This document shows positions 1 to 64,000 of a stretch of 64,000 bases of DNA, piece after piece. Within the stretch, counting starts at the first letter, position 1, and the number at the start of each line of letters is the position of its first letter. This DNA comes from Acidimicrobiales bacterium (GTDB taxonomy: Bacteria > Actinomycetota > Acidimicrobiia > Acidimicrobiales > MedAcidi-G1). The DNA lies in contig JASMLT010000002.1 of NCBI GenBank assembly GCA_030748555.1, positions 20,511 to 84,510 on the forward strand, given 5' to 3'. Made by a program: the position numbers and the translations under genes. A model generated the notes under the pieces. It searched no databases. It was not told the origin of the DNA and saw only the letters and a list, made by a program, of their open reading frames with translations.

Positions 1-1127
1 TCGTACGGTCCTTCTGGGACTTTCAAGCCAGTTGTTTCTTCAACTTCATATAAATTTAATCGACCGGAAATAATCGTGCTTCCCAAGCCTTCTGCTCTGG
101 TCTTGACCTCCATATGATCATATTCATCTCCTATTTCGCCGACGATCTCTTCGAGGACATCTTCGATGCTGACTATGCCTGCTGTTCCTCCGTGTTCATC
201 AGCTACTACTAATAGCTGGTTACGGTTTTGCCGCATATCGTCTAAAACGTCATCCAAGTCTCGTGTTTCTGGAACTGTTAAAACGGGAGTCATCAATTCT
301 TCTACTGATAACGCCAGCCGTGTTTTCATAGGAAACTTGTATAGAGATTTGATGTGAACGACCCCTTTTATATCGTCTAAATCAATTCCAAATACAGGGA
401 ATCGCGAAAAACCAGTTTTCACAGAAAGATCAATAAGTTTTTCCACTGAGTCTTGTCTTTGCAATGCGCATACTTCTACTCGTGGGACTAGGACATCGGC
501 TACTGTCTTGCCTGTGAACCTTATTGACCTTCTAAGAAGAGTCACCTCTTCGAGATCAAGAACACCCTCATCGCCAGACGTTTCAATCAAGTGCTCAAGT
601 TCACCGAGTGTATGAGAAGCAGACAGCTCACTCTTCGGTTCAATTCCCAGTCGGTTAACTACACGATTCGCAAAGTAATTCAGGAAGGCAACTACTGGAT
701 AGAAAAGCTTTCCATATATCTGAATAAGAGGCGCCAAAATAAAAGTGATCTTCCTGGGAGCCGCTAGGGCTATGTATTTAGGTATCTGTTCGCCAATTAC
801 CAGATGCAACGAAGTCGCTACTGCGACGGCCAAAAAAACACTTAAACCTGAATGATCGTCTCCACCGGTGAGAATCTTTGCAACTGTAGGTTCGGCTACG
901 AAACCAAGAGACAATGCAGAAAGGGTGATTCCAAATTGAGCTCCTGATAGATAAACAATTAGGTTTTGAAGAAGTTTCCTAACTCTACGGGCACGTGAAT
1001 AACCATTCTCTGCTTCTGCTTCGACACTAGCTCTGTTGACCGCTACAAGAGAGAACTCCGCTGCAACAAAAAAAGCGTTTAGCGACAGAAGAAGGGCAGC
1101 AATGAACAAGCCAGACCAGATTGACAT
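1..1127 (-). CDS. CNNM/HlyC-type transporter-associated protein with CBS domains, truncated by the left window edge (not in ORF track)
   Basis: Reverse-strand reading from ATG at 1127 is open to the window edge: MSIWSGLFIAALLLSLNAFFVAAEFSLVAVNRASVEAEAE...; later VEELMTPVLTVPETRDLDDVLDDMRQNRNQLLVVADEHGGTAGIVSIEDVLEEIVGEIGDEYD, typical of the hemolysin C/CNNM family. Confidence 0.93.
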   Translation of the reverse strand, partial: MSIWSGLFIAALLLSLNAFFVAAEFSLVAVNRASVEAEAENGYSRARRVRKLLQNLIVYLSGAQFGITLSALSLGFVAEPTVAKILTGGDDHSGLSVFLAVAVATSLHLVIGEQIPKYIALAAPRKITFILAPLIQIYGKLFYPVVAFLNYFANRVVNRLGIEPKSELSASHTLGELEHLIETSGDEGVLDLEEVTLLRRSIRFTGKTVADVLVPRVEVCALQRQDSVEKLIDLSVKTGFSRFPVFGIDLDDIKGVVHIKSLYKFPMKTRLALSVEELMTPVLTVPETRDLDDVLDDMRQNRNQLLVVADEHGGTAGIVSIEDVLEEIVGEIGDEYDHMEVKTRAEGLGSTIISGRLNLYEVEETTGLKVPEGPY

Positions 1128-1185
1128 CGTAATTACACTCTAGCGAGGTGTAAAACTGCTTATACCTTGTAGCAGTTAAATCATT

Positions 1186-3024
1186 TTGAAATCAATCCGG
1201 TACTGTGAACCAATGAATTATCCGGTTGGCCTTAACTCCGAACGAAAAGGGCACATAATTTCTGACGTTTCCATAGATCCTGATGTAAACAAACGCTGGT
1301 TTAAGCGCTTGTACCCACTTATAAAAGAACAGAGAAACTCCTTCTTAATTACTTCTTTTTGCGGAATCGCAGGTCTCACTATTCAAGTATCAGTGCCTAT
1401 GGTTATTCGTGAAGCCATAGATAATCCCCTTGCAGGCGGTTCTGGGGAAATCAGTTCGTACCTGTGGACACTAGTTGCAATGGCTATATGCGCCTTTCTT
1501 CTTAGATATACATACCGTTTTCTGCTTTTCAAAACTGCTTATCGAATTGAGACTCAACTGAGATCACTTATTTACAGGCATTTAACTAAACTCTCATTTT
1601 CTTTTTTTGACCGAATAGCTAGTGGAGAAATTATCTCTAGAGCCAACTCTGATATCCGGTCCATCCAACTGCTATTAGCTTTTGGACCTTTAGCAATGCT
1701 TTCACTACTTAGTTTCTTTTTGGCTCTAATCTTCATGCTCTCTATCCACCCTCCTCTTACTTTTGTCACTATTGCCTGCATGCCGTTCGTGTACGTTCTT
1801 GCTCAAAAAATGAGAAACAAAGTTTTTCCACTTTCCTGGGTCACACAGGGACGTATGGCAGATTTAGCAATGGTCGTTGATGAAAATATCAATGGGTCAA
1901 GAATAGTAAAGTCCTTTGCTGCTGAAAGGAAACAAATCGAATTGTTAGCAAAAAAAGCTCAACGTTTACGTTGGTCTTCAACTGCTTTGATCGATTCACG
2001 AGCGCGTTTTAACCCTCTGATAGAGGCTCTACCACGTTTGGGGATGGCGAGCATTTTGATGTATGGCGGTTGGCTTTCTATAAATGAGAAAATCAGCATC
2101 GGTGCACTCATAGCTTTCAGTAGCTACGTAATCATGATCTCTGTTCCTTTCAGAATGCTGGGATTTGTTCTCCTGCAAGCACAAAGAGCCGCTGCTTCCT
2201 CTTTACGTATTTTTGAAATCCTCGACGAGGAGCCTGCCATAGGGAATAAATTGACAGCACGAAAAATTATTTCACCGATAGGTGATTTAAGTTTCAGAAA
2301 CGTTTCTTTTTCCTACCCCAATGATGAAAATCCAGTAATTCTGGACGACTTCAACCTCGAAATTGCAGCTGGTGAAACTGTTGCACTGGTTGGACGAACA
2401 GGGTGTGGAAAATCAACTGTTGCACGACTATTACCTCGGTTTTATGACATAACTGACGGATCTATTCTTCTAGATGGTACTGATATACGAGATTTTTTAG
2501 TTGAAGATTTACGAACCCATATAAATGTGATTCCTGACGAACCTTTCTTGTTTTCAGAGTCAATCAGAAACAATATTGCTTTCGCTCGTCCAAACGCTAA
2601 AGAAGGAGAAGTGATCGCTGCAGCTAAAGCAGCTCAGGCAGATGATTTTATCACAGAGCTAACGAACGGGTATGAGGAAATTGTAGGTGAAAGAGGCTAC
2701 ACACTTTCGGGAGGACAACGCCAAAGGATCGTTATAGCAAGAACACTTTTAGCAAATCCTAAGATCCTTGTGCTCGATGATTCCACCAGTTCGATTGATG
2801 TCGAAACAGAGTCTCTTATCCACTCTTCCCTGAAAAAGCTTTTACAGGATCGGACGACTTTGGTCATTGCCCATCGGCTATCAACCATTGCTTTAGCTGA
2901 CAGAGTCGTACTTATGGACTCGGGTAAAGTCAAAGCTGAAGGGACTCATGAATATTTATTAGCTAACTCACCGGAATACGAGTCAATACTTGCCTCTGGT
3001 GCAATGAGTGCACGGGGTAACTGA
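1186..3024 (+). CDS. ABC transporter permease/ATP-binding protein (exporter half, MsbA/MdlB-like); start may be the internal ATG at 1213
   Basis: Walker A GRTGCGKST, signature LSGGQRQR, Walker B ILVLDDSTSSID, N-terminal TM domain. Confidence 0.93.
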   Translation: MKSIRYCEPMNYPVGLNSERKGHIISDVSIDPDVNKRWFKRLYPLIKEQRNSFLITSFCGIAGLTIQVSVPMVIREAIDNPLAGGSGEISSYLWTLVAMAICAFLLRYTYRFLLFKTAYRIETQLRSLIYRHLTKLSFSFFDRIASGEIISRANSDIRSIQLLLAFGPLAMLSLLSFFLALIFMLSIHPPLTFVTIACMPFVYVLAQKMRNKVFPLSWVTQGRMADLAMVVDENINGSRIVKSFAAERKQIELLAKKAQRLRWSSTALIDSRARFNPLIEALPRLGMASILMYGGWLSINEKISIGALIAFSSYVIMISVPFRMLGFVLLQAQRAAASSLRIFEILDEEPAIGNKLTARKIISPIGDLSFRNVSFSYPNDENPVILDDFNLEIAAGETVALVGRTGCGKSTVARLLPRFYDITDGSILLDGTDIRDFLVEDLRTHINVIPDEPFLFSESIRNNIAFARPNAKEGEVIAAAKAAQADDFITELTNGYEEIVGERGYTLSGGQRQRIVIARTLLANPKILVLDDSTSSIDVETESLIHSSLKKLLQDRTTLVIAHRLSTIALADRVVLMDSGKVKAEGTHEYLLANSPEYESILASGAMSARGN

Positions 3025-4952
3025 TGGGTTTTGGTGGTGGAATTGGAGGTTTCTCAATTGGCCCTTCTTCAGTTCAATCTAACGCTGAAGCAGGACTGCC
3101 TTTTGCGGAGTTACCTGAAGACTTCTTCGAAAGAATTGACAAAGTCTTAGAAAAAGAACCCGAACACCCTGATCCAGAAATTTCCTTTTCACATAGCAAA
3201 TGGGAACGTGCACCTCTTACTCTTAAAACTTTTCTTTCTTCCCACGTTTTTTTACTTTGTCTTGCTCTTCTTTTAGTCGTCTTAGAAACTGGACTTCAGC
3301 ACCTTGGGCCTCTGCTCACACAAATTGCTATCGATGAAGGCATCGCTACTAAGAACACCCAAGTGTTGCTTGTCACTTGTATTTGTTATGTGGCTTCTAT
3401 AGCAGTTTCCGCAGCGGTTTCCTTTGTGCGGACTTCTTTCACAGGGAGATTAGGGGAGAAACTTGTTTATAAATTAAGAATACGAGTTTTCACTCACTTG
3501 CAAAGACAGTCATTTAGTTTTTTCACAAATGAAAAAGCAGGTGTCCTTATGACGCGTATGACAAGCGATATCGAATCTTTAACTGTTCTTTTTCAAGAAG
3601 GTCTGGTTAATTTCGCTGTTCAGATAATCACTTTGCTTGTGATCACTACCTATCTGATAGTTCTTAACCCGCATCTGGCAGTAATATCTCTTCTGCTAGT
3701 AATACCAATAAACATAGTTCTGACTTTATGGTTCAGAAAAGTTTCTATTTTTGGTTATCTCGCTGTTCGAGACAAGATCGCCGATATTCTTTCAAACCTT
3801 TCCGAAAGTCTTGCGGGTATGCGAGTAATAACTGCTTTCAATCAACGCAAATACCGTTCAGAAATGCATGACAAAATAACGATCTCTCATTTTGAAGCAA
3901 ATCTTTACACAGGCAGGGCACAAGCACTCTTTGGGCCTGGAACGGAGTCAATAGGGATCATTACTCAGGCGACAATTTTATTTGTCGGTGGGAACATGGT
4001 TCTAAAGAATCAACTAAGCATTGGCGAGTTGACCGCTTTCATATTATTTCTAACCTCTTTCTTTGCTCCGATCCAAAGTCTCGTCCAGTTATACAATCAG
4101 TACCAGCAAGGTAGTGCTTCAATCGAGAAACTCCGAGATCTGCTTTCTACTGCTCCCAGCGTCTGTGAAAAAGAAAACGCTACCGAAATGCCCAAACTTG
4201 TTGGCCATGTTGAATTTAAATCGGTCGATTTTAATTATGAGGAAGATAAACCTGTACTAAGCGGCATTAATCTAAAAATTGAATCCGGGGAAGTTCTAGC
4301 TTTAGTAGGTCCGACCGGGGCAGGTAAATCAACTATAGCGAAACTTATTTCACGTTTTTATGACCCAGATAGCGGACAGGTTTTAATTGACGGATACGAC
4401 TTACGTGATGTTCAACTTGAATCTCTCAGGAGACAGGTTGCTGTAGTCCCTCAGGAACCTTTTCTTTTCAATGGAAGTATCAAAGAGAACATAATATTTG
4501 CTCGACCTGAAGCTAACGAAAAAGACATTAAAAGGGCTTGCGAAGCAGCAGGATTAACTGATTTAATTAACCGTCTTTCGAATGGAATAGACAGTCCTGT
4601 TCATGAAAGAGGTGCCTCCCTCTCAGCGGGTGAGCGCCAACTTCTTGCACTCGCTCGTGCTTTCTTGTGTCAACCTCGACTTTTGATTCTTGATGAAGCA
4701 ACCACTAATCTAGATTTACTTTCAGAGTCTTTAATAGAGGCAGCTTTAGACAATTTGCTAGACGGACGAACAGCTATCATAGTCGCTCATCGAATTGCAA
4801 CCGCTATGAGAGCTGACCGTATAGCAGTAGTCGATAATGGGTCGATACTAGAAATAGGAACGCATAAGGAACTAGTGGACTCAAAAAGAAGATACGCGAC
4901 CATGTATAAGACTTGGACTGATCAAGGTGGAATGGAGTCAAGCCAAATATGA
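3024..4952 (+). CDS. ABC transporter permease/ATP-binding protein (second exporter half)
   Basis: Walker A GPTGAGKST, LSAGERQL signature, Walker B LLILDEATTNLD; start overlaps the stop of the preceding ABC half. Confidence 0.93.
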   Translation: MGFGGGIGGFSIGPSSVQSNAEAGLPFAELPEDFFERIDKVLEKEPEHPDPEISFSHSKWERAPLTLKTFLSSHVFLLCLALLLVVLETGLQHLGPLLTQIAIDEGIATKNTQVLLVTCICYVASIAVSAAVSFVRTSFTGRLGEKLVYKLRIRVFTHLQRQSFSFFTNEKAGVLMTRMTSDIESLTVLFQEGLVNFAVQIITLLVITTYLIVLNPHLAVISLLLVIPINIVLTLWFRKVSIFGYLAVRDKIADILSNLSESLAGMRVITAFNQRKYRSEMHDKITISHFEANLYTGRAQALFGPGTESIGIITQATILFVGGNMVLKNQLSIGELTAFILFLTSFFAPIQSLVQLYNQYQQGSASIEKLRDLLSTAPSVCEKENATEMPKLVGHVEFKSVDFNYEEDKPVLSGINLKIESGEVLALVGPTGAGKSTIAKLISRFYDPDSGQVLIDGYDLRDVQLESLRRQVAVVPQEPFLFNGSIKENIIFARPEANEKDIKRACEAAGLTDLINRLSNGIDSPVHERGASLSAGERQLLALARAFLCQPRLLILDEATTNLDLLSESLIEAALDNLLDGRTAIIVAHRIATAMRADRIAVVDNGSILEIGTHKELVDSKRRYATMYKTWTDQGGMESSQI

Positions 4953-5665
4953 GTGTTATTGAAGTAGTAGCTGGCTGCCTTGTTTATGCAGTAGGTTGCA
5001 CACTTCAAGGTGTTCTAGGTTTTGGTGCAAACCTTCTCGCAGTACCAATTCTCGCTCTAATAAACCCAGATTTTGTTCCGGGACCCGTACTTTTAATAAA
5101 TCCTCTACTTTCAGGTTTTTTCACTTTTCGAGAAAGAGGTCATACAGATAAGTATGGTTTAACATGGACTGTTCTGGGAAGGCTCCCTGGAATTGCTTTA
5201 GCTGTATTAGCACTTAGTCTCGTAGCAGAGGAAAGAATCGGAGTGCTTTTCGGTTCTCTTCTGCTTTTTGCAATCGCCTTAAAAGTAAGCGGTTTGAAAT
5301 TCGAACGATCACAAAAAAATCTGATGCTTGGTGGATGTGTTAGTGGCTTTATGGGCACGGCAGTCGGCGTTGGGGGACCTCCGATTGCCTTGCTTTACCA
5401 TGACGTTTCTGGATCTGTCCTTAGAGCAACCCTTTCTCCTTACTTCTTGATTGGAACTGCTATATCTATAAGTGCTCTTGCGGCAACGGGAAATTTCGAT
5501 TCAGGAGATTTGCTAATAAGCATTTATCTTCTTCCATCAGTGTTTATAGGGATGGCTGTATCAGGGCCTCTTCGAAAAACACTCGATCATAAATGGATAA
5601 CCCCTGGCGTTTACCTCTTGTCTGGCACAGCCGCAATTACGCTGTTGGTAAGATCCTTGTTCTAG
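4949..5665 (+). CDS. TSUP (TauE/SafE) family membrane transporter
   Basis: Multi-TM protein with GCTLQGVLGFGANLLAVPIL and GFMGTAVGVGGPPIALLY motifs; 4-nt overlap with upstream gene. Confidence 0.85.
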   Translation: MSVIEVVAGCLVYAVGCTLQGVLGFGANLLAVPILALINPDFVPGPVLLINPLLSGFFTFRERGHTDKYGLTWTVLGRLPGIALAVLALSLVAEERIGVLFGSLLLFAIALKVSGLKFERSQKNLMLGGCVSGFMGTAVGVGGPPIALLYHDVSGSVLRATLSPYFLIGTAISISALAATGNFDSGDLLISIYLLPSVFIGMAVSGPLRKTLDHKWITPGVYLLSGTAAITLLVRSLF

Positions 5666-5675
5666 TGTCAATATC

Positions 5676-6467
5676 ATGTCTCTTTTAAAATTAACTTCGG
5701 TCAGTAAAACAGAATCAGGCACGAAAATACTTCAAAACATTGACTGGGAAGTTAATCCCGAAGAAAACTGGGTCGTTCTGGGGCCTAATGGCTCAGGTAA
5801 AACTTCATTACTCAATATCGCCTCGTTGAATCTCCATCCGAGTAAAGGTGATGTAGAAATCCTTGATCATGTTTTAGGTAAAACGGATTTGCGTTTACTG
5901 AAACCAAAAATCGGTTTTATGTCAACTTCGTTGAATTACAAGTTTAGATTCAATATAAAAACGATAGAAGTGGTAGTAACAGCTATTACAGGAGCAATTG
6001 AGCCTTGGTGGGATACTTTCAGCGCATCTGACTGGGAGCGTGCTCATCGAGTATTAGAAAATGTGGGTTGCGGGAAAAAATCTGATCAAACATTCGGTAC
6101 TTTATCCACTGGGGAAAAGCAAAGAGTTCTTTTAGCTAGAGCGCTAATGCCAGAACCGGAAATACTATTTTTAGATGAACCAACTAGCGGTTTAGATTTA
6201 GGGGGTCGTGAAGAGCTCTTAATAGTTCTTTCAAATTTAGTGAATGAAGAAAAATCTCCTCCAATGGTTCTAGTGACTCATCACATAGAAGAGATACCAG
6301 TTGGTTTCAGCCATCTTCTTCTACTAAAAAATGGTGAGAGCGTTGCGTCAGGAAAGATGAGCGAGGTCATGACATCAGAAAACATCTCTAGATGCTTTGA
6401 CGTGGATACTTCTATAGACAACACCGCTGGACGCTGGAACGTTCATATCCTTAAGGGCGAAAAATGA
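5676..6467 (+). CDS. ABC transporter ATP-binding protein
   Basis: Walker A GPNGSGKTS, LSTGEKQR signature, Walker B ILFLDEPTSGLD. Confidence 0.9.
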   Translation: MSLLKLTSVSKTESGTKILQNIDWEVNPEENWVVLGPNGSGKTSLLNIASLNLHPSKGDVEILDHVLGKTDLRLLKPKIGFMSTSLNYKFRFNIKTIEVVVTAITGAIEPWWDTFSASDWERAHRVLENVGCGKKSDQTFGTLSTGEKQRVLLARALMPEPEILFLDEPTSGLDLGGREELLIVLSNLVNEEKSPPMVLVTHHIEEIPVGFSHLLLLKNGESVASGKMSEVMTSENISRCFDVDTSIDNTAGRWNVHILKGEK

Positions 6468-7093
6468 ATACCGTGCACGCTCTTATCGTTACCGGGGGAC
6501 CTTTACCTTCTTGCGATTTTCCCCTACCTGAGACACAGTTGGTTATTGTTGCCGATTCTGGCGGTGATCATGCTGAAGAACTAGGTCTAGAAGTTGATCT
6601 AATGATTGGTGATTTTGACTCCTGCTCAGAGGAAGCAATTGAGAAAGCTAAAGAAATCCGAAGGTTTCCAGTAGATAAAGATGTGACGGATCTGGAATTG
6701 GCACTTGCTGCTGCTATTGAAAAGAATTGTTCCTCAGTAACAATTATCACTTCAGCACGAGGAAGATTTGATCACACCTTCGGCAATATCGTCGTGGCTA
6801 GTTCAAACCGCTGGAGTGAACTGGAAATTGATTTGCTTGTTGATGATAGCTACGTAAAAATAATCAGAGATAAAGCAAAATTAACCGGCAACCCTTCTGA
6901 CAAATTGACACTACTAGCTATTGGGGGCACTGCTTTTGGTATCACCAGCAACGGGCTGAAATGGGAATTAGATGGACTTGATCTTAGTGCTGGCTCAGGT
7001 TTAGGTATTTCTAATGAATTCACAGCCCACGAAGTGGAAATTTCTGTTGCTGAAGGAGCTGTTCTCTCAATTCAATCATTCGATAACTGTTGA
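6464..7093 (+). CDS. thiN: Thiamine pyrophosphokinase
   Basis: VADSGGDHAEELGLEVDLMIGDFDSCS, FPVDKDVTDLELAL, TSARGRFDHTFGN motifs of the thiamin pyrophosphokinase family. Confidence 0.85.
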   Translation: MNTVHALIVTGGPLPSCDFPLPETQLVIVADSGGDHAEELGLEVDLMIGDFDSCSEEAIEKAKEIRRFPVDKDVTDLELALAAAIEKNCSSVTIITSARGRFDHTFGNIVVASSNRWSELEIDLLVDDSYVKIIRDKAKLTGNPSDKLTLLAIGGTAFGITSNGLKWELDGLDLSAGSGLGISNEFTAHEVEISVAEGAVLSIQSFDNC

Positions 7094-7192
7094 AACCTCG
7101 CTTTTTTGGTTATTGGTTAATTCGACTTTCACGGGATTACCTGCCGTGAGATAGATTAAATTTGTGAACAGGCGCCCAAACAAATTTCATCG

Positions 7193-8899
7193 ATGACAAT
7201 CAGCGAGGAAGTATCGGGACTCTCGACTCTATTGGATGATCCGAACAATGTTTTGCGCCCAGCGGAAATTGTAATGAAACCCGCAAGTCTCGGCGCTGTA
7301 AGAATGACTCGGTTTAGTTTCAGCCGGTCAATGATCCGCCGAGCATTTAAGAATCAGTGGGAAATCAAACTCCTGGTTGTCGACTTCGACGAGTTTGGAA
7401 GAGGACACATCATCTATCGCATTCTTGCTGAAGAGAAACTATTTCACTTCGTTGCCTTTACTTCAACCATCGATGAAGCTCTACATACTGACCGTGTGAT
7501 AGCAGATGTGTGGGATGTAACCGCAGCTTTAGTAGAAGGAGAAATAGATAATGATTTACTCCAGTTCTTGAGAGATGAAGTTCCAAAACAAGAACTAAGC
7601 CGCCTCGATCCTCGAGTACTTGTATTAACCAGAGGGAACCGAAGTATTCGATTTTATGACTATTTGGTCGAACGTTTAGCGGATGGTAAACAACCAGAGT
7701 CAAAAAAACTAGGTGATGCCGGTTACATAATGAGAAGTACAGCTTTCTATGGCAACGGAAAATTTGGCATGCGGTCGTTTTTGGGTTTCGAAGATCAACA
7801 TCCACTTTCTGCCCCTTACAGGGCACAGTTTCTCGCTGCATGGCTTTTCAGGGAAGTTAGTTATGAATCGGTAGAGCATTGCGCTAAAGCAAAGAACCCT
7901 AATGCTGTCAGTTTTAACGATGAATGGAGTTGCTTTTTTGGTTTAGGCAATGCAACAGGTTTAGGTCTAGTTCCCTGGGCCATGAAACACCCTGGAGAAT
8001 TGAATTCGTGGGTTGCTATAAGAGAATTGGCTCTTTCTAACGTTCGTTCCCTTAAAGGCTCAACGCAAAGTAAGCAGATTCTTGAGGAATGGTTTGATAA
8101 GGCTTACCAATATTTCTCCTCACTTGGTGGCGATGATCGCTGGCCTTGGATGGGACCTGATTCTCTGGCAAAAGCAACTTTACTTATCCATGACACCTTC
8201 CGTTCTTTAAGCGGAAACGACTTTCCTTTCGACGATCTTTATTTGTGGGCTGAAAAGCAAGATATTGAAATCACCGAATTAGTGATTTCATTGTTGCTGG
8301 AACTCGACAACACGGATGACGAAGTCATCGACAGTCTTCTAATAGTAGGAAACGAAAAAACAGCGAACTTCAATGCCACAGTTGAAGACTTAAAAAAAAT
8401 AATTGATGAAAGGTACTTCTGGTTGAACGAACTCAATCTGGATGAAACAGAAGCTGAACACTACTGGTGGGTTATGTCTGACAATGCTGAGGAACCACGT
8501 CGTGCTGAAAGATCTGTTATTGACCCTGCACACAGAGAAATACCAATAGATATTTCTTTGCGAATCAACAAATTGATTAGAGATCTATGCGAAGCAGATG
8601 AAAGTATTTCTGCAAGCGAATTTCTCCACTCTTTCCCAGAACATGGTATTGCCGTCAAACGTCTCCTCGATGATTCCGGGCCTTACAGCGAACCGAGAGA
8701 AAACGTTTGCGATTTTAAACACCTCCCATTGAACCTGCAACGATTTCAACTAGCCATGTATGGAATGGACAACTTCTCCCCACAGTCGACAGACTGGCTG
8801 AGGGTAACACTTTTCCAAGGAGCCCCTAGAGTGTCAGAAATTGGTTTAAAAGATTCAGATAAATGGATTTTACCTAGACAACCGGGAGGTCTCGTCTAA
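7193..8899 (+). CDS. Uncharacterised 568-aa protein
   Basis: Long ORF; first gene of a tightly packed four-gene run; TAATG stop/start overlap with next gene; no family recognised. Confidence 0.8.
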   Translation: MTISEEVSGLSTLLDDPNNVLRPAEIVMKPASLGAVRMTRFSFSRSMIRRAFKNQWEIKLLVVDFDEFGRGHIIYRILAEEKLFHFVAFTSTIDEALHTDRVIADVWDVTAALVEGEIDNDLLQFLRDEVPKQELSRLDPRVLVLTRGNRSIRFYDYLVERLADGKQPESKKLGDAGYIMRSTAFYGNGKFGMRSFLGFEDQHPLSAPYRAQFLAAWLFREVSYESVEHCAKAKNPNAVSFNDEWSCFFGLGNATGLGLVPWAMKHPGELNSWVAIRELALSNVRSLKGSTQSKQILEEWFDKAYQYFSSLGGDDRWPWMGPDSLAKATLLIHDTFRSLSGNDFPFDDLYLWAEKQDIEITELVISLLLELDNTDDEVIDSLLIVGNEKTANFNATVEDLKKIIDERYFWLNELNLDETEAEHYWWVMSDNAEEPRRAERSVIDPAHREIPIDISLRINKLIRDLCEADESISASEFLHSFPEHGIAVKRLLDDSGPYSEPRENVCDFKHLPLNLQRFQLAMYGMDNFSPQSTDWLRVTLFQGAPRVSEIGLKDSDKWILPRQPGGLV

Positions 8900-9852
8900 T
8901 GCTCGTAGATGGTTTAGAAATAAACAATTGGAACCGAACAACAGTAAAAGAAGTCAGATCTGGCGGGATTGACGTAGTTCACGCTACTTGTGGAGTCTGG
9001 GAGGACTTAGCGGGAGCAGTTACCAAAATCGGAGATTGGCGGCACTTTGCCCGTGAAAACTCTGATCTCGTCAGAGTCGTAAGAAATGTTCAAGAAATGC
9101 ATCAAGCTAAAGACGAGGGGGTTCTAGGAGTGATTCTGGGTTTTCAAAATAGCTCCATGCTGGGAGATGATCCTGAGATGGTAGGCGTTTTTGCGGATCT
9201 TGGAATACGAATAATTCAACTCACGTACAACATTTCAAATCATCTTGGATCTAGTTGCTGGGAACCTGAAGACAGTGGACTAACTAGAGTGGGTCATCGC
9301 ATGATCAGTGCCTTCAACACATCTGGGGTGCTTATTGACATTTCACATGTTGGAAACCGAACTGGTCTTGAGGCTATAGATAGTTCTGAAAAGCCTATTG
9401 CAGTAACTCACGGCAACCCTTCCTCTTTTTGTGACTCCCCGCGCAACAAACCTGACCATCTGATTGAAGCTCTTGCAGATCGAGGCGGCATTATAGGTTG
9501 TACTCTCTACCCTCTTTTCATGGGGGGAGACACGATTACACGTCTTGATTGGTGCCATATGGTCGCAGATACTGCAGAAAAGATCGGTGTCGAGCATGTA
9601 GCGATTGGCAGTGATTCAGTAGTTGGGTGGGCACCTGATGCTTTAGGTTGGATGCGGAGTGGACGATGGGATAGGCCAAAACAAGTTGAAGATATACCCA
9701 CTTTTCCAACTTGGCCTGAATGGTTTAAGGGGCCAGAGGATTTTGATTCATTATCTGAAGGGCTTTCTGAAGTGGGTTTCTCTTCAGATGAAATTGCTTC
9801 AGTCATGGGGTCTAACTGGATTCGTTTGTTCGAAGATGTGTTCAATGAATGA
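8899..9852 (+). CDS. Membrane dipeptidase (renal dipeptidase, peptidase M19) family
   Basis: QLTYNISNHLGSSCWE, SGVLIDISHVGNRTGLEAIDSSEKPIAVTHGNP, HVAIGSDSVVGW resemble M19 motifs. Confidence 0.85.
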   Translation: MLVDGLEINNWNRTTVKEVRSGGIDVVHATCGVWEDLAGAVTKIGDWRHFARENSDLVRVVRNVQEMHQAKDEGVLGVILGFQNSSMLGDDPEMVGVFADLGIRIIQLTYNISNHLGSSCWEPEDSGLTRVGHRMISAFNTSGVLIDISHVGNRTGLEAIDSSEKPIAVTHGNPSSFCDSPRNKPDHLIEALADRGGIIGCTLYPLFMGGDTITRLDWCHMVADTAEKIGVEHVAIGSDSVVGWAPDALGWMRSGRWDRPKQVEDIPTFPTWPEWFKGPEDFDSLSEGLSEVGFSSDEIASVMGSNWIRLFEDVFNE

Positions 9853-10375
9853 AGCAAACATTCTTGTGGCTCCAAGAGAATTAAAGGACCAAGTCGAAAG
9901 GGCCAGTCGTGTTCTTGGTTGTGAAGCTAGTGTTGCTGATCGTTTAGCTGAAGATGTGACTTTCTGTGAAATTAACTACGGTCAAGGAATTTCTTCTTGG
10001 TTGCAAATAGCAACCTTGGATCCAATAGCTTTAGGTGAGGTTTTGAGAAGTTCACTTCGATTGAGACTGCCAACAGGTACTAAATCTCTTGATGTGCATT
10101 TTGATCCGCCTGTTTTATTTGTTTTACTCGCGCTTACTTTACACAATCAAGAAAGTTGTGGGGTCACTTGGTCGTGCGATACTGAAATGACTTGTGGTAG
10201 TTCCCCAGTTACCTCCGTTCATCTAAGATCTGATGCTTCTCCTTCCCCATTAACGAATAAGAAGACAGTCGATGCTTTATCAACTGGGTTAAAGGTTTCA
10301 CTTCCTGAATGGGAGCAATTAAACGAAATTGCTTCTCAGTTTCTTATGTCAGAGGAGGTTTTGGATGCCTCTTAA
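9845..10375 (+). CDS. Uncharacterised 176-aa protein
   Basis: In-frame ATG at 9845 overlaps the end of the dipeptidase by 8 nt (MNEANILVAPRELKDQVERASRVLGCEAS...); the track start at 9659 would overlap the dipeptidase substantially. Confidence 0.7.
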   Translation: MNEANILVAPRELKDQVERASRVLGCEASVADRLAEDVTFCEINYGQGISSWLQIATLDPIALGEVLRSSLRLRLPTGTKSLDVHFDPPVLFVLLALTLHNQESCGVTWSCDTEMTCGSSPVTSVHLRSDASPSPLTNKKTVDALSTGLKVSLPEWEQLNEIASQFLMSEEVLDAS

Positions 10376-10410
10376 AACAGGTACCTCATCTAAAGGAATG
10401 GCCTATAACA

Positions 10411-11403
10411 ATGGGTAGAAACTTGCTAGTATCCCTCGATGAAATAGAAACGACCACAAAAAAGGCACTTGAAAGTCACGGTGCCTCTGTTGAAGTTGCT
10501 TCTCTGGTAGCTCATGCTGTTCGTACTGCTGAAGAAAGAGGAAACAAGATATGTGGCCTCTACTATGTTGAGAGCTATTGCCTTCAATTAAGAACAGGTC
10601 GAGTTGATGGTGCAGTTGAACCTGTCGTTACTAACAATAAACCTGGAACTGTAAGAGTGGATGGGCGATTCGGTTTTGCTCAGTCGGCTTTTGCAGCAGG
10701 TTTCAATAAAGCTATAGAGGTAGCTCGTAGCAATGGGATATGCGGCTATTCGGTTGAACACACGCAAACTTGTACTTCTTTAGGATATTTCACAGAGCAA
10801 CTAGCCAAATCGGGAATGTTAGCTATAGGGGCAACCAATGCTTCTGCAGTAGTAGCCCCTCCGGGTGGTTCAGTACCTGTGCTTGGAACTAACCCAATTG
10901 CTATGGCAGTACCAGATGGTAAGGGAGGAATATCTTTCCAATTTGATTTCAGCACAAGTGCTATAGCGCTAGGTAAAATTACAATGGCAGCCGCTGCCAA
11001 TGAACCGATCCCTCTTGGTTGGGCAGTCGATAAAGATGGAAATCCGACCACCAATGCTAAAGATGCTCTAGAAGGTTCCTTGCTTTCTGCAGGTGGATAC
11101 AAGGGTTATGGTCTTGGACTCATGGCAGAACTGTTAGCTGGCGCATTAACCGGTTCGAGGTTGAGTATCGAGGTTCCGCCTTTGAAGACACCTGAAGGCG
11201 AACCTCATGACCTGGGTCAGTTCTACGTAGTAATTGATGTAGAAGCTTACGATGACATGTTTATGCAAAGACTAGAAAAACTGGCTGATGCAATTGAATC
11301 ACAAGCAGGTGCCCGCCTACCTGGTGCAAATATTCCTACCCCTGATGAAGTCGAAGTTGATGATGTTTTATGGTCAACCGTAAAACATCTTTCCAGCAAC
11401 TAG
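10411..11403 (+). CDS. Malate/L-lactate dehydrogenase-like (Ldh2/YlbC family) oxidoreductase
   Basis: VSLDEIETTTKKALESHG, ATNASAVVAPPGGSVPVLGTNPIAMAVP, GYKGYGLGLMAELLAGALTG motifs. Start moved to ATG 10411 from the track start at 10309. Confidence 0.88.
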   Translation: MGRNLLVSLDEIETTTKKALESHGASVEVASLVAHAVRTAEERGNKICGLYYVESYCLQLRTGRVDGAVEPVVTNNKPGTVRVDGRFGFAQSAFAAGFNKAIEVARSNGICGYSVEHTQTCTSLGYFTEQLAKSGMLAIGATNASAVVAPPGGSVPVLGTNPIAMAVPDGKGGISFQFDFSTSAIALGKITMAAAANEPIPLGWAVDKDGNPTTNAKDALEGSLLSAGGYKGYGLGLMAELLAGALTGSRLSIEVPPLKTPEGEPHDLGQFYVVIDVEAYDDMFMQRLEKLADAIESQAGARLPGANIPTPDEVEVDDVLWSTVKHLSSN

Positions 11404-11416
11404 AGATACTCCGAAC

Positions 11417-12013
11417 CTAAAGAGGGTTCTTCTCGGATATTCGTATCATTCGAGCTGCATCCACCGGTAAAAGATTTTTTTCAGGTGGGGGTGAAATACC
11501 TTTAGAGATTAAAGAAGTTGTTAATTCGTTTATAGTTCTGAAATTCAAATAGCCTTTCATTCCTCTATGAACTACCGACCGAGAGTCAGCGACCCATAGC
11601 AACCATTCAGTTAAAAGTGGTATCTGAATAGTAATTCTTGCTTTTTTTCCAGAGTGAGTCTCATATATAACCGGAGGATTCTTCCTGCGGCTCCAAGCTT
11701 TTAAGTTTTTCTGAATTTCCTCTTCTTTTACTTTCAGTTCTTTGGCGAATTTTTTCAAATTGCCTTTACGTTCAATAAAACCCAAAGAGTCAGGTCTAGC
11801 TCCTGCTAGATCAACTAATTTAAACCATTGACTTTGGAAATCCGAACCTCGCATCCCGTAACTTCTGATTGCAACTTTTTTTTCACTAAGAACGCTTAAA
11901 ACTGGAGCCCTGATTGAACTGCCTAAGAGATCTGAAGGAGAACAAGAACCAAAGCGTTGAGCAGATTTAAATCTCTCGATCGCTAATTCTCGATTTTTTT
12001 CTAAACCTGCCAT
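11417..12013 (-). CDS. Hypothetical protein (198 aa)
   Basis: Uninterrupted ORF converging on the preceding gene. Confidence 0.6.
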   Translation of the reverse strand: MAGLEKNRELAIERFKSAQRFGSCSPSDLLGSSIRAPVLSVLSEKKVAIRSYGMRGSDFQSQWFKLVDLAGARPDSLGFIERKGNLKKFAKELKVKEEEIQKNLKAWSRRKNPPVIYETHSGKKARITIQIPLLTEWLLWVADSRSVVHRGMKGYLNFRTINELTTSLISKGISPPPEKNLLPVDAARMIRISEKNPL

Positions 12014-12112
12014 TACATAAGGTTACGACCTCATAGAAGACCACTGAGGGAGCCTCAAAATTAAGCTATTTTAAAGCACTTAAAAGTCATTAATTAGATC
12101 AATAACCAGATT

Positions 12113-12348
12113 TTAATTTACAAGAGAGAACGCTTCATCAAAGCACTGCGTTTCAGAGAATCCATCGGGGAACGTCACTGTATTGCATCCAGTAGCCTTA
12201 TCAAAAGTCAGTTCTATACGCGTTCCATCAGGTTCAACGACAAACCAGTCCCATCAGGACAGTTCGTGCCATATGCTCCACTGGGATCAGTGAAATTCAT
12301 ACAGCCTGTTTCTTCATCAAACTCCTCAACCACACCGGAATCAGACAT
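12113..12348 (-). pseudogene. Small Cys-containing repeat protein interrupted by an apparent 1-nt deletion
   Basis: Frame 1 from ATG 12348: MSDSGVVEEFDEETGCMNFTDPSGAYGTNCPDG; after a shift near 12250: DWFVVEPDGTRIELTFDKATGCNTVTFPDGFSETQCFDEAFSLVN*. Both halves carry a related TGCxxxTxPxG motif, so the frames belong together. Confidence 0.55.
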
Positions 12349-12377
12349 TTAAATACACTCAACTAGTAATCGAACAT

Positions 12378-12758
12378 ATGTTCGATTATGTTACCTGTAT
12401 GCCCAACCTTCAACTATTAGATGGATCTTGCGAAAACTGTATCCGCTTATTCGCAGCTCTCGAAGAAATCATGGCAACTGACGCTCCAGTGGCCATCGTT
12501 TTGACTTCTGATGGGTCAATCGTCCTTTATATGGAAGATCGTTTCCTTGTGGAGGACATTCCTCAGAAAAAAAAGGGCAACTCCGATCAAAATTTTCCAA
12601 AGCTAACCGGGAAAGAAAAAAAGAGAAGATTTAAAGAAAACCCTGGAAAACGCATAAAAATACCTAAGGGCAATTTCAGCATCATTTACAGTGAAACAAA
12701 CGATAAAAAACAAAATCCGCCCTCAAGAAGGGCGGAAAATCAACGAGCAAGCCAATAA
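12378..12758 (+). CDS. Hypothetical protein (126 aa)
   Basis: ORF; N-terminal half (LDGSCENCIRLFAALEEIMATDAPVAIVLTSDGSIVLYMEDRFLVED) looks protein-like; the C-terminal end overlaps a minus-strand terminator-like hairpin. Confidence 0.45.
   Translation: MFDYVTCMPNLQLLDGSCENCIRLFAALEEIMATDAPVAIVLTSDGSIVLYMEDRFLVEDIPQKKKGNSDQNFPKLTGKEKKRRFKENPGKRIKIPKGNFSIIYSETNDKKQNPPSRRAENQRASQ
12716..12736 (-). terminator. Rho-independent terminator-like hairpin for the minus-strand ygfZ-like gene
   Basis: CCGCCCT (12717-12723) CAAGA AGGGCGG (12729-12735): perfect 7-bp stem. On the minus strand it is followed by ATTTTGTTTTTTATCG. Confidence 0.7.
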
Positions 12759-12823
12759 CTTACCACATCTAAATTTTCAATGTCGGGTCGTGCTCATGCT
12801 TATTTGAGATTTATTAGAGGATC

Positions 12824-13666
12824 TCAACCTTCTAAAGGCATAATAAAAACACTTTTCTCACTAAAGTCCTCATCAACAATCTGTGCTGTTGTGGGACTCT
12901 CAACCCCTCTTTTTAAGAAACCAAGAGCAAAAAATTCACTACCAATAACTACTTCACTGGTAATAGTTCCGATTTTTTCACCATTATTCAAAAGAAAACC
13001 TTGGCTTGCGGCAATCCTCGAAGTTCCACTTATTCTCACAAGACGATATGGAGTTCCACCTTTGCGACTATCCATACGTGCAACCAACTCCTGCCCCGTA
13101 TAGCAACCCTTGGTGAAACTAACGGAAAAATCGACTATTCCCAATGAGGCTGGGATCGTAGAAGTGTCAATTTCTTTACCCATCTCGGGGATGCCCGCTT
13201 TTATTCTCGCCTCCGTCCAAGTTTGATCATCTATAAGAGTAAAACCTTCAGAAAAACTCTCGGATTTGAAAATATAATCCGTGAATTCAAAGCCAAACCA
13301 AGAATACGGAATTGCAATACAGTCAACGAAATCGTTCTCAGTTCGAGAGTTGCCAATTTCCGTATAAAGAAAATAGTTCAAAATTTCGACCGTGCAATCA
13401 GTTCGCAACAAGAACCGTTTAAGTCTCGCGAGAACCAACTCTCCATAGTTCTTATCCACATCAAGCAAATAATCATTTTGAGTTTGACGAGTGATTCTTA
13501 GCCATGCGTCAACTTTTCCAGAAGGTTGGAGAAGAAATGTAAACCTTGATTCACCATCCGACATTCCTTCGACATCTTGGCTCAACTGGCCTTGCAGGTA
13601 GCTTTCTGCTTCAGTTCCAGAAATTCTAAGAAAATCTTTTTCTCGCTTTACAACGTCTAATTTCAT
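12824..13666 (-). CDS. ygfZ: Folate-binding YgfZ/GcvT-like protein (Fe-S cluster assembly)
   Basis: KGCYTGQELVARMDSRKGGTPYRLVRISG contains the YgfZ signature KGCYxGQE. Confidence 0.9.
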   Translation of the reverse strand: MKLDVVKREKDFLRISGTEAESYLQGQLSQDVEGMSDGESRFTFLLQPSGKVDAWLRITRQTQNDYLLDVDKNYGELVLARLKRFLLRTDCTVEILNYFLYTEIGNSRTENDFVDCIAIPYSWFGFEFTDYIFKSESFSEGFTLIDDQTWTEARIKAGIPEMGKEIDTSTIPASLGIVDFSVSFTKGCYTGQELVARMDSRKGGTPYRLVRISGTSRIAASQGFLLNNGEKIGTITSEVVIGSEFFALGFLKRGVESPTTAQIVDEDFSEKSVFIMPLEG

Positions 13667-13683
13667 TACCTGACCTCACACCT

Positions 13684-13722
13684 AATCAATAATATTGATT
13701 TTATTCCTCACATAAAATCAAT
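13684..13722. promoter_or_regulatory. Dyad AATCAAT-AAT-ATTGATT plus a third AATCAAT half-site between divergent ygfZ and leuB
   Basis: AATCAAT 13684-13690, ATTGATT 13694-13700, AATCAAT 13716-13722. Confidence 0.5.
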
Positions 13723-13783
13723 ATGGTCGACTAGAATTTTTACCTAGGTGAAATTACCCAACTCATAGAGGCAGAGGCAACTA

Positions 13784-14761
13784 ATGGCAAATCGCATAGG
13801 AGTGGTTGGAGGTGACGGAATAGGACCGGAGGTAATATCTGAAGGTCTTAAAGTCATACAAGCCTCTGGTATTGATTTAGAAACTGTCGAATACGATCTT
13901 GGCGGCGAGCGGTACGAACGCGATGGAACCATTCTTCCCGAAAGTGTCTTAGAGGAATGGCGCGATTTGGATGCAATTTATTTAGGAGCAGTCGGAACCC
14001 CCAATGTTCCCCCAGGTGTAATAGAACGTGGCCTTTTACTAAAAATGCGTTTCGAACTTGACCTTTACATCAACTTAAGACCTTTCGTATTCCCAGAAGA
14101 TGAAATAGATTTTCAAGTAGTTAGGGAAAATACTGAAGGTCCCTACGCTGGCGAAGGTGGAGTTCACAGGCTTGGTACACCTTATGAAATTGCTACTCAA
14201 GGGTCAGTCAATACACGGCATGGTGTGGAAAGGGCTGTCAGGTTTGCCTTTGAATTAGCAATGGAACGGAGGCGTCACCTCACAATGGTTCACAAGACAA
14301 ACGTCCTTTCCTTTGCAGGTGATCTTTGGGATAGAACATTCAATGAAGTATCTGAAGAGTACCCCGAAGTTGAAACCGCCTATAACCATTGTGATGCTGC
14401 TTGTATCTATATGGTTCAATCACCTCAGCAATATGATGTGATCGTTACCGACAATTTATTCGGTGACATCTTGACTGACTTGGGAGGAGCAGTCTCGGGA
14501 GGAATTGGGACCGCATCATCAGCGAACCTTAATCCAACAAAAACTGGCCCATCAATGTTCGAGCCAGTTCATGGTTCAGCACCTGATATTGCCGGACAGG
14601 GTATAGCCAATCCTGTGGCCGCAATACTTTCAGGAGCTATGATGCTTGATTTTCTCGGAGAACAAAATGCGGCCTCAAGGATTGTTGAAGCGTGCAATAA
14701 ATTAGATCCTGGAATCACAGGCACAATTGAAATCGGCAACGCGATTGCTTCGAATCTCTAA
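13784..14761 (+). CDS. leuB: 3-isopropylmalate dehydrogenase
   Basis: [27 protein letters not shown](T)[30 protein letters not shown] motifs of the isocitrate/isopropylmalate dehydrogenase family. Confidence 0.88.
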
Positions 14762-14784
14762 ATCCTCTCTACCAGTAAATAAAA

Positions 14785-16089
14785 CTAAGGTCTAGTGCCG
14801 TCTAGATAATCATCTAAAACGTCGTGAAACCTCTGAACACGTCCTTCTTGCCCGGCAAGCCTCACTCCCCGATACCCGCGTGAAGCAAGTCCTAGTTGCT
14901 GCCCAGTGCTAATTGCCAAATCCTGATCGGCAATTTGTCGATTCATTAGCTCTGTTCCATATTTGAAAAATCTTCGTTCTTCTGGCTCAGTGACATCAAG
15001 ACGCGCAGCAGCCCCCTGCGACAAATACATAAAATTGTCGTAATAATGCCGTTCCGGATCACGACGGTGCGGCCGCATTCTTTGAAGCCCTATATATTCC
15101 GATCCGGCGAAGCTAATTGTGACATTAGGAAATATGTTGTAGTGATAAGCATCTGTTAGCTGATCGTCAAAAAGTTGATCAAATTGGTAGCCGTATTTAC
15201 TGCCAAGCTGTCTTTTGACCGCCTGGACCCTTTGACGGGTTTCAAATTCTCTTCCTTTAAATTCTTCCACCTTTAAACCCCACGGTTCTAACATCTCCCC
15301 TAGCTGCTCATCCACCTCGAGTTCTTCACCTGTGAGTGAGCGAGATGGCGTGACCATTGGTATAGACATTCGATTATGTCCTTCCTCACACCAGTCGAAA
15401 TGACAATACTTATAGCTATGTTCTATCCATTTCAGACCCTGAGGGTGAACTGCAGGTAGGTGGTAAGACTCACACGAATTATCTTGCGGCACCTTCCAAT
15501 TGCAATTGACATCGACTGTCGATGAAGGCCCGCGAATCCAATCATCGCTTTCATAAGCTTCGAATTCTTCCCAAACGGGACCAAGATACTCCCGTAAAGT
15601 CATGCATTCAGGATTCATATTTATCCAAATGAAACCAGCAAAAACTTCACAATTCACTTCCACCAAAGTCAAATCATCACAAGGATTTCCTTCAGGGAAA
15701 TCTTCAGGGTCTTGGACATATTCCAATGAACCGTCACCAGCCCACTCCCACCCGTGATATGGGCAAACTATTTTATCTGCAGCACCTTCTTTATTGAAAA
15801 TAAGACGAGAACCACGATGTTGACAGACATTATAAAAACACCTAATCGAACTATCTTCCTGCCGGATCATAATAAATGATTCAGGTCCAACTTCTTCCAC
15901 CTGATAAGAGCCTGGCTCTCGCATTTCCGAAGAACGACCCATTAGAAGCCACACTTGTGTCCACATAGACGACCATTCCCTGTCAAAGAAATCTCGCGAG
16001 GTGTACTGCTCTCCTAAAATAGGAACATTTCGAAGTGGCGGACATTCCCAAGGTCTAGCCAAAGCCATCACAGTTTCAGGAACACTCAT
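14785..16089 (-). CDS. Rieske non-heme iron oxygenase, alpha-subunit type
   Basis: Rieske CQHRGSRLIF...CPYHGWEW and mononuclear iron DNSCESYHLPAVHPQ. Confidence 0.92.
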   Translation of the reverse strand: MSVPETVMALARPWECPPLRNVPILGEQYTSRDFFDREWSSMWTQVWLLMGRSSEMREPGSYQVEEVGPESFIMIRQEDSSIRCFYNVCQHRGSRLIFNKEGAADKIVCPYHGWEWAGDGSLEYVQDPEDFPEGNPCDDLTLVEVNCEVFAGFIWINMNPECMTLREYLGPVWEEFEAYESDDWIRGPSSTVDVNCNWKVPQDNSCESYHLPAVHPQGLKWIEHSYKYCHFDWCEEGHNRMSIPMVTPSRSLTGEELEVDEQLGEMLEPWGLKVEEFKGREFETRQRVQAVKRQLGSKYGYQFDQLFDDQLTDAYHYNIFPNVTISFAGSEYIGLQRMRPHRRDPERHYYDNFMYLSQGAAARLDVTEPEERRFFKYGTELMNRQIADQDLAISTGQQLGLASRGYRGVRLAGQEGRVQRFHDVLDDYLDGTRP

Positions 16090-17831
16090 GGCAATTCTAA
16101 AATCCTCACCTCTCCTGATGTGCCGTCTATCTCTAAAATGGCACCATCAGGTATAAGTGTTGTGGCTTCGTTTACTGAGACCACGCACGGTATTCCTAAC
16201 TCTCTGCTGACTATCACGGCATGGCTGATTTGTGCCCCCACATTTACTATTACAGCCTCAACAGCTAAAAAAAGTGGAGTCCATGCTGGATCTGTTATTG
16301 GCGCAACCATAATGTCGCCAGGCAACAAATCAGGAGGGTTTGAGGGGTCTAGAACTATTCTTGCTCTCCCTTGGGTGCTCCCCGGAGATCCGGGAACTCC
16401 TGTCAAAACATCTCCAACGTTTAATGTAGACATTTTATCTTCCGAGGATTTTAGATCCCATTCGGAAAGACCCGGAACGACTCCATCCCTGATGAAAAAT
16501 GGTGGTTCCAAATCCCATAACGCTTTCCAGTCTTTATAGCGTTTCCCAAGTTTTTCAGTAAATGAACCTGGGTTTGCTATAAAAGCTTCTAACTCTTCAT
16601 CCAAAAGCATGAAAATTTCTTCATCTGAACCAAGTGTTCCCAATTCTCTATGACGTTTTCCTAATTCACGTATAGTCATACGGCTTTCATGAAGCGGTTT
16701 AACCAAAGTAGTTTTCGAACGCTCTCGAAAAACCATCATATTCGCTGCAACTATCGCCCCTTCAAAGGTTCCAGTCAGTTCATCGTTTGCGATTCCTTTC
16801 AATTTTTCCCTTACCTCTTCTATGAGGTTTTCTCTTTCCATGGCAAGACGCTCTGCTGCTATTTTTGGAGAACGATCATCATTTTGCGATCTAACTTGAT
16901 CTATAGCTCTTAAAGCTATTGTTGGTTCAGTTTCCCAAGTTTCACTGCTCAGCTCCCACTCATTCGCTCCACGTGAGCCATACTCGTATACGAACTCATT
17001 GAATGCTTCAAGAAAATCAGCCACTTCTTCGGAATCAGACTTATTAAGTTCATCCAACAGAGATTCAGGATGTGAGTTAAAAATTTCTGAAATGATTTGC
17101 GATTCTTTAACTGAGCGAGACATTTCCCATATTGCAAATGATGGAGCAGCAGAATCTATATCGCCGAGACTAGATAAAAGACGAACAGGAATACTTGGAT
17201 CCCCTATGGCTTCACCCACAGCCGCCAACATTCCAGGCGCAATACCAGATGATCCTGCTGAAACCATTTGGTTGCGTGAGAGATTTTCAATAAGTGGTTG
17301 GAGATCTCTCAGTCTTTCAAGCAACTCTTCATCACTTAGTGATTTCAGATCCGGTCTTTCTTTACGTTCTTTGTCGGCAAGTTTTCTCTCTTCATTAAGT
17401 TCCGGCCATTCAGAAGCACTAAGAACGAACTGCATATGAGAATCAGCTAGATGCTGTAAATGTGGTTTCTCATCTTCTGGATGAGGTTCATATTTCGGAG
17501 AATCTGGCTGGTCTCCAAAAATTGCAAGATCGAGCTGTTCAACTGTTATAGCTGGATTTCTTACTGCTTGCATACGTATACAAGAAAGATTTATGTAGAA
17601 ATAACCTCCAAAAAAACCGCACATTTCTGGCGGATCATCTCTGTATTCATCGAGTTCATAAAAACCTGTTTGAGTTGAACCTAATTGCCACCCCTTCATT
17701 ATGCAGTTGTCAAATCCGTAACTTTGACCAAAAGGACTTGCTGGCGTAGGAAGGACCTCACCTGCATTTGCTCGTGTGTAATGCGGCCAACGTTTACTTG
17801 GGGGGTGGTCAGTAAACCATTTTTCTTCCAT
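16086..17831 (-). CDS. PEP-utilising-enzyme phosphohistidine (swivelling) domain protein, lacking a recognisable ATP-grasp domain
   Basis: C-terminal GVPGSPGSTQGRARIVLDPSNPPDLLPGDIMVAPITDPAWTPLFLAVEAVIVNVGAQISHAVIVSRELGIPCVVSV; 4-nt overlap with downstream Rieske gene. Confidence 0.85.
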   Translation of the reverse strand: MEEKWFTDHPPSKRWPHYTRANAGEVLPTPASPFGQSYGFDNCIMKGWQLGSTQTGFYELDEYRDDPPEMCGFFGGYFYINLSCIRMQAVRNPAITVEQLDLAIFGDQPDSPKYEPHPEDEKPHLQHLADSHMQFVLSASEWPELNEERKLADKERKERPDLKSLSDEELLERLRDLQPLIENLSRNQMVSAGSSGIAPGMLAAVGEAIGDPSIPVRLLSSLGDIDSAAPSFAIWEMSRSVKESQIISEIFNSHPESLLDELNKSDSEEVADFLEAFNEFVYEYGSRGANEWELSSETWETEPTIALRAIDQVRSQNDDRSPKIAAERLAMERENLIEEVREKLKGIANDELTGTFEGAIVAANMMVFRERSKTTLVKPLHESRMTIRELGKRHRELGTLGSDEEIFMLLDEELEAFIANPGSFTEKLGKRYKDWKALWDLEPPFFIRDGVVPGLSEWDLKSSEDKMSTLNVGDVLTGVPGSPGSTQGRARIVLDPSNPPDLLPGDIMVAPITDPAWTPLFLAVEAVIVNVGAQISHAVIVSRELGIPCVVSVNEATTLIPDGAILEIDGTSGEVRILELP

Positions 17832-17857
17832 TTTTTCCTCTCTTTAAGATCTGAAAA

Positions 17858-19171
17858 TTACTCTATATAGCTATCTATGACGTCATGAAAGCGCCTGATT
17901 CTACTTTCCTGTTCAGATAAAAATCCGCCCCTATATCCTCTTGAACGCAGTCCAAGTTGTTGCATCACAGATACAGCTATGTCTTGGTCAGGTATTAGTC
18001 CCATCGACTGCTCTCCATATTGAATCACTTCTTGTAAATTGCTGGTATCCGTCAATTCAATATTTGTAGCTGAATCTGCGAGTTCTGTATTTTTCGTGTA
18101 ATACCAATGATCAAAAAAACACTTTTGAGGGTCTGATGGGTCTGGGCGCATGCGTTGCAGTAGAACGCCATCGGCGGAAAAAGTCAACGAACAATTTGGG
18201 AATAAGTTGTAGTGGTGAGAGTCAGTTAATTGAGCATCACGTAAATTTGCATAATGGGAATGCCCTCTGCTAACTCCCAGTTCTCTCATTTTTTCCTGCA
18301 GAGCTAGTCTCACCTCGAAGACACGGTCGGTGAAATCTGCTGGGTCCAATTCCCAATATTCCATTCGCTCAGCTAGAGAATTTGGAAGATCAGGGTTTGC
18401 TCCACGTAAAGTTCTTGAAGGCGTAGCTCCCATCATGATCATCCGATTGTGACCTTCAAGTGACATGTCGAATTGAGCGTATGCATAGTTCTCTTCATGT
18501 GAATCAGCAAGTTGAGGGTGAACTGTTGGCAGATGGTAAGACTCACAAAAGTTATCCTGCACGACTTTCCAATTGCAAGGAACTGTGGTGGATATTTTTA
18601 GCACCCGAGACCAATCATCAATTTCATATGCTGACCATTCATCCCATAAAGGTCCTAAAAAGTCTTTAAGTGATTGACAATCCGGATCCAAATTAATCCA
18701 GATGAAACCAGCAAAAATTTCGCAGGGAACTTCCATTAAAGTCAGTTCTTCACAAGGGTTGCCTTGAAGAAAGTCTTCGGGATCCTGTACCGATAGAAGA
18801 GTTCCATCAAATGACCATTCCCAACTGTGGTAAGGACATCTAAACACTTCGGTGGTTCCCTTTGTATTATTGGTTAGACGTGAACCTCTGTGTTGACAAA
18901 CGTTATAGAAGGCTCGGACCGATCCGTCTTCTTGACGTACCATGATGATCGATTCAACTCCTATTTCTTCAATCTGGTAATCACCTTTAAAAGGTATTTC
19001 ACTAACTCGTCCAAGAAGTAACCAAACTTTGGTCCACATTTGGTTCCACTCTTTTTCATAAAACTCTGGAGATGTATACCTGAAACCCTCTAGCGCCAAT
19101 TTTGAGACTTTCGGGTTTTCCCAGCCAGGAGCCAAATCATTAGGTGTATTTTTGTTTTTAGCAATCCTCAT
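17858..19171 (-). CDS. Rieske non-heme iron oxygenase, alpha-subunit type (paralog)
   Basis: CQHRGSRLTNN...CPYHSWEW; DNFCESYHLPTVHPQ. Confidence 0.92.
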   Translation of the reverse strand: MRIAKNKNTPNDLAPGWENPKVSKLALEGFRYTSPEFYEKEWNQMWTKVWLLLGRVSEIPFKGDYQIEEIGVESIIMVRQEDGSVRAFYNVCQHRGSRLTNNTKGTTEVFRCPYHSWEWSFDGTLLSVQDPEDFLQGNPCEELTLMEVPCEIFAGFIWINLDPDCQSLKDFLGPLWDEWSAYEIDDWSRVLKISTTVPCNWKVVQDNFCESYHLPTVHPQLADSHEENYAYAQFDMSLEGHNRMIMMGATPSRTLRGANPDLPNSLAERMEYWELDPADFTDRVFEVRLALQEKMRELGVSRGHSHYANLRDAQLTDSHHYNLFPNCSLTFSADGVLLQRMRPDPSDPQKCFFDHWYYTKNTELADSATNIELTDTSNLQEVIQYGEQSMGLIPDQDIAVSVMQQLGLRSRGYRGGFLSEQESRIRRFHDVIDSYIE

Positions 19172-19198
19172 AGAGTCAACCCCCTACTCCCCCCAAAG

Positions 19199-19234
19199 GA
19201 ACTCGTTAAACAATTATGCCACTTTGACGAGTTC
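19199..19234. promoter_or_regulatory. Perfect 8-bp inverted repeat upstream of the Rieske/PEP-swivel/Rieske operon
   Basis: GAACTCGT (19199-19206) ... 20 nt ... ACGAGTTC (19227-19234). Confidence 0.5.
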
Positions 19235-19275
19235 TATATAGAGTCCGAAACATAAGCTCTTGATTGCCGAAATAT

Positions 19276-20583
19276 TTAAGTAGTTATCTCTTTTACAATC
19301 TTCTCGAGCCCGACAACGCGACTCGCTTTAAATAGAAGTGCGTCATTTTTACCTAGTTGCATCTCCTCAATTTCGTTTAAGACACTATCCAAGTCAACAA
19401 CTCGAGGATCCTCGTAGAGTTTCGTTTCAACCGGTATCACTTCGATTCCTAGCTCTTCAGCATATTTTTTTACGTCTATGTGTGCCATAGAGGCTTTCTC
19501 TCCCAATTCGGCCATGAGACCTAAGAAGGCTATTTTTCTACCGTTGTATGGAAGTAGCGATAAAGAATCAAGAGCTGCTTTCATTGAAGTTGGGTTTGCG
19601 TTATATGTGTCGTTGATCACAGTTATTCCGTTAGAGCTAGTAACAATTTCCATTCTTAACGGCGACAGCTCGACGCAACTCAAGCCTTCTGCTACCGACT
19701 CGATTGGTACCCCGACCGCTAAACCTACGGCTGCAGCCGCCAATGCATTGGAAATCATATGCTGGCCAGCAGCATTCAATTTTATTTCAGATCTACCCCA
19801 TGGAGTCTCCATTGCAAATGATGGCTTCAAATTCTTATCAAATTTCACAGAAGAAGCTCGTACTTCACCTAGTTGACCAAATGTCAACTTTCTGGCTCGG
19901 GTTCTTGGAGACTGCCGTATCACTTCATCGACATCAGCATTCAGCACAGCGCACCCTTCCGAAGGAAGGCGTTCTAATATTTCCCCTTTTGTATTTGATA
20001 TCGAATCAAGTGAACCGAATGCTTCAGTATGAGACTCGACGACACTGGTTATGACTCCAATATCTGGATACACAATTTCAGAAAGTTCTTGTATATCACC
20101 CTCTTTTCGGGCACCCATTTCAACTACCAGAAATGAAGATTCTTCTGGGGTGTTTAAGAGTGTTAAAGGAACGCCTATCTCATTGTTGTAAGAATTGAGG
20201 CTCGCATGACCCTCCCCTTGCTGACTTAGAACAGCGTTTGTCATGTCTTTAACTGAAGTCTTACCTACAGATCCAGTTATACCTACAACTGGAACATGGA
20301 ATGAAAAACGTGCCGACTTGCCGAGTTGCGTCAAAGCAGTTGCGGTGTTTTCGACACGTATAGATGTTCCTTCTTTTGGCTCTTGTTGGGTCAGATATGC
20401 TGCAGCACCTAACGAAATGGCTTCATCTATATAAGCGTGACCGTCCCTTTCTGAAATCAGTGGCACAAAAAGACATCCTGGTGTTACTTTTCGAGAATCT
20501 TGTGTTGCCCCTTGTATTACTTTCTCATCACCGTTTAGTTCACCCGAAGTGACGTGTGCTACCTGTGAGGTGGTGAATTGCAT
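19276..20583 (-). CDS. murF: UDP-N-acetylmuramoyl-tripeptide--D-alanyl-D-alanine ligase
   Basis: GITGSVGKTSVKDM, NSYNNEIGVPLTLL, VINDTYNANPTSMKAALDSL motifs. Confidence 0.93.
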   Translation of the reverse strand: MQFTTSQVAHVTSGELNGDEKVIQGATQDSRKVTPGCLFVPLISERDGHAYIDEAISLGAAAYLTQQEPKEGTSIRVENTATALTQLGKSARFSFHVPVVGITGSVGKTSVKDMTNAVLSQQGEGHASLNSYNNEIGVPLTLLNTPEESSFLVVEMGARKEGDIQELSEIVYPDIGVITSVVESHTEAFGSLDSISNTKGEILERLPSEGCAVLNADVDEVIRQSPRTRARKLTFGQLGEVRASSVKFDKNLKPSFAMETPWGRSEIKLNAAGQHMISNALAAAAVGLAVGVPIESVAEGLSCVELSPLRMEIVTSSNGITVINDTYNANPTSMKAALDSLSLLPYNGRKIAFLGLMAELGEKASMAHIDVKKYAEELGIEVIPVETKLYEDPRVVDLDSVLNEIEEMQLGKNDALLFKASRVVGLEKIVKEITT

Positions 20584-20716
20584 ATTTACATTCTTTCAGC
20601 AGTAAGTATGACAGTGGGGTCACTTTCAAATTGATTTTTATTGTTTTTGATATTTTATGTCTTCTTACACATATCAGTGCCATCACCTCAACCTTTTCTT
20701 CTCCTAACATGTCAAA

Positions 20717-21799
20717 ATGGACTCAAAGCGCTGTCTTCTTGTTTTATTTGGTGGTCGTAGCGCTGAACACGATGTCTCGTGTGTGTCAGCCCGTCATGTG
20801 ATTGAAGCCGCTGACCCTGAACACTATGAAGTCATACCGGTGGGTATAGACAAGAACGGAGATTGGCATCTTGCTGAAAAAGCTATTGAGGATCTTAAAA
20901 GTAACGAACTCCAAGAAAGGCTAGAACCGGCTGGTCCGGTGTGGAATCCCATAGTCGAGTTGCGGAAACTAAGTTCTGAGAAAAACCTTATTGTTTTCCC
21001 GCTGTTGCATGGCCCACTAGGTGAAGATGGGACTATCCAAGGACTGCTCGAAGTAATAGATGTGCCGTACATAGGTAGTGGAGTTTTAGGTTCCGCTTTA
21101 GCTATGGATAAAATCGCCACAAAAGAAATCCTGACCCATCACAACATTCCACAAGCGCTTTATCGAAGTGTGCACTCCAAACTATTTGAAGATTTAGATA
21201 ACGAAGGCATGCAATCAATGCTTTCTAGATTATTTAATGAACTCGGGCCAGTAGTTTTTGTCAAGCCCGCAAATTTAGGTTCATCAATAGGAGTCTCTAG
21301 AGCCAGCGACCTTGATTCATTAAAAAAAGCTCTCGAAAAAGCTTTCGCTTATGACGAATGGGTGATTGTCGAAGAAGCCATAGAAGGAAGAGAGATTGAG
21401 CTATCAGTTCTAGGTGATCTAGTTCCTCAAGTCTCACCCCCAGGTGAGATAAAACCTATGGGTGATTTTTATGATTACGCTGAGAAATATCAAAATGACA
21501 GTGCTGAATTGATTGACGAACCGGATATTGAGGCACACCTAGTCGTAAACCTGCAACAAATAGCAGCCCGAGTTTTTTTAGCATTGCGTTGCTCTGGAAT
21601 GGCAAGAGTAGATTTTTTCCTTCATCCTGAAAGGGGTCCAATACTCAACGAAGTTAATACCATTCCAGGTTTTACACCTATATCTATGTACCCGAGGCTC
21701 TGGCAAAACGCTGGACTTTCTTACTCAGGACTGGTGGATCGTCTTGCAGATATCGCAATGGAAAGGTTTTCACGAAAGCGTCGCAACACCGTCATTTAG
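20717..21799 (+). CDS. ddl: D-alanine--D-alanine ligase
   Basis: LFGGRSAEHDVSCVSA, FPLLHGPLGEDGTIQGLLE, FVKPANLGSSIGVSRA, NEVNTIPGFTPISMYPRLW motifs. Confidence 0.95.
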   Translation: MDSKRCLLVLFGGRSAEHDVSCVSARHVIEAADPEHYEVIPVGIDKNGDWHLAEKAIEDLKSNELQERLEPAGPVWNPIVELRKLSSEKNLIVFPLLHGPLGEDGTIQGLLEVIDVPYIGSGVLGSALAMDKIATKEILTHHNIPQALYRSVHSKLFEDLDNEGMQSMLSRLFNELGPVVFVKPANLGSSIGVSRASDLDSLKKALEKAFAYDEWVIVEEAIEGREIELSVLGDLVPQVSPPGEIKPMGDFYDYAEKYQNDSAELIDEPDIEAHLVVNLQQIAARVFLALRCSGMARVDFFLHPERGPILNEVNTIPGFTPISMYPRLWQNAGLSYSGLVDRLADIAMERFSRKRRNTVI

Positions 21800-22409
21800 A
21801 CTGCATGTAATCAGGGTCTAAAGAAACTCTTAAGAATCTAATCAGTTCACGCCGTCTTACCGTCACAGGGCGTAACGCTTGTTCGATGCCGGCTGCTCTC
21901 AACACTTCGATTTCTGTTGCTAATCCCACAACAGTAGAGTAGGCACTTAAAATAACCAGCCTTGGATCAGTTCGGCGCATTCTTCCAACTTCCATCTCCG
22001 ATTGCATCCAAAAAGTTGCTCTGTCCATAAGTGGAGTCATCAGTATTCTTAGTCTTTCTGAACCAGCAGACCCTGGTCTGCTTACCTCTCTCAAAAGACC
22101 GAGCAGTAGTGGTTCGCGTAGAGCAAGTCGAAAAATCATCCTTGCTAAGGCTTCAATTCTTTCCCATCCTTTTAAGTCACTATTTAGAACTTCCTCAATT
22201 GAATTGATCAGATTCCCTGCCTCCCTCTCAACTACTGCATTTAATAAACCTTTTTTGGTTGTGAAGTGATAAAGGATGGTTTGCTTTCTTACTCCTAAAG
22301 ACTTTGCGACTACGTCAAGCGAAGTAGCATCGAAGCCCGATGTACTGAAGGATTCCAGCGCAGCATCAAGAATTTTTCCTTTTGTTCCAAATTTTTCGTA
22401 CTTTTCCAT
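21792..22409 (-). CDS. TetR/AcrR family transcriptional regulator
   Basis: ILDAALESFSTSGFDATSLDVVAKSLGVRKQTILYHFTTKKGLLNAVVE is a TetR HTH. Confidence 0.92.
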   Translation of the reverse strand: MEKYEKFGTKGKILDAALESFSTSGFDATSLDVVAKSLGVRKQTILYHFTTKKGLLNAVVEREAGNLINSIEEVLNSDLKGWERIEALARMIFRLALREPLLLGLLREVSRPGSAGSERLRILMTPLMDRATFWMQSEMEVGRMRRTDPRLVILSAYSTVVGLATEIEVLRAAGIEQALRPVTVRRRELIRFLRVSLDPDYMQSK

Positions 22410-22428
22410 CGGATACCGTTTCTTATTC

Positions 22429-22465
22429 CTTACCGTTTGGTAAGTTTAACTTACCAATTGGTAAA
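22429..22465. promoter_or_regulatory. Tandem TetR-type operators in the divergent promoter
   Basis: CTTACC-GTTT-GGTAAG (22429-22444) and CTTACC-AATT-GGTAAA (22450-22465); centres exactly 21 bp apart; perfect nested palindromes TTGGTAAGTT-T-AACTTACCAA (22437-22457) and TTACCAATTGGTAA (22451-22464). Confidence 0.8.
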
Positions 22466-22470
22466 TAATA

Positions 22471-24792
22471 ATGATGATAAAGCAAAATTTATCCGGAAAA
22501 CGGATAGCTATTACCGGAGCAACGGGCTTTCTAGGTACTGCACTAGTCGAACGCTTGCTTAGCTCTATACCGGACTGCGAACTTCTTCTACTCGTGCGCC
22601 CAGGCAGAAGAGGTGCAGAAAAGCGAGCAGAAAGAGAAATCCTTCGTAACGACGCGTTTAACAACCTTCGTGAAAAACTAGGAACCGATGGTTTTGACAA
22701 ATTATGCAAAAAAAGAGTTAAAGCAATATCAGGAGATGTGGGCATAGACGGCCTAGGGCTCGATGAAGATGGATTAACCGAACTGGCCAAATGTGACTTG
22801 TTTATTCATTCCGCTGCGGTAGTTAGTTTTGATTCACCTTTGGATCAAGCAGTTGAAGTCAATCTCCTTGGGCCAGTTCGTATCGCTCAAATTCTAAACG
22901 AGCTCGCTCTTTCACCTCATCTTATTTCCATATCCACTTGTTATGTGGCGGGAAGCAGAAGAGGAGCCGCACCAGAAGAACCTGTAGATGCTAGTCCATT
23001 CTTTGTTGATGTTGATTGGAGAATTGAAGTCGACGCGGCGAGAAGAATACGGCAAGAAACGGAAACTGCTAGTCGTACGCCTGAACGTCTGGAAGAGTTT
23101 CGCAAAGAAGCCCGCGAAGAGCTAGGAGCTGCCGGTATTCCTGCGCTCGCATCAAAAACTGAACAATTACGTTCACGTTGGGTTGATGACCGAATGGCAG
23201 AAGCAGGTCGTTCGCGGGCACATTCTCTGGGATTTCCAGATGCCTATGCGTACACGAAGGCATTAGGTGAAATTGCGCTCAGCGAAACAGCTCACACCAT
23301 CCCAGTAAGTATTGTCAGGCCTTCAATTATTGAATCTGCCCTAGCCCAACCCTTTCCGGGCTGGATCAGAGGTTTCCGAATGGCCGAACCTGTCATTATT
23401 TCTTACGCAAGAGGACTATTGAAAGATTTTCCCGGAATCCCTGAAGGGACGATCGACGTCATACCTGTGGATCTGGTCACAGCTGCCATTTGTGCAGTTG
23501 CCGCAAGAGGCCCTGTTGAACAACCAGACATTGTTCAAATTGCATCAGGCAGTATCAACCCTCTCAGATACGGACACCTCTTTGATCTGGTTCGCGCATG
23601 GTTTACACTGCATCCTGTATACGACGAGATAGGTCAACCAATTGCAGTGCCAGGTTGGGATTTTCCCGGCATAAGTAAAGTCAGAAAGCAACTTGAAAGA
23701 GGTCAAACCCTTTTAAACAAAACACAAAAAGCTTTTGACCAACTACCCATTAGAGGCTCTAGGGCTGACGTGATTGCAAAACTCGAAGAACAACGTGATC
23801 AGATAGAAAAAGCTTTAGGTTACGTTGACCTGTATGGAGCTTACGTCGAATGTCAAGCTATCTATGGTCTTGAAAGCCTGTTGGAGCTTTGGGATTCTTT
23901 AGACGAAGAAGATAAAAACGATTTCTGTTTTGACCCTGAAATAATCGATTGGAATCAGTACGCGAACGAAATTCACCTACCCTCAGTAGTCAAAGCGGGC
24001 AGGGTTCCTATGAGTCCCCCTTCGAAAAAAGGACAAGACAGAGAAACACGTTTAAGAAGTCAGATTCTTTCGCCGGACCGCCACATCGCTGCTTTTGATT
24101 TAGAAAATACCCTTATTGCTTCAAACGTGGTCTCTTCTTTTGCGTGGCTTGCAAGCAGACGACTAAATACGACCGACCGCATTCGTCTAGTAGTAAAAAC
24201 ATTGGCAGAAGTACCCGGATTGCTTTCTTTGGACAAACAAGACCGAGGTGATTTCTTACGTCATTTCTACAGGCGCTATGAAGGGGCTCCGGTCTCTCAA
24301 ATTTCTGAAGATTCCGCTGAACAATTTAGCGACCTTATACTTTCAAAATCCTTTCCTGAAGGTATCCGCAGAGTTAGGGAACACAGAAATTTAGGACATA
24401 AAACTGTTCTAATAACTGGTGCTTTAGATTTCATAGTTGAACCACTCAAACCTCTTTTTGATGACATAATCTGCCCAAAACTCGGACGAGATGGCGACTC
24501 TTACGATGGTCGACTAGTAGACGTGCCACCTACAGGAGAATCCAGATACCAAGCTTTAGCTGACTACGCAGCAGCCAATCAACTCGACTTGCGCGAATCA
24601 GTCGCTTACGCTGATTCTGCCAGCGACCTCCCCATGCTAGAAGCAGTTGGGTTTCCAGTCGCCGTTAACCCAGAGGTTCGCCTAGCTAGTATCGCTAGAA
24701 AACGCGGGTGGCTTGTTGAAGATTTCGGCAAATCACCTGGTGTCAGCAATAAAATTTTACCTTTAGCCCCCCATAGAGGTGGTAGGACATGA
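22471..24792 (+). CDS. Fusion: N-terminal fatty acyl-CoA reductase-like (NAD-binding_4/SDR) plus C-terminal HAD-IB phosphatase-like domain
   Basis: ITGATGFLGTALVERLL, FIHSAAVVSF, YAYTKALGE, SIVRPSIIESA; C-terminal IAAFDLENTLIASNVVSSF, VLITGALDFIVEPL, ESVAYADSASDLPMLEAVGFPVAVNPE. Confidence 0.88.
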   Translation: MMIKQNLSGKRIAITGATGFLGTALVERLLSSIPDCELLLLVRPGRRGAEKRAEREILRNDAFNNLREKLGTDGFDKLCKKRVKAISGDVGIDGLGLDEDGLTELAKCDLFIHSAAVVSFDSPLDQAVEVNLLGPVRIAQILNELALSPHLISISTCYVAGSRRGAAPEEPVDASPFFVDVDWRIEVDAARRIRQETETASRTPERLEEFRKEAREELGAAGIPALASKTEQLRSRWVDDRMAEAGRSRAHSLGFPDAYAYTKALGEIALSETAHTIPVSIVRPSIIESALAQPFPGWIRGFRMAEPVIISYARGLLKDFPGIPEGTIDVIPVDLVTAAICAVAARGPVEQPDIVQIASGSINPLRYGHLFDLVRAWFTLHPVYDEIGQPIAVPGWDFPGISKVRKQLERGQTLLNKTQKAFDQLPIRGSRADVIAKLEEQRDQIEKALGYVDLYGAYVECQAIYGLESLLELWDSLDEEDKNDFCFDPEIIDWNQYANEIHLPSVVKAGRVPMSPPSKKGQDRETRLRSQILSPDRHIAAFDLENTLIASNVVSSFAWLASRRLNTTDRIRLVVKTLAEVPGLLSLDKQDRGDFLRHFYRRYEGAPVSQISEDSAEQFSDLILSKSFPEGIRRVREHRNLGHKTVLITGALDFIVEPLKPLFDDIICPKLGRDGDSYDGRLVDVPPTGESRYQALADYAAANQLDLRESVAYADSASDLPMLEAVGFPVAVNPEVRLASIARKRGWLVEDFGKSPGVSNKILPLAPHRGGRT

Positions 24793-26009
24793 AGGCGCTT
24801 AGATTCAAAAGAAACATTCCGCGTTATGCGGCTGCCAAGATTGCCGGAAATATAATGCCTGGTTCTGGAGCAAGTTTTGGGCCTATAGATCTAATTCAGG
24901 AGGAAAGCCCTGAAATACCCGGAAAAGATTGGGTAAAAGTCCGACCAAGACTTTCAGGAATCTGTGGTTCAGATCTAGCAACAGTAGACGGCAAATCAGC
25001 TCGATATTTTGAACCTCTTGTTTCCTTCCCTTTCACACCTGGACATGAGGTGGTCGGCAATCTTGACGACGACACTCGTGTCGTGCTTGAACCAGTTCTG
25101 AGCTGTGCAAGTCGAAACATTTCGCCACCCTGCACTCCTTGCGGTGAGGGAAACATAGGAAACTGTGAAAATGTGACTCTTGGTGAAATATCTTCTGGAA
25201 TTCAAACCGGTTCATGTCATGACACAGGGGGAGGTTGGGCCACTGAATTTTATGCTCATCCCAGCCAATTGCATTCTGTGCCAGATGAATTCTCTGATGA
25301 AGCAGCAGTAATGGTTGAACCAACCGCATGCGGAGTACATGCCGCTCTAGCAGCAGAACTCCCAAACGACGGAGTGGTTGCAATATTAGGAAGTGGAACT
25401 CTGGGACAAGTAACAATCTCGGCGCTACGACATTTCACAAACCCAAAAACGATTATCTCAACTGCACGCTACCCAGAGCAAAAGAGAGTAGCCGCCCAAC
25501 TGGGATCTGACATTGTTGTAAACCCTGAAGAAATCCATCGTGCAGTTAGGAGAGCTTGTGGGACAAAAGCAATCGCAAATGTTTCAGAAAAGAGCCCCGA
25601 CGGGCGTGTGGACCGTCTAACCGGTGGTGCAGATGTTGTAATCGACTGTGTCGGATCTTCAAAAAGCATCAGTGACGCTTTGTCAATAACAAAGCCAAAT
25701 GGAAGAATTGTCCTTGTTGGAATGCCTGCGACAGTCGAACTGGAACTAACCCCCCTTTGGCATCGCGAATTGCAATTAGTAGGTGCTTACACCTATGGAA
25801 CCGAAAAACTTCCTGATGGGGAAGCAACAAGCACTTTTGACCTTGCCTTTGAACTAGTGAAAACCGCAAAACTTGAGGAACTTGTCTCAGCTTGCTACCC
25901 ACTTGATGATTACCAAGAAGCCCTGAAACATGCTGCCAACGCAGGTGCAAGAGGGGCCTTCAAGATTGTTTTTGATCTTAGAGACGAACGGGAGCGAAAT
26001 ATCAAATGA
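24789..26009 (+). CDS. Zinc-dependent alcohol dehydrogenase (MDR, threonine-dehydrogenase-like)
   Basis: GICGSDLATVDG, TPGHEVVGNL, CTPCGEGNIGNCEN, VAILGSGTLGQVTISAL. Confidence 0.9.
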   Translation: MKALRFKRNIPRYAAAKIAGNIMPGSGASFGPIDLIQEESPEIPGKDWVKVRPRLSGICGSDLATVDGKSARYFEPLVSFPFTPGHEVVGNLDDDTRVVLEPVLSCASRNISPPCTPCGEGNIGNCENVTLGEISSGIQTGSCHDTGGGWATEFYAHPSQLHSVPDEFSDEAAVMVEPTACGVHAALAAELPNDGVVAILGSGTLGQVTISALRHFTNPKTIISTARYPEQKRVAAQLGSDIVVNPEEIHRAVRRACGTKAIANVSEKSPDGRVDRLTGGADVVIDCVGSSKSISDALSITKPNGRIVLVGMPATVELELTPLWHRELQLVGAYTYGTEKLPDGEATSTFDLAFELVKTAKLEELVSACYPLDDYQEALKHAANAGARGAFKIVFDLRDERERNIK

Positions 26010-27634
26010 ATAACGACAATAAAGAAACCTCACGCCCTTCCCCTAGACCAGGGTTCGTGTTGGATGTGGATAGAAACACTCCACCCATTGTTTTCCATCA
26101 CGGGGAGAACTTTCGGTTAGAGAAACTTCCTGCTGGAAGATCACGGGTTGTGTATCCGTCTGAACCGCTAGAAGGACTTCAAGATCCAGAAGGTGCGATA
26201 AAGAACGCCCTTTTGAACCCACTCGGCGATTCAGATCCACTTCCCTCTCTTCTTAAACCGGGAATGAAACTAACGATTGCTTTTGACGATATTTCACTAC
26301 CCCTTCCCCCTATGCGTAAGCCTGATATAAGACAGCGCATAATAGAAGCTGTACTCGACATGGCAGCAGAAGCAGGTGTAGACGATGTGCACCTCATTGC
26401 TGCTCTTGCTTTACACAGAAGAATGACTGAAGATGAGCTTCGTCACGCAGTGGGAGATCGGGTCTATGATTCCTTTGCTCCGAGAGGATTGCTGTACAAC
26501 CTTGATGCGGAAGACCCAGAAGGAATGGTCGTGCTTGGTGAGACCCCTCACGGGGAAGAAGTCCATTTCTGCCGCAGAGCTGCAGAAAGCGACCTGCTCA
26601 TATATGTGAATATAAATCTAGTTTCCATGGACGGAGGACATAAAAGCACAGCAACTGGACTAGCTGGATACACAGGCCTGCGTCACCACCACAACGTTCA
26701 CACTCTAAGAAATTCAAAATCGATAATGGACAGAGAAAATTCTGCCCTACATGCCTCAAATTGGCGCATGGGAGACGTAATAAAAGATGCAGGGGTGAAA
26801 ATTTTTCAAATAGAAACGACTGTAAACAACAATACTTTCGGACGGGAAGGCCCTCTCGCCCTTCTTCAAAAACGCGAATGGGAGTGGAATACCAGAGACA
26901 GGGGCCAGTTCATAGCCATGCAGCGCGGTTTAGATCTATTACCGGTTAAAGCGAAAAGACGTATTTTCGGAGGGTGGCAGTCACCCTATGAGTTGACTTC
27001 AGTCCAGGCGGGTGAAGTCGAGGCTGTGCATCAGAAAACTATTGAAAATGTATATGCCCAGCAACTCGTAACCGTTGAAGGCCAGACTGACATACTTACG
27101 ATGGGTCTCCCCTACATCTGTCCATACAACGTGAATTCAATAATGAACCCCATTCTGGTGATGTGTCTTGGGCTTGGGTATTTCTTTAATCTCTACAAAG
27201 GGAAGCCTTTGGTTCGCGAAGGTGGAGTTCTCATAATGAGCCACCCAACACCTTGGGAGTTCCACCCTGTTCATCATCCTAGTTACATTGATTTTTTCGA
27301 ACAGGTCCTAACCGAAACTACCGATCCAATTGAAATTGAAAAAAGATACGAGAAGCAATTTGCAGAAGATGAATGGTACATCCATCTTTATCGAAACTCT
27401 TACGCTTACCACGGAGTTCATCCGCTTTACATGTGGTATTGGGGTAGTCACGCAATGCAACATCTAGGAAGAATCATTATCGTTGGCGGTGACCAGAAAG
27501 CTGTTCGTCGTTTAGGTTTCCAATCTGCATCGACCCTTCAAGATGCACTCGAAATAGCTTCAGATGTCGTGGGTTCTCAACCAACCATCACACATCTAAA
27601 AACCCCACCACTCGTCATGGCGGATGTGATCTAA
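26006..27634 (+). CDS. LarA-like (lactate racemase / DUF2088) family protein
   Basis: IAFDDISLPLPPMRKPDIRQRIIEAVLDMAAEAGVDDVHLIAALALHRRMTEDELRHAVGDRV resembles the LarA N-terminal domain; SMDGGHKS resembles the Lys-bearing region. Confidence 0.7.
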   Translation: MNNDNKETSRPSPRPGFVLDVDRNTPPIVFHHGENFRLEKLPAGRSRVVYPSEPLEGLQDPEGAIKNALLNPLGDSDPLPSLLKPGMKLTIAFDDISLPLPPMRKPDIRQRIIEAVLDMAAEAGVDDVHLIAALALHRRMTEDELRHAVGDRVYDSFAPRGLLYNLDAEDPEGMVVLGETPHGEEVHFCRRAAESDLLIYVNINLVSMDGGHKSTATGLAGYTGLRHHHNVHTLRNSKSIMDRENSALHASNWRMGDVIKDAGVKIFQIETTVNNNTFGREGPLALLQKREWEWNTRDRGQFIAMQRGLDLLPVKAKRRIFGGWQSPYELTSVQAGEVEAVHQKTIENVYAQQLVTVEGQTDILTMGLPYICPYNVNSIMNPILVMCLGLGYFFNLYKGKPLVREGGVLIMSHPTPWEFHPVHHPSYIDFFEQVLTETTDPIEIEKRYEKQFAEDEWYIHLYRNSYAYHGVHPLYMWYWGSHAMQHLGRIIIVGGDQKAVRRLGFQSASTLQDALEIASDVVGSQPTITHLKTPPLVMADVI

Positions 27635-27636
27635 AA

Positions 27637-28566
27637 ATGAAATCCGTTTATTCCATTACCAATGATTTTAAGAATAAATTTTTAAGACTTGGTTTCCCAT
27701 GGGTTCCAGCTTCAACTCCTGCAGGCGTTGATTCAAGAGTGAAAAATAATTCCCTTGGCGCTAGTTATGACACCGACTGGGCACGTCGACCTGCTGCTCG
27801 CTTAGCTAGAGCGGTCATTGTGGAAACTTTAATGAGACCCGTGATGTCTTTTCTAGCTACACCTACACGCAAAGGCCTAGATCGCCTCGAAAACCTTGAA
27901 GGGCCGGCAATATTTGCTGCCAACCACCAAAGTCATGCTGATACTCCTCTACTGATTACTTCTATTCCTGAACCATGGAGACATGAACTTGTAATTGGTG
28001 CTGCTGCTGATTATTTCTTCAATACGAAAGCAACCAGCGCAATTTCAGCATTAGCCATCGGAGCAGTCCCTATAGATCGAACCAAAGTTAGCAGACAGTC
28101 TGGTGACATGATTTCAGAGTTGATAGGGGAAGGATGGAGTCTGCTGATATACCCCGAGGGGGGGCGCAGTCCTGACGGATGGGGCCAACCTTTCAGAGGA
28201 GGCGCTGCCTACCTCGCTATCCGGTGCGGCGTGCCAGTTGTACCAATACATATTTCCGGAACAGGGAAAATTCTTCGAAAAGGAAGAAATCTGCCAAGAC
28301 GCTCTAAAAGTACAGTAACTTTTGGATGCCCAATGGACGCCGAAAGTGATGAAAACGCTAGATCTTTCAGTGCCAGAATTGAAAAAGAAGTTAGAAGTCT
28401 TGCAGATGAAACAGCCTCCAGCTGGTGGGACGCTAGGCAGCGATCCTACAAAAATTCCTCACCGTCTCTTACTGGGCCTGAAATCGGAGCTTGGAGAAGA
28501 TCGTGGGCATTAAGTGACAATGATGGAAAAACGAGAAAACGTCGACGTCGTTGGCCTGCGATCTAG
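27637..28566 (+). CDS. 1-acylglycerol-3-phosphate acyltransferase (PlsC) family
   Basis: AANHQSHADTPLLI (NHxxxxD) and LLIYPEGGRSPDG motifs. Confidence 0.9.
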   Translation: MKSVYSITNDFKNKFLRLGFPWVPASTPAGVDSRVKNNSLGASYDTDWARRPAARLARAVIVETLMRPVMSFLATPTRKGLDRLENLEGPAIFAANHQSHADTPLLITSIPEPWRHELVIGAAADYFFNTKATSAISALAIGAVPIDRTKVSRQSGDMISELIGEGWSLLIYPEGGRSPDGWGQPFRGGAAYLAIRCGVPVVPIHISGTGKILRKGRNLPRRSKSTVTFGCPMDAESDENARSFSARIEKEVRSLADETASSWWDARQRSYKNSSPSLTGPEIGAWRRSWALSDNDGKTRKRRRRWPAI

Positions 28567-28623
28567 TCCGTCAAGTTCGTCACAGACATCAATAGGTTAA
28601 AATCAATCTGGTAGATTTGAATT

Positions 28624-30903
28624 ATGACCGTTCAATCCCAGACTCCAACAGAACTCGTTAAGAACGTTTACGCAAATCTTGAAAGTCGTCTATCTGCCGG
28701 CAGAGAGGCTTTAGGTAGACCTTTGACCTTGGCAGAAAAAATACTGATCAACCACTTAAAGGATCCAAATTCCACGGAGATGAACCGCGGGGTCTCATAT
28801 GTTGATCTCCATCCTGACCGAGTTGCAATGCAAGATGCCACTGCCCAAATGGCTTGGCTGCAATTTATGACCGCTGGTCTTCAAGAAGTGCAGGTTCCTA
28901 CAACCACTCATTGTGATCATTTGATTCAAGCTCGCATAGATGCCGAAACTGATCTTAGCGTTGCAGTCGATAACAATTCCGAAGTGTATGACTTTCTCGA
29001 ATCAGTTTGCGCCAAGTACGGAGCAGGTTTCTGGAAACCCGGGTCTGGCATAATTCATCAAGTCATTCTCGAACAATATGCCTTTCCAGGCGGGATGATG
29101 ATCGGCACCGATAGCCATACCCCAAATGCTGGAGGTCTGGGAATGATCGCTATCGGTGTTGGAGGAGCTGACGCTGTCGATGTCATGACCGGATTTCCGT
29201 TCAATATCAAGTGGCCTAAATTAATCGGCGTCAACTTGACAGGAGAGTTGAGCGGATGGGCATCGCCTAAAGATGTAATCCTAAAGGTTGCAGAAATTCT
29301 CACTGTTAAAGGTGGCACTGGTGCAATAGTCGAATACCTCGGACCTGGAGCAAGAACGCTTTCGGCAACAGGTAAGGGAACAATCTGCAACATGGGTGCA
29401 GAAATTGGTGCTACTACTTCTCTTTTCCCTTACGACGAAGCCATCTCTCGTTACCTAAATGCAACTAACCGTGGGGAGACTGCTGAAGCAGCTGACTCTG
29501 TTAGTAGTGATTTGCAAGCCGATCCAGAGGTTGAAAAAGATCCTCACAGCTTCTTTGACCGTGTTATTGAAATAAACCTTTCCGATCTGACACCTCATAT
29601 CAATGGCCCTCATACGCCTGATTTGGCTAGACCTGTTGGTAATCTCGGAGAAGAGGCGACCGCGAATGGTTGGCCCCTCGAGGTAAGCGCCGGCTTAATT
29701 GGGTCATGCACCAATTCAAGTTATGAAGACATAACACGAGCCGCTGGAATAGCACGAGACGCTCTTTCTAAAGGATTGAAATCGAAAATACCTCTTCTAG
29801 TTACCCCCGGCTCAGAACAAGTTCGAGCTACGATTGAAAGAGATGGCCTTCTTGCTGACCTTGAAGCTATAGGAGCTACAGTTCTTGCAAACGCTTGCGG
29901 CCCATGCATAGGTCAATGGGACCGACAAGACCTTGATGAAGGTATGCCTAATAGTATTGTTACTAGCTATAACCGTAACTTTCCAAAAAGAAATGACGGA
30001 TATGCTTCTACATTTGCTTTTGTAACTTCACCTGAAACTGTTGTTGCCTTGAGCATCGCAGGAAAGCTCGACTTTGATCCTGCAGTTGATTCATTAACCT
30101 CAGAAAACGGTGAAGAAGTGAAACTTTCTGTGGATATCGGAGAGGAACTTCCAACTAAAGGTTTCGATCCAGGAGAAGAAGGCTTGTTTAAACCTCCCCC
30201 ATCTGAAAATTCTGAAATTGAGATTTCCATACCTCCGGAAAGCGAAAGACTTCAAGTTCTCACTCCTTTCGCCCCCTGGGATGGAAATGACTTTGAAAAT
30301 TTGCCCGTTCTGATGAAAGCAAAGGGAAAATGCACTACTGATCACATTTCGATGGCGGGATCTTGGTTGAAATACCGAGGACATCTAGAAAATATTTCCG
30401 GGAACCTCTATTTAGGAGTGGTCAACTCGTTCACTGGAGAAGTCGGAACTGGGATAGACATCACAGACAATGAGATAAGACCTTTTCCTGAAATAGCAAA
30501 GCGTTACCACGAAGCAGGAATTGAGTGGGTTGCAATTGGCGATGAAAATATAGGTGAAGGATCCTCTAGAGAACATGCCGCTATGGAGCCAAGATTCAGG
30601 GGATGTCGTGTAGTAATAGCTCGCTCATTTGCTCGAATCCACGAGACCAACTTGAAGAAACAAGGGGTACTGCCATTGACTTTTGCCAATCCTGCTGACT
30701 ATGACTTAATAGGACAGGAAGACAAAATTTCAGTAATCGCCCTTAAAGACCTGAGCGCAAATAAACCTGTACAAGTGACAGTCACCAATTCTGAAGGTGT
30801 CAGAACCAATATAGAAACGAACCACTCAATGTCAGAAGATCAGATCGAATGGTTCAAGGCAGGAAGTGCCCTTAATTTAATACGCCAAAAAACCAACGGT
30901 TAG
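28624..30903 (+). CDS. Aconitate hydratase, mitochondrial-like type (759 aa)
   Basis: RVAMQDATAQMAWLQFMTAGLQEVQVPTTTHCDHLIQA, GTDSHTPNAGGLGMIAIGVGGADAVDVM, GSCTNSSYEDI, GEGSSREHAAMEPR. Confidence 0.93.
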   Translation: MTVQSQTPTELVKNVYANLESRLSAGREALGRPLTLAEKILINHLKDPNSTEMNRGVSYVDLHPDRVAMQDATAQMAWLQFMTAGLQEVQVPTTTHCDHLIQARIDAETDLSVAVDNNSEVYDFLESVCAKYGAGFWKPGSGIIHQVILEQYAFPGGMMIGTDSHTPNAGGLGMIAIGVGGADAVDVMTGFPFNIKWPKLIGVNLTGELSGWASPKDVILKVAEILTVKGGTGAIVEYLGPGARTLSATGKGTICNMGAEIGATTSLFPYDEAISRYLNATNRGETAEAADSVSSDLQADPEVEKDPHSFFDRVIEINLSDLTPHINGPHTPDLARPVGNLGEEATANGWPLEVSAGLIGSCTNSSYEDITRAAGIARDALSKGLKSKIPLLVTPGSEQVRATIERDGLLADLEAIGATVLANACGPCIGQWDRQDLDEGMPNSIVTSYNRNFPKRNDGYASTFAFVTSPETVVALSIAGKLDFDPAVDSLTSENGEEVKLSVDIGEELPTKGFDPGEEGLFKPPPSENSEIEISIPPESERLQVLTPFAPWDGNDFENLPVLMKAKGKCTTDHISMAGSWLKYRGHLENISGNLYLGVVNSFTGEVGTGIDITDNEIRPFPEIAKRYHEAGIEWVAIGDENIGEGSSREHAAMEPRFRGCRVVIARSFARIHETNLKKQGVLPLTFANPADYDLIGQEDKISVIALKDLSANKPVQVTVTNSEGVRTNIETNHSMSEDQIEWFKAGSALNLIRQKTNG

Positions 30904-31103
30904 ATTTTTCGGAGTCGGTATCCCCGATTACGAGCTTCAGCAAGTGTGTCAGGAGCGAAACAAATAAAGGTTTCATTTTCAAGAAGCTCATCGATAAGAA
31001 CTTGCATGGATTCAGTTTCGTCTAGCTCATCAAGGTCATAAACCTCCTGAGTTCTCTTATCACCTACAAACCTGTTGTTTTCAAAAACACTCAAACGCTT
31101 CAT
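30900..31103 (-). CDS. Hypothetical protein (67 aa)
   Basis: Small ORF MKRLSVFENNRFVGDKRTQEVYDLDELDETESMQVLIDELLENETFICFAPDTLAEARNRGYRLRKI, converging on aconitase. Confidence 0.6.
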   Translation of the reverse strand: MKRLSVFENNRFVGDKRTQEVYDLDELDETESMQVLIDELLENETFICFAPDTLAEARNRGYRLRKI

Positions 31104-31131
31104 TAGAAAGATGATACCTGTGTATAAAGCA

Positions 31132-31163
31132 TTTCGGGGATGCGCTTAAGCGCACCCCCGAAA
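31132..31163. repeat. 32-nt near-perfect palindrome (hairpin)
   Basis: TTTCGGGG-a-TGCGCTTAAGCGCA-c-CCCCGAAA; only one internal mismatch pair (A31140/C31155). No clear T-run on either side. Confidence 0.75.
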
Positions 31164-31242
31164 ATGAAATATTAGAACTACTTCTGGATTTCTCAGATAG
31201 ATCTATTCACTAGTCGGGACCAGAACTAGCAATCAAACCTGA

Positions 31243-31334
31243 GGGTGGCTGGCAATATTACGCCAGATGGTCCAGAACCGCCTAGCGGCCACCCACCTCC
31301 GAAGTCCCATAACGTTTACTACTAATCTGGACCA
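31243..31334. ncRNA. Candidate structured RNA (strand unresolved)
   Basis: GGGTGGC 31243-31249 pairs GCCACCC 31288-31294; inside are TGGC/GCCA (31250-31253 / 31262-31265) and CGC/GCG (31279-31281 / 31285-31287); junction TGGTCCAGA 31268-31276 is perfectly complementary to TCTGGACCA 31326-31334. Confidence 0.4.
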
Positions 31335-31410
31335 CCTCCTCTCCTCGGTAATTCCGACTATAGGCGCGAAAAAAGAATCGGTCATCAATTTGCGACAATC
31401 TTTTAAGTCG

Positions 31411-31866
31411 CTAAAAGGAAAGATTTCCCTTCAACGAACTCTGCTCAGCACCTGCTTGCACAGCTAAACGGTCGGCTTCATCATTCCATCGGTCACCTGA
31501 GTGGCCTTTAACCCACCTGAAAGAAATATTGCCACGTTCACAATAATTTTCGATCAGTGGTTCCCAGAGGTCCCTATTCTTGACAGGTTTTTTTGCAGAA
31601 TTCACCCAACCTCTCCGTAGCCATCCTTCCCACCAACGGTCACGAAAACAATTGACCACATAATGCGAATCACTGACAATGACGATTTCCTCCTGAAATG
31701 CCTTAACGGCTTCCAAGGCAGCTGTTAACTCCATACGCTGGTTAGTTGTCTCCGAATCGCTTCCAGCTGCAAATTCTCCATCTGGCACCACCCAAGCCCA
31801 TCCCCCTGGGCCAGGATTTCCAGAACAGGCTCCATCTGTGTAAACAACCGTGATTTGATTATCCAT
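31411..31866 (-). CDS. rnhA: Ribonuclease HI
   Basis: VVYTDGACSGNPGPGGWAWV, NQRMELTAALEAVKAF, SDSHYVVNCF, WVKGHSGDRWNDEADRLA. Confidence 0.95.
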   Translation of the reverse strand: MDNQITVVYTDGACSGNPGPGGWAWVVPDGEFAAGSDSETTNQRMELTAALEAVKAFQEEIVIVSDSHYVVNCFRDRWWEGWLRRGWVNSAKKPVKNRDLWEPLIENYCERGNISFRWVKGHSGDRWNDEADRLAVQAGAEQSSLKGNLSF

Positions 31867-31973
31867 TTCTAAACCCTAATCCGCTCCTCATATCAAACGT
31901 TCAACAAGTTTTCTTTTTTTCATTTAACAAGAACTAATTTCAAAATTCTTTCTTTCGAACTATTCTTCTAACT

Positions 31974-32561
31974 ATGGCATCTAAATTTTCAGGTGATCTT
32001 GCTGTTACTGGTAGTGACGAAGCAGATCAACTCTTAAACAAGAACCCTCTTGCCCTCTTATTAGGAATGCTTCTTGACCAACAAATTCCTATGGAATGGG
32101 CCTTTAAGGGTCCTTACACACTTTTGGAAAGGCTAGGGAAACTTGATGCCTCGCAAATAGCTTCAATGGATCCTGAGAAATTTGAATCGATCTGCAAAGA
32201 AAAACCAGCAATTCATCGTTTCCCATCTTCAATGGCAGCTCGCATTCAAGACCTTTGTGGACATTTAGTTGAAAATTATAATGGCGATGCCGAAAAGCTT
32301 TGGGCTGGTTCAGATTCGGGTGAAACTCTGTATAACCGTCTAATAGACCTCCCGGGGTTTGGTGCTGAGAAGTCGATGATATTTACCGCTCTTTTAGCTA
32401 AGCGAATGGGCTGCTCTCCTCCTGGTTGGCAAAAGTGTGCCGGACCGTTTGCAGACAAAACACCTAGATCTGTAGCGGATATAAATAGCCCTGAGTCGTT
32501 AGCCAAAGTGAGAACATGGAAAAAAGCACAAAAAGCAGCTGGTAAGTCAAAACAAGAGTAA
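31974..32561 (+). CDS. HhH-GPD-type base-excision DNA repair protein
   Basis: LLGMLLDQQIPMEWAFKGP, LIDLPGFGAEKSMIFTALLAKR. Confidence 0.8.
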   Translation: MASKFSGDLAVTGSDEADQLLNKNPLALLLGMLLDQQIPMEWAFKGPYTLLERLGKLDASQIASMDPEKFESICKEKPAIHRFPSSMAARIQDLCGHLVENYNGDAEKLWAGSDSGETLYNRLIDLPGFGAEKSMIFTALLAKRMGCSPPGWQKCAGPFADKTPRSVADINSPESLAKVRTWKKAQKAAGKSKQE

Positions 32562-32565
32562 AAGA

Positions 32566-33516
32566 TTATTCTCTTATCTCTCCTCTTGCCTTAGCGTCAC
32601 AAAACCACTTATAAGTGCTAATAAGACCCTCCGATAAAGGAATTCTTGCCTTCCAACCCAATTCTGTCAGTTTTGAAACATCCAGAACTTTCCTAGGCAT
32701 CCCATCAGGCTTAGAGGAATCGAATACAATTTCCGCTTCGGGGTAAATTAAATCTCTTATATTTTCCGCCAATTCTTGAACACTGTGGTCCACACCTGTG
32801 CCTACATTTATATGTTCCAAATCAGAGTAATTATCCATTAGGAATAAACAAGCATCAGCAAGATCATCTACATGCAAAAATTCCCGTTTGGCTTTCCCAG
32901 TTCCCCAAACCTCAACAGTGGGCTGTTGCTCTTCTTTAGCTTCATGAAACCGTCTCATCAAACTCGGCAGAACATGCCCATTTATTTCATCAAAATTGTC
33001 GCCCTGTCCGTACAGATTGGTTGGCATGGCAGAAATGAAATCATTTCCGTACTGCCTTCTGTAACCCTCACAAAGTTTTATTCCCGCAATTTTTGCTAAA
33101 GCATAACTCTCATTTGTAGGTTCCAACGGTCCGCTTAATAAAGAACTTTCAGTTATAGGTTGATCCGCTTCGCGCGGGTAGATGCATGAGCTGCCAAGAT
33201 AGATCAACTTCTCAACTCCCACCCTATGACTCGCGTGTACAACTGTCCCATGAATCATCAAATTGTCATAGATGAAATCCGCAGGACGTGTGCTGTTGGC
33301 CATTATTCCGCCAACTGTTCCGGCGACAAGAAAAACATATTTAGGTCTCTCGCTTTCGAACCATGCATCTACTGCTGACTGGTCGCGCAAATCAAGGTTT
33401 TTTCTTTCTACAACTCTCAAGTCCGAAAATCCCTCAGAATCCAATCTGCGCAAAATTGCAGACCCAACAAGTCCTTTGTGACCTGCAACAAAAACTGGAC
33501 TTTTTCGATCAATCAT
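32566..33516 (-). CDS. fcl: GDP-L-fucose synthase (NAD-dependent epimerase)
   Basis: VAGHKGLVGSAILRRL, LGSSCIYPREADQPITESSLLSGPLEPTNESYALAKIAGIKLCEGYRRQYG. Confidence 0.92.
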   Translation of the reverse strand: MIDRKSPVFVAGHKGLVGSAILRRLDSEGFSDLRVVERKNLDLRDQSAVDAWFESERPKYVFLVAGTVGGIMANSTRPADFIYDNLMIHGTVVHASHRVGVEKLIYLGSSCIYPREADQPITESSLLSGPLEPTNESYALAKIAGIKLCEGYRRQYGNDFISAMPTNLYGQGDNFDEINGHVLPSLMRRFHEAKEEQQPTVEVWGTGKAKREFLHVDDLADACLFLMDNYSDLEHINVGTGVDHSVQELAENIRDLIYPEAEIVFDSSKPDGMPRKVLDVSKLTELGWKARIPLSEGLISTYKWFCDAKARGEIRE

Positions 33517-33525
33517 GTATTGAAG

Positions 33526-34014
33526 TTACCCCTGTTCTGTGGATTGACTACCAATCGCACCGATCTCGGTCAAATAAACAACGAGAAGATCAAGAACCAC
33601 GACTACAGCTACCTCGTTTAAAGGGTCTGGACTGTCTAAAGCTCTAGCAACAACTTCATCCACCGCTATGTCAAGGTCTGCAACTGATTCTGCTTTATTA
33701 CTTTTCGCCCTACCTTGACCTATTTCTTCTCCATATTCTGATGCCAAACCTGCTGAATCTATCGAGTCGAGCCACCAGCCAATTATTTCAAAGACCTCAT
33801 CCTTCCGCAACTGTGAAGCTGCCTCTTCAGGAAGTCTTTCTGATATCCATTCAACTGCATCATCCACTTCAAGGACAGAGGGAAACGAAACCTCGCTTAG
33901 GTTCTTCACTGTAGAAGCAACGGATATAAAGGCAATCAAAAGAACTAGCAAACATCCGAAAATCGCAAATAATAAAAGCACACTTCGGTTATAGCAACAT
34001 CCAAGTTGCATCAC
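33526..34014 (-). CDS. Hypothetical membrane-anchored protein
   Basis: N-terminal TM segment SVLLLFAIFGCLLVLLIAFISVA; no family recognised. Confidence 0.6.
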   Translation of the reverse strand: MMQLGCCYNRSVLLLFAIFGCLLVLLIAFISVASTVKNLSEVSFPSVLEVDDAVEWISERLPEEAASQLRKDEVFEIIGWWLDSIDSAGLASEYGEEIGQGRAKSNKAESVADLDIAVDEVVARALDSPDPLNEVAVVVVLDLLVVYLTEIGAIGSQSTEQG

Positions 34015-34087
34015 TCACGCTTTAAGTAAATTCTGCTTATATTTCCCCAGTTTCCCCAGTCAATTAAATCGACATTGACTCCAGAAC

Positions 34088-34113
34088 TAGTTAAATATAG
34101 AAAAATTTAACTA
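34088..34113. terminator. AT-rich hairpin downstream of the acyl-CoA dehydrogenase
   Basis: TAGTTAAAT (34088-34096) ATAGAAAA ATTTAACTA (34105-34113), perfect 9-bp stem. Could also be an operator for the downstream gene. Confidence 0.4.
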
Positions 34114-34125
34114 TTTAAAGCAGTT

Positions 34126-35241
34126 TTAAATTCCGATCCTTTGTGCTAAAAGTTCTCTGTGGTAGGTGGGGTCTCCGAACAGAAGCTCAGAACTTTTCGC
34201 TCTTTTGAAATACAGGTGTGCAGGATGCTCCCAGGTGAAACCTATACCTCCATGAATCTGAATATTTTCAGCTGTCGTATTGAAATAGGCTTCAGAGCAG
34301 TAAGCCTTTGCCAAGCTTGCTACAGAAGGTAGTTCGTCGTTCATTTCAGCAGCACACCAACCGGCGTAATAGGCAGCTGATTTAGCAGATTCAACTTCCA
34401 ATAACATGTCTGCACACTTATGTTTAATAGCCTGAAAACTACCTATTGGGCGACCAAACTGAACTCTGTCTTTAGCATATTGAACTGCTGTATCAAGACA
34501 CTGTTGGGCTCCGCCTACTTGTTCAGCTGCAAGTGCAACAGCAGCTAGATCTAGAACTTTTTCGAGAGTGCCCCAACCCTCTCCTTCTTCACCTATGAGG
34601 GTTGCTTTAACATTTTCAAAATCTAAACGTGATTGTTTTCTGGTCATATCCATGGTGGCTAGCTGTGTACGAGATAAACCGTCTGCATCACCATCAACTT
34701 TGAATAATGAAATCCCTTTGTCCGTGCAAGCTGCAACAATAATCAGAGAAGCAGCATTCCCATCAAGGACATACATTTTTGTTCCATTAAGTTCCCAAGT
34801 GTCACCCGAAGCAGTAGCAAGCATTGTTATGCCATCACTTCCCCATTTTCCACTTTCTTCTGTGAAGGCCAAAGTAGCAATCGTCTCACCGCTTGCTATC
34901 CCTGGGAGAAGCTCGGCCTTCGCCGCATCGTCACCTGAATGAATGAGGGTATTAGCCGCAAGAACAACAGTTGAAAAGAAAGGTGAGCACAGTAAAGCTC
35001 TTCCCATCTCCTCCAAAACCACGATTAGTTCGACGTATCCGAAACCTTGTCCTCCGTACTCTTCAGGAATTATGAGGCTTTGAAGACCTAACTGTTCAGC
35101 CATCATTGACCATGTTTCCGAGTCATATCCAAGATCAGTTTCCATCAGTTCTCTGACTTTTGACTCAGGCGAATAACTCTCCATGAATTGATTAACGAAT
35201 TCCCGTAGCTGTTCCTGTTCCTCTGTAAAAGCAAAATTCAC
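34126..35241 (-). CDS. Acyl-CoA dehydrogenase
   Basis: IPEEYGGQGFGYVELIVVLEEMGRAL, QFGRPIGSFQAIKHKCADM, QIHGGIGFTWEHPAHLYFKRAKSSELLFGD. Confidence 0.93.
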   Translation of the reverse strand: MNFAFTEEQEQLREFVNQFMESYSPESKVRELMETDLGYDSETWSMMAEQLGLQSLIIPEEYGGQGFGYVELIVVLEEMGRALLCSPFFSTVVLAANTLIHSGDDAAKAELLPGIASGETIATLAFTEESGKWGSDGITMLATASGDTWELNGTKMYVLDGNAASLIIVAACTDKGISLFKVDGDADGLSRTQLATMDMTRKQSRLDFENVKATLIGEEGEGWGTLEKVLDLAAVALAAEQVGGAQQCLDTAVQYAKDRVQFGRPIGSFQAIKHKCADMLLEVESAKSAAYYAGWCAAEMNDELPSVASLAKAYCSEAYFNTTAENIQIHGGIGFTWEHPAHLYFKRAKSSELLFGDPTYHRELLAQRIGI

Positions 35242-35352
35242 TTTTTGGCTCCTTAAATCTAATATCAGGAAATATACACTTATTTAAATTTCAATACTCG
35301 ACGTTATCGGGGTGAAACCACTCTTGGTTCCTCATTGCTAACATGAGTCATA

Positions 35353-36054
35353 ATGGATAATAACGAAAAACCAGAGCAAATACCCTCTTCGCCTTTTTCA
35401 TCACCTTGTTCTCACTCAGATCACCCTAAAACTGGGGTTCCTGGCGTTTCTTTGCATTATTGTGACACTCAGTCTGAAATTCATAGAATCGTCGTTGGCG
35501 ATTTGGACAATAACGTTTTTTTTCTGCGTTGCCGTGAAACAGGTGAAAGCGTCCTTATTGATGCTGCAAATGAACACGATAAATTACTTGATTTATGCAA
35601 GGCTCTAAACGTAAAAACAGTTCTAGAAACTCACGGACACTGGGATCACATACAGGCTGTTCCCGCCATTAGGGAAGCCGGATACGAAGTCGGTGTAACA
35701 AATGCCGATGCAGAAATGCTCCCAAGCTATGACTACCTACTCGAAGATCAATCTGTTATCGAAATAGGGCGACTCCGACTTCACACAATCATGACCCCTG
35801 GACACACGCCAGGATCTATCTGTTTTCGTTTGGAAGACTCTCCTATTCTTTTTTCAGGGGACACGCTTTTCCCTGGAGGGCCGGGAACTACAGAATTCGA
35901 AGGCGGTGATTTTGAACAAATAATTCAATCCATAGATAGTCGTCTCTTTAGCCAACTTTCCCCAGAAACTTTAGTTCTGCCAGGCCATGGGAATGACACA
36001 ACTATTGCGAATGAAAGCCCTTTCTTAGATGAATGGGCGGCTCGAGGCTGGTGA
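35353..36054 (+). CDS. MBL-fold metallo-hydrolase (glyoxalase II-like)
   Basis: ETHGHWDHIQAVPAI, TPGHTPGSICF, FSGDTLFPGGPG, LPGHGNDTTI. Confidence 0.9.
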   Translation: MDNNEKPEQIPSSPFSSPCSHSDHPKTGVPGVSLHYCDTQSEIHRIVVGDLDNNVFFLRCRETGESVLIDAANEHDKLLDLCKALNVKTVLETHGHWDHIQAVPAIREAGYEVGVTNADAEMLPSYDYLLEDQSVIEIGRLRLHTIMTPGHTPGSICFRLEDSPILFSGDTLFPGGPGTTEFEGGDFEQIIQSIDSRLFSQLSPETLVLPGHGNDTTIANESPFLDEWAARGW

Positions 36055-36446
36055 GACAGAACCCGTCAGCACTTCCAGCTGACGAGAGGCCTTTCGACTA
36101 CACACCTATTCATACATGGAAACTACCTGACACTCCTTTAAGGGATAAAAATATAGCTGCACAAGCATGGATAGAAGCTCCAAAAAGCCTTCTGTCATCT
36201 GGAGATGATCTGGGGTCGGTAAAAATTGCTTATAAACGAAAAATCGGCAAATGGTTGCTTTGGCGCGCTGGACCCGCTCGCCGAAGTGATGCTAGGTATG
36301 TAGCTGTATCACTTGACGAGAATCAGGAAATCTGCACCTTTCGAATTTTTCCTGACGGCACAGGAAATGGCATAGGAGGTGATGGTAAGAATTACACGAA
36401 TTTTAGAGCTTGGAAAATATCTCTCAAAAGCAGGTTACATAATTAA
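36033..36446 (+). CDS. Hypothetical protein (137 aa)
   Basis: ORF overlapping the end of the MBL gene; contains GKWLLWRAGPARRSDARYVAVS. Confidence 0.6.
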   Translation: MGGSRLVRQNPSALPADERPFDYTPIHTWKLPDTPLRDKNIAAQAWIEAPKSLLSSGDDLGSVKIAYKRKIGKWLLWRAGPARRSDARYVAVSLDENQEICTFRIFPDGTGNGIGGDGKNYTNFRAWKISLKSRLHN

Positions 36447-36492
36447 ACCTATACAGATAGTGGTAATTAAAAGCTCTCAATAGACTTACAAC

Positions 36493-37260
36493 GTGCCAAA
36501 CCCCAGCCAACCATTATTTGAAATTGATGACTTGCATGCTTCTGCCGAAGACGGGACAAGTATTCTCAACGGGATAGATCTCACTATCAATAAAGGCGAG
36601 ATCCATGCCCTGATGGGTCCAAACGGCTCCGGAAAATCAACTCTCGCTTCTGTTCTGCTAGGCAGTCCGGAATACTCAATTACAAAAGGCTCAATACGCT
36701 TCCGCGGTGAAGATATAACAAGTTGGTCTACAGAAATGCGTGGAAAGTCTGGTATTTTCTTAGCTTTTCAATACCCGCATGAAGTAGCTGGGGTCTCAGT
36801 AATTAACTTTCTACGACAGGCACTTTCGGCACGTAAAGATATGAAAATGTCGGTGTTGGAATTAAGGCTTTCGATCATGGAGTGGTTGGAAAGGTTAAAC
36901 ATGGATCCTTCATTCGCCGAGCGTTATTTAAACGAGGGGTTTTCAGGTGGAGAGAAAAAAAGAAACGAGATCCTCCAGATGGCAATACTCGAGCCTGAAA
37001 TGGCAATTCTAGATGAAACAGATTCAGGATTGGACATTGATGCTTTGACCACGGTTGCCAATGGTGTATCAAAAGTCCGTCAGGAAAACCCTGATTTAGG
37101 CGTTCTTGCTATTACCCACTATCAAAGACTCTTGGATCATCTAGATCCGGATTTTGTTCATGTGATTTTAGACGGGCAAATCGTGGCGAAAGGTGGAACC
37201 GAGATAGCTAAAGAACTTGAATCCTCCGGATATGAGTCCTTTCGGAGTGTCAAGCAATGA
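36493..37260 (+). CDS. sufC: Fe-S cluster assembly ATPase SufC (copy 1)
   Basis: GTG start; ALMGPNGSGKSTLASVLLG, FSGGEKKRNEILQMAILEPEMAILDETDSGLDIDAL. Confidence 0.92.
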   Translation: MPNPSQPLFEIDDLHASAEDGTSILNGIDLTINKGEIHALMGPNGSGKSTLASVLLGSPEYSITKGSIRFRGEDITSWSTEMRGKSGIFLAFQYPHEVAGVSVINFLRQALSARKDMKMSVLELRLSIMEWLERLNMDPSFAERYLNEGFSGGEKKRNEILQMAILEPEMAILDETDSGLDIDALTTVANGVSKVRQENPDLGVLAITHYQRLLDHLDPDFVHVILDGQIVAKGGTEIAKELESSGYESFRSVKQ

Positions 37261-38495
37261 CTGGAAATACTTTCGAATCTGAAAAAATCAAAGGAGACTT
37301 CCCCCTTCTTGAACGCGAGGTTAATGGAAAACCAATTGTTTACCTAGATTCTGCGGCAACTTCTCAAAAGCCAATCGAGGTAATTGACAGGATGACAGAC
37401 TATTACAAGCAGATAAACGCAAACGTTCACAGGGGTGCCTATCACATAGCAGAACTTGCGACTTCCGAGATGGAAGAGACACGTGCCAAAGTGTCCCGCT
37501 TTATTAATGCCTCTTCCGAAAAAGAAATTGTCTTCACTAAAAATGCAACAGAAGCAATAAATCTAGTTGCTTACACTTGGGCGAGAAGTCAGCTTAAAGA
37601 AGGGGACGTGATCCTTTTAAGTTCGCTGGAACATCATTCAAATATAGTTCCGTGGCACCAACTCTCCAGCGAACGCAATATCGAAATTCGTTGGATACCT
37701 ATAACACAAGACGGCCAACTCGACCTAAGCAGTATTGATGAATTATTAGCTGGTGTAAAACTTTTATGCGTATCAGCAGTGTCTAATGCTTTAGGAACGA
37801 TAAACCCTGTAAAGCAACTAGCCGATGCGGCCCATAAGGTGGGAGCCATTTGTCTCGTTGATGCCTGCCAGTCGGTTCCACATTTTGAAACTGACGTGGA
37901 AGAATTGGGAGCTGACTTTCTAGCTTTCAGCGGACATAAAATGTGTGGCCCTACCGGCGTTGGTGTTCTTTGGGGTCGTTTAGAGATCCTGGAAAAAATG
38001 CCACCCTTTCTCGGTGGAGGTGAAATGATTCTTAATGTAACTTCAGATGGTTTCACCACTAATGAGGTTCCTTGGAAGTTCGAAGCCGGGACTCCGCCCA
38101 TTGCTGAAATAATCGGCTTAGGTGTTGCTGTCAGCTATCTGGAAAGAATTGGGATGGAAGCCATTAGGGAACATGAGCAGAATCTGACCTCTTACGCTCT
38201 TGATCTGTTAACTGACAGATTCGGAGATGATTTGACAATATATGGGCCTGAAGCAGCAGTTAACAGGTCAGGAGTTATTTCGTTCTCTTATCGCGACATT
38301 CATCCGCATGACGTAAGTCAGGTGCTGGACCAGTACGGAGTTTGCGTTAGAGCTGGTCACCATTGCTGCAAACCTTTGATGACATTGTTAGGAGTCAATG
38401 CCACCGCCAGAGCTTCTCTGTACATCTATAATGGTGAGTCGGACATAGAGGTTCTAGCCGACGCTATAGATGAAGTTGGAAAGATTTTTAGTTAA
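37257..38495 (+). CDS. sufS: Cysteine desulfurase SufS
   Basis: YLDSAATSQKP, NVHRGAYHIAE, FSGHKMCGPTGVGVLWG, RAGHHCCKPLM. Confidence 0.95.
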   Translation: MTGNTFESEKIKGDFPLLEREVNGKPIVYLDSAATSQKPIEVIDRMTDYYKQINANVHRGAYHIAELATSEMEETRAKVSRFINASSEKEIVFTKNATEAINLVAYTWARSQLKEGDVILLSSLEHHSNIVPWHQLSSERNIEIRWIPITQDGQLDLSSIDELLAGVKLLCVSAVSNALGTINPVKQLADAAHKVGAICLVDACQSVPHFETDVEELGADFLAFSGHKMCGPTGVGVLWGRLEILEKMPPFLGGGEMILNVTSDGFTTNEVPWKFEAGTPPIAEIIGLGVAVSYLERIGMEAIREHEQNLTSYALDLLTDRFGDDLTIYGPEAAVNRSGVISFSYRDIHPHDVSQVLDQYGVCVRAGHHCCKPLMTLLGVNATARASLYIYNGESDIEVLADAIDEVGKIFS

Positions 38496-38512
38496 CCAGA
38501 TCTGGAGAAATT

Positions 38513-38974
38513 GTGCCTGGGCTTGAAGATTTATATAAAGAGATAATTCTTGATCATTATAAGAACCCTCGCAACCAAGGCGAGCTTCCAGTGCCTCCAG
38601 CAGTTATGGAAGAAGGTTTTAATCCTCTCTGTGGTGACGAGGTTAAAGTTTATGTACTTACCGATGGAGATGTGATCAAAGATATACGAATAGTTTGTCA
38701 GGGTTGTTCCATAAGTCAGGCGTCTGCATCGATGATGGCGGAATCAGTTATCGACAAAACTTTAGAAGAAGCAAAGAATTTGATTGAAAAATTCAAAGAA
38801 ATGATGTCTGTTCATGAAAGCAATCTGGGCTCCGCTGAACTATCTGAAGACAATAACGAAAATTCTTTAGGAGACCTGCAAGCGTTAAAAGGTGTTGTCA
38901 AATATCCGGTGAGAATCAAGTGTGCAACCTTGGGTTGGAATGCCTTCGATCAAATAATTGGCTCTAAAGAATAA
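38513..38974 (+). CDS. sufU: Fe-S assembly sulfur-transfer protein SufU
   Basis: GTG start; LYKEIILDHYKNPRNQGEL, NPLCGDEVKVYV, CQGCSISQASASMM, RIKCATLGW. Confidence 0.94.
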   Translation: MPGLEDLYKEIILDHYKNPRNQGELPVPPAVMEEGFNPLCGDEVKVYVLTDGDVIKDIRIVCQGCSISQASASMMAESVIDKTLEEAKNLIEKFKEMMSVHESNLGSAELSEDNNENSLGDLQALKGVVKYPVRIKCATLGWNAFDQIIGSKE

Positions 38975-38985
38975 CTTGGAGCTTT

Positions 38986-39276
38986 CTAATCCCCAATAAC
39001 TGATTCAACCTCTTCTACAAATCTTTGGTCAAGGTGAGTCAAACCATTAGCTGAATGAGTGGAAATCTGAATTGACACTTTATTCCAAGAGTTTGACCAA
39101 TCAGGATGGTGGTCTAGAGTCTCAGCTATCTCGGCCACCTGGATCATAAAGTCGAATGCTTCTTTGAAGTCCTGAAATTCAAAAAAACGCCTTAAACACT
39201 CGTCGTTATGTTCCCATTTGGGAAATGTTTTCAATAAAGTTTCCAACTCTTCTGGCTTTAACAATTGATCTTGCAC
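38986..39276 (-). CDS. Pterin-4a-carbinolamine dehydratase family
   Basis: FKEAFDFMIQVAEIAETLDHHPDWSNSWNKVSIQISTHSANGLTHLD. Confidence 0.92.
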   Translation of the reverse strand: MQDQLLKPEELETLLKTFPKWEHNDECLRRFFEFQDFKEAFDFMIQVAEIAETLDHHPDWSNSWNKVSIQISTHSANGLTHLDQRFVEEVESVIGD

Positions 39277-39282
39277 TTCTAC

Positions 39283-40020
39283 CTACTTTGAAAACTTTTG
39301 ATATCCGTCTTTTTCTAACTGCAACGCCAGTTCTGCTGGTCCGGTCTCTACTATGCGTCCATCTACCAGCACATGAACTTGATCAGGTTTGAGAATGTCT
39401 AACAAACGATTGAAATGGGTTATTGCCAGCACACCTAGTCTGTCACCTTTTGCAGCTCTGTTGATTCTTTCTGCGACTAAGGCAAGTGAATCTACATCTA
39501 ATCCGGAATCTATTTCATCCAATATCGCATATTTGGCTTCAGAAACTAAAAGTTGAAGGGTTTCATTTCTTTTCTTCTCCCCACCTGACAGATCGACATT
39601 CAACTCTCTGTCTAAAAGACTTTCATCTATTCCCAGATTCGCTGCTTCCTCGCGAAGTGATGACAGTGATTCTTGCGGGTCGAGTTCAGATGCAACTGCT
39701 ACTTCAGTGAGCAAGTCAGAGATTTTCACACCAGGCACTTCTATGGGGTGTTGCAGAACTATGAACATGCCCGCTTGGGCGCGCTCCCATGTTTGAAGAG
39801 AAAGAACATCCAAACCATCAATCGTGATTGAACCAGAAGTCACTTCAAAGCCTGGACGACCCATTAGGACATGAGCAAGAGTTGATTTCCCAGAACCATT
39901 TGGGCCCATTATCGCATGCACTTCTGAGGGTTTGATTTGGATATCTACGCCATTAAGAACTTTTTTACCGCCCGCTGTAGCACAAAGCCCTTCAATATTA
40001 AGTAATTTTTCGTTTGTCAT
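39283..40020 (-). CDS. sufC: Fe-S cluster assembly ATPase SufC (copy 2)
   Basis: AIMGPNGSGKSTLAHVLMGRPGFEVTSG, LSGGEKKRNETLQLLVSEAKYAILDEIDSGLDVDSL. Confidence 0.93.
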   Translation of the reverse strand: MTNEKLLNIEGLCATAGGKKVLNGVDIQIKPSEVHAIMGPNGSGKSTLAHVLMGRPGFEVTSGSITIDGLDVLSLQTWERAQAGMFIVLQHPIEVPGVKISDLLTEVAVASELDPQESLSSLREEAANLGIDESLLDRELNVDLSGGEKKRNETLQLLVSEAKYAILDEIDSGLDVDSLALVAERINRAAKGDRLGVLAITHFNRLLDILKPDQVHVLVDGRIVETGPAELALQLEKDGYQKFSK

Positions 40021-40334
40021 TCGACCACCAACACAACGTCGTTATCAATGATGCGAACTTCGTAGGTTTTTACACTTTTCGTAGCTGGAAGACTGAGAGC
40101 CTCACCTGTCTCCAAGGAAAAGAGGCTCCCATGTTTCCAACATTCCAATGCACATTCGTCAATGTCGACCTCCCCTTCTGACAGGGAAACGTCTTCATGG
40201 CTGCAGATGTCATCTAGTGCGTAAATTCTCTCATTCAGTAAGACAATCGATAGTTTTTTTCCTTCTATCTCAATGCGTCGAGGAGATGCCTCTTCTAGAT
40301 CTGTTAAATCACAAATCTTTAATTCTTTCATCAC
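40017..40334 (-). CDS. Rieske-type [2Fe-2S] ferredoxin
   Basis: ALDDICSHEDVSLSEGEVDIDECALECWKHGSLFSLETGEAL (CxH...CxxH). Confidence 0.9.
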   Translation of the reverse strand: MMKELKICDLTDLEEASPRRIEIEGKKLSIVLLNERIYALDDICSHEDVSLSEGEVDIDECALECWKHGSLFSLETGEALSLPATKSVKTYEVRIIDNDVVLVVE

Positions 40335-41602
40335 TCCCCCTGATCCCTAAAACGGCTTTGCAATATTTCTGTCATTATGGAGTCGATTTCTTTTACAAGC
40401 AGAGGGTCGTCTACTTTTGAAGTAACTTCATCAAAAAAGCCCGCTATTATCAAACGTTCCGCTGCTGAGGTTTCGATTCCTTTGCTCTCTAAATAAAACA
40501 GTTGTTCTTCATCTATTCCTGAAACAGTTGATGCATGGTTGCAAACCACATCATTGGTTTCTATTTCAAGATTAGGGACGCTTTCAGCCCAAGCATTTTC
40601 AGAAAGTTTTATATTTCTATTCGTCTGTTGAGCTTTTGTTCCAACTGCTTCAGGCAGGACTTTTATCAGACCTGAATAGATTGACCTTGAATCCCCGTCT
40701 AAAGCTCCTTTGAAAAGCAACTTGCTGGTTGTATTCGGAGCTTCGTGTTTTTGAAAAGTACGGAAATCTAAAGTTTGTTCCTCATTTCCAAAATATGCAG
40801 CTGATAAATAGGCCTCTGACCCTCTCCCTTTGAGCTCGCAGCGTATTTCGCTTCGTGCATAGTCGCCTCCGAAGGCAGCGGCAAATATTTCAACGCAAGA
40901 GTCTTTTTCTAGTTGGAAGTTCTGTTTGGCGACCTGCCACGTTTTTTCTCCCAAGTCTTGCACAACACGATGCATCAAACGGCTGCTCTGACCAACGTGG
41001 GCATCCAAAATGGGAACTGAGAGAGACTCGCCACTATTAGACAAGTGATGTTCGATTATTTTCGCTTCAGAGTTCTCACCCAAATTGACAACAATTCTCG
41101 GGCATGCAACTGATCCGGCGGTGACAGATTGAACTTTTATGTATATCGGCGATTCGAGAGTCACTCCATCTGGCACGTGTATCAGTAAAATTTCAGGATT
41201 GTATGAATGATTTAAACAATCGAAAAAATCTTTAGGCTTACTAAGGTGTTTTTCAATGTGAGCTAGATCTGCACCCATATTGGCTAAAGAACCTACATAC
41301 ACTCCAGAAGAATCTGAAAGAGTGCTGACTTTTTGCCCTGTCAACCAACCATCAGTAATCTCTACCAACTCCGACTGTTCGAGGTCTAGAAAACTTGGTT
41401 CAGTTTTTTTGTCAGAAGGATTTTTAAGAGAAGGTGTAAGGGATTCCAAGTCCAGGTCAAAAATTTTCGAGTACTTCCACACCTCTTGTCCTGGGTTTGG
41501 AAATTCAGTTTTTGAAAGTTGTTCTAACGCCGAATTACGCGCTTCACTGAGTGGAGCAGTGTCTGGAAAAAAATCTTCGATTTGATTAGGAAAAGGGTTC
41601 AA
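40331..41602 (-). CDS. sufD: Fe-S cluster assembly protein SufD
   Basis: SufD/SufB beta-helix core; C-terminal HASTVSGIDEEQLFYLESKGIETSAAERLIIAGFFDEV. Confidence 0.9.
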   Translation of the reverse strand: MNPFPNQIEDFFPDTAPLSEARNSALEQLSKTEFPNPGQEVWKYSKIFDLDLESLTPSLKNPSDKKTEPSFLDLEQSELVEITDGWLTGQKVSTLSDSSGVYVGSLANMGADLAHIEKHLSKPKDFFDCLNHSYNPEILLIHVPDGVTLESPIYIKVQSVTAGSVACPRIVVNLGENSEAKIIEHHLSNSGESLSVPILDAHVGQSSRLMHRVVQDLGEKTWQVAKQNFQLEKDSCVEIFAAAFGGDYARSEIRCELKGRGSEAYLSAAYFGNEEQTLDFRTFQKHEAPNTTSKLLFKGALDGDSRSIYSGLIKVLPEAVGTKAQQTNRNIKLSENAWAESVPNLEIETNDVVCNHASTVSGIDEEQLFYLESKGIETSAAERLIIAGFFDEVTSKVDDPLLVKEIDSIMTEILQSRFRDQGE

Positions 41603-41629
41603 TTAAAACCTGCTGGGTAATATTTTCGG

Positions 41630-41672
41630 AAATTATTCCTTTGAATTTACCCTACCTGTATAGGAATAATTT
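41630..41672. promoter_or_regulatory. Perfect 11-bp inverted repeat in the sufD upstream region
   Basis: AAATTATTCCT (41630-41640) ... 21 nt ... AGGAATAATTT (41662-41672), about 28-70 nt upstream of the sufD start. Confidence 0.6.
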
Positions 41673-41692
41673 GCTTTATGCAGGGTATTTGG

Positions 41693-41923
41693 TCACTCTT
41701 GAATCAAATGGGATAGAGAACCTGGTTCTATGCGGCAAGTTCTCTCAAAATCTTCTAATTCACTTTCTTTAAGTCTTATAACTCTTCCCATTCGGTATGC
41801 CGGCAAGCGACCTTCATCTATAAACCTGTACAGGGTGGCTGTCGTAACACCTAGACGTTCGGCGGCTTCATTACTGCTCATCCATTTAACTCTCAGGTTC
41901 GAAGTCGTTGATTCCTCATCCAT
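41693..41923 (-). CDS. Excisionase-family / MerR-like (BldC-like) HTH DNA-binding protein
   Basis: MSSNEAAERLGVTTATLYRFIDEGRLPAYRMGRVIRLKESELEDFE. Confidence 0.85.
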   Translation of the reverse strand: MDEESTTSNLRVKWMSSNEAAERLGVTTATLYRFIDEGRLPAYRMGRVIRLKESELEDFERTCRIEPGSLSHLIQE

Positions 41924-42035
41924 TTTTGAATGTTAGACCATCTAAAAATCGATCCTATGCATACTTATTTCATTTTCCCTTGATCCAAAAATTTTGTGAT
42001 TTCGGCTTCAAGGCGTATGGTTTGCATGTCGGCAA

Positions 42036-42539
42036 ATGTCTATCCATAAGAAAAGAATGAACGAAAGTCTGAAAAACCAATCCGATACGGAGGAAATTTC
42101 CGCTCTAGTCGGAGAGTTGCCAACATGGTCGAAAAAAAAGACAGCATCCCAAATAGGCATACTGTTGTTTCTCATAGGTTTAATAATCTATTTCACTACT
42201 TCTGACAAGAATATAAAGACAGAGGATTCTATTGAGACACCTGTTGTTGTCTCAACTGATGGGCCAATAATCGAACACTCGGGTTACCGTTACCAATTTG
42301 GCGAGCTGGGAGACATGGTTGCTGTCCGTGAATGCAGCGGAACGAAATTGCCTTGGCTTTTAAGAGTTTCAACCGGAGAGCTTTTTCGTTTTGACAGTTG
42401 GGCGAAAACCAATATAAAAGAAGCATCTTTCATTCGGCAAATAGAGGGAGCATCCGGCATTACAGTCATAAAAGACCCCGTATGTGACCAACTAGTTATA
42501 AACAAATCAGATGCCGACCCATTAATTCTTGCCAACTAA
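42036..42539 (+). CDS. Hypothetical protein with one TM segment
   Basis: IGILLFLIGLIIYFTTS TM segment followed by a soluble domain. Confidence 0.6.
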   Translation: MSIHKKRMNESLKNQSDTEEISALVGELPTWSKKKTASQIGILLFLIGLIIYFTTSDKNIKTEDSIETPVVVSTDGPIIEHSGYRYQFGELGDMVAVRECSGTKLPWLLRVSTGELFRFDSWAKTNIKEASFIRQIEGASGITVIKDPVCDQLVINKSDADPLILAN

Positions 42540-42546
42540 GTTGCAA

Positions 42547-43074
42547 TTAATTCCTGTTTAATACCCATATCCCATGAGGTAATTTTGGGAAAAACGCCAA
42601 AACTCTTTCTTCTAGAAATTCAAAGCCAAGCCGCTTTGCTACAGCCTGTGACCGGTGGTTTTCTGGCAAAATGCAACTAAATAGTTTGTCGACTTCAAGT
42701 TCGTCGAATCCGTAGCGCACTGCTGCTGCTCCTGCCTCAGTGGCATAACCTCGTCCCCAATAATCGGGGTGGAGCGCCCAGCCGACCTCCACACCTGGCC
42801 AGTCATGACGTTCAGGTCTATGCAACCCTGCCCGTCCGACAAATTGCCCTGAATTCTTCTCTTCAAGAGCCCAGTGACCCGTGCCGCGCAACTCCCACTG
42901 ACCAAGCCATGCCGACATAGCGTGAAACGCCTCAGAGATTCCTTCATTATCTGGAACATGTAAAGCTTCGCGAACTTCGCGACTGTCCATCATTGAGAAA
43001 AAATCATTCGTATCTTCGTCTTTAAACGGTCTTAATATGAGATTCTCTGTCTCTAAAGTTGGGCAAGCTGACAT
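42547..43074 (-). CDS. GNAT family N-acetyltransferase (RimJ-like)
   Basis: LETENLILRPFKDEDTNDFF, VGWALHPDYWGRGYATEAGAAAVRYGFDEL, NHRSQAVAKRLGF. Confidence 0.92.
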   Translation of the reverse strand: MSACPTLETENLILRPFKDEDTNDFFSMMDSREVREALHVPDNEGISEAFHAMSAWLGQWELRGTGHWALEEKNSGQFVGRAGLHRPERHDWPGVEVGWALHPDYWGRGYATEAGAAAVRYGFDELEVDKLFSCILPENHRSQAVAKRLGFEFLEERVLAFFPKLPHGIWVLNRN

Positions 43075-43099
43075 GCAAAAACCTTAGTCAAAAAATATT

Positions 43100-43372
43100 T
43101 TGATGGCCAATAACATTGACGACTTAACTTCCTGCTCAAATCTAGGTGTGAATGAAGTGAAGCTTGAAACACCTGTACAGGGGACTGTTTGGAAAGTTGT
43201 ATCAAAAGCAGGTCAGACCGTCGAAGCAGGAGAAACGGTTCTAGTCGTTGAGTCGATGAAAATGGAAATCCCAGTCGACTCCCCTAGCTCAGGAACACTA
43301 CGAGAGATTTTAGTCACCGAAGGCGACCAGGTGGAACAAGACAGTGTCGTTGCCGTTATAGATATTTCCTAA
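43100..43372 (+). CDS. Biotin carboxyl carrier (biotinyl-domain) protein
   Basis: VETPVQGTVWKV-type N-terminus and biotinylation motif VVESMKMEIPVDSP. Confidence 0.88.
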   Translation: MMANNIDDLTSCSNLGVNEVKLETPVQGTVWKVVSKAGQTVEAGETVLVVESMKMEIPVDSPSSGTLREILVTEGDQVEQDSVVAVIDIS

Positions 43373-43395
43373 ATAAGAGACCAGCAGAACAAATT

Positions 43396-44994
43396 TTATG
43401 GCCTATACCCAAAACCGGAGGAAGGCCCACCTCGAAGTGGTGCTGCTAGGTTAGCGAATTCGCACAAAAGGGGCCTGGTTTTAGCAGGTTCGATGATTTC
43501 TTCGACCAAAAATGCTTCCGCTGTTCTAAAGGGTGAACGAACCTTATTCAACCTTTCTGTTATCTCTTCAAGTAGTTGCTCTGGATTTTCTGAATTTTCC
43601 AACTCCGCACTGTAGGCAGCTTCAACCCCTCCTTCAACAGGAAGAGACCCCCAGTCGCCTGACGGCCACGCATACCGATATTGGAATCTGTGACCTGGAG
43701 AGTGTGCAGCACCTGCCACGCCGAAGGCTTTACGTATAAGGACAGAACACCAAGGAACACTTGCCTGATATACAGCCGCTAAAGCTCGTGCACCATGTCG
43801 GATCGTTGCCTGTTTTTCAGACTCTGTTCCGATAACAAACCCTGGATTGTCCACCAAGTGCACAATAGGTAAGTGAAAAGTTTCAGCGAGGTCTACGAAA
43901 CGGACGACTTTTTGGGCAGCTTCTGCTGTCCATCCACCACCGTAATGGTAAGGGTCTCCCGCCAGTACAGCTACAGGCCAACCATCCAAACGAGCGAATC
44001 CTGTGATTGCAGAACGTCCAAAAGATGCTGACATTTCAAAAAAGGAGGACATGTCGAAAACTGATTCTATTATCTCCCTCATTTTGTAGACTTGTCGCCT
44101 GTCCCTCGGGATTATGCCATTCAGGTCTGGATCAGTTCGTGAGACCGGATCCTCTGTTGGTAGTCTTTCTGCTTTTTCAAACACAGAAGATGGAAGATAA
44201 GAAAGAAACTTTCTAGCAGTTTCAAACGCCTCTTCTTCAGATTCGACTTCATCGTCTATGGAACCGTTTCGGGTTTGGATTCGGCTGCCTCCCAGACTTT
44301 CTTTGTCAACTTCCTCTACCCCTAATGCGTTTACAACTGGTGGCCCTGCTACAAAAAGCTGCGAGAGACCTTTAACCATTACCGAGTAATGGCTGGAAAC
44401 TGCTCGTGCGGCTCCCAATCCGGCTACTGGGCCTAAACATAATGAAACCGTGGGGACTGTCGCAAGATTTGAAACCACATGCTCCCACCCGGGATTTAAT
44501 GGAACATAGGTTCTAGCACCTTTGCCGTAAGTATTGTCGCTTATAGCTCCCTTGGAATGCTCCTGGGAATCAAGGGTCTTCACAGATCCCCCTCCTCCTG
44601 TCCCGTCAATCAACCTGATTATTGGAATACGCAGCTCATTGGCCATTTGCTCGGCACTTACCTGTTTTGAAATTATCGATGCATCTGCTGCTCCACCTCT
44701 GACCGTGAAGTCATCCCCTGCCACTACGACTGTTCGACTGTCTATTTGCCCTCTGCCAAAAATGAAATTTGAGGGCTGCAAGTCGAGCAGTTCTCCATTC
44801 TCGTCATATGTTCCTTTACCCGCTATTTTCCCAATTTCATGAAAAGAGCCTTCGTCTAGCAAAAGTTCAATTCTTTCTCTTACATTTAGTTTCCCTCTTT
44901 GATTCTGGCGTTCAACTTTTTCGCTGCCACCCATTTTTTCGGCCAAAGATTCACGGAGGTTTAGTTCTTCCAGTTCAGGTTCCCATTCAGACAT
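43396..44994 (-). CDS. Acyl-CoA carboxylase carboxyltransferase (beta) subunit
   Basis: KLNVRERIELLLDEGSFHEIG, VVAGDDFTVRGGAAD, GTGGGGSVKTL, VDNPGFVIGTESEKQATIRHGARALAAVYQASVPWCSVLIRKAFG. Confidence 0.93.
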   Translation of the reverse strand: MSEWEPELEELNLRESLAEKMGGSEKVERQNQRGKLNVRERIELLLDEGSFHEIGKIAGKGTYDENGELLDLQPSNFIFGRGQIDSRTVVVAGDDFTVRGGAADASIISKQVSAEQMANELRIPIIRLIDGTGGGGSVKTLDSQEHSKGAISDNTYGKGARTYVPLNPGWEHVVSNLATVPTVSLCLGPVAGLGAARAVSSHYSVMVKGLSQLFVAGPPVVNALGVEEVDKESLGGSRIQTRNGSIDDEVESEEEAFETARKFLSYLPSSVFEKAERLPTEDPVSRTDPDLNGIIPRDRRQVYKMREIIESVFDMSSFFEMSASFGRSAITGFARLDGWPVAVLAGDPYHYGGGWTAEAAQKVVRFVDLAETFHLPIVHLVDNPGFVIGTESEKQATIRHGARALAAVYQASVPWCSVLIRKAFGVAGAAHSPGHRFQYRYAWPSGDWGSLPVEGGVEAAYSAELENSENPEQLLEEITERLNKVRSPFRTAEAFLVEEIIEPAKTRPLLCEFANLAAPLRGGPSSGFGYRP

Positions 44995-45011
44995 ATCGGC
45001 CTATTTTCTTT

Positions 45012-46235
45012 CTAGAGGCTTCTGAGAGTGTTCAAATACCTTGTGTTGTCTCTCATTACAAGCTGCAGGTCATCGTGATTCAGATCCTCTACCTCTTCTA
45101 AATAGTCAAGAGGAGTTGGCATGCCTTCGATATGTGGCCAGTCAGAACCGAAAATCACATGATCGGAGCCCATCAATTCAATAACCTCATAAACGTTGTC
45201 TTCCCAAAATGGATTCATCCACACATGATGACGAAAAAGTTCTACAGGGTCCTCATCGAACCAGCTGGGGGATTTCATCGCCTGTTGTTTAAGTTTTCTA
45301 AAAAGTATCTCTAAGTAGTCAGCGCCGTTTTCGACTGAAGCTATACGTAAATTCGGAAAACGTGTATACATGCGTTCCATCGACATCGTGATTAACCAGT
45401 CATGTGCCGCCCTTTCAATACTGAAAGCTTTTATTGATGGCCTGTAACGACCAGTCATACTGCTCCCAAAGCTGTCTTCTGCGTAGCCCTGAGATGAATA
45501 TCCGCTGTCGCCCGCATGAATAACAGTAGTGATCCCTGCTTCATTGACACGTGACCAAAATGGGTCGAAGACCGGATCACCAGGAGACAACTGACCTCCT
45601 TCAGTCCATACCGGGGCTGGGCGCATCACAATAGTTCGAGCTCCTTTTTCCAGGCACCATTCCAACTCTGATACTGCTTGGTCTAAATCCACCAAAGAAA
45701 TATATGGGGAGGCGAATATTTTTCCCTTGTAGTCAAATCCCCAGTCTTCTTCGATCCACCTGTTGAATCCGCGCATCAGTGTTACAACAGCCGGTGTGTC
45801 ATCTTTTAACAATTCCTCGTAAAGCACTCCCAGAGTTGGAAATAGCCATATGGCCTCAAGGTTTTGAGACTCTATAACTTTCAACCTTGCATCTCTATCT
45901 ATATAGGCTGCTGGAAGCGGTTCCCTGTCTTTTAGGTATTCCATAGGGTTCTTGCCTTCTGGGTTTCCACGAAAATATTTGTGTAAAGCGCCCGGCTTTG
46001 CTATTGGGTTCCAAGTCGGATTTGTTACAGCCCTGCTTAATTTTCCTCCTACTACGTGATATTTTCTTCCGTTGACTTCCGCCCACTGCACTACTCGAGC
46101 CTGCATTTCTTCTGGGACATGGCGAGTAAAAGCATCTTCGCTTTCGTAATAATGGTTGTCACAGTCGAAAGGTTCGAAAGTTAATTCCCCATTCATAAGG
46201 TCTCCATTTGTGCTGGTTACATAAAGGTTACCCAC
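45012..46235 (-). CDS. Amidohydrolase (amidohydrolase_2/ACMSD-like TIM barrel)
   Basis: FDCDNHYYESEDAF, VIHAGDSGYSSQGYAED, HVIFGSDWPHIEGMPTPLDYLEEV. Confidence 0.88.
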   Translation of the reverse strand: MGNLYVTSTNGDLMNGELTFEPFDCDNHYYESEDAFTRHVPEEMQARVVQWAEVNGRKYHVVGGKLSRAVTNPTWNPIAKPGALHKYFRGNPEGKNPMEYLKDREPLPAAYIDRDARLKVIESQNLEAIWLFPTLGVLYEELLKDDTPAVVTLMRGFNRWIEEDWGFDYKGKIFASPYISLVDLDQAVSELEWCLEKGARTIVMRPAPVWTEGGQLSPGDPVFDPFWSRVNEAGITTVIHAGDSGYSSQGYAEDSFGSSMTGRYRPSIKAFSIERAAHDWLITMSMERMYTRFPNLRIASVENGADYLEILFRKLKQQAMKSPSWFDEDPVELFRHHVWMNPFWEDNVYEVIELMGSDHVIFGSDWPHIEGMPTPLDYLEEVEDLNHDDLQLVMRDNTRYLNTLRSL

Positions 46236-46294
46236 GATGAACTATTCTGAGTTACTGGGAGTGCTTAGATTCGAATATCATTGTCAAAGAGCAC

Positions 46295-47131
46295 GTGCCT
46301 TACAAATTGGAGTCTTTTATGAATGAATACAAAACTCTCATATACGAAGAGAAGGATTCTGTTGCTTGGGTAACGATAAATCGGCCTGAAGCTCACAATT
46401 CGTTTACTTCAGAAATGCAAGAGGAGTTTCGCTCTCTATGGCAATCTCTACGCTCAAATGACGCAGTTAACGTAATTGTTCTTACAGGTTCAGGTGAAAA
46501 AGCATTCTGTGTAGGGATCGACAGGGATGAACCTTTTACAGCTATTGACCAAGACAAAGGATTTTATGGAACTTCTAATAACTTTATGTACGACGATCCT
46601 GGTGACTGGCTGGGACCCAAATCTAATGATCTTTGGAAACCGGTTATAGGTGCAGTGAATGGCATGGCATGCGGCGGGGCGTTTTACTTTCTTGGTGAAT
46701 GCGACATTTTGATCGCAGCTGAACACGCTACTTTTTTTGACCCACACGTGTCTTATGGAATGCCAGCGATCTACGAGCCAATGAGCATGTTGAACAAAAT
46801 GCCTTTTGGGGAAGTTATGCGAATGTCGTTAACAGGAAACTCTGAACGAATTTCTGCAGAAACAGCTTTAAGAATGGGTCTAGTAACCGAAGTCGTACCT
46901 GCATCCGAACTGAAATCTAAAGCAGATGAGTTAGCTGTATCAATCGCAACATCACCTCCATCGGCAGTTCAAGGGACTCTCAGGGCGATCTGGGCTGCGC
47001 GAGATCTAGGTAGACTGGGCGGAAGATCTATAGCCCCGTCATTACTTTCTACTGCAATCGACTCACAAGCTTTGCAGGACGGTGCGGAAAATTTTTCCAC
47101 TGGAGAGCGACCAGAACCTAGATTACGTTAA
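46295..47131 (+). CDS. Enoyl-CoA hydratase/isomerase family; start possibly ATG 46319
   Basis: VAWVTINRPEAHNSFTSEMQEEF, VIVLTGSGEKAFCVGIDRD, GAVNGMACGGAFYFLGECDILIAAEHATFFDPHVSYGM. Confidence 0.92.
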   Translation: MPYKLESFMNEYKTLIYEEKDSVAWVTINRPEAHNSFTSEMQEEFRSLWQSLRSNDAVNVIVLTGSGEKAFCVGIDRDEPFTAIDQDKGFYGTSNNFMYDDPGDWLGPKSNDLWKPVIGAVNGMACGGAFYFLGECDILIAAEHATFFDPHVSYGMPAIYEPMSMLNKMPFGEVMRMSLTGNSERISAETALRMGLVTEVVPASELKSKADELAVSIATSPPSAVQGTLRAIWAARDLGRLGGRSIAPSLLSTAIDSQALQDGAENFSTGERPEPRLR

Positions 47132-48339
47132 ACAGTAGCGACTTGCTCTAAAAGAGGACTCGTTAGAGGGATCAGACCTTTCAATCTTTCTAACCAAATT
47201 TTAACCAAGGAACTTTCGCCGTAATCAGCTTCGTAATGTGCTGCTGCCAGAACCAAAAGGTAGGCCTGAAGCGCCAAGCAGACCTGCATATCATTTTCAT
47301 GCTGAGCTTTTGAGTAGTCTGTCACACCATTTGAAACTAGGGATTCGTAATAGAAGTCCGACAAATGCTGATAAATATTGAATGAGTTGGAGCTCGGTTC
47401 TATGCATGAAGAAAGCAGATTAGCAACATCGCAACTGGGTCTACCAGAGCTAAAGCTCCCAAAATCAACCATGACTAAACCTTCAGCCGAAAATAACATG
47501 TTGTCAGTACGTGTATCTCCTCGCAAAAGGGTCATTTTCTCATTTAAAAAACCAACGGCATCAACAACATTGTCTGAAAACCAATCAGTTAGGCGAACCA
47601 CGTCCGGGCTGAAAAGTTCTGGGTTCTTTTCGATAACACTCTCCCTTGAGCCCCTGTAAAGGCCGTTCATCAATTTTGGAGTATGTGTAACGGTTGGCCA
47701 TGCAATCCCCTCTTTGTCGTCATCCAACAAAGGGTGTCTCCACCAGTGAGCATGAACAACTGCTAACGATTTGAGTATTTCCAGCAAGTCTTCTTCTGGG
47801 GCGAGATTTTCAGTTGTCGTGGTTCGGGCATTTTCGATGAACTCGGTAATCAATGCGTATCTTCGACTTGACGGACGTATGAACTTCCTAGCATTTCCCC
47901 CTAAAAACTTAGAAGCACCATCTGGCAGCAACTCAAGTCTCTTATTCAGTTTTCTTCGTGATTCAATATCCGAAATTGGGTCACGAACTGAATAGATAAG
48001 TTTTGGCACTCTTACGGGAAATCGATCCGAAAAACGTTCATAAAAATCAAACTCTCTATCGTACGCTCTGTCACGTTCAATCAAGGCACGGTTCTTAAGA
48101 TCAGTGGAGGGGAATTTCACTAATACCGTTTTTGGCATTCCTTCTTCGAAATTGTCCCACTCTAAATCAACCCGTAATGTCAAACCTGAAAAACCTTCGC
48201 CGCTTTCAGGTTCTTTAGATGAAAATGAAATAACGTTCGACTTGTTGCCTACTCCTGATTCTCTAAAGGACTCTGTCAACCACTCAGCTGTCATCTCCTC
48301 TTCTGTTTGAGGAATGAACTTCTTTAGCTTCCGAGTCAC
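47128..48339 (-). CDS. Phosphotransferase (APH/EcKinase-like) family protein
   Basis: LLRGDTRTDNMLFSAEGLVMVDFGSFSSGRPSCDVANLLSSCIEP. Confidence 0.8.
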   Translation of the reverse strand: MTRKLKKFIPQTEEEMTAEWLTESFRESGVGNKSNVISFSSKEPESGEGFSGLTLRVDLEWDNFEEGMPKTVLVKFPSTDLKNRALIERDRAYDREFDFYERFSDRFPVRVPKLIYSVRDPISDIESRRKLNKRLELLPDGASKFLGGNARKFIRPSSRRYALITEFIENARTTTTENLAPEEDLLEILKSLAVVHAHWWRHPLLDDDKEGIAWPTVTHTPKLMNGLYRGSRESVIEKNPELFSPDVVRLTDWFSDNVVDAVGFLNEKMTLLRGDTRTDNMLFSAEGLVMVDFGSFSSGRPSCDVANLLSSCIEPSSNSFNIYQHLSDFYYESLVSNGVTDYSKAQHENDMQVCLALQAYLLVLAAAHYEADYGESSLVKIWLERLKGLIPLTSPLLEQVATV

Positions 48340-48353
48340 AATACCAAGCTAGT

Positions 48354-49388
48354 TTATTTGTGCTTACTGGACAATCTAATCAAACCACTTCCGGAATTCA
48401 TCCGTCCGATTACTGCAGCATCATGTTCTGCTTCGATCAGTTTCTTAAGAGTTGTTTCAGCTTCTTCAGGCCCTACACCGAACACAAGACCGCCTGAAGT
48501 CTGTGCATCTGCTAAAAGATGAACGTCTATTTCTTCAATGGAACCGGCATCCAATTGTGATTCAATCCACTCAAGGTTCCTCTTACTGCCACCCGGCAAA
48601 TTTCCCGCTAAAGCTAAATTACGCGCATCGGGCAATATGGGTATTTCTGAAACATCTATTTCTACGTCAACTTTTGACTCTCTTGCTGCTCTTCCCAGGT
48701 GTCCTAATAATCCGAACCCAGTTATATCGGTAGCCCCAGTTGCACCAGCTTCAAGCGCTATTTCTGCTGCCTGATCGTTAAGTCTGAGCATCGATGCAAT
48801 CGCTGCATCCGTAGCTTCTTCGGTTGATTCTTGCTTTTTTATTGCTGTGGTTATTACACCCACTCCAAGCTTTTTAGTAAGTATCAACAAATCATTTTCA
48901 CGGAATCCAGAATTCTTTAACAAGTATTTAGGATCCACTTCACCCACAATAGCTAATCCGAATTTTGGCTCAGGGTCTTCGACTGTATGTCCACCAGCTA
49001 TCACAAAACCTGCTTCTTCAGCGACCTGATCCGCACCTTCCAAAACTTCCGATAATAGTTCCATCGGAAGTTCTTCAGAATTCCAGCCAACCAAATTAAT
49101 CGCCATTAATGGTTTCGCACCCATTGCATAAATGTCTGAAACAGCATTAGTTGCGGCTACTTTCCCCCAGGTAAGGGCGTCATCGATTACGGGAGTTATA
49201 AAATCCGCTGTCATTACCAGTGCTCTGTCTTCATCTAACTGCCAAACTGCAGCATCGTCACCTGTCGATGATCCGACGATTAGATTTTTTGATTTTTGTG
49301 GTTTAAGTCGGTGCAGAACCTGCTCCAGGTCACTCGGAGAGAGTTTGCAGCCTCAACCAGCACCATGGCTGAATTGTGTCAGTCTCAT
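48354..49388 (-). CDS. selD: Selenide, water dikinase (selenophosphate synthetase) as a selenoprotein; UGA at 49353-49355 read as Sec
   Basis: ATG 49388 with AGGAGG seven nt upstream: MRLTQFSHGAG[TGA]GCKLSPSDLEQVLHRLKPQKSKNLIVGSSTGDDAAVWQLDEDRALVMTADFITPVIDD..., continuous with track ORF 48354-49214 (58 codons longer). The UGA sits at the catalytic Sec/Cys position of SelD. Confidence 0.93.
49310..49326 (-). promoter_or_regulatory. Bacterial SECIS-like hairpin in selD
   Basis: RNA GGAGCAGGUUCUGCACC: GG/CC, A-A mismatch, GCA/UGC stem, GGUUC apical loop starting 32 nt after the UGA. Resembles the minimal E. coli fdhF SECIS GGUUGCAGGUCUGCACC (recalled from knowledge). Confidence 0.8.
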
Positions 49389-49448
49389 GCAAACCTCCTA
49401 GGTAATAAGTTCAGAGTAGGCGACTACTCGTAGATTTTCAGGCTTTTT

Positions 49449-50618
49449 TCAAATTAATGAAACTGCTTCTAGCAATCGATCAACATCTTTGTCATCAATA
49501 TAAATACAAACACCTGCTCGAACCGCCCCTTTTTCATCAAGCCCTAGGGGGTTCATGGCTTCAACTGCATAATTGTGCCCATCCCAGACCGCTACTTTAG
49601 CCTTTGCAATTTTTTGAGCTATTTCTTCTGGTTCTTTTCCGTCTACAAGAAACATCAATGTGGGCGCCCTGTCTTTGTTATCGTGAGGTCCCAACACGCG
49701 AACTTTTGGCATACCCATAAGACCTGAAAGCAGTCGTTCAAACCTTGCAGATTCGTGTTCAACTAAAGATTCAAAACCTACACTAAGCAAAAATTTTGCA
49801 GCTTCTTTTATTCCAGCAAGAGTCTCCCATGGAGGTGTCCCATATTGAAATCGTCCGGCTCCTTTTTCGGGGGATGGACGCACCTTGTATACCGGTAAAT
49901 TATTTAATAATTCAGGCTCTATCCACATAATTCCCGCGTGTGGCCCGTACCACTTATACGAAGAAGTTGCGTAAACATCGCAACCCATTTCATTAATGTC
50001 AACTTTTCTGTGCGGTGTTAAATGCACTCCATCTACGGCTACTTTTGCACCTGCTTCATGTGCAGCTGTTGTTATAGAAATAACATCAGGAATCGAACCA
50101 ATAACATTTGATGATCCGGTTACTGCAATCCATTTTGTTCGCCGATTTATCAAATTGATAACAGATTCTGCTTCGAGTCTCCCAGTATTGGGATCGAATT
50201 CTGCCATTCGAACTGTGGATCCCGAATCGCGAGCCGCCAACATCCAAGGTGCAACATTGGCATCATGATCAAGAGTGGTGCAAATAATCTCATCTTCTGG
50301 TTTCAGATCGACCGCAACTGCTCTTGTCAATGCCATCATGTTGGCAGTTGTACTTGGCCCAAAAGTCATTCCTGCAGGATCCGCAGAAAGGAATTCACCC
50401 ATTGTCTCACTTGTCTCATCAACAAGATCATCACAAGCTTGTGCCGCTGGAAAAGCTCCATGACTATTTGCATTTCTTCCGCTACGTTGCCAATCACTCA
50501 TAGCGTCAATCGCCGTATCAACTACTTGAGTGCCTGCAGGCCCATCAAAGCGCGCCCAGCCATCAAATAAAGCTGGAAATCGTGTCTGAATGTCGGTTAA
50601 ATCGTTCATTGGAGGCAC
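49449..50618 (-). CDS. Cysteine desulfurase-like / class V aminotransferase (PLP) protein
   Basis: TTLDHDANVAPWMLAARDSG, VDGVHLTPHRKVDINEMGCDVYATSSYKWYGPHAGIMW. Confidence 0.9.
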   Translation of the reverse strand: MPPMNDLTDIQTRFPALFDGWARFDGPAGTQVVDTAIDAMSDWQRSGRNANSHGAFPAAQACDDLVDETSETMGEFLSADPAGMTFGPSTTANMMALTRAVAVDLKPEDEIICTTLDHDANVAPWMLAARDSGSTVRMAEFDPNTGRLEAESVINLINRRTKWIAVTGSSNVIGSIPDVISITTAAHEAGAKVAVDGVHLTPHRKVDINEMGCDVYATSSYKWYGPHAGIMWIEPELLNNLPVYKVRPSPEKGAGRFQYGTPPWETLAGIKEAAKFLLSVGFESLVEHESARFERLLSGLMGMPKVRVLGPHDNKDRAPTLMFLVDGKEPEEIAQKIAKAKVAVWDGHNYAVEAMNPLGLDEKGAVRAGVCIYIDDKDVDRLLEAVSLI

Positions 50619-50627
50619 CCTAGATGT

Positions 50628-51077
50628 ATGGAATTATGGCAATTAGAAGCTTATGCGGAAATTCGTGATCTTATATCCGCTTATAACTCTTTCGGCGATC
50701 GTGGTCGTTTCGATGACTTAATGGAACTTTTTGCTGAGACAGCTGTGATGGATATTGATGACGGCCGACTATACGAAGGCACTGATCAGATAAAGACAAT
50801 ATTTACAGATACTAACGATTCTTTATCAAAAGGTAATTCGCCTGCATACATCCAACACCACACTGCATCCACTCATATCGAATTCGAAGGAACCACGAAA
50901 GCAAACTCCAAAAGTTATTTCTCAGTCTTTCTTTCACATGGCATAGACCACTGGGGGCGCTACGAAGACAAATTCGAAAATATAAATGGTAAATGGATGT
51001 TTATCTACCGACGTGTAAAAACAGACGGTTGGCTTCCAGGGGGTTGGGCCGCCGAGCGTTTGGAAGGAAAAAATTGA
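50628..51077 (+). CDS. SnoaL-like (NTF2-fold) protein
   Basis: EIRDLISAYNSFGDRGRFDDLMELFAETAVMDIDDGRLYEGTDQI, HHTASTHIEFEGTTKANSKSYF. Confidence 0.82.
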   Translation: MELWQLEAYAEIRDLISAYNSFGDRGRFDDLMELFAETAVMDIDDGRLYEGTDQIKTIFTDTNDSLSKGNSPAYIQHHTASTHIEFEGTTKANSKSYFSVFLSHGIDHWGRYEDKFENINGKWMFIYRRVKTDGWLPGGWAAERLEGKN

Positions 51078-52876
51078 GTTTCTTTTCCAAACTTAAAAAC
51101 AGTTCTCTTGCTATCAATTCAAAAAATGAAAATAATGTTGCGCTGGAGGTGTCAGAAATAATCTTCTTTTCTTTCATTTCTTACATGGAATCTGTGCAAG
51201 AAATCTCTCAAAAAGCAGGTGAACACTTTGCTTCAAAACAGTGGTCTATGAACGAAGTCAATGCAAGCGAACGTCTAGGACTTCACCAGGTAAAAGTTTT
51301 AGAGGTGGTCTCACAGGTTCAGGATTTGTTGGATCAAGTAACTGACAAACGTGGAGAATGGCGCAACTCCCGTGACATATACCAGCAGTTTGTAGCCAGA
51401 CGACCAGATCAAGGACTCGCTGAAACTTTTTTCAACTCAGTGGCCAGACGTGTTTTTACAACAATCGGAATTGACAACGATGTGGAAATTAGATGGTTCG
51501 GTGCGACGACAATCTCACGTGGTGAGTCTAAAGCCGAAGTGTTCAACACTTGGACACGTCATGGAGATTCAGCTGCACTAGTTGACTCTCTCTTGTCTTC
51601 TTATGAATTAAACGTTGGATGGGAAGACCGTTCACGCGATGCAAAACTTGTAGCTGGCCGCTTAGATGCTTTTCTGATGAATTCATGGGGAGGTCTCAAG
51701 CTAGATGGAATAGACATGCTTAAACCCGTGTTTTACAGAAATCGGGGTGCCTATCTAATTGGAAGAGTCAGGTTCTTGAACCGAGTAACACCATTCATTC
51801 TTCCACTACTTCATGGACCCAATGGATTAGTTGTAGACACAGTGCTACTAACTGAAGATTTGGGCAGCCGACTTTTCGGATTCACAAGGTCATATTTTTT
51901 CGTTGACTGGCCGAATCCTTCAGCAGTAGTCGGTTTCCTGAAATCCTTACTTCCTACCAAGTCGTTACACCAAATTTACACCGCACTCGGCTATCCGCAA
52001 CATGGTAAAAGCAGTCTTTACCGGTCTTTATACCGCCACTTGCAGACCTCTAATGACAGATTCGTAAAAGCCCGTGGAACCCCTGGAATGGTTATGGCTG
52101 TTTTTACTTTGGTTTCTTTTAACGTCGTTTTCAAAATCATCAAAGACCACTTTGACCCTCCAAAGAACACCACGAGGGATGCTGTTAGACGTCGATACGA
52201 TCTCGTCTACAGTCGTGACCGAGTGGGCAGAATGGTGGATACACAAGAATTTGAAAACCTTTCTTTCAGCCGTGACCGTTTTGATCCAGAACTCCTTTCG
52301 GAACTACTAGAAGATGCAAGCGAATCTGTTTTTGTGGAGGACGACAAAGTGATTATCAAGCATGCTTATACAGAGCGCCACGTCTACCCCTTAAATCTTT
52401 ACCTTCAAGAGATGTCTCAAGAGAAAGCTGAGGCAGCAGCTATTGACTGGGGTTATGCGATTAAAGACCTAGCGGCTGCAAATGTTTGGCCTGGTGATTT
52501 GTTCACGAAAAACTTTGGAGTTACAAGACATGGAAACGTTGTTTTCTACGACTATGACGAACTTGCACTACTCGAAGAGTGCCGATTTAGAAGTATTCCC
52601 GACACTAAAGATCATGAAGATGAAATGCGCGCTCAACCTTGGTTTGCTATTCAAGAGGGAGATGCATTTCCTGAACAATTTGAAACGTTTATGAGTTTTC
52701 CAAAAACTGTTCCGATCGAGATTTGGGAGAATTTCAAAGAGTCACATAAAGACCTTTTCACAGTCAAATTTTGGCAAAGGGTTCAAAAACAATTAGCCGA
52801 CGGTGATTTGCCGGAATTCTTCCCTTATCCAGAGGATCTTAGATTTAGACATGATTTGAGAGCTCATTCGGTCTAA
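51074..52876 (+). CDS. aceK: Isocitrate dehydrogenase kinase/phosphatase
   Basis: ARGTPGMVMAVFTLVSFNVVFKIIKDHFDPPKNTTRDAVRRRYDLVYSRDRVGRMVDTQEFENLSF; IKDLAAANVWPGDLFTKNFGVTRHGNVVFYDYDEL. TTG start at 51074 overlaps the upstream stop; ATG 51188 is an alternative. Confidence 0.95.
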   Translation: MSFFSKLKNSSLAINSKNENNVALEVSEIIFFSFISYMESVQEISQKAGEHFASKQWSMNEVNASERLGLHQVKVLEVVSQVQDLLDQVTDKRGEWRNSRDIYQQFVARRPDQGLAETFFNSVARRVFTTIGIDNDVEIRWFGATTISRGESKAEVFNTWTRHGDSAALVDSLLSSYELNVGWEDRSRDAKLVAGRLDAFLMNSWGGLKLDGIDMLKPVFYRNRGAYLIGRVRFLNRVTPFILPLLHGPNGLVVDTVLLTEDLGSRLFGFTRSYFFVDWPNPSAVVGFLKSLLPTKSLHQIYTALGYPQHGKSSLYRSLYRHLQTSNDRFVKARGTPGMVMAVFTLVSFNVVFKIIKDHFDPPKNTTRDAVRRRYDLVYSRDRVGRMVDTQEFENLSFSRDRFDPELLSELLEDASESVFVEDDKVIIKHAYTERHVYPLNLYLQEMSQEKAEAAAIDWGYAIKDLAAANVWPGDLFTKNFGVTRHGNVVFYDYDELALLEECRFRSIPDTKDHEDEMRAQPWFAIQEGDAFPEQFETFMSFPKTVPIEIWENFKESHKDLFTVKFWQRVQKQLADGDLPEFFPYPEDLRFRHDLRAHSV

Positions 52877-52886
52877 TGTCTATGTT

Positions 52887-53558
52887 GTGAAGAGACCAAT
52901 TGCTATTGCCCCGTCAGTTTTGCCCGCAGATTTTTCGCGCTTGGGCGAGGAATGTATAGCTTTAGAAGAAGCGGGGGTGGATCGAATTCAATTTGACGTG
53001 ATGGACGGAGTTTTCGTTCCAAATTTAACTTTCGGGCCAGACGTCATTAAATCAATACGCCCTCTCGTCAAAGTTCCTTTCGAAGCACACTTAATGGTCG
53101 TTGAACCAGACAATCTAATCGACCGTTATGTAGATGCCGGTTGCGACATAGTAATTGTTCATGCTGAAGCATGTTTACATTTGCACCGAACGCTCAAATA
53201 CATTGCAGACAGCGGTGTTGTTCCAGGAGTTGCACTCAACCCTCATACTCCGCCAGAACTCATCAATGAAGTTAAAGATCTAATTGGTTTAGCTTTGGTC
53301 ATGACCGTAAACCCAGGTTTCGGGGGTCAAAAATATATTTCATCAATGGAACCAAAAATTAAACGCGTGTCAGAGATACTCGATGGCTTAGATTGTGATA
53401 TTGAAGTTGATGGTGGCATTGGTGTCGAGACAGTTTCTGGTGCAGTTCAAGCTGGTGCAAATGTTCTAGTTTCCGGAAGCGCTCTCTATAAGGATCCTAA
53501 GGGTCTTGAAAATGCTGTAAAAGAATTAAGAAGTAAGGCAGAAGCATCCCAATCTTGA
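52887..53558 (+). CDS. rpe: Ribulose-phosphate 3-epimerase
   Basis: IAPSVLPADFSRLGEE, DRIQFDVMDGVFVPNLTFGPDV, VMTVNPGFGGQKYI, EVDGGIGVETV. Confidence 0.96.
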   Translation: MKRPIAIAPSVLPADFSRLGEECIALEEAGVDRIQFDVMDGVFVPNLTFGPDVIKSIRPLVKVPFEAHLMVVEPDNLIDRYVDAGCDIVIVHAEACLHLHRTLKYIADSGVVPGVALNPHTPPELINEVKDLIGLALVMTVNPGFGGQKYISSMEPKIKRVSEILDGLDCDIEVDGGIGVETVSGAVQAGANVLVSGSALYKDPKGLENAVKELRSKAEASQS

Positions 53559-53594
53559 CCTTCACAGGCCTCTGTCCCGCTAACCTGCATAGTA

Positions 53595-54206
53595 ATGAAT
53601 GAATTATCACCAAACCAAAAAACCAAAATGTCAAATGAAATAGATCGATTGGATTTAAATCGATTTGATGTGTTTCAACGACTCCTAAAAGACCGAATAG
53701 TTTTTTTAGGTACTGCCGTAGACGACGAAGTCGCTAACTTCATAATCGCCCAAATGCTTTTCTTAGAAGCACAAGATCAAGAAAAACCTATTTGGCTATA
53801 CATAAACTCGCCAGGAGGTTCAGTGACATCTGGCATGGCAATATATGACACTATGCAATTTGTGGAACCCGAAGTGGGAACCATATGTATGGGACTAGGG
53901 GCTTCTATGGGTCAGTTTCTACTCTGTGCAGGAGCTAAAGGTAAACGATTCGCATTGCCTCATGCCCGTATCTTGATGCACCAGCCGCTAGGTGGCGTGC
54001 GCGGTGATGCAACCGATATTGCTATCCAAGCTGAACAAATGGCTTTCACGAAGCAAATACTTCAACAGCGGATAGCTGAACATACAGGTCAATCAATAGA
54101 GACAATAGAAACAGACAGTGACCGTGATCGTTGGTTTACAGCTGAAGAAGCTAGCGATTATGGAATAATTGACAAAGTAATCGTCCGACGGGGCGAAATG
54201 CACTGA
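53595..54206 (+). CDS. clpP: ATP-dependent Clp protease proteolytic subunit
   Basis: [58 protein letters not shown]. Confidence 0.96.
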
Positions 54207-54224
54207 CCAACTAATAGCTGGTCT

Positions 54225-54306
54225 GCGGACGTGGCGGAATTGGCAGACGCACCAGCCTTAGGAGCTGGCGCCGCAAGGCGTGGGGGTTCGAGTCCCCCCG
54301 TCCGCA
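54225..54306 (+). tRNA. tRNA-Leu (anticodon TAG)
   Basis: GCGGACG acceptor pairs CGTCCGC; class II long variable arm; anticodon loop CTTAGGA; GGTTCGAGTCC T-arm; 3' CCA not encoded. Confidence 0.95.
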
Positions 54307-54307
54307 C

Positions 54308-56755
54308 ATGAACAATCAAGGTGACTCAACGTCCAAAATGCAAGGTTTAGAAGATCTGATTGAGGCCGCTCCTACAGCCATGATCCACTTAAGATCAGAT
54401 GGCTCTGCTATTCAAATCAACTCACAATGGTCTGTTTCTACAGGACAAACCATCGAATCCGGTCTTGAATTTGGCTGGATGGAAATGCTGGATGAAGAAA
54501 GCCGAGAAGACTTCCTGACCGATTTAAATCATTCCCTGAAAAACGGATCTTCAATTAGAGGAAGATTGAAACTTCAAAATATTTCAGGACAGACAAGATG
54601 GGTAGATGTCTCAACCATTCCTCTAACGGATTCTTCCAGCACTCCTGAAGGAAGTGTGATGCTGCTCTCAGATATTTCCGAAGAAATGGAAGAAGCAAAA
54701 AGAGCAAAAGAGCTAACCCGGGTTCTAGAAGCAAGCCCCGACCTTGTAGCAATACTTGATCCATTAGGTCGAGCAATAACTTGGGCAAACGATGCAATTG
54801 CGAGTCATCTAAATTTCAGATCAAACGAACAACTTTTGGACTCTCTAGACAGCTGGTCGCAAGCTCAATATGCGACCGTTGCTCTGCCTACTGTTAGATC
54901 TAGTGGAACTTGGAGAGGGGAATTACGATTATCAACTTCGCAAAATCAAATCCTGCCAATTTCAACGCTTTTGGTAGCTCATAGGAACGAAGAAAACCAA
55001 ATAGAAGCTATTTCCATGGTCGCTCGAGACCTTTCCGAACTAAAAGCCGCTGAACAACGAGTAGAAGCTTCTGAAATACGATTAGCTGCACTCGTAGAGC
55101 ACGCTTCGGATCTTGTGTGTGTTGCCGACGATGTTGGCCGAGTTATCTATGCAAGCCCTGCTGTAGCACGGGTGTTGAATCTGAGTGCTTCTGAATTGGA
55201 GGGAACACCAGTTTTTGACCTCATACATCCTGATGACAGAGAAAACCTTATGGGGAAAATGGAGGAAATCGTTAATACACCTGGGATTTCCCCATCACTT
55301 GAAGCTCGTGTAGCGCATGCAGATGGCGGATGGAGACATATGGAAGTTGTAACCACCAACCTCCTAAACAACCCTGCCGTTTCAGGGATTGTTATTAATG
55401 CCAGAGATATTACTGAACGCGTCGAAGTTGCAGCACAACTAGAAGAAAAAGCATTTCATGATGAGTTAACCGGATTACCGAATCGCTCATTACTGCTGGA
55501 GCGTCTAGCCGATGCTTTACATAGAGCTTCTAGACACGATCGGATGGTAGGAGTTTTATTCCTTGACCTCGACCGTTTCAAAGTTGTTAATGATTCTTTA
55601 GGCCACGGTATAGGAGATGAACTTCTAAGCGAAACAGCACGAAGACTCGAACAAACAATCAGGCCTGATGACACCGTCGCCCGTCTAGGTGGTGACGAAT
55701 TTGTAGTTGTAATAGGCAACATGGTCAGAACTACCGATGCACTCGTCGCTGCTGAGAGAGTGCGTTCAGCGGTCGCTCAGCCTGTAACTCTCGGCAACGA
55801 ATCTACTGTAGTAACCACAAGTGTTGGTATAGCTATCGCCTTCGGTGATGAGTCGCCAGCTGAACTCCTGCAAGACGCCGACACCGCAATGTACAGAGCT
55901 AAAGAAGGTGGCAGAGATAGGGCAGAAATGTTTGACGACCATCTCCGAGCTCAAGCTGTTCGAAGACACTCCGTGGAACAAACTCTGAGATCCGCCCTCG
56001 AAAATAAGAGAATTGAAGTTCATTTTCAGCCTGTAGTAAGAATCTCTGACGGATCCGTGGTAGGGGCTGAAGCCTTAGCTCGTATCCGTACACCTGAAGG
56101 CGAACTTCTCCAACCTGTGGAATTTATTGATGTAGCTGAAGATAGCGGATTAATAGCAGATCTTGGCAGTCAAGTATTAACTCTCGCTTTCCAACGTGTT
56201 GCTCGATGGAGCAAAGACGCCAACAGGCCATTTTCCATGGCTGTAAACGTTTCAGCACGACAATTGGCTGACCCAGCCTTCCCAGGCCTAGTGAGCGAAG
56301 CTCTAAAAACTAACAACTTGGAACCACAACAGGTGGCTCTTGAGTTCACCGAAAGTGCTCTTATAGCTGCTAATCCGGTCACAGAGCAGGTTCTGGGAGA
56401 GCTAACAGAACTGGGCATACGTATGGGACTTGATGATTTCGGAACTGGTTTCTCTTCGATGACTTACCTTAAAAGGTTCCCGATTAACTTTTTGAAGATT
56501 GACAGGACTTTCGTTGCCGGTCTCGACAGCAACGATGATGACACCGCCATTGTTACCGGCACTGTCGCTCTTGCGCACAGTCTGGGTCTTCAAGTTGTGG
56601 CTGAGGGGGTTGAAACAGAACCGCAATTACAGCAGTTGCAAAAACTTCAATGTGATTTAGCTCAAGGTTTTCATTTTTCAGAGCCTGTAACTGATGCTGA
56701 ATTCGACAGATTCTTAAATCATTCTTGGACTCCGAGTCCTATTTCCAGTAACTAA
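54308..56755 (+). CDS. PAS-PAS-GGDEF-EAL c-di-GMP signalling protein
   Basis: ARLGGDEFVVVIGNM (GGDEF), VVGAEALARIRT (EAL), GLDDFGTGFSSMTYLKRFPINFLKID; PAS regions upstream. Confidence 0.93.
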   Translation: MNNQGDSTSKMQGLEDLIEAAPTAMIHLRSDGSAIQINSQWSVSTGQTIESGLEFGWMEMLDEESREDFLTDLNHSLKNGSSIRGRLKLQNISGQTRWVDVSTIPLTDSSSTPEGSVMLLSDISEEMEEAKRAKELTRVLEASPDLVAILDPLGRAITWANDAIASHLNFRSNEQLLDSLDSWSQAQYATVALPTVRSSGTWRGELRLSTSQNQILPISTLLVAHRNEENQIEAISMVARDLSELKAAEQRVEASEIRLAALVEHASDLVCVADDVGRVIYASPAVARVLNLSASELEGTPVFDLIHPDDRENLMGKMEEIVNTPGISPSLEARVAHADGGWRHMEVVTTNLLNNPAVSGIVINARDITERVEVAAQLEEKAFHDELTGLPNRSLLLERLADALHRASRHDRMVGVLFLDLDRFKVVNDSLGHGIGDELLSETARRLEQTIRPDDTVARLGGDEFVVVIGNMVRTTDALVAAERVRSAVAQPVTLGNESTVVTTSVGIAIAFGDESPAELLQDADTAMYRAKEGGRDRAEMFDDHLRAQAVRRHSVEQTLRSALENKRIEVHFQPVVRISDGSVVGAEALARIRTPEGELLQPVEFIDVAEDSGLIADLGSQVLTLAFQRVARWSKDANRPFSMAVNVSARQLADPAFPGLVSEALKTNNLEPQQVALEFTESALIAANPVTEQVLGELTELGIRMGLDDFGTGFSSMTYLKRFPINFLKIDRTFVAGLDSNDDDTAIVTGTVALAHSLGLQVVAEGVETEPQLQQLQKLQCDLAQGFHFSEPVTDAEFDRFLNHSWTPSPISSN

Positions 56756-56759
56756 TTTT

Positions 56760-57350
56760 CTAGTTTTCAGCCAACATGTAACCGAGTTGGCGAAATGCTC
56801 GTCCCCTATGGGATAACCTGTGTTTCTCTTCACCCATCTGGGCGAAAGTGGATCCATCGCCTTCTACGGGAACGAATATCGGGTCGTAACCGAACCCTTC
56901 TTCTCCTGAAGGGTTCTGGGCTATGTGCCCCTCTACAGTGCCGTTCGCTATTAATTCTCTTCCATCTGGATAACGAACAATCGCTACAGTTTTGAACCTC
57001 GCTGTTCTTTGACCCATTTGAACACCATCAAGATCGGTAAGAACTTTTTCTACGTTCTGTTGATATGTAGCATCGACACCTGCGAAACGTGCTGAATACA
57101 CTCCGGGCGCACCATTTAACGCGTCTATCTCAAGTCCTGTATCGTCCGCTACTGAAGGTTTTCCGGCAAATTCACATACTGCCACTGCCTTTAATCTTGC
57201 GTTGTCTTCTAAATCGTCACCATCTTCGATTACGTCTGGCATGCCTTCTGGCCTAGGGATTAAAACCGCTAACCCTTCCAAAACAATTGCTATCTCAGCT
57301 ACCTTGTCGGGGTTAGCGCTTGCTATCACCAATTTTGGAATAGGCATCAA
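56760..57350 (-). CDS. rdgB: RdgB/HAM1 family non-canonical purine NTP pyrophosphatase
   Basis: KLVIASANPDKVAEI, VADDTGLEIDALNGAPGVYSARFAG, EEGFGYDPIFVP, KHRLSHRGRAF. Confidence 0.95.
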   Translation of the reverse strand: MMPIPKLVIASANPDKVAEIAIVLEGLAVLIPRPEGMPDVIEDGDDLEDNARLKAVAVCEFAGKPSVADDTGLEIDALNGAPGVYSARFAGVDATYQQNVEKVLTDLDGVQMGQRTARFKTVAIVRYPDGRELIANGTVEGHIAQNPSGEEGFGYDPIFVPVEGDGSTFAQMGEEKHRLSHRGRAFRQLGYMLAEN

Positions 57351-58069
57351 TTGGAGCGTTCAACTGGCGGGGAAGATAAAAGGTTTCGTTGGGCTTCGGT
57401 AATTTCTTTGATTCCTATTTCAGCTGCATCAAGCATTTCTTCCAAACTTTTTCTCTCGAATGGCCCATCTTCAGCTGTTCCTTGCACTTCTACAAACTTT
57501 CCAGAACTTGTCATGACAACGTTCAAGTCAACTTCTGCTGTTGAATCTTCAACATATGGGAGATCCAAACAAACTTCTCCGTCAACCACGCCCACTGAAA
57601 CAGCTGCTAATTCTTCTGCAATGGGATGCTCTGCCATTTGACCTGCGGAGATCATTCGTGTGAACGCATCATGCAATGCAATAAATCCTCCACATATGGA
57701 AGCCGTTCGCGTTCCTCCATCAGCCTGAATAACATCACAATCGACTGTTACCTGACGTTCAGGTATAGCTGATAAATCAACTGCTGCTCTTAAAGAGCGG
57801 CCAATTAACCTTTGAATTTCTTGACTTCTGCCTGAATTCTTTCTTCTAACTCTTTCAGGGCTTGAGCCTGGCAACATTGAATACTCTGCTGTCACCCAGC
57901 CTTTGCCTGTGTCTCTAAGCCAACGCGGTACTTCTTCATCAACCGAAGCCGTGCAAAGCACCCGTGTCTTACCGAATGTAACCAAGCAAGAGCCATTAGC
58001 CATTTCTGTAAAATCACGTTCAAACCCAAATGATCTTAATTCGTTATGTTTGCGCCCATCAGCTCTCAC
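57347..58069 (-). CDS. rph: Ribonuclease PH
   Basis: GSCLVTFGKTRVLCTASVDEEVPRWLRDTGKGWVTAEYSMLPGSS, EIQRLIGRSLRAAVDL, CDVIQADGGTRTASICGG. Confidence 0.96.
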   Translation of the reverse strand: MRADGRKHNELRSFGFERDFTEMANGSCLVTFGKTRVLCTASVDEEVPRWLRDTGKGWVTAEYSMLPGSSPERVRRKNSGRSQEIQRLIGRSLRAAVDLSAIPERQVTVDCDVIQADGGTRTASICGGFIALHDAFTRMISAGQMAEHPIAEELAAVSVGVVDGEVCLDLPYVEDSTAEVDLNVVMTSSGKFVEVQGTAEDGPFERKSLEEMLDAAEIGIKEITEAQRNLLSSPPVERSN

Positions 58070-58144
58070 AAGGCCTCCTAATTGAAATAAATTATCCTTC
58101 CTTTTAGGGTAACCGCACTTCTCTGTCTACTACGCTCATGTTCT

Positions 58145-58627
58145 GTGGTTGATTTAAACGATAAGACTGTAGCTACGAACCGTAAAGCCCGTCATGAGTA
58201 CGATATTCTCGACACTTGGGAAGCAGGTCTTGTGCTTCAAGGTAGCGAGGTCAAGTCTCTAAGGGAATCTAAAGTTCAGATAGCCGAATCTTATGTTCGT
58301 CCAGAAGGCTCAGAATTGTGGCTTATAGGACTTCATATAAATACCTATTCAAAAACTGGCAACCTAGCGACTGGACATGAGCCAGATCAGCCCAGAAAAC
58401 TTCTTATGCATCGGAAAGAAATTAATCAGATTATTGGCCGAATCGACAGAGATGGCTTGACAGTTATTCCTTTAAAACTCTATTTCTCTAAAGGTCGTGC
58501 AAAAATCGAAATCGCTCTAGCACGTGGTCGCCGACTTCATGACAAAAGGCAGGCGATTGCTAAACGTGAATCTCAAAGAGAAACTGAGCGATCTTTAGCC
58601 AGAAACCAAAGAAATAGAACCCAATAG
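58145..58627 (+). CDS. smpB: SsrA-binding protein
   Basis: ATNRKARHEYDILDTWEAGLVLQGSEVKSLRESKVQIAESYV, KLYFSKGRAKIEIALARGRRLHDKRQAIAKRE. Confidence 0.96.
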   Translation: MVDLNDKTVATNRKARHEYDILDTWEAGLVLQGSEVKSLRESKVQIAESYVRPEGSELWLIGLHINTYSKTGNLATGHEPDQPRKLLMHRKEINQIIGRIDRDGLTVIPLKLYFSKGRAKIEIALARGRRLHDKRQAIAKRESQRETERSLARNQRNRTQ

Positions 58628-58730
58628 TTATCTGGGGAAAGTGTCTCTAGTCAGAGTTATCATGGTTAAGGCTCATTAAGAGCTTTTTTGACAACTTAAT
58701 AGTGAATACGTAAAAAATATTCCACCTAAC

Positions 58731-59115
58731 GGGGCTGATCGGTTTCGACGCCGGTGACAGTAGCCGTTTTGTGCGACCAGAGTTGCTCAGACTCTTTAAA
58801 CGGGGCTTAAAAAGAGACTCCAACACGGATGATCTCGCTCTCGCAGCCTGACCTAGTCAGGTTGTAGAGAGTCATCGCGACCGGTAACGGCACGCGGGGC
58901 CGATCCACCGCAGCCTGGCAACAGAAGCGGAGGAGACCGCAGGGATAGACCGCTGACGGCGCGAAAGAACGCTGGCTTAAGGGAAAGACCTTGAGGCGAG
59001 CCTTGTGCTAACTGATCCGGCAGTGTGACAGCCTTAAGACACAGCCACGGGAATGGTCGTATCGCAAGCGGGTGCACTCCGACGGACGGGGGTTCGATTC
59101 CCCCCAGCTCCACCA
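58731..59115 (+). ncRNA. ssrA: tmRNA
   Basis: 5' GGGGCTGATCGGTTTCGACG and 3' GGGGGTTCGATTCCCCCCAGCTCCACCA tRNA-like ends; tag reading frame GAC TCC AAC ACG GAT GAT CTC GCT CTC GCA GCC TGA (DSNTDDLALAA*) at 58816-58851; adjacent to smpB. Confidence 0.96.
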
Positions 59116-59142
59116 TTTTAAGAAAGCTTGTGCGCTCCCCTG

Positions 59143-59436
59143 TTATGAGGCTAGCTCTGCCCGCAGTCTCAAAGCTTCAGCGTAATCACTTACTAGCTGG
59201 ATCTTTGCGGTTCCTATATCGACGATTGGGAACAGTCCAGCAAAAATTTGTGAAGCATCATCTGCGTCTACAACAAAAAAGAAATCATGTTCAGGAGGAG
59301 CCACCCAAGCACCTATAACCTCATTTACATTTTCTCTGAGTGAGTCCAAAACTACACCGAAAGTTTTTGCCATTACCTCATCATTCTTAGCAGGACACAT
59401 TGCCTCTGTGTGATGGTGTGTTACATGAAAAAGCAT
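59143..59436 (-). CDS. Hypothetical small protein (ferredoxin-like fold / DUF3303-like guess)
   Basis: MLFHVTHHHTEAMCPAKNDEVMAKTFGVVLDSLRENVNEVIGAWVAPPEHDFFFVVDADDASQI. Confidence 0.65.
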   Translation of the reverse strand: MLFHVTHHHTEAMCPAKNDEVMAKTFGVVLDSLRENVNEVIGAWVAPPEHDFFFVVDADDASQIFAGLFPIVDIGTAKIQLVSDYAEALRLRAELAS

Positions 59437-59584
59437 CGAAAGCCTTTCTGTTTTCTAATAGTTAACTACGAAGTTTAAGTTAATAGTCTGAGGAAAGGAT
59501 CCAAACTTGAAATCAGGAATTACTTACTCTGACTAATTCTTTCTCGTGCTGGACATTAAAAAATTTCGAATCTAAAGTGCATCC

Positions 59585-60037
59585 ATGACTGAAGGAGAGT
59601 ACATACCTAGTACTTGGGATACAGCAGCTGAACACGTAGAACGCTATCTAGAAACAAACGGAGCCGACGGGTATGAGTTTCATGGAGCTAAATGTGTAAT
59701 TTTGACAACACAAGGACGTCGCACGGGTGCAATCCGGCGTAGTCCGATCGTCAGAGTTCGCGAAGGGGCTCGCTATCTAGCTGTTGCTTCCATGGGGGGC
59801 GCCCCAAAAAATCCAATGTGGTACTTAAACCTTCTAGATGATCCTGAGGTAACAATCCAAGATAAGGGTGAAGTTCACCATCTAGTGGCTCGCACTGCTA
59901 CTCCCGCGGAGAAAGAAGAGCTGTGGCCTGTTGCAGTCGCTGAATGGCCTGACTATGAGAATTATCAGAAACGCACCGAAAGGGATATACCACTCGTAAT
60001 TTGCGAACCTCGCTCTGACCTAATCGGGGATCTCTAA
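59585..60037 (+). CDS. Deazaflavin (F420)-dependent nitroreductase-family protein
   Basis: VILTTQGRRTGAIRRSPIVRVREGARYLAVASMGGAPKNPMWYLNLLDDPEVTIQ. Confidence 0.88.
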   Translation: MTEGEYIPSTWDTAAEHVERYLETNGADGYEFHGAKCVILTTQGRRTGAIRRSPIVRVREGARYLAVASMGGAPKNPMWYLNLLDDPEVTIQDKGEVHHLVARTATPAEKEELWPVAVAEWPDYENYQKRTERDIPLVICEPRSDLIGDL

Positions 60038-60700
60038 AGGAACTCGAAGTAGACAGCCAAATTCTTTTCCAAAATCAACTGAAACTCTTCCGTGGACTCT
60101 TCCTTGTCTTGTAAAAAACCGACCATTCCCGCCAATCGGGAAAACTCCTTCGTGCCAAACCCCTGGGAGGAGACATATCCCGAAAGTTCCGTCGCAATAA
60201 ATAGCTTTTGCTTTAGCGATTTCTGGTTCTTCTCCAATAGGAATTACTGGTATGACAAATGGGGTTTGTTCTGACGAGTAGAAAAGCTGACCACCATCCG
60301 GATGGTGATTCATATGCCATAGGTCAACTGCTTTAGGGGAAGATTTGTGGCTATCAACAGCGAAACCAATTACATACTCGCCTGCAACTGCTTCATTTCT
60401 GCCTATCAGTTTGCCCTCTGACCATTCTGAAGAAAACCAGCCTTCTGTGGTTCCAGCACATATACCTGTTTCAGGGTCGAGAGGCCTCTGCCCAGATACT
60501 GGCCATGGAACTATAGGGACTTCAAACTCTTCTGGGTCTCCGTCAATTATCAGTGCATATTCAGATACATCCTCCGAGCATCCGTCTACTATTGGTACCT
60601 CAATTATTTCGAGACCCTCGGCAACTTCTGGGTTCATAAGTTCATAGTCTGAAATGCCTCTTTGCATGAAGTTAAACCTATTTGTACCAGTCTTGTTCAT
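60020..60700 (-). CDS. Ureidoglycolate lyase-like protein
   Basis: LWHMNHHPDGGQLFYSSEQTPFVIPV, LLPGVWHEGVFPI resemble ureidoglycolate lyase motifs. Start ambiguous (60727, 60700 or 60667). Confidence 0.6.
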   Translation of the reverse strand: MNKTGTNRFNFMQRGISDYELMNPEVAEGLEIIEVPIVDGCSEDVSEYALIIDGDPEEFEVPIVPWPVSGQRPLDPETGICAGTTEGWFSSEWSEGKLIGRNEAVAGEYVIGFAVDSHKSSPKAVDLWHMNHHPDGGQLFYSSEQTPFVIPVIPIGEEPEIAKAKAIYCDGTFGICLLPGVWHEGVFPIGGNGRFFTRQGRVHGRVSVDFGKEFGCLLRVPLEIPD

Positions 60701-61430
60701 TTGCTTCTTCCCATTCGGATGGACCATAGACGGTTCCAGGCAGTGGGGTCATCAATTGGGTGTCTCCACTTACTACGTAAGAAGACAGAAGTTTATGGTT
60801 TTCCACGAGTCGTTCGTCCTCTTCACCTGCGTCATCAAGACCTCTAGTTGTATCAAGGTTTTTTCGCATTCGCGTCCAGTCTTCTACAGTGGTTGACCAA
60901 ACCATCACTACTTCATGTGTGTTTGTTGTTACTTCCCATAAGCCAGTTGGGGAAACTTTATAGTCTTCCATCACCGGAACCCTCTTATCAACGACCTCAT
61001 TGAGGAAACTCAGTTGTTCTCCCGGTTGCACACTAAGAACTTCGTTTACGAAAAGTGATCCCTTTATACCTTTTTCAGCTATTTCTGCTGTTGTTGGAGA
61101 TCCTTGAACGCCTGCGCAGACCCGGTCATAACCGCCTGTTCTCCATTGGGAAGCTTCGTCCCACCAGTCTCCATAAAAGGCGTTTCTTCGCTTCAAATTT
61201 AGGCGGTCAAGGTTCCGTCCCCAGCCTTCCCATCCATCTGTTCCGCAGTCCCAGATGTTTACTACCTGGGGCCATCTTCCTCCACCGAATCCAAGAACAA
61301 AAAATGAGCCTTGGAGGGATGTCATGTCAGGCATGAAATTCGTAGGTTCTTTCGAAACATGTTCCATGTAGTCGTATTGACCTTGTCCGACTATGTCTAT
61401 TGTCTCGTGCACAAATACGGATCGGGGCAT
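60678..61430 (-). CDS. Hypothetical protein (possibly NIPSNAP/dimeric alpha-beta barrel-like)
   Basis: 250-aa ORF immediately upstream of the ureidoglycolate lyase-like gene. Confidence 0.6.
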   Translation of the reverse strand: MPRSVFVHETIDIVGQGQYDYMEHVSKEPTNFMPDMTSLQGSFFVLGFGGGRWPQVVNIWDCGTDGWEGWGRNLDRLNLKRRNAFYGDWWDEASQWRTGGYDRVCAGVQGSPTTAEIAEKGIKGSLFVNEVLSVQPGEQLSFLNEVVDKRVPVMEDYKVSPTGLWEVTTNTHEVVMVWSTTVEDWTRMRKNLDTTRGLDDAGEEDERLVENHKLLSSYVVSGDTQLMTPLPGTVYGPSEWEEANEQDWYK

Positions 61431-61505
61431 GCCTTATCTTCGCTCAATTGCCATTTGCTTGACCACTCGAATGGGATCCGCTTCTAATAGAAGAACTATT
61501 TTCAT

Positions 61506-63110
61506 GTGACACTTCATATAAAACGAGATAACTTTCTTTGTATGAAAGAACTTATTTATGCACGTTTATATCTGCCAGCTATCCAAAAGTATGGAGAGAA
61601 TACAGGAATTATCGATGGCTCCTATCAAAGTGATTGGAACACCCATCATGACCGTGTTCTACGCTTATGTGACAGTCTTTCCTCTGAGCTTAATGTGAGC
61701 AAGAGTGACCGGTTTGCCGTTATGGCATTGAACAGTCACCAGTTTTTAGAACTCTGGCATTCCGCGTTTTTAGGCGCCGGGATTATTAATCCGTTGAACC
61801 TTCGTCTAGCTCCTAAAGAGCTTGCTTACATTCTGAAAGATTCAGGAACTGAAGTTATTTTCACTGATCAGTTTTTCGCCCCATTGATTACTGCCGCTCG
61901 CGAAGAACTAGGTGATGAAGACCCGATTCGACAAGTGGTTTTGATTGGCGAAGGCGATGTTCCACATGATTTGAAGTATGAAGAGTTACTTGAGTCCTCT
62001 TCACCGGCTTTACCGGAAGAACCTGAAGAGGATGATCCTGTTGTCCTTATGTACACAGGCGGAACTACAGGTCTTCCAAAAGGTGTGCTCATAACTCAAA
62101 GAGCTCAAGTTTTGAATCTTTACCACGGTCTTATAGGTCTAGGAGGTTTTGAGGTTTCTACATATTTGATGCAAACACCAATGTTTCATGCCGCTTCGAT
62201 GACCGGTGTTCTCGCTCCCCCTTATTCAGGAGGGAATGTTGTTTTCATTCCGATGTTTGACCCAGAGGGAGCAATGGCTCTAATAGAAGCCCATCAAGTT
62301 GAGCAGACACTCATGGTTCCTACAATGATCGGCATGTGCCTGGCAGCAGAGGGTTACGATCCTTCTCGCCTGAAGTCTCTTAAACAACTTATTTATGGAG
62401 CTTCTCCGATGCCTAGGCAAATTTTAGAGAAACTCTTTGCTGATTTCCCTGACCTCGAGTTGGTCCAAGGTTATGGAATGACTGAAAGCTCTTCGACCTT
62501 GACCATTTTGGGCGCTGACGATCACTTTTTGGAAAGTGAAAAGCTTTCCAGTGTTGGCAAACCAGTTATAGGGACGGTTGTCTCAATTCAAGATGAGGAA
62601 GGTAACGAGTTGCCTCAAGGAGAAATTGGTGAAGTTTGCGCTCGGGGCGGCAATTTCATGACCGAATATTGGAATAAAACCGAAGCAACTGAAGAAGTTT
62701 TTGCAAATGGCTGGTACCACACTGGTGACGCAGGATATTTCGATGAAGATGGTTATCTGTTTTTAGTAGACCGGGTCAAAGACATGATCGTCTCTGGTGG
62801 AGAAAATGTTTATTCTTCTGAAGTTGAAAATGCCATTTCTAGCCATCCTGAAGTGTCACAAGTGGCTGTGATCGGAATCCCTGATGACACATGGGGCGAA
62901 GCCGTTCATGCGATAGTCGTTCTCGAGGCTGGCGGAAGTGCAGATGAAGAGGCTCTTATTGAGCATGCCCGAGACTCGATCGCTGGATACAAGGTTCCCA
63001 AGAGTATAGAGTTCAGAGAGGAACCTCTGCCTCTCAGCGGGGCAATGAAAGTTCTGAAAAGAGAACTGCGGGCGCCTTATTGGGAAGGCAAAGAACGGGG
63101 AATTAACTAA
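61506..63110 (+). CDS. Acyl-CoA synthetase (AMP-forming); start possibly ATG 61542
   Basis: VLMYTGGTTGLPKGVLIT, QGYGMTESSS, GWYHTGDAGYFDEDGYLFLVDRVKDMIVSGGENVYSSEVE. Confidence 0.95.
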   Translation: MTLHIKRDNFLCMKELIYARLYLPAIQKYGENTGIIDGSYQSDWNTHHDRVLRLCDSLSSELNVSKSDRFAVMALNSHQFLELWHSAFLGAGIINPLNLRLAPKELAYILKDSGTEVIFTDQFFAPLITAAREELGDEDPIRQVVLIGEGDVPHDLKYEELLESSSPALPEEPEEDDPVVLMYTGGTTGLPKGVLITQRAQVLNLYHGLIGLGGFEVSTYLMQTPMFHAASMTGVLAPPYSGGNVVFIPMFDPEGAMALIEAHQVEQTLMVPTMIGMCLAAEGYDPSRLKSLKQLIYGASPMPRQILEKLFADFPDLELVQGYGMTESSSTLTILGADDHFLESEKLSSVGKPVIGTVVSIQDEEGNELPQGEIGEVCARGGNFMTEYWNKTEATEEVFANGWYHTGDAGYFDEDGYLFLVDRVKDMIVSGGENVYSSEVENAISSHPEVSQVAVIGIPDDTWGEAVHAIVVLEAGGSADEEALIEHARDSIAGYKVPKSIEFREEPLPLSGAMKVLKRELRAPYWEGKERGIN

Positions 63111-63113
63111 GTC

Positions 63114-64000
63114 TTAATCGACTGTGAGAACCATAGCTCCCACATGTTGTTTTTTGGAAAATTCTTCCTGTGCTTCTCTGATCTCTTCCAATCTGAAGAC
63201 TCCTCCAATGATTGGTTTGACTCTTTCTCTTTCTATATATTCGACCAACGATTGGAAAACTGAAGGGTCGTAAACTGTGCACCCATGCATCTCTATGTCG
63301 TTCAGATAGAGAGTTCTCAAATCTAACTCAACTATTGGTCCTGCTATGGCTCCAGATGTAACATAGCACCCACCTTTTGTTATCGCCTCGAACAGTTGAG
63401 CAAAGTTATTTCCACCTGCGACGTCAGCTAGAACGTCGACAGGGCCTTTTGCTAGTTCAATGATGTTACCTTTAAGCTCCTTTTCATTGCGGTCTAAAAC
63501 TAAATCAGCACCACAGTCCTTAACCAAATCGAATTTTTCTGAGCTTGAAACTGCAATCACATTGGCTTCACGTAGCTTGGCTAACTGTATTAAAGCAGTA
63601 CCTACTCCTCCTGAAGCTCCTGTCACTACAAGTGTCTGACCTTTCCTAAGACGTGATCTAGTAATCATGTGCTCAGCGGTAGCCCACGAGCAAGGAAAAG
63701 AGGCAAGTTCTATATCTGTCATTTCTGAATTGATTGGATATGTGTTTCTTAACGGGACTGCACAATATTGAGCGAATGCGCCGTTTATTTCGCTTCCAAG
63801 ATATTTAGCGTTGTCTCGCCAGTTTTCTGACTTCGGGTCCCGTATACAAGGATCCACCAGAACGCGTCGACCTATTAGTCCAGTTTCGGCGTCCTTCCCG
63901 ACATCAACAACAGTCCCGCAAACATCTGCCCCCTGGATCCGTGGAAAGGACAACCTCTCCCCTCCCCACGTTTGTTCATCTTCAATCTGTCCGAATCCTT
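63114..64000 (-). CDS. Zinc-type alcohol dehydrogenase (MDR family), truncated by right window edge
   Basis: RIQGADVCGTVVDVG, TLVVTGASGGVGTALIQLAKLREANVIAVSSSEKFDLVKDCGADLVLD. The frame stays open beyond 63953 to the edge (GFGQIEDEQTWGGERLSFPRIQGADVCG), so the TTG start in the track is artificial. Confidence 0.92.
   Translation of the reverse strand, partial: GFGQIEDEQTWGGERLSFPRIQGADVCGTVVDVGKDAETGLIGRRVLVDPCIRDPKSENWRDNAKYLGSEINGAFAQYCAVPLRNTYPINSEMTDIELASFPCSWATAEHMITRSRLRKGQTLVVTGASGGVGTALIQLAKLREANVIAVSSSEKFDLVKDCGADLVLDRNEKELKGNIIELAKGPVDVLADVAGGNNFAQLFEAITKGGCYVTSGAIAGPIVELDLRTLYLNDIEMHGCTVYDPSVFQSLVEYIERERVKPIIGGVFRLEEIREAQEEFSKKQHVGAMVLTVD

Follow-up and report, generated by a model that had tools for sequence, protein, structure and literature searches.

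The operon and its promoter

The window (the whole 64-kb stretch of DNA that we analysed) comes from the draft genome of a marine member of Acidimicrobiia, 1.35 Mb in size and about 70% complete. Judged by its LarA protein, the nearest named relatives of this genome are Acidimicrobiaceae SP49 (98%), MedAcidi-G1 (96%), and AG-414-N20 (96%). The locus contains these features:

21792..22409, - strand: TetR-family regulator, divergent (TetR_N PF00440, 51.5 bits)
22430..22443: operator-like palindrome 1, TTACCGTTTGGTAA, with one mismatch to TTACCANNTGGTAA
22451..22464: operator-like palindrome 2, TTACCAATTGGTAA, 21 nt from site 1 and ending 6 nt 5' of the FAR start codon
22471..24792, + strand: FAR-HAD fusion of 773 amino acids (NAD_binding_4 at amino acids 14-340, 182 bits; HAD-IB phosphatase-like domain)
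24088..24642, + strand: HAD domain of the fusion, amino acids 540-724, motif DLENT (PF12710, 84.7 bits; TIGR01490, 105 bits with a cut-off of 98.3)
24789..26009, + strand: Zn-dependent medium-chain alcohol dehydrogenase (ADH), polyol/threonine dehydrogenase type (domain matches)
26006..27634, + strand: LarA-like enzyme, LarAH14/15/16 (Lar_N, 122 bits)
27637..28566, + strand: PlsC-type acyltransferase (PF01553, 74.8 bits)
28624-30903: aconitase, starting 57 nt 3' of PlsC; a common neighbor of the operon in the order

The genes for FAR-HAD, ADH, LarA, and PlsC overlap by 4 nt at two junctions and are separated by 2 nt at the third. A sequence-only reading had described them as a four-gene unit that is divergent from TetR, and we recovered the same open reading frames, overlaps, and strands. 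Because the active-site residues of all four proteins are conserved (see below), these are genes under selection and not chance open reading frames. We did not count the aconitase gene as part of the system. Elsewhere in the window, at 14785-19171, two open reading frames whose translations resemble Rieske-type oxygenases lie on either side of one whose translation has a PEP-utilising-like C terminus.

The divergent promoter between TetR and FAR is 61 nt long and holds both palindromes. The operator-like motif has three matches in the window (0.1 were expected). Across related loci, we compared the regions between TetR and FAR (67 distinct sequences that add up to 4,984 bp) with the remaining 1.13 Mb of the same loci. 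TACCANNTGGTA was present exactly in 51 of the 67 regions, or in 57 if one mismatch was allowed, and there were just 4 exact sites in the background. Sites that were not flanked by both genes were mostly FAR promoters for which TetR was off the contig or unmapped, and one site falls within the PlsC gene of a single genome. Copies of TACCANNTGGTA are often in tandem, about 20-24 nt apart. A scan for consensus promoters and terminators gave a signal no higher than background.

The divergent position of TetR is kept in most loci of the order. Its matches among NCBIfam models were weak and included the fatty-acid regulators PsrA, FasR, and FadR as well as unrelated TetRs. The lipid-like inducer suggested in the sequence-only reading is a guess. 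We found no copy of the operator motif at larC loci or at ADH genes that lie outside the operon. As the motif lies between TetR and FAR and is missing from those other loci, TetR looks like a dedicated, local repressor of the operon. The earlier proposal of a TetR-controlled unit of FAR-HAD, ADH, LarA, and PlsC therefore holds up: the domains were confirmed, and the shared promoter contains operator-like palindromes.

Conservation and gene partners

LarA was present in 35 of 40 relatives, and in 25 of 26 among the most complete ones. When we compared gene neighborhoods with tblastn, loci from the order had the arrangement TetR / FAR-HAD / ADH / LarA / PlsC next to a MurF-Ddl block that is itself conserved and, in many cases, next to aconitase. 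Among the best 80 named loci from Acidimicrobiia, FAR was beside LarA in 78 and PlsC was present in 78. The four exceptions all lie at the ends of contigs (L132 and L176 for FAR; L146 and L147 for PlsC). The same core was found in families from other parts of the phylum. The sequence-only reading hinged on these genes being conserved together in relatives, and the neighborhoods of the best 80 loci do keep the core.

To quantify co-occurrence, we used 397 genomes from the phylum that were at least 90% complete, excluding the source genome itself. LarAH14/15/16 was found in 79 of these and FAR-HAD in 82. All 79 genomes with LarA also had FAR-HAD, which left three genomes with FAR-HAD only (Fisher's exact test, value of 1.6e-80, with shared ancestry ignored). 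Furthermore, 14 genomes from the order lacked LarA, and all of them lacked FAR-HAD as well; these represent at least four genus-level groups in three families. Because the Fisher value ignores shared ancestry, this co-loss is the better argument. At the level of gene content, LarA's partnership with FAR-HAD is obligate. We did not find a description of this tight link in the literature that we searched.

The link belongs to the LarAH14/15/16 subgroup, because a second subgroup of LarA (about 41% identity and about 530 bits, which is under the LarAH14/15/16 cut-off) occurs in 11 genomes without FAR-HAD. Members of the second subgroup lie at L104:5938-7455 and L105:8131-9696, and HAD-like and SDR-like open reading frames are found near the L104 copy.

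ADH was linked to the operon in just 27 of the best 80 named loci from Acidimicrobiia, and it is absent from the operon at L055, L101, and L121-L124. This might suggest that it is dispensable. Instead, in 13 of 13 tested genomes with an unlinked ADH, we found a single strong ortholog elsewhere (E = 1e-155 to 1e-168), so ADH is retained. Its catalytic residues C59, H86, and E87 are invariant. The nearest NCBIfam models describe polyol and threonine dehydrogenases, and all of these matches were far under the cut-offs.

The PlsC protein has the expected features of the PlsC/AGPAT family: the motifs NHxxxxD and EGxR are intact and invariant. Family f45 has FAR-HAD, ADH, and LarA with no adjoining PlsC. 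In all four of the f45 loci examined, PlsY (glycerol-3-phosphate acyltransferase) lies immediately 5' of FAR. Thus, an acyltransferase of glycerolipid synthesis adjoins FAR in both arrangements. We considered whether the f45 genes between ADH and LarA might be lipid genes, and rejected this, as they encode protoglobin, MarR, GAF, and MOSC proteins.

These partners bear on whether the operon could be catabolic, i.e., whether it degrades an imported alkyl or polyol lipid that is sensed by TetR. Regulation by a TetR would fit, and in principle ADH and the reductase could each work in either direction, but the PlsC and PlsY partners indicate synthesis and FARs run in the alcohol direction. Also, the operon is kept almost throughout the order, including in small marine genomes, which would be unusual for a catabolic accessory. 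We consider a catabolic role to be quite improbable.

Active sites of the LarA-like enzyme and the FAR-HAD fusion

The LarA-like protein belongs, by sequence, to NCBIfam NF052592 (a full-length match of 889.9 bits, with a cut-off of 740). This family is named "NPN-dependent hydroxyacid isomerase LarAH14/15/16"; the function in that name is a prediction. The residue counts given here are from 154 LarA sequences, a set in which some genomes are represented twice. H137, K213, and H229 are present in all 154, and the positions of the cofactor-linking Lys184 and the nickel ligand His200 are kept. Classical LarA relies on two catalytic histidines (H108 and H174). The first is kept, as H137, while the H174 loop has asparagines: N202 in 154 of 154 sequences and N204 in 153. 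In a profile alignment, N204 lies opposite H174 of the LarA from L. plantarum, with a loop that is one residue short and an ambiguous exact register. The position of Arg75, which in the classical mechanism contacts the substrate's carboxylate and the cofactor's phosphate, aligns to L98 (Leu in 146 sequences, Ile in 7, and Cys in 1).

The closest solved proteins in the profile alignment are LarAs with a single catalytic histidine, from Blautia wexlerae and Streptococcus plurextorum (9q3j and 9q2u/9q3k). The AF2 model of the operon's LarA also has 9q3k and 9q3j as its nearest folds (TM scores of 0.71-0.76 relative to the query). Like the operon's protein, the single-histidine LarAs have an Asn where the second His would be and keep the cofactor Lys and the nickel His; their authors report that they do not racemise lactate (PMC12611868). 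The operon's LarA is only 20-23% identical to them, its loop is one residue shorter, and in the profile alignment it has Pro373 instead of His306 and Leu98 instead of Lys76. The genomic context differs as well: sugar metabolism for the single-histidine LarAs (PMC12611868) and lipid for the operon's LarA.

Because Asn replaces His174 and Leu replaces Arg75, we rejected a classical 2-hydroxyacid racemase as the default assignment. The sequence-only reading had suggested racemisation or epimerisation of a 2-hydroxyacid. This part of it fared poorly: besides the two substitutions, a group-14 member from Frankia (LarAH14) had none of the seven activities that were assayed (PMC7583248), and simple racemisation by the operon's LarA is disfavoured. 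These observations also bear on a route to 2-hydroxyacyl lipids or long-chain diols, in which LarA would fix the configuration of a 2-hydroxy fatty acid or make it usable, FAR would convert it to a 1,2-diol, and PlsC would acylate the diol. Members of the LarA family act on 2-hydroxyacids (PMC7583248, PMC11770544), and FAR and PlsC would be the right enzymes for making a diol ester. However, the second His and the carboxylate-binding Arg are replaced in essentially all of the 154 sequences (some of them redundant), the Frankia protein was inactive in those assays, the operon has no 2-hydroxylase, and a literature search on diols gave nothing useful. We view this route as improbable.

Does the LarA-like protein use the nickel-pincer cofactor at all? 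The sequence-only reading had proposed looking for larC elsewhere in the genome. larC (PF01969) does occur in relatives from the order, in 29 of 32 genomes with LarA as compared to 0 of 14 genomes without it, but there was no match in the roughly 70% complete source draft. LarA without a larC match was seen in three genomes from the order (95-98% complete) and in seven genomes from the phylum in all; conversely, 146 genomes from the phylum have larC without a LarA of the operon's type. Because both kinds of mismatch exist, the larC pattern supports, and does not prove, dependence on the nickel-pincer cofactor. G275, G292, and G417 are near-complete genomes from the order that have LarA and FAR-HAD and no larC match.

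If the protein were not a nickel-pincer enzyme and had some other role, the three LarA-containing genomes of the order without larC would make sense, as would the judgment of Desguin et al. that the group 16 residues are not conserved (PMC7583248). We think this is very unlikely, as the cofactor lysine (Lys213) and the nickel-ligand histidine (His229) are invariant, larC tracks LarA in the order, and LarA_Sp, a relative, was demonstrated to bind the cofactor (PMC12611868).

As for the FAR-HAD fusion, its first part has the NAD_binding_4 domain, the catalytic YxxxK motif, and the FAR fold. There is also a weak match to Sterile at amino acids 446-501. In the AF2 model of the fusion (mean pLDDT of 86), the best structural match to the FAR part is a fatty acyl-ACP reductase from rice, DPW (7eoz; TM score of 0.81 relative to the target), at about 28% identity over about 530 columns. 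The reductase domains of CAR/NRPS proteins came next, at 15-18%. From this best structural match, FAR-HAD is predicted to be a fatty acyl reductase. The operon's FAR shares YxxxK with DPW and other FARs and is unlike them in having a HAD domain fused at its C terminus.

Across 114 FAR-HAD sequences, S155, Y259 and K263 (of YxxxK), D543, R692, D715, and D719 are invariant. The DxD motif of the HAD domain is DxE in 106 of these sequences and DxD in the other 8: the second Asp is replaced by Glu across most of the order, while most other families have DxD. This substitution may indicate altered phosphatase or phosphotransferase chemistry.

Candidate products of the operon

Taking a lipid pathway to be the best reading, as was proposed earlier, is supported by the match of the FAR fold to a fatty acyl-ACP reductase and by PlsY occupying the acyltransferase's place in f45. 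Like the earlier reading, we could not assign the operon to a described pathway. In the literature, we found nothing decisive on a DUF2088/acyltransferase operon or on Acidimicrobiia ether lipids or diols, and no lipid data on these organisms.

Among characterised systems, the elb ether-lipid operon of Myxococcus xanthus likewise brings together FAR, HAD, and AGPAT-like acyltransferase functions: ElbB is a HAD protein and ElbD has FAR, ACS, ACP, and acyltransferase parts (PMC9131029). In contrast to elb, the operon studied here lacks an acyl-CoA synthetase, an ACP domain, and an ElbE-type protein; it has LarA and Zn-ADH instead, and its domains are fused differently.

We recognised no ether-bond-forming enzyme within the operon. 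The source draft (about 70% complete) had only GlcD/GlcE-like matches and no alkyl-DHAP synthase. HGD-D (PF06050) of the anaerobic PlsA/Ger ether-lipid pathway was not found in 10 genomes, including the source. A strong AGPS-like homolog was present in 14 of 40 relatives and in none from the same genus, so we rejected the idea that the system requires an ether pathway based on AGPS. These 14 genomes, in some of which the gene is near the operon, are compatible with an ether link. AGPS-like FAD proteins lie about 3-11 kb from the operon in three genomes (L047:14261-15889, L027:17381-18952, and L217), and at L027, an open reading frame that resembles the N terminus of WS/DGAT starts beside the AGPS-like gene.

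One genome from f45 (G079), which may be Rubrobacter xylanophilus DSM 9941, has the operon's FAR as its sole strong match to PF07993. (The extra PF07993 matches in G050 and G213 are adenylation-carrier-reductase proteins, judging by their sequences.) None of the three FAD-oxidase_C proteins of G079 is an alkyl-DHAP synthase, and no HGD-D protein was found in this genome. Rubrobacterales have mixed ether/ester membrane lipids, according to the title of a study cited in PMC11150832. If G079 is indeed Rubrobacter and Rubrobacterales do have such lipids, then an ether lipid would be a natural candidate for the product in a genome that lacks the known ether-forming enzymes. We regard this as a lead.

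Gene order, a conserved operator, the LarA/FAR-HAD partnership, co-occurrence with larC, and intact catalytic motifs can be read directly from the genomes; beyond that, the operon's product is probably an unusual lipid for the membrane or for storage. Our preferred explanation, to which we give about an even chance, is that the TetR-regulated operon makes a glycerolipid derived from a fatty alcohol, with a nickel-pincer enzyme assisting in the synthesis. The FAR domain would use NADPH to turn acyl-ACP or acyl-CoA into a fatty alcohol. LarA, with its nickel-pincer cofactor, would transiently abstract a hydride at a secondary alcohol on an intermediate of the polyol or glycerol type and, because a single catalytic His remains, would return it without inversion. 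The polyol-type ADH would act on the matching ketone or alcohol, the HAD domain would remove or transfer a phosphate, and PlsC (or PlsY in f45) would place an acyl chain on a glycerophosphate-type hydroxyl. The resulting membrane or storage lipid would bear a fatty alcohol; an alkyl-ether glycerolipid is one example.

In a more specific version, LarA would replace alkyl-DHAP synthase and its reductase and give 1-O-alkyl-glycerophosphate. LarA would transiently oxidise the C2 carbinol of acyl-glycerophosphate to a ketone, the fatty alcohol from FAR would swap with the acyl group, and the hydride would be returned with retention. This version is a long shot.

A different kind of lipid operon is possible but unlikely: FAR could provide the alcohol for wax esters, PlsC and HAD could feed triacylglycerol, WS/DGAT enzymes encoded elsewhere could finish both, and LarA could be an accessory. 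Triacylglycerol synthesis does include PlsC and phosphatase steps. Several WS/DGAT genes are present in Acidimicrobiia (PMC10351704). However, the operon has no WS/DGAT gene, and a storage-lipid role would leave the retention of LarA and the polyol-type ADH with FAR unexplained.

All four protein families were already known; the new part is their obligate combination. The operon is real, strongly conserved, and locally regulated, and it is built around a FAR and an orphan nickel-pincer-type enzyme. The orphan nickel-pincer group thereby gains a strict genomic partner, the FAR, and hence a concrete substrate class. The operon points to an uncharacterised lipid in actinobacteria that are widespread and for the most part uncultured; it may also point to a new route to ether or fatty-alcohol lipids. 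If LarA does stand in for alkyl-DHAP synthase, this would be a further redox-neutral route to bacterial ether lipids and a new chemistry for nickel-pincer enzymes.
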